DNA from: Chloroflexota bacterium | GTDB lineage: Bacteria > Chloroflexota > Dehalococcoidia > Lucifugimonadales > Australimonadaceae | Direction: 5' to 3' | Assembly: GCA_027625205.1 (NCBI GenBank) | Contig: JAQBVZ010000008.1 | Location: 1 to 11,282, forward strand | Length of the DNA stretch: 11,282 nucleotides | In this document: positions 1 through 11,282 of the stretch, in pieces | How the letters are laid out: each line of letters begins with the position of its first letter | How positions within the stretch are numbered: the stretch's first letter is position 1 | Notes under the pieces: model-generated | The model's input: only the letters and a program-made list of their open reading frames with translations | The model's database searches: none | What the model was told of the DNA's origin: nothing | Translations under genes and position numbers: made by a program

Positions 1-1129
1 CCTGCCAGTCAGAGGCCGCGACGACGGTGCGTATCTCCAGGTCAAACTTGGTGGCAAATTCAAAGTCCCGCTGGTCATGCGCGGGCACGCCCATGACTGC
101 ACCCGTGCCGTAAGTCAGCAGCACGTAATCAGCGACAAGGATGGGTATGCGCTCACCATTGAGCCGGTTGAGGGCGTATGCGCCGGTGAAAACGCCCGTC
201 TTCTCCCGCTCCGTGGAGAGCCGGTCAATCTCAGACGCTCTACGCGCTTGCTCCACATAGGCATCGACAGCGTCGTGCTGTTCTGGAGTCGTGATCTGTT
301 GCACCAGCGGGTGCTCCGGCGCAAGCACAATGAACGTGACGCCAAAGATGGTGTCTATGCGCGTGGTGAAGGCGCGTATCTCCTTCTGCTCTTGGCCGTA
401 TTCAGAGATATCAAAAGAGATATCCACGCCGCCGCTGCGGCCTATCCAATTGTTCTGCATGGTCTTGATGCGCTCCGGCCATTCCACCACTTTGGAAAAG
501 TCCAGAAGCTCATCAGCATACGCGGTAATGCGGAAGAACCACTGCTCCATCTCACGACGCTCCACGAGGTCACCTGAGCGTTCGCACTTGCCGTCCACCA
601 CCTGCTCGTTAGCGAGGACCGTTGCGCAAGACGGGCACCAGTTCACCGGCGCCTTTGCACGATAGGCCAGACCCTTCTCATACATGCGGAGGAAGAATAT
701 CTGGTTCCACTTGTAGTACTCAGGCATGCAGGTGATGACTTCACGGTCCCAGTCATATATCGCGCCCATGGATCGGAGCTGGCCCCGCATACGCTCAATG
801 TTGCTCATGGTCCACTGAGCAGGGTGGATGCCGCGCTGAATGGCGGCGTTCTCCGCAGGCAGACCAAAGGCGTCAAACCCCATGGGGTGCAGCACGTTGT
901 AGCCGCGCATCCGCATGAAGCGGGCGTGGGCGTCAGACGGCGACATGGCGTACCAGTGGCCTATGTGTAGGTCACCAGACGGGTACGGGAACATGGTGAG
1001 CGCGTACCACTTTGGACGTGGGTCGTCATCAGCCACGTGGTGCTGAGCTTCAGCCTCCCACCGCTGCTGCCACTTGGTGTCTATCTCCACAGGGTCGTAA
1101 CGCAGCGGCGTTACCTTGCCAGTCGCCAT
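1..1129 (-). CDS. leuS: Leucyl-tRNA synthetase, N-terminal part (runs off left edge)
   Basis: This is the first 376 codons of leucyl-tRNA synthetase, the cytoplasmic class I enzyme that charges tRNA-Leu; the gene continues past position 1. The frame is open with no disruption. The class I HIGH signature is residues 55-58 inside [13 protein letters not shown] zinc-type pair C165/C168 (CPSC) and C182 follow. The editing (CP1) domain is present: the threonine-rich motif reads TTRIDT at 255-260, where the family usually has TTRPDT, and [19 protein letters not shown] lies at 341-359 with the Asp that anchors the amino acid in the editing pocket. WIGRSGG (228-234) is also typical. The KMSKS motif would lie outside the window. 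I chose the ATG at 1129 because GGAG lies 7 nt upstream and [13 protein letters not shown] matches family N-termini. The identification is very secure. Confidence 0.97.
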
Positions 1130-1184
1130 TCGTCATCTCCGGCGGCCCTTGTCATGGGAGAGGGCCAGTATTAGCATCGCCAAT

Positions 1185-1214
1185 AGTGTAGCCGATGAGG
1201 GCTGTGGTTTCCAA
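1185..1214 (-). promoter_or_regulatory. Candidate sigma-70 promoter for leuS
   Basis: On the minus strand, TTGGAA (1209-1214) and TACACT (1185-1190) are separated by 18 nt and lie about 56 nt upstream of the leuS start, in the spacer between divergent genes. Both boxes match the consensus only in part. Position and spacing are the main support. Confidence 0.35.
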
Positions 1215-1218
1215 AATC

Positions 1219-1247
1219 TTGCCCTTCAACACTGCTAGGCATAATAT
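1219..1247 (+). promoter_or_regulatory. Candidate sigma-70 promoter for the dioxygenase gene
   Basis: TTGCCC (1219-1224) and TAATAT (1242-1247) are spaced 17 nt apart, which predicts a start of transcription near 1254 and a leader of about 20 nt before the ATG at 1277. The overlapping CATAAT at 1240-1245 is an alternative -10 box. The region is A/T-richer than its surroundings and is shared with the divergent leuS promoter, so the two could affect each other. Confidence 0.5.
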
Positions 1248-1276
1248 GCCCGTATCCCGGTACTAGAAGGTGAGAC

Positions 1277-2344
1277 ATGGGCGAGATTATGTGCGCGGGC
1301 GTGAGTCATCACCCCGGTTTCGGCTATAAAGACGAGGCGATGGCAGACATTCTGCGACGAGCGCTGCAGAGTCCACGAGTCCCTGCTGATTGGAAAAACC
1401 CCGAGAACTGGCCTCCGCAAATGCTTGAGGAGTTCGGCCCGGAAGGCGAGAAGGCGACTGCGAACGCGGCCATCCATCGCGAGAAGGTGATAGGCGCGTA
1501 CCGCAAGGTGCGGGACGAGATTGCCGAGTTCAAGCCTGATTTCATCCTCATCTGGGGAGACGACCAGTACGAGAATTTTCACGAGGACATAGTGCCTCCC
1601 TTCTGTATCTACATCCGTGACCAATTTGACACCCAGCCCTTTGTGAAGCCCGCAGGCTGGGCTATAGGCGACCCGCAGAACGTGTGGGGTGAGCCACGGG
1701 ACAAGACGTTTAAGACCAAAGGCCACGCAGCGGCGGCCAAGTACCTGACCCGCAAGCTACTGGAGGAGGGCTACGCGATCCCCTACTCCTACACTAGCCT
1801 CCATCACCAGGGCATGGCCCATGCACACATGAACACGATGCTGTACCTGGACTACGACCGTGAGGGGTTCGACATTCCGGTGGTTCATTTCCACGTGAAC
1901 TGCTATGGCAGCAGCGTCATCCGCAACCGCGGCGGTGACAACTTGGACAAAGCGGACGCAGAGCCTGACCCACCCGCTCCCTCACCCAAGCTCTGTTTTG
2001 AGGTTGGCGCTGCGGTTGCACGTATCCTGAAGGAGAGCCCGTGGCGGGTAGCCCTCATTGGCTCCTCAAGCTGGTCTCACGCCTTCCTGACCCCTAAGCA
2101 TCACTACCTCTATCCAGACGTGGAGGCTGACCGGGCGCGGTTTGAGGACCTGCGAGACGGCAGGTTCCCGACCTGGAAGGACTTGGACCTGGCGCAGATT
2201 GAGGGCGCGGGGCAACAGGAGCTGTTGAACTGGGTGTGTTTGGCTGGGGCCATGACTGAGCTAGGGCTCAAGCCTCAGGTGCTAGACTACAGTGAGACCT
2301 ACATCTTCAATTCGTCCAAGTGCAGCGTCGTCGCCAAGGCGTAA
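1277..2344 (+). CDS. Class III extradiol ring-cleavage dioxygenase, LigB-like
   Basis: A 355-residue protein of the LigB superfamily: non-heme Fe(II) enzymes that open catechol-type rings next to the hydroxyls, using O2 in the cytoplasm. Visible landmarks are GVSHHPGF near the N-terminus (H11, H12, candidate first iron ligand), IWGDDQYENFHED at 92-104, HFHVNCYGS at 204-212, SSSWSHAF at 263-270 (H268 matches the catalytic His of the LigB motif ending in SH) and GQQELLNWVCLAGAM at 312-326 (E315 is a candidate carboxylate ligand). Where LigB has Asn-Asp-His, with the His binding iron, this protein has Asp-Asp-Gln (Q97), though H102 follows closely. The substrate cannot be read from the sequence; no other aromatic catabolism gene is nearby. 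The ATG has AAGGTGAG just upstream. It is the only plus-strand gene in the window, with its own promoter and terminator. Family is secure, activity and substrate are not. Confidence 0.85.
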   Translation: MGEIMCAGVSHHPGFGYKDEAMADILRRALQSPRVPADWKNPENWPPQMLEEFGPEGEKATANAAIHREKVIGAYRKVRDEIAEFKPDFILIWGDDQYENFHEDIVPPFCIYIRDQFDTQPFVKPAGWAIGDPQNVWGEPRDKTFKTKGHAAAAKYLTRKLLEEGYAIPYSYTSLHHQGMAHAHMNTMLYLDYDREGFDIPVVHFHVNCYGSSVIRNRGGDNLDKADAEPDPPAPSPKLCFEVGAAVARILKESPWRVALIGSSSWSHAFLTPKHHYLYPDVEADRARFEDLRDGRFPTWKDLDLAQIEGAGQQELLNWVCLAGAMTELGLKPQVLDYSETYIFNSSKCSVVAKA

Positions 2345-2378
2345 GGCAGTGCGGCAACAACTCTTTCAACCATCCCCC

Positions 2379-2413
2379 TACCCCCTTCCTGGCCAGGAAT
2401 GGGGTAAGTTTTT
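2379..2413 (+). terminator. Rho-independent terminator after the dioxygenase gene
   Basis: TACCCC (2379-2384) pairs with GGGGTA (2401-2406). After one C/T mismatch, TTCCT (2386-2390) pairs with AGGAA (2395-2399) around a GGCC loop. Five T residues follow at 2409-2413. The hairpin starts 34 nt after the TAA of the dioxygenase gene. There is no T-run on the other strand, so it should act in the plus direction only. Confidence 0.8.
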
Positions 2414-2416
2414 CAT

Positions 2417-2459
2417 CTGAGGGACACCCTCAGACTCCCGACAAAGGGGCTTTGCCCCT
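2417..2459. repeat. Two adjacent perfect hairpins between convergent genes
   Basis: CTGAGGG (2417-2423) pairs with CCCTCAG (2427-2433) around ACA. AGGGGC (2445-2450) pairs with GCCCCT (2454-2459) around TTT. They sit between the plus-strand terminator and the stop of crcB. Seen from crcB, the first hairpin reached is followed only by a short TTTG, so termination there would be weak. The paired-hairpin layout resembles dispersed intergenic palindromes, but only one copy is visible here. Confidence 0.6.
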
Positions 2460-2472
2460 CTGTACTCCATAA

Positions 2473-2877
2473 TTAGGAAAAGGTGCTCGGTAATGCTCGG
2501 CCCAGAGCCAGCCCTATCCATACCATCGTCAAGCACACAATGACCTGCACTCCGGCATTGGCCAGGCCCATGAATACACGGCCGTCCTGCAGGAGCACCA
2601 CGGTCTCGAGCCCAAAGGCTGAGAAGGTGGTGAAGCCCCCCAGCACGCCAAAAAACACCAGCAAGCGGACCTCATTACTGAATAGCTGACGGCCCTCGGT
2701 CAACCCTGCAAGCAGGCCAATGACCAGGCACCCCAGGATGTTCACCGTCAACGTACCGTAAGGGAATACGGGCGTCCCCGCCGTCCGCATGACCCACGTA
2801 CCCACAATGAACCGTAGAGCGGAACCGATAAAGCCGCCAGCGCCCACAAGCAGCACGTTTATGAGGGTGATGGGCAT
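2473..2877 (-). CDS. crcB: Fluoride channel/exporter CrcB (Fluc)
   Basis: A 134-residue protein with four hydrophobic segments, the usual size for one subunit of the dual-topology Fluc fluoride channel, which lets fluoride leave the cytoplasm. Diagnostic motifs are VGAGGFIGSALRF at 11-23, YGTLTVNILGC at 40-50 with the conserved Asn46, and GGFTTFSAFGLE at 80-91, which carries the pore phenylalanines. A single gene implies a homodimer. The ATG at 2877 is preceded by GGAGG about 10 nt away. The 39-nt gap to the HIT gene upstream is too short to hold a fluoride riboswitch, so induction by fluoride through that element is unlikely; expression probably follows the upstream replication genes. It is the last gene of the minus-strand run. 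Confidence 0.95.
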   Translation of the reverse strand: MPITLINVLLVGAGGFIGSALRFIVGTWVMRTAGTPVFPYGTLTVNILGCLVIGLLAGLTEGRQLFSNEVRLLVFFGVLGGFTTFSAFGLETVVLLQDGRVFMGLANAGVQVIVCLTMVWIGLALGRALPSTFS

Positions 2878-2916
2878 ATGCGGTGGGCCTCCAAGGCCAG
2901 AATATTGGGGCGTTGG

Positions 2917-3345
2917 CTACTTCTGCTCAGGACCGCCGTAGGTAGAGGGAATCACACTTCCCGGCCACTGTCCCCAGAGATAGAGGCCCAGGTCCTGTCC
3001 GCCAAGGATGTGCAGGTGTCCATGCGCCTGAGACTGCATACCGTCAGGCCCAACGTTGGACAGCAGCCTATACCCGTTGGGGCTGTCCTCTTTTGCAATG
3101 TCCACTGCCAGACTGCTGGCCCTGGCAAAAAGCGGTGACTGCCAGAATTCCTCCTGGCCCATGTGGACTTTGGGAAGGACCAGTAACATCACGGGCACCC
3201 AGCGAAGGGCATTCTGTATCACCAAGAGGTCGTCGTCTTCATGGCGGATGCGCCTAGGGCTACGCCCCGCGATGACCTCACAGAAGACGCAGGGCTCACC
3301 CGGCGCCGGTTGCAACACCGGTTGAAAGGGGGTCTCTGAAGCCAT
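2917..3345 (-). CDS. HIT (histidine triad) family nucleotide-binding protein
   Basis: A 142-residue HIT-domain protein, a family of nucleotide hydrolases and transferases acting on phosphoramidates, dinucleoside polyphosphates and similar compounds. The triad is H108-G-H110-L-H112-I-L within QSQAHGHLHILGG, with H110 the expected nucleophile. An N-terminal CVFC (C19, C22) and the GRSPRRIRHEDDDLLV stretch match HINT-like proteins, where the Cys pair helps bind zinc. I placed the start at the ATG at 3345. It follows the TAG of the dnaC-like gene by one nucleotide (TAG-T-ATG), so translation is probably coupled; the in-frame extension up to 3408 would overlap dnaC and does not look like HIT. The exact substrate cannot be told. 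Confidence 0.9.
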   Translation of the reverse strand: MASETPFQPVLQPAPGEPCVFCEVIAGRSPRRIRHEDDDLLVIQNALRWVPVMLLVLPKVHMGQEEFWQSPLFARASSLAVDIAKEDSPNGYRLLSNVGPDGMQSQAHGHLHILGGQDLGLYLWGQWPGSVIPSTYGGPEQK

Positions 3346-3346
3346 A

Positions 3347-4759
3347 CTACCTGTCCCGTGCTCCGGCGTCTTGACCACGATCACGCCCCTGCGGAACAGC
3401 CTTGGCATGCTGGCGGAAGTCCGGTGCAGTGATGGGCACCACGGTCACCAGGCGAGGGTCATTAATGCGAGAGGCAATAGGGTCCCGTGAGCTGTTGGGG
3501 AGCTTCCTGGTGGTGATAATGGTGGGAAGTCGAGCGTTGTGGCGGTGCACAATTATCTGGTAAAGCTTCTCATTGGCCCACTGCGTAGTGCTCTCCGCAC
3601 CCAAATCATCCAGGATAAGAAGAGGGGTCTGCTTGACCTCCTCAAACCGTTCGTCATAGGTCACACGGCTGTCAGGGCTGAAGGTATAGCGGAGGTAGTC
3701 CAGCAGGTCAGGAACCAGGGCAAAGAACACCGGTTGGCCCGCCTTGATCCTCTGTTCAGCTACCGCCACAGCCAGATGGGTCTTGCCGCAACCGGTGTCA
3801 CCCATAAGGACCAGCCAGCCGTCTGGTTCCTGCGCAAAGGACCGCGCTGACTGCAATGCGGCCGCCAGGGTCTCCTGGCCCTCCCGGTCCTTGGCTTTGC
3901 CGAGGGGCTCGAAAGTAGCGAAGGTCATGCGAGTCAACAATTCAGGCTCAATACCGCCAATGGCAGGCGCCCTACCCCTCGTTACGTCCCCCAGGTCCAG
4001 CAACTGAGACAGCCGTGGGTCACTGAGTCTGCTCTGGAGGCGAGCCTCTGTTTGCTCCACTGCGACGTTGGTGGTAATGACGGTGGATAATTGGGTCACG
4101 TAGCGGTGGTTCAGCAGTTGGAAGAGCTTCTCCTCAGCCCAGGGGGTGCTGCTCTGCACACCAAGGTCATCCAACACCAGCATGGGAATGCTCTTTATCT
4201 GTTCAAAGAGTTCGTCATACGGCATCTCGTTCTGCGGGCCAAAAGAGGCGCGCAGGTGGTCAAGCAGGTCCGGCGCCACCACGAAGAGCACAGGAATCTC
4301 CCGCTCCATGCAGCGGTTGGCGATTGCAGCCGCTAGGTGCGTCTTTCCCGTGCCGCTGCCCCCCTCCAACACCAGCCAGCCCTGAGGGTCCTCAGCGTAG
4401 GCCTGAGCGGCCTGCATGGACATCTTGAACCGGGTGCGACCATCCGTGTTGCCGCTGCGGCCATCAGCGTCGGTTTTCTCAAAGGACACTTCAGCGAGTC
4501 TCCCCATGTTGCTGAAGCGCTGAAGCCGGGTCAGGCGTCCGTCGCTGCTCACCTGCTGTTGGCAAAAGCACTGGACCGCTTTGCCAAAGTGAGGGTCGCC
4601 AATGGGTACTTCCCGCCGCACCCAACCAAGGCCGCCGCACAGCGGGCATAGGGGCTCAGCTGACTCCGGTTCGGCGGCCAACGCCTCAGCGGCGGAGTCC
4701 GTACCGTTTAACGTACTCAGCTGCTGTAATCGTTTGAGAATCGCTCCCAGGCTCTCCAT
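3347..4759 (-). CDS. DnaC/DnaI-like helicase loader with two tandem AAA+ ATPase modules
   Basis: A 470-residue protein of the DnaC/DnaI helicase-loader family, which uses ATP to place the DnaB ring on DNA. Residues 1-35 carry a helical MESLGAILKRLQQL. A putative zinc cluster follows at C38, C41, C64 and C66. AAA+ module 1 has Walker A GGSGTGKTH (K139), Walker B LVLDDLG (D197, D198), TTN at 229-231 and SRLSDPR at 243-249. Module 2 repeats all of this: GDTGCGKTH (K326), LILDDLG (D384, D385), TTR at 416-418 and SRINDPR at 430-436. By hand count the modules are about half identical over some 105 residues (about 4393-4013 and 3832-3452). Known DnaC and DnaI are 245-310 residues with one ATPase, so this is a duplication in one chain. 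The basic tail (last 20 residues) is not recognisable. I chose the ATG at 4759 over a GTG at 4765 because GGAG ends 5 nt before it. The gene overlaps dnaD by 74 nt. Confidence 0.88.
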   Translation of the reverse strand: MESLGAILKRLQQLSTLNGTDSAAEALAAEPESAEPLCPLCGGLGWVRREVPIGDPHFGKAVQCFCQQQVSSDGRLTRLQRFSNMGRLAEVSFEKTDADGRSGNTDGRTRFKMSMQAAQAYAEDPQGWLVLEGGSGTGKTHLAAAIANRCMEREIPVLFVVAPDLLDHLRASFGPQNEMPYDELFEQIKSIPMLVLDDLGVQSSTPWAEEKLFQLLNHRYVTQLSTVITTNVAVEQTEARLQSRLSDPRLSQLLDLGDVTRGRAPAIGGIEPELLTRMTFATFEPLGKAKDREGQETLAAALQSARSFAQEPDGWLVLMGDTGCGKTHLAVAVAEQRIKAGQPVFFALVPDLLDYLRYTFSPDSRVTYDERFEEVKQTPLLILDDLGAESTTQWANEKLYQIIVHRHNARLPTIITTRKLPNSSRDPIASRINDPRLVTVVPITAPDFRQHAKAVPQGRDRGQDAGARDR

Positions 4760-5369
4760 GGTCACTCCGGCCCTCTGCGGCCCAACGTTCTAGTATGCGG
4801 GCCACGTACTTCCAACTGCGTCGGTTGCGTTCCACCGCCTCCTTGAAGGCATCTTCTATCCATGATTCAGGATACACCCCCTCCGCGTCCTTGAGTTCAT
4901 CAGCCAACAGAGGTGTAAGCATGCCAATGTTCTGTTCATACAGCTTGAAGATGTTAGGGCGCTCCGCCGGCGGTACAACAGCCTGCTGCGTTCCCCTATC
5001 TTCAGTCGCGTCTTCAGTCGCGCTACCTCTTGCCTCAGCCACACGCTCATTGGCAGGCGTATGCGACAGGTAAGTCGTCTCTCCGCCGGGGCCTACGGTT
5101 GCCAGCAGAGTGCCTCGCTTCACCGCAAGCTCCAACCCCCGGCGTACCTCTTCCACAGAGCCAAGGGCCGCCAGCAGCACGGGGTCTTCCGTCAGCGCTG
5201 AGGCCCCCACCATACGGGGCTGGCCTTTCTGTTGCGCGACCATCCAGAAGAATCGCAGCGTGCACTTGAGCTCAGCCATCTCCGTGATCTCTTCCAGGAG
5301 CGGCCCGAGAAGTGGGCTGGGCACGGGGAGGTCCCGCGTGCCGGAGGGAAAGCCAGGAAAGGCCGCCAT
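4686..5369 (-). CDS. dnaD: DnaD-like primosomal protein
   Basis: A 227-residue DnaD/DnaB_2-family protein that in Firmicutes binds DNA and works with the loader at origins and restart sites. Residues 1-105 look like the winged-helix N-terminal domain (PVPSPLLGPLLEEI, then MAELKCTLRFFWMVAQQKG). Residues 106-137 form a polar linker with an ATEDATED repeat. The C-terminal domain runs from about 139 (IFKLYEQNIGMLTPLLADEL) to WKYVARILERW, which contains the YxxxIxxxW motif described for DnaD at Y188, I192 and W196. I placed the start at the ATG at 5369, one nucleotide after the TAG of dnaB. An in-frame extension up to 5651 exists but is the wrong-frame reading of dnaB and has no DnaD character. 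The C-terminal TAAEYVKRYGLRR overlaps the dnaC-like start by 74 nt. Sequence homology in DnaD families is low, so the symbol is by motif and neighbourhood. Confidence 0.85.
   Translation of the reverse strand: MAAFPGFPSGTRDLPVPSPLLGPLLEEITEMAELKCTLRFFWMVAQQKGQPRMVGASALTEDPVLLAALGSVEEVRRGLELAVKRGTLLATVGPGGETTYLSHTPANERVAEARGSATEDATEDRGTQQAVVPPAERPNIFKLYEQNIGMLTPLLADELKDAEGVYPESWIEDAFKEAVERNRRSWKYVARILERWAAEGRSDHGEPGSDSQTITAAEYVKRYGLRR
4765..4768 (-). promoter_or_regulatory. Ribosome binding site that fixes the dnaC-like start
   Basis: On the minus strand GGAG at 4768-4765 is followed by TGACC and then ATG at 4759. The competing GTG at 4765 overlaps the GGAG itself and so cannot be served by it. 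The site lies inside the coding sequence of the upstream dnaD gene. Confidence 0.65.
4999..5022. repeat. 12-nt tandem duplication inside the dnaD linker
   Basis: TCTTCAGTCGCG occurs twice in direct succession (4999-5010 and 5011-5022). Read on the minus strand it is in frame and encodes ATED twice, residues 117-124 of DnaD, in the region joining its two domains. It is probably a recent replication-slippage duplication. Confidence 0.85.
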
Positions 5370-5370
5370 G

Positions 5371-6738
5371 CTAATCCCATTGCTGCGCAGCCAGGCTCTC
5401 AAACCTGGAGAGGTTGCCACGGAAGTAGAGGTTGATGGTGTCCACCGGCCCGTGACGGTGCTTGGCCACGATGAATTCAACGATGTTGCGAGGGTACGGC
5501 TCAGTGGGGTACCGCTGTTCCCAGTCTTCCTCAGTGCGGTAGCGGTCCTCACGGTAGATGAAGGAGACCACGTCTGCGTCCTGCTCAATGCTGCCTGACT
5601 CACGTAGGTCTGAAAGTTGAGGACGGTGGTCAGGGCGCTGCTCCGGCGCACGGCTGAGCTGCGACACGGTGAGCACCGGTATATTCAAGTCTCTGGCCAT
5701 CCCCTTGAGTTGACGGGTGATTTCACCCAATTCCAACACGCGGTTCTCCATCCGGTCACTGGCTCCACGAATGAGCTGCAGATAGTCGACGACGACCAAG
5801 TCTAAACCGCGCTCCATGTGAAGCCTGCGAGACTTGCTGCGTATCTCCAGGACCGTCTGGAGCGGGGTGTCATCAATGTAGATGGACAGGTCAGACAGCG
5901 CGCCGACTGAGGCTCCGACACGGCTGGCTTCTGCGTCACTGACCAGACCAACCCGCAGCCGGTGGTTCTCCACTTCCGCCTCTGCCGAAAGGAGCCGCAA
6001 CGCAAGTTGCTCACGGCTCATCTCCAGGCTGAACACACCGACCACCGCCCCCTGGCCGGCAGCGTTGCGAGCGATGTTCATGGCAAGAGTCGACTTGCCA
6101 ATGGACGGCCTGGCCGCCAGGATAATCAGGTCTGAGCGCTGTAGCCCGCCCATAAGCAATTCATCCATTGCCGGAAAGTCCGTATGGATTGGCGCCATGC
6201 CGGTATCCATGCCTCCAATGATGGAGGCGGAGTCCTCTAGGTACTTGTCCAGAATTTCCCGAAGGGACGCGAAGTCCCGGACGCCCTGGCCGGTGCGAAT
6301 ACGGAAGAGCAGGTCTTCCGCCTGGGCCATGGCGGAGTCCACGTCCGCTGAGTTGTCGTAGCCAATAGTGGCAATCTCACCCGCAGTCTGGATGAGCCGC
6401 CGCATGGTGGCGGTGCGGCTCACGATGCGAGCGTAGTGTTCAATGTGAATGGACGTGGGAACTGTGGTGACAAGGTGGCTGAGATAGGCGGGGCCGCCCA
6501 ACTCTTCAAGACGCTCACGTCGGCCAAGCTCATGGCTGAGGGTCACCTGGTTGATGGCCTCATTGCGCTGATAGAGGGCCAGGCATGACTCATAACACCA
6601 GCGGTTGCGTTCGCGGTAGAAATCATCTGGCTTGACGATGGCGGCAACGCGGTTGATGGCCTCGCCGTCAATTAACAGCGAGCCAATAACCGACTCTTCT
6701 GCCTCTACGTCATGAGGTGGGAGCTTCTCAGCGTACAT
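5371..6738 (-). CDS. dnaB: Replicative DNA helicase DnaB
   Basis: A 455-residue DnaB, the hexameric ring helicase that unwinds DNA ahead of the replisome. The N-terminal domain opens with LPPHDVEAEESVIGSLLID (6-24). The RecA-like C-terminal domain has Walker A AARPSIGKST (208-217, K215), the FSLEMS motif with catalytic Glu239, Walker B VVVDYLQL (D318), TVSQLSR (357-363) and ESGSIEQDAD (380-389). The arginine-finger region reads KHRHGPVDT (426-434) where KxRNGPTG is usual: the Arg is kept, but Asn, Thr and Gly are replaced. No intein interrupts the gene. The ATG at 6738 has a weak AGGCGG just upstream. Length and end are normal. It leads the dnaB-dnaD-dnaC-like string, and rplI lies 95 nt upstream on the same strand, as in the rplI-dnaB order of many Gram-positives. 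Confidence 0.97.
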   Translation of the reverse strand: MYAEKLPPHDVEAEESVIGSLLIDGEAINRVAAIVKPDDFYRERNRWCYESCLALYQRNEAINQVTLSHELGRRERLEELGGPAYLSHLVTTVPTSIHIEHYARIVSRTATMRRLIQTAGEIATIGYDNSADVDSAMAQAEDLLFRIRTGQGVRDFASLREILDKYLEDSASIIGGMDTGMAPIHTDFPAMDELLMGGLQRSDLIILAARPSIGKSTLAMNIARNAAGQGAVVGVFSLEMSREQLALRLLSAEAEVENHRLRVGLVSDAEASRVGASVGALSDLSIYIDDTPLQTVLEIRSKSRRLHMERGLDLVVVDYLQLIRGASDRMENRVLELGEITRQLKGMARDLNIPVLTVSQLSRAPEQRPDHRPQLSDLRESGSIEQDADVVSFIYREDRYRTEEDWEQRYPTEPYPRNIVEFIVAKHRHGPVDTINLYFRGNLSRFESLAAQQWD

Positions 6739-6833
6739 GCCGCCTATTCATCCTACGTAGCAGTGGTTAGCCAACCATGATGGGAGAGGTACGCTCCCTG
6801 AAGCGCGACATTGGATAGGCGCCCGTGAAAGAC

Positions 6834-7421
6834 CTACTCTTCTTTTGATTCCTCGTCAGATGGCTCAAGCTCAGACGCCACTTCTTCCTCCGGAGCCTCC
6901 TCTGGAGTTTCAGGCGCCGCATCTTCCTCTACGGAAGCCTCTGTCGCCCCTTCATCAATAACGGCCTCAGCTCCACCCTCAGGGATGACGGAGACGTTTA
7001 CGTGGGCAACTACATCCCGGTACAAGCGAATGCTGACGGGGTAGTCCCCAAGCTCATGGAGCGAGTCCCCAATCAGGACGTTGCGGTGGTTCAAGTCTCT
7101 GCCCGTCTCCAGGTTGATGGCCTCCGCAATGTGTCTGCTTGTAACTGAGCCAAACAGACGCCCCGTGGGGCCAATCTTGGCCTCAATGGCTACCTGCATG
7201 CCCTCCATGGCCTGTGCCACTTTGGTCATGTCCTGGGTAACCTTCAGCCGGTTTTGTTGAGCGGTCTTCTGAATGGAGTTCATCCGTTGAAGCTCATTGA
7301 TTGTTGCCCGGGCCGCAAGCTGCCGTGGCAGCAAGTAGTTACGAGCAAAGCCATTCTTAACGTCCTTGACCTCGCCAGCGTCGGCGGTGCCCGGTACATC
7401 CTCTAGGAAAATAACCTTCAT
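6834..7421 (-). CDS. rplI: 50S ribosomal protein bL9 with long acidic C-terminal tail
   Basis: A 195-residue bL9, which binds 23S rRNA near the base of the L1 stalk and helps keep the reading frame. The N-terminal rRNA-binding domain has the family signature GEVKDVKNGFARNYLLPRQLA (16-36), followed by the long connecting helix (about 41-75) and a C-terminal domain with IGPTGRLFGSVTSRHIAEAI (83-102). The usual bL9 ends near residue 148. Here about 45 more residues follow, rich in Glu, Asp, Ala and Pro and low in complexity, ending SDEESKEE. The ATG at 7421 is preceded by GTGAGG about 10 nt away. The usual rpsF, ssb and rpsR neighbours are absent; the spacer upstream suggests rplI starts this transcript. 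Confidence 0.96.
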   Translation of the reverse strand: MKVIFLEDVPGTADAGEVKDVKNGFARNYLLPRQLAARATINELQRMNSIQKTAQQNRLKVTQDMTKVAQAMEGMQVAIEAKIGPTGRLFGSVTSRHIAEAINLETGRDLNHRNVLIGDSLHELGDYPVSIRLYRDVVAHVNVSVIPEGGAEAVIDEGATEASVEEDAAPETPEEAPEEEVASELEPSDEESKEE

Positions 7422-7620
7422 CTGAGATCGACCTCACTTATCTATGTTGGCCACGATTTTTTTGTGGCACGTAGCTATTGAGCTTAGACTACGAAGGGCT
7501 GAAGCGCAATCTCAAATCGTCAGTCAAAGCTGAATATTGAACGACTCCGCCCAGCAAGTATAACGGGCGGCCCGTTGCGGGAATTCAAGAGGGGCGACCC
7601 ACGCTTTCTGGCGATTTAGC
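7422..7620. other. Non-coding spacer between the amidotransferase gene and rplI, with inverted repeats
   Basis: I see no gene in these 199 nt. Two inverted repeats stand out. GCCAC (7450-7454) pairs with GTGGC (7464-7468) around a 9-nt loop holding seven T residues, about 30 nt upstream of rplI. AACGGG (7562-7567) pairs with CCCGTT (7571-7576) around CGG. On the minus strand TATACT (7557-7562) resembles a -10 box but has no good -35 at normal spacing; TTGAGA with a weak TAGTCT 18 nt downstream is an alternative. A promoter for rplI-dnaB is expected here, but I cannot fix it. Neither hairpin has a T-run that would make it a clear terminator for the amidotransferase gene. Confidence 0.4.
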
Positions 7621-8334
7621 TCAATCCTGGGTTGATGAAATGAGATCAGCCCACCGGCTGAAGACAGTATTTCCAACTTCGTGGAGCCGTGGAAGGCGTT
7701 CCGTTATGCCGCTGGTGACCTCCGTCTCTGTGACTCCTGCCTCCGCCATTTCATCCGCAAAAGCCGCCACCATACCGCCAATGACCTCAGCGGTGACCTC
7801 CATGTGAAAGAGAAACCCGTACGCCTTGTCTCCATAACGAAACGCCTGGTGGGCCGTCATCCCTGAGGATGCAAGGGAGACGGAGTCGCGAGGCAAATCA
7901 AATATGTCGCCGTGCCAGTGGAAGCCGGTGAAGGACGGTGAGACGACAGCCAACAGGGGGTCGGTTGATGCGGCGTCAGCTAGTGTAACGGTGTGCCAGC
8001 CAATCTCTTTCTGCCCGCTGCTGACCACCTCTGCGCCAAGGGCGGAAGCCAATAGCTGGCTCCCCAGGCAGACGCCAATCACAGGCACATCTGCCCTCAG
8101 CGCGTCCTCAATGAGATGTATCTCATCAATCAAGTATGGGTATTGGGCCTGCTCATAGACGCCCATGGGGCCGCCCATGACCACCAGCCCAGTGGCCTCT
8201 CCCATGCGCTGGGGAACAGGCTGGCCTTCAAAGGCGCGCACGTACTCAGCCGTGACGCTCTCTGCCGTCAGCGCGTCTTGAATAGTGCCAAGGGTCTCTG
8301 GCGGCGTGTGTTGCAGCACCCAGACTTTGGACAT
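7621..8334 (-). CDS. Class I glutamine amidotransferase-like protein (YfeJ/GuaA-N type)
   Basis: A 237-residue stand-alone class I glutamine amidotransferase domain. Such domains release ammonia from glutamine and pass it to a partner; some members act on other gamma-glutamyl amides. The catalytic triad is visible: the nucleophile elbow GVCLGSQLLA (C89), and H177 and E179 in LFHMEVT. VVMGGPMGVYE (51-61) and the FHWHGD stretch (138-143) match the GMP-synthase-like branch of stand-alone amidotransferases. It follows purL by 11 nt in the same direction, but PurQ's N-terminal pattern is missing, so I do not call it PurQ. The ATG at 8334 has a GAGAG-type site just upstream. The partner and acceptor are unknown. 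Confidence 0.88.
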   Translation of the reverse strand: MSKVWVLQHTPPETLGTIQDALTAESVTAEYVRAFEGQPVPQRMGEATGLVVMGGPMGVYEQAQYPYLIDEIHLIEDALRADVPVIGVCLGSQLLASALGAEVVSSGQKEIGWHTVTLADAASTDPLLAVVSPSFTGFHWHGDIFDLPRDSVSLASSGMTAHQAFRYGDKAYGFLFHMEVTAEVIGGMVAAFADEMAEAGVTETEVTSGITERLPRLHEVGNTVFSRWADLISSTQD

Positions 8335-8345
8335 TACCGCTCTCT

Positions 8346-10556
8346 CTAAGCCCCTGCCGCCCGCTCCAAGCCGTTGCCATGGGCATCAGCCAGGTCCGCC
8401 AGCGGCAGGTCAATCAGCCCAGGCAGCGTGAAGCGAGTGCCGCCCACGGCGCCTAGTCGTACAAATGGCACGCCAAGTTCTCCAGCGATACGCTCCACGT
8501 CAGCAGCGCGCTCCGGGGTCAACGAAACCACGGCCCGCGACGGGTCCTCTCCAAAAAGCGCAGCGTCCCAACGTGCGGACAGCGCTGCTTCACCCTGGAA
8601 CCCAACGTTGCCCAGGATGCAGCTCTCCGCGATTGTCACGCCCAGGCCGCCGCCTGAGCAATCATGGGCCGAGTTCAAGAGTCCTTGCCTTATGAGACTA
8701 ACCAACGCCTCTTGCAACCGACTCTCCGCCTGCAGGTCGATGTCAGGTCGGCCCGCCACGACGCCATGCACGTAACCCAGGTATTCACTGCCCGCGAGCG
8801 CCGCTGGGGACGCGTCCAGTACGTCAGCGCCCAGCAGCAGGACAACGTCGCCCTCATTCTGGAAGCCAGCAGTCGCGTACCGCTGCACATCCTCCAAGAC
8901 ACCCAGCGCGCCCACCACGGGCGTGGGGTAGATGGCCTGGCCCTGGGACTCGTTATAGAGGCTCACGTTACCGCTAATGACCGGCACGCCCAGAGCGATG
9001 CAGGCGGCAGCCATGCCCTTGATGCACTCCTCAAGCTGATAGTAAACATCCGGCTTCTCCGGGTTGCCAAAGTTCAGGCAGTCCGTGATGGCCAGAGGCT
9101 TCGCACCAGTACAGGCGACGTTCCGGCAAGCCTCAGCCACAGCCAGTGCGCCACCGATATAGGGCTCCAGATATGCCTTGCGACCATCCCCGTCCAGGCT
9201 CATCGCAATGCCCTTGTTGGAGCCGCGCAGCCGCATTACTGCGGCATCCGCCTGGCCGGGCTTCACCACGGTGTTGGTCTGCACTTCATGATCGTACTGC
9301 CGGTAGACCGAACGCTTGCTGGCAATGTTGGGGGCTGCAAGGACTTGTAACAGAATGGCCCCCGCCTGCTCCACAGGCGGCGTCGATGGGAGAGGCTGGT
9401 TGTGCAGGCCGTTCAGATACGCGGGGCGCTCACCGTTGAGTCGATACTGAGGCGCCTCCGTCAGCGTTTCCACTGAGGCTTGGGCCGTCAGGGTGTCGCC
9501 ATCATAGACGCGTGCAATGCCGCCCTCCACAACGGTGCCAATGTCCACCGCTTGCAGGTCCCACTTCTCAAACATCTGCCGTATCTGGTCCTCATGGCCG
9601 CGTGTGACGATGAGCAACATGCGCTCCTGGGATTCCGACAACATCACTTCATAGGGAGTCATGCCGGTCTCACGACGGGGCACCTTTGCCACGTCCATGT
9701 CCAAGCCCATGCCTCCCTTGGCCACTGACTCCATGACAGAACTGGTGAGGCCAGCCGCGCCCAGGTCCTGCATCCCTTCCAGATGGCCGCTGCGCGCCGC
9801 TTCCAGACACGCCTCAATAAGCACCTTTTCCATGAAGGGGTCACCCACCTGAACGGTGGGCCGCATCTCCCGCTCCTCTTCAAAGGTGCGGGAGGCGAGT
9901 CCCGACGCGCCGTGGATGCCATCACGGCCCGTGGTTGCGCCCACGAGCATGAGCGTGTTGCCAGGTATCCTTGCCGCTGCGGTCATCATTTCACCCTCCC
10001 GCAGCAGGCCCACGCACATGGCGTTGACCAAGGGATTGCCCGTGTAGCTTGCATCAAAGACGATCTCACCACCAACGTCAGGTACGCCAATGCAGTTGCC
10101 ATAGCCGGAGATTCCCGCCACCACGCCCTCAAAGAGGAACCGGTTTCGCGGATCGTCCAGCGTCCCAAATCGGAGCGAGTTCAACATTGCGATGGGTCGC
10201 GCCCCCATTGCTAAGATGTCGCGGACAATGCCGCCAACGCCGGTAGCCGCACCCTGATAAGGCTCAACGGCCGAGGGATGATTGTGAGATTCCACCTTAA
10301 AAACCACTGACAGGCCGTCTCCAATTTCTACGACGCCAGCGTTCTCCTCACCAGCCGCCACGCGCACGGCCTCACCCGTGGTGGGGAAGCCTTTCAGCAA
10401 AGGTCGTGAATGCTTGTAGCCGCAGTGTTCACTCCAAAGCGCACCAAACAGGCCAAGCTCCACCTCAGTGGGCTCTCGGTCCAGCAGTTCCAAGATGAGG
10501 TCATATTCAGCACGGCTCAGGGCTATTTGGTCCAAGGTTTCTTGAGATACCGCCAC
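8346..10556 (-). CDS. purL: Phosphoribosylformylglycinamidine synthase subunit PurL (small type)
   Basis: A 736-residue PurL, which makes FGAM from FGAR, ATP and ammonia in purine synthesis. The size is that of the small-type enzyme, which works with separate PurQ (glutaminase) and PurS; neither is in the window. Motifs: LWSEHCGYKHSR (40-51, with the catalytic-type His44), HNHPSAVEPYQGAATGVGG (92-110, nucleotide-binding AIRS region), DLGAAGLTSSVMES and MLSESQERML in the first half, and ITDCLNFGNPEKP and HDCSGGGLGVTIAESC in the second. I start at the GTG at 10556 because AAAGGAG ends 5 nt before it; a TTG at 10571 would place that site inside the gene. The permease stop lies 29 nt upstream and the amidotransferase gene begins 11 nt downstream, so the three probably share a transcript. 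Confidence 0.97.
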   Translation of the reverse strand: MAVSQETLDQIALSRAEYDLILELLDREPTEVELGLFGALWSEHCGYKHSRPLLKGFPTTGEAVRVAAGEENAGVVEIGDGLSVVFKVESHNHPSAVEPYQGAATGVGGIVRDILAMGARPIAMLNSLRFGTLDDPRNRFLFEGVVAGISGYGNCIGVPDVGGEIVFDASYTGNPLVNAMCVGLLREGEMMTAAARIPGNTLMLVGATTGRDGIHGASGLASRTFEEEREMRPTVQVGDPFMEKVLIEACLEAARSGHLEGMQDLGAAGLTSSVMESVAKGGMGLDMDVAKVPRRETGMTPYEVMLSESQERMLLIVTRGHEDQIRQMFEKWDLQAVDIGTVVEGGIARVYDGDTLTAQASVETLTEAPQYRLNGERPAYLNGLHNQPLPSTPPVEQAGAILLQVLAAPNIASKRSVYRQYDHEVQTNTVVKPGQADAAVMRLRGSNKGIAMSLDGDGRKAYLEPYIGGALAVAEACRNVACTGAKPLAITDCLNFGNPEKPDVYYQLEECIKGMAAACIALGVPVISGNVSLYNESQGQAIYPTPVVGALGVLEDVQRYATAGFQNEGDVVLLLGADVLDASPAALAGSEYLGYVHGVVAGRPDIDLQAESRLQEALVSLIRQGLLNSAHDCSGGGLGVTIAESCILGNVGFQGEAALSARWDAALFGEDPSRAVVSLTPERAADVERIAGELGVPFVRLGAVGGTRFTLPGLIDLPLADLADAHGNGLERAAGA

Positions 10557-10561
10557 GGAGG

Positions 10562-10568
10562 CTCCTTT
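10562..10568 (-). promoter_or_regulatory. Strong ribosome binding site that fixes the purL GTG start
   Basis: On the minus strand AAAGGAG (10568-10562) is followed by five nucleotides (CCTCC) and then GTG at 10556. This decides against the upstream in-frame TTG. Confidence 0.8.
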
Positions 10569-10585
10569 CAACGAGCAGACACCAA

Positions 10586-11065
10586 CTATGCGTTGTAAAT
10601 GCTAATCATGATCACTCCAGCCACCACCAGGCTTGCGCCCAAAAGTACGCGGGGAGTGATGCGCTCTTGCCCCCGGAGCAGCAGCAATACAAAGATGTAT
10701 GACACGAGGGGCACTGCACCGACAATGGGGGCCACAACACTCAACGGCGCTTCACCAAGTGCAGAATAGAGGGAACTGGTGCCTGCCGCCAACCCCAGGC
10801 CGGTCAGCACAACCCAGAACAGCCCCGCACGGTTGATGGGCTGACGATGGCGGAACTGTCTGCCCCACAGCGCAAGCAAGTATCCCATCCCGAAGGTGGA
10901 CGAGTGGGCCGCCAGCACCAGCCCCGGCGCATAGTGGCGAATCACCTGGCTAGCCACGAACCCTTCACTGGCATAGGAGGCTGACGCGCCAAATGCAAAT
11001 AGGATGCCTACGCCAACGGTGCCCATTGCCGTGCGATTGGAAGACCAACGACGCAAAGCGCTCAT
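10586..11065 (-). CDS. EamA/DMT-superfamily permease, second-half ORF
   Basis: A 159-residue, strongly hydrophobic protein with about five membrane segments (roughly 14-34, 46-64, 81-99, 106-130 and 139-156). It equals one EamA repeat of the drug/metabolite transporter superfamily. The repeat's closing pattern is clear: SVVAPIVGAVPLVSYIFVLL, then GQERI and LLGASLVVAGVIMI. Full DMT permeases have two EamA repeats in one chain of about 290-300 residues. Here the first repeat is in a separate ORF whose TGA overlaps this ATG (ATGA, 11062-11065), exactly where the linker between repeats would be. Either two half-size proteins are made by coupled translation and pair up, or a frameshift has split one gene. 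No Shine-Dalgarno at good spacing is obvious before the ATG. The substrate is unknown. Confidence 0.8.
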   Translation of the reverse strand: MSALRRWSSNRTAMGTVGVGILFAFGASASYASEGFVASQVIRHYAPGLVLAAHSSTFGMGYLLALWGRQFRHRQPINRAGLFWVVLTGLGLAAGTSSLYSALGEAPLSVVAPIVGAVPLVSYIFVLLLLRGQERITPRVLLGASLVVAGVIMISIYNA

Positions 11066-11282
11066 TCTTTAAGGCCCCCACGGTCAGTAAGCAATATCAC
11101 CACGCCCGCCACAATCACGAACGCGCCCGCTACTGTCGGCAAGTTGGGACGTTCACCGCCTAGCGTCACGCCCATGAGCATGGCCAACAATGGCGCTGCG
11201 CCTACCAACGGGGCTGTCAGGGTTACGCCGGCCTTGTTCATGGCGGCCAAATGCAGCACCTGCCCGGTAATGTACCCAAGTG
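11062..11282 (-). CDS. EamA/DMT-superfamily permease, first-half ORF (runs off right edge)
   Basis: The last 72 codons of an ORF that enters from the right edge; the frame is open to the end of the window. It ends an EamA repeat: TLTAPLVGAAPLLAMLMG, then GGERPNLPTVAGAFVIVAGV and a short polar tail DRGGLKE before TGA. This closing pattern matches that of the next ORF (APLVGAAPL against APIVGAVPL; AGAFVIVAGVVIL against GASLVVAGVIMI), so the two ORFs are the two halves of a DMT-type transporter. Length, start and promoter lie outside the window. Confidence 0.75.
   Translation of the reverse strand, partial: LGYITGQVLHLAAMNKAGVTLTAPLVGAAPLLAMLMGVTLGGERPNLPTVAGAFVIVAGVVILLTDRGGLKE

Follow-up and report, generated by a model that had tools for sequence, protein, structure and literature searches.

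Known helicase loaders of the DnaC/DnaI type

Escherichia coli DnaC (6qel/6qem) is an initiator-clade AAA+ protein with one AAA+ module per chain, which associates with DnaB in a 6:6 ratio; the roles of its residues are described in PMC8213410. In this protein, loss of the sensor-I or the sensor-II residue abolished ATPase activity; DnaB loading by the sensor-II mutant equalled that of the wild type, and the greatest defect was that of the sensor-I mutant (PMC8213410). By itself, the helicase-binding domain of DnaC can still load DnaB, with roughly half the efficiency (PMC8213410). Bacillus DnaI (2w58, 4m4w) is likewise an AAA+ loader, carries a zinc-binding N-terminal domain and binds DnaB in the form of three dimers, in which the monomers differ in their contacts to the helicase (PMC3791466). 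In the Chloroflexi, a dna[CI] domestication event and the exclusion of dciA have been described (PMC5109545). Outside the loaders, covalently linked AAA+ dimers of Msp1, engineered after the example of ClpX work, assemble as trimers of dimers (PMC12793716).

The protein described here resembles each of these systems in part. It shares with DnaC the aligned positions of Walker A, Walker B, the arginine coupler and the ssDNA contacts; in contrast to DnaC, it possesses two AAA+ modules in one chain. The DnaI dimer is non-covalent and has one AAA+ module per chain, whereas here two modules are joined. Single-module Chloroflexota dna[CI] loaders have the same gene order, N-terminal Cys pattern and module family, but only one module. 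IstB has the PF01695 family and fold in common with the loader and differs in its gene context. The engineered dimers also carry two AAA+ modules per chain, but are man-made from like subunits, whereas the link in the present loader is natural and its modules have diverged; its three-chain state is a proposal. No description of a tandem DnaC/DnaI protein was found among the papers listed for the subject in the open-access literature, and the phrases “tandem AAA+” and “two AAA+ domains” did not occur in the listed loader papers; within this scope, the preliminary description, which knew of no loader of such design, is upheld, and the supplements of PMC5109545, lying outside the scope, might record one.

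Organization of the loader locus

The window, i.e. the whole stretch of 11,282 nucleotides analysed, originates from a Dehalococcoidia genome of the phylum Chloroflexota and carries on its minus strand, successively, dnaB, dnaD and the loader gene. The replicative helicase gene dnaB (5371..6738) matches TIGR00665 with 488 bits (cut-off 385). The dnaD-like gene (4686..5279) matches PF07261 and TIGR01446; its start at 5279 is a guess, the frame being open from 5651. The loader gene occupies positions 3347..4759, from an ATG at 4759-4757, with GGAG just 5' of it, to a stop codon at 3349-3347, and encodes 470 amino acids; the coordinates proposed earlier were correct. The 5' end of the loader gene shares 74 nt (4686-4759) with the 3' end of dnaD, in another frame. 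A dnaD/loader overlap was found in 78 of 87 related loci, with a median of 80 nt, the loader starts in these loci being set by rule and the individual values rough.

The gene neighbourhood is widely kept. A same-strand DnaD homologue overlaps the loader or lies within 200 nt in 87 of 93 loader frames, and a same-strand DnaB homologue was detected at 83 of 93 loader loci, some of which are short. At one locus (L052, genome G042) a very divergent tandem loader with an altered Cys pattern directly follows dnaB; no dnaD match was obtained at this locus.

Architecture of the protein

The loader chain, encoded throughout on the minus strand, consists of: (i) a Cys cluster formed by C38, C41, C64 and C66 (residues 35-70; 4550..4657); (ii) AAA+ module 1, M1 (residues 97-258; 3986..4471), with Walker A K139, Walker B D197/D198, N231 at sensor I, the coupler R244 and a predicted ssDNA grip of R170/F173/T205/W207; (iii) an inter-module linker (residues 259-276; 3932..3985); and (iv) AAA+ module 2, M2 (residues 277-450; 3410..3931), with Walker A K326, Walker B D384/D385, R418 at the sensor-I position, the coupler R431, the sensor-II R449 and a predicted ssDNA grip of R357/F360/T392/W394. 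The lysines K139 and K326, the DD pairs at 197-198 and 384-385, the motifs SRLSDPR (243-249) and SRINDPR (430-436) and the four cysteines were all confirmed at the positions first assigned to them.

Profile matches, structure comparison and gene order support the view that the gene next to dnaB and dnaD encodes a protein of the DnaC/DnaI type with two AAA+ modules. The Pfam family IstB_IS21 (PF01695) matched two separate stretches of the loader with 124 bits, as did NCBIfam PRK08116 (226.8 bits, cut-off 189, two stretches). The DnaI equivalog PRK08939 remained under its cut-off (130 of 228 bits), and so did the DnaC equivalog PRK07952 (110 of 357). M1 and M2 share 43% identity along an ungapped stretch of 157 residues (BLASTP, E 1e-51); a second alignment gave 69 identical residues of 163, and its score of 386 compares with at most 50 among 500 shuffles. 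The likeness of the modules, originally estimated by hand at about half identity over some 105 residues, is therefore real and covers a longer stretch at slightly lower identity. The AlphaFold2 monomer contains two AAA+ folds of high local confidence, but their mutual orientation is without confidence (pTM 0.57 and 0.52), so that the predicted structure of the chain alone bears out the two folds and not a fixed arrangement of them. A single module superimposes on DnaC 3ec2 at 1.9 A over 160 residues.

Identity to the window protein averages 56% for M1, 63% for M2 and 30% for the weakly conserved linker, in which model confidence is lowest at residues 260-264. Two types of tandem loader were distinguished, type A with a diverged M1 and type B with a diverged M2. 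The linker counts 19-25 residues in most type-A loaders, with no obvious extra domain, and up to 56 in some of type B.

The N-terminal region, in the form CxxC-x22/23-CxC, is present in 91 of 93 loader frames. C38 and C41 are kept in all 71 rows having a residue there (5 gaps) and C64 and C66 in 76 of 76. Unlike the zinc-binding domain of DnaI, this region returned no family match in the Pfam search, and the assignment of helicase binding to it therefore rests on its position and Cys pattern. On these features it is probably a zinc-binding, helicase-binding domain.

Active-site residues of the two modules

The residues of DnaC were transferred to M1 by a HMMER alignment with 6qel, and from M1 to M2 by the module alignment, with roles as given in PMC8213410. 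Counts comprise 43 type-A tandem loaders, 19 type-B tandem loaders, 20 single-module loaders from outside the class and 9 from within it. Three loci counted as type B are doubtful (L061, L067 and L068, the first two having A-like M1 ends), and L052, L035 (cut) and L054 (M1 matched in two pieces) are left out.

Both modules of the window protein keep Walker A, Walker B, the arginine coupler and the predicted ssDNA grip. Within type A, the Walker A Lys is found in 42/43 M1 and 43/43 M2, the second Walker B Asp in 36/43 M1 (6 Gly, 1 Glu) and 43/43 M2, the coupler Arg in 35/43 M1 (7 Lys) and 43/43 M2, and the ssDNA-contact Trp in every copy of either module (43/43 each). The DnaC ssDNA-contact residues K143, F146, S177 and Y179 correspond, with few exceptions, to Arg, Phe/Tyr, Thr/Ser and Trp in both modules. 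The motifs SRLSDPR and SRINDPR had been regarded as arginine-finger-like. The Arg of “SR” (R244, R431) aligns with the arginine coupler R216 of DnaC; the Arg of “DPR” lies one residue off the DnaC finger position and is not conserved.

The sensors are less uniform. Asn231 of M1 aligns with the sensor-I Asn203 of DnaC, while M2 has Arg418 at that position; at sensor II, M2 has R449 and M1 is devoid of a conserved Arg. The full DnaC catalytic set (sensor-I Asn and sensor-II Arg) is thus absent from both window modules, and the view that neither site is obviously dead is valid for Walker A and B, the coupler and the ssDNA grip, but not for sensor I of M2 or sensor II of M1. In type A the sensor-I Asn occurs in 9/43 M1 and 4/43 M2 (Arg in 25) and the sensor-II Arg in 0/43 M1 and 42/43 M2. 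The respective values for type B are 18/19 and 3/19 for sensor I, and 16/19 and 8/19 for sensor II. In a wider alignment of 76 tandem rows, Asn stands at residue 231 in 29 and Arg at residue 418 in 47. Single-module loaders from outside the class have the sensor-I Asn in 20 of 20 cases, those from within it in 1 of 9. The absence of sensor II from A-type M1 can be read from the raw sequences, in which M1 typically passes with “LDLG” or the like straight into the linker, and M2 typically ends with “APDYR”.

The missing set is read as divergence within the dna[CI] loaders, given that the in-class singles also mostly have no sensor-I Asn. Since neither module has the full set of E. coli DnaC, ATP hydrolysis is expected to be slower, reduced or limited to some interfaces. 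It should be added that, as the helicase-binding domain of DnaC can load by itself, conservation of the AAA+ modules need not mean that loading depends on them.

Distribution of the tandem loader and relation to DciA

At the order level, 52 of 59 genomes (the source genome included) have one match spanning both modules. The rest comprise three genomes with a single module (G029, G032, G040), one with two overlapping frames (G055), two with cut or unresolved loci (G007, G024) and one with a weak partial match only and no loader (G034). In G055 the loader (L186, 1916-3345) is divided into two overlapping frames, one per module, which is either a sequencing error or a real split. At the class level, 135 of 148 genomes gave a match at E<=1e-15 and 13 gave none. 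Judged by the listed places, 124 of these are tandem (in a few, M2 is truncated by a contig end), seven single (G076, G089, G128, G142, G171, G181, G192) and four cut or split between contigs (G086, G098, G170, G177), both pieces in G170 ending at contig ends. A phylum sample of 251 genomes with completeness of at least 80% yielded 154 loader matches at E<=1e-15, 122 of them from outside the class, and among the latter at least 34 are tandem (28 by listed range, 6 by module counting). Records of Anaerolineae and Thermoflexia also hold the tandem form. The tandem loader is class-wide and reaches other classes of the phylum. Among the best 120 of 7998 protein matches, all homologues named by organism belong to Dehalococcoidia or Chloroflexota/Chloroflexi, the others being called DNA replication protein DnaC, and a scan of genome contigs gave four loci, all from Chloroflexota.

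In the same 251 genomes DciA was detected in 81 and the loader in 154; no genome had both and 16 had neither. Because the loader and DciA never occur together in this sample, as reported for dna[CI] and dciA (PMC5109545), and the loader lies in a dnaD/dnaB context, it is very probably the resident replicative-helicase loader, of the dna[CI] type. The 13 class genomes with no loader match, together with G034, gave one weak partial DciA match (G078, 25.3 bits, cut-off 24) and otherwise none. Three genomes that are 90-91% complete (G034, G119, G197) have neither loader nor DciA at the thresholds used, and the one-or-the-other rule does not cover these loader-less genomes unless contigs are missing. 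One genome contains, beside its tandem loader, a second, divergent single-module DnaC-like gene (L191, G117:C1:424265-424960), with no dnaB or dnaD match within the 5.5 kb fetched.

Evolution of the modules

A first module tree was built from 97 modules hand-chosen from a larger set, and a second one from 65 modules, with 17 loci or proteins on long or oddly placed branches left out. In the 65-module tree, A-type M1 forms a clade (100/99), as does B-type M2 (99/94), and AU tests rejected neither joint M1 nor joint M2 clades (p 0.28, 0.38, 0.35). A third set of 83 modules, in which a viral row and the M1 of L033 fell inside the M2 group, gave p 0.089 for a joint M1 clade and p 0.030 for a joint M2 clade; once L033 and the viral row were removed, neither one duplication (p 0.49, 0.26) nor separate duplications (p 0.46, 0.48) were rejected. 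The identity between M1 and M2 of the same chain has a median of 48% in 63 two-module chains (range 33% to 66%). A duplication of the AAA+ module inside the gene long ago would be the best explanation of the tandem form, and types A and B may be independent tandem duplications.

Nine in-class single-module loaders were examined. All eight placed in the cleaned tree group with M2, and they are scattered among A-type M2 (5 label changes in the module tree), which indicates that M1 has been lost several times and that M2 with the N-terminal domain can suffice; in view of this repeated loss, M2 looks like the core. Singles from outside the class are nearer to B-type M1. The DnaB tree, used as a species proxy, is unrooted and comprises 47 rows from loci whose DnaB is of sufficient length (L035, truncated at a contig end, is left out). 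It separates type A with the in-class singles (100/96), type B (99/97) and the outside singles with L067 (95/93), and shows 8 tandem/single changes. A constraint that placed L067 (G330) with the remaining tandem rows and kept it away from the outside singles was rejected (p 3e-5); its DnaB groups with single-module genomes, and L067 may therefore be a transfer or a further origin.

Several single sequences deserve separate mention. In L178, L179 and L180 the second module is nearer to M1 of the window protein (52-54%) than to its M2 (43-45%); identity within these chains is only 46-47%, so recent gene conversion is not indicated. A viral contig (L098, IMGVR_UViG_3300035136_000050, 2881-3729) bears, beside a DnaB gene, a single-module loader that groups with type-B M2 (99/96); the gene may have passed from a Chloroflexota host to a phage, or in the opposite direction. 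Protein P0035, of 794 aa and from one metagenomic source, has three AAA+ modules and a repeated C-terminal part, its first two modules being 86% identical and the Walker B reading LDGLG in all three (Gly for the second Asp). This three-module form may have arisen by a genuine additional duplication or may be due to the assembly.

Proposed mode of action and alternatives

The best explanation of the whole, to which we assign a probability of roughly 0.6, is a resident loader that is a covalent dimer, assembles as a three-chain ring and has M2 as its core. Judged from residue conservation, the tandem is almost certainly functional, with both modules working; the chances of the three-chain ring, which is drawn by analogy, are about even. 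The single N-terminal Cys domain would dock on DnaB, and both AAA+ modules, to go by their conserved residues, would bind ATP and contact the ssDNA entering the helicase. Beneath the DnaB hexamer, three chains would form an open ring or spiral in which M1 and M2 alternate over six positions, with three docking domains per DnaB. Each chain would then correspond to one of the three DnaI dimers, covalently linked by nature, and it is the known arrangement of these dimers on DnaB that makes the three-chain ring reasonable. M1, as an added and less constrained neighbour of M2, would stabilise the assembly and its hold on DNA, and may determine at which sites ATP is hydrolysed.

Stacked hexamers are common among two-module AAA+ proteins. 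A reading of this kind, in which six tandem chains per DnaB hexamer place twelve modules in two tiers as in p97, one tier gripping DNA and the other regulating, is unlikely, although it draws on several observations. A Foldseek search with the whole model placed two-module Cdc48/VCP chains at the top by E-value (7e-10 to 3e-9), ahead of DnaC (4e-9). The deletion of M1, which leaves the helicase-binding domain with M2, fits a modular tier. Since such shortened loaders presumably act as six chains, the three-chain model needs a change of stoichiometry that was tolerated several times, and a six-chain tandem assembly would make the M1 losses simpler. DnaC and DnaI, moreover, bind in a 6:6 ratio (PMC9912922). 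Against two tiers, the Cdc48/VCP matches have a TM of 0.22-0.25 with an rmsd of ~18 A, and two-module chains align poorly over both modules (13.6-15.2 A, ~18 A), in contrast to the close fit of single modules, a weak argument given the uncertain module orientation of the model; the same ssDNA-contact residues in both modules fit one shared spiral at least as well.

A division of labour, with one module loading and the other regulating, is improbable. Here a degenerating, ATP-binding M1 (M2 in the Anaerolineae-type) would sense nucleotide or recruit DnaA or DnaD. The asymmetry of the sensors agrees with it (sensor-I Asn in 18/19 B-type M1 vs 3/19 B-type M2; sensor-II Arg in 42/43 A-type M2 vs 0/43 A-type M1), as do the replacement of the second Walker B Asp by Gly in six and Glu in one of 43 A-type M1 and the repeated loss of M1 in type A. 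Both modules nevertheless keep the Walker A and ssDNA-contact residues almost without exception, which a pure regulator would not need, and most type-A linkers, at 19-25 residues, show no obvious extra domain.

It is very improbable that the gene is an IstB-like transposition helper or belongs to a mobile element, as the Pfam domain name IstB_IS21 and the single-module relatives in phages and plasmids might suggest, rather than being a resident loader. The score against the IstB equivalog NF038214 is 151 bits (cut-off 200), the dnaD/dnaB context is fixed, and overlap with DciA is 0/251. Among phage records none reached 80% coverage of the query, and the matches in the 25 records listed (of 711) extend over no more than ~620 nt. 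No full tandem form appeared in the best 80 viral loci of at least 369 relatives, 79 of which had one module and one had two stretches in a 286-residue frame; among the plasmid matches listed (8 of 667), the sole record with at least 80% coverage spans 729 nt and one module. An assembly or annotation artefact, including the two separate genes or misassembly that the preliminary description had named as a possible refutation, has a negligible probability even for a source MAG that is 60% complete and in 250 contigs, since the architecture is common to 52/59 order-level genomes, including four (G012, G018, G020, G047) with assemblies listed as single contigs, and M1 and M2 have diverged at 58% of their aligned residues and 46% of their aligned bases.

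Meaning of the tandem loader

Extended to the phylum, the covalent-dimer reading becomes more tentative and falls somewhat short of even odds: most Dehalococcoidia and many other Chloroflexota would use a covalent-dimer loader whose three chains place non-equivalent modules in alternation, the module count per chain (one or two, and three in P0035) would have shifted repeatedly around a constant six-position ring, and types A and B may be independent duplications. One, two and three modules per chain all divide six.

In a homohexamer of DnaC or DnaI, it is difficult to work out how the subunits divide ATP binding, hydrolysis and DNA grip among themselves on a six-fold helicase. A natural loader whose chains each contain two modules at fixed places, open to independent mutation, allows position-specific tests with no engineered linkers, and a single family supplies natural one- and two-module forms, possibly also a three-module form, for comparison. 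The distribution of these forms suggests that the loader architecture was rebuilt inside the phylum after the domestication of a phage gene, with repeated returns to one module.
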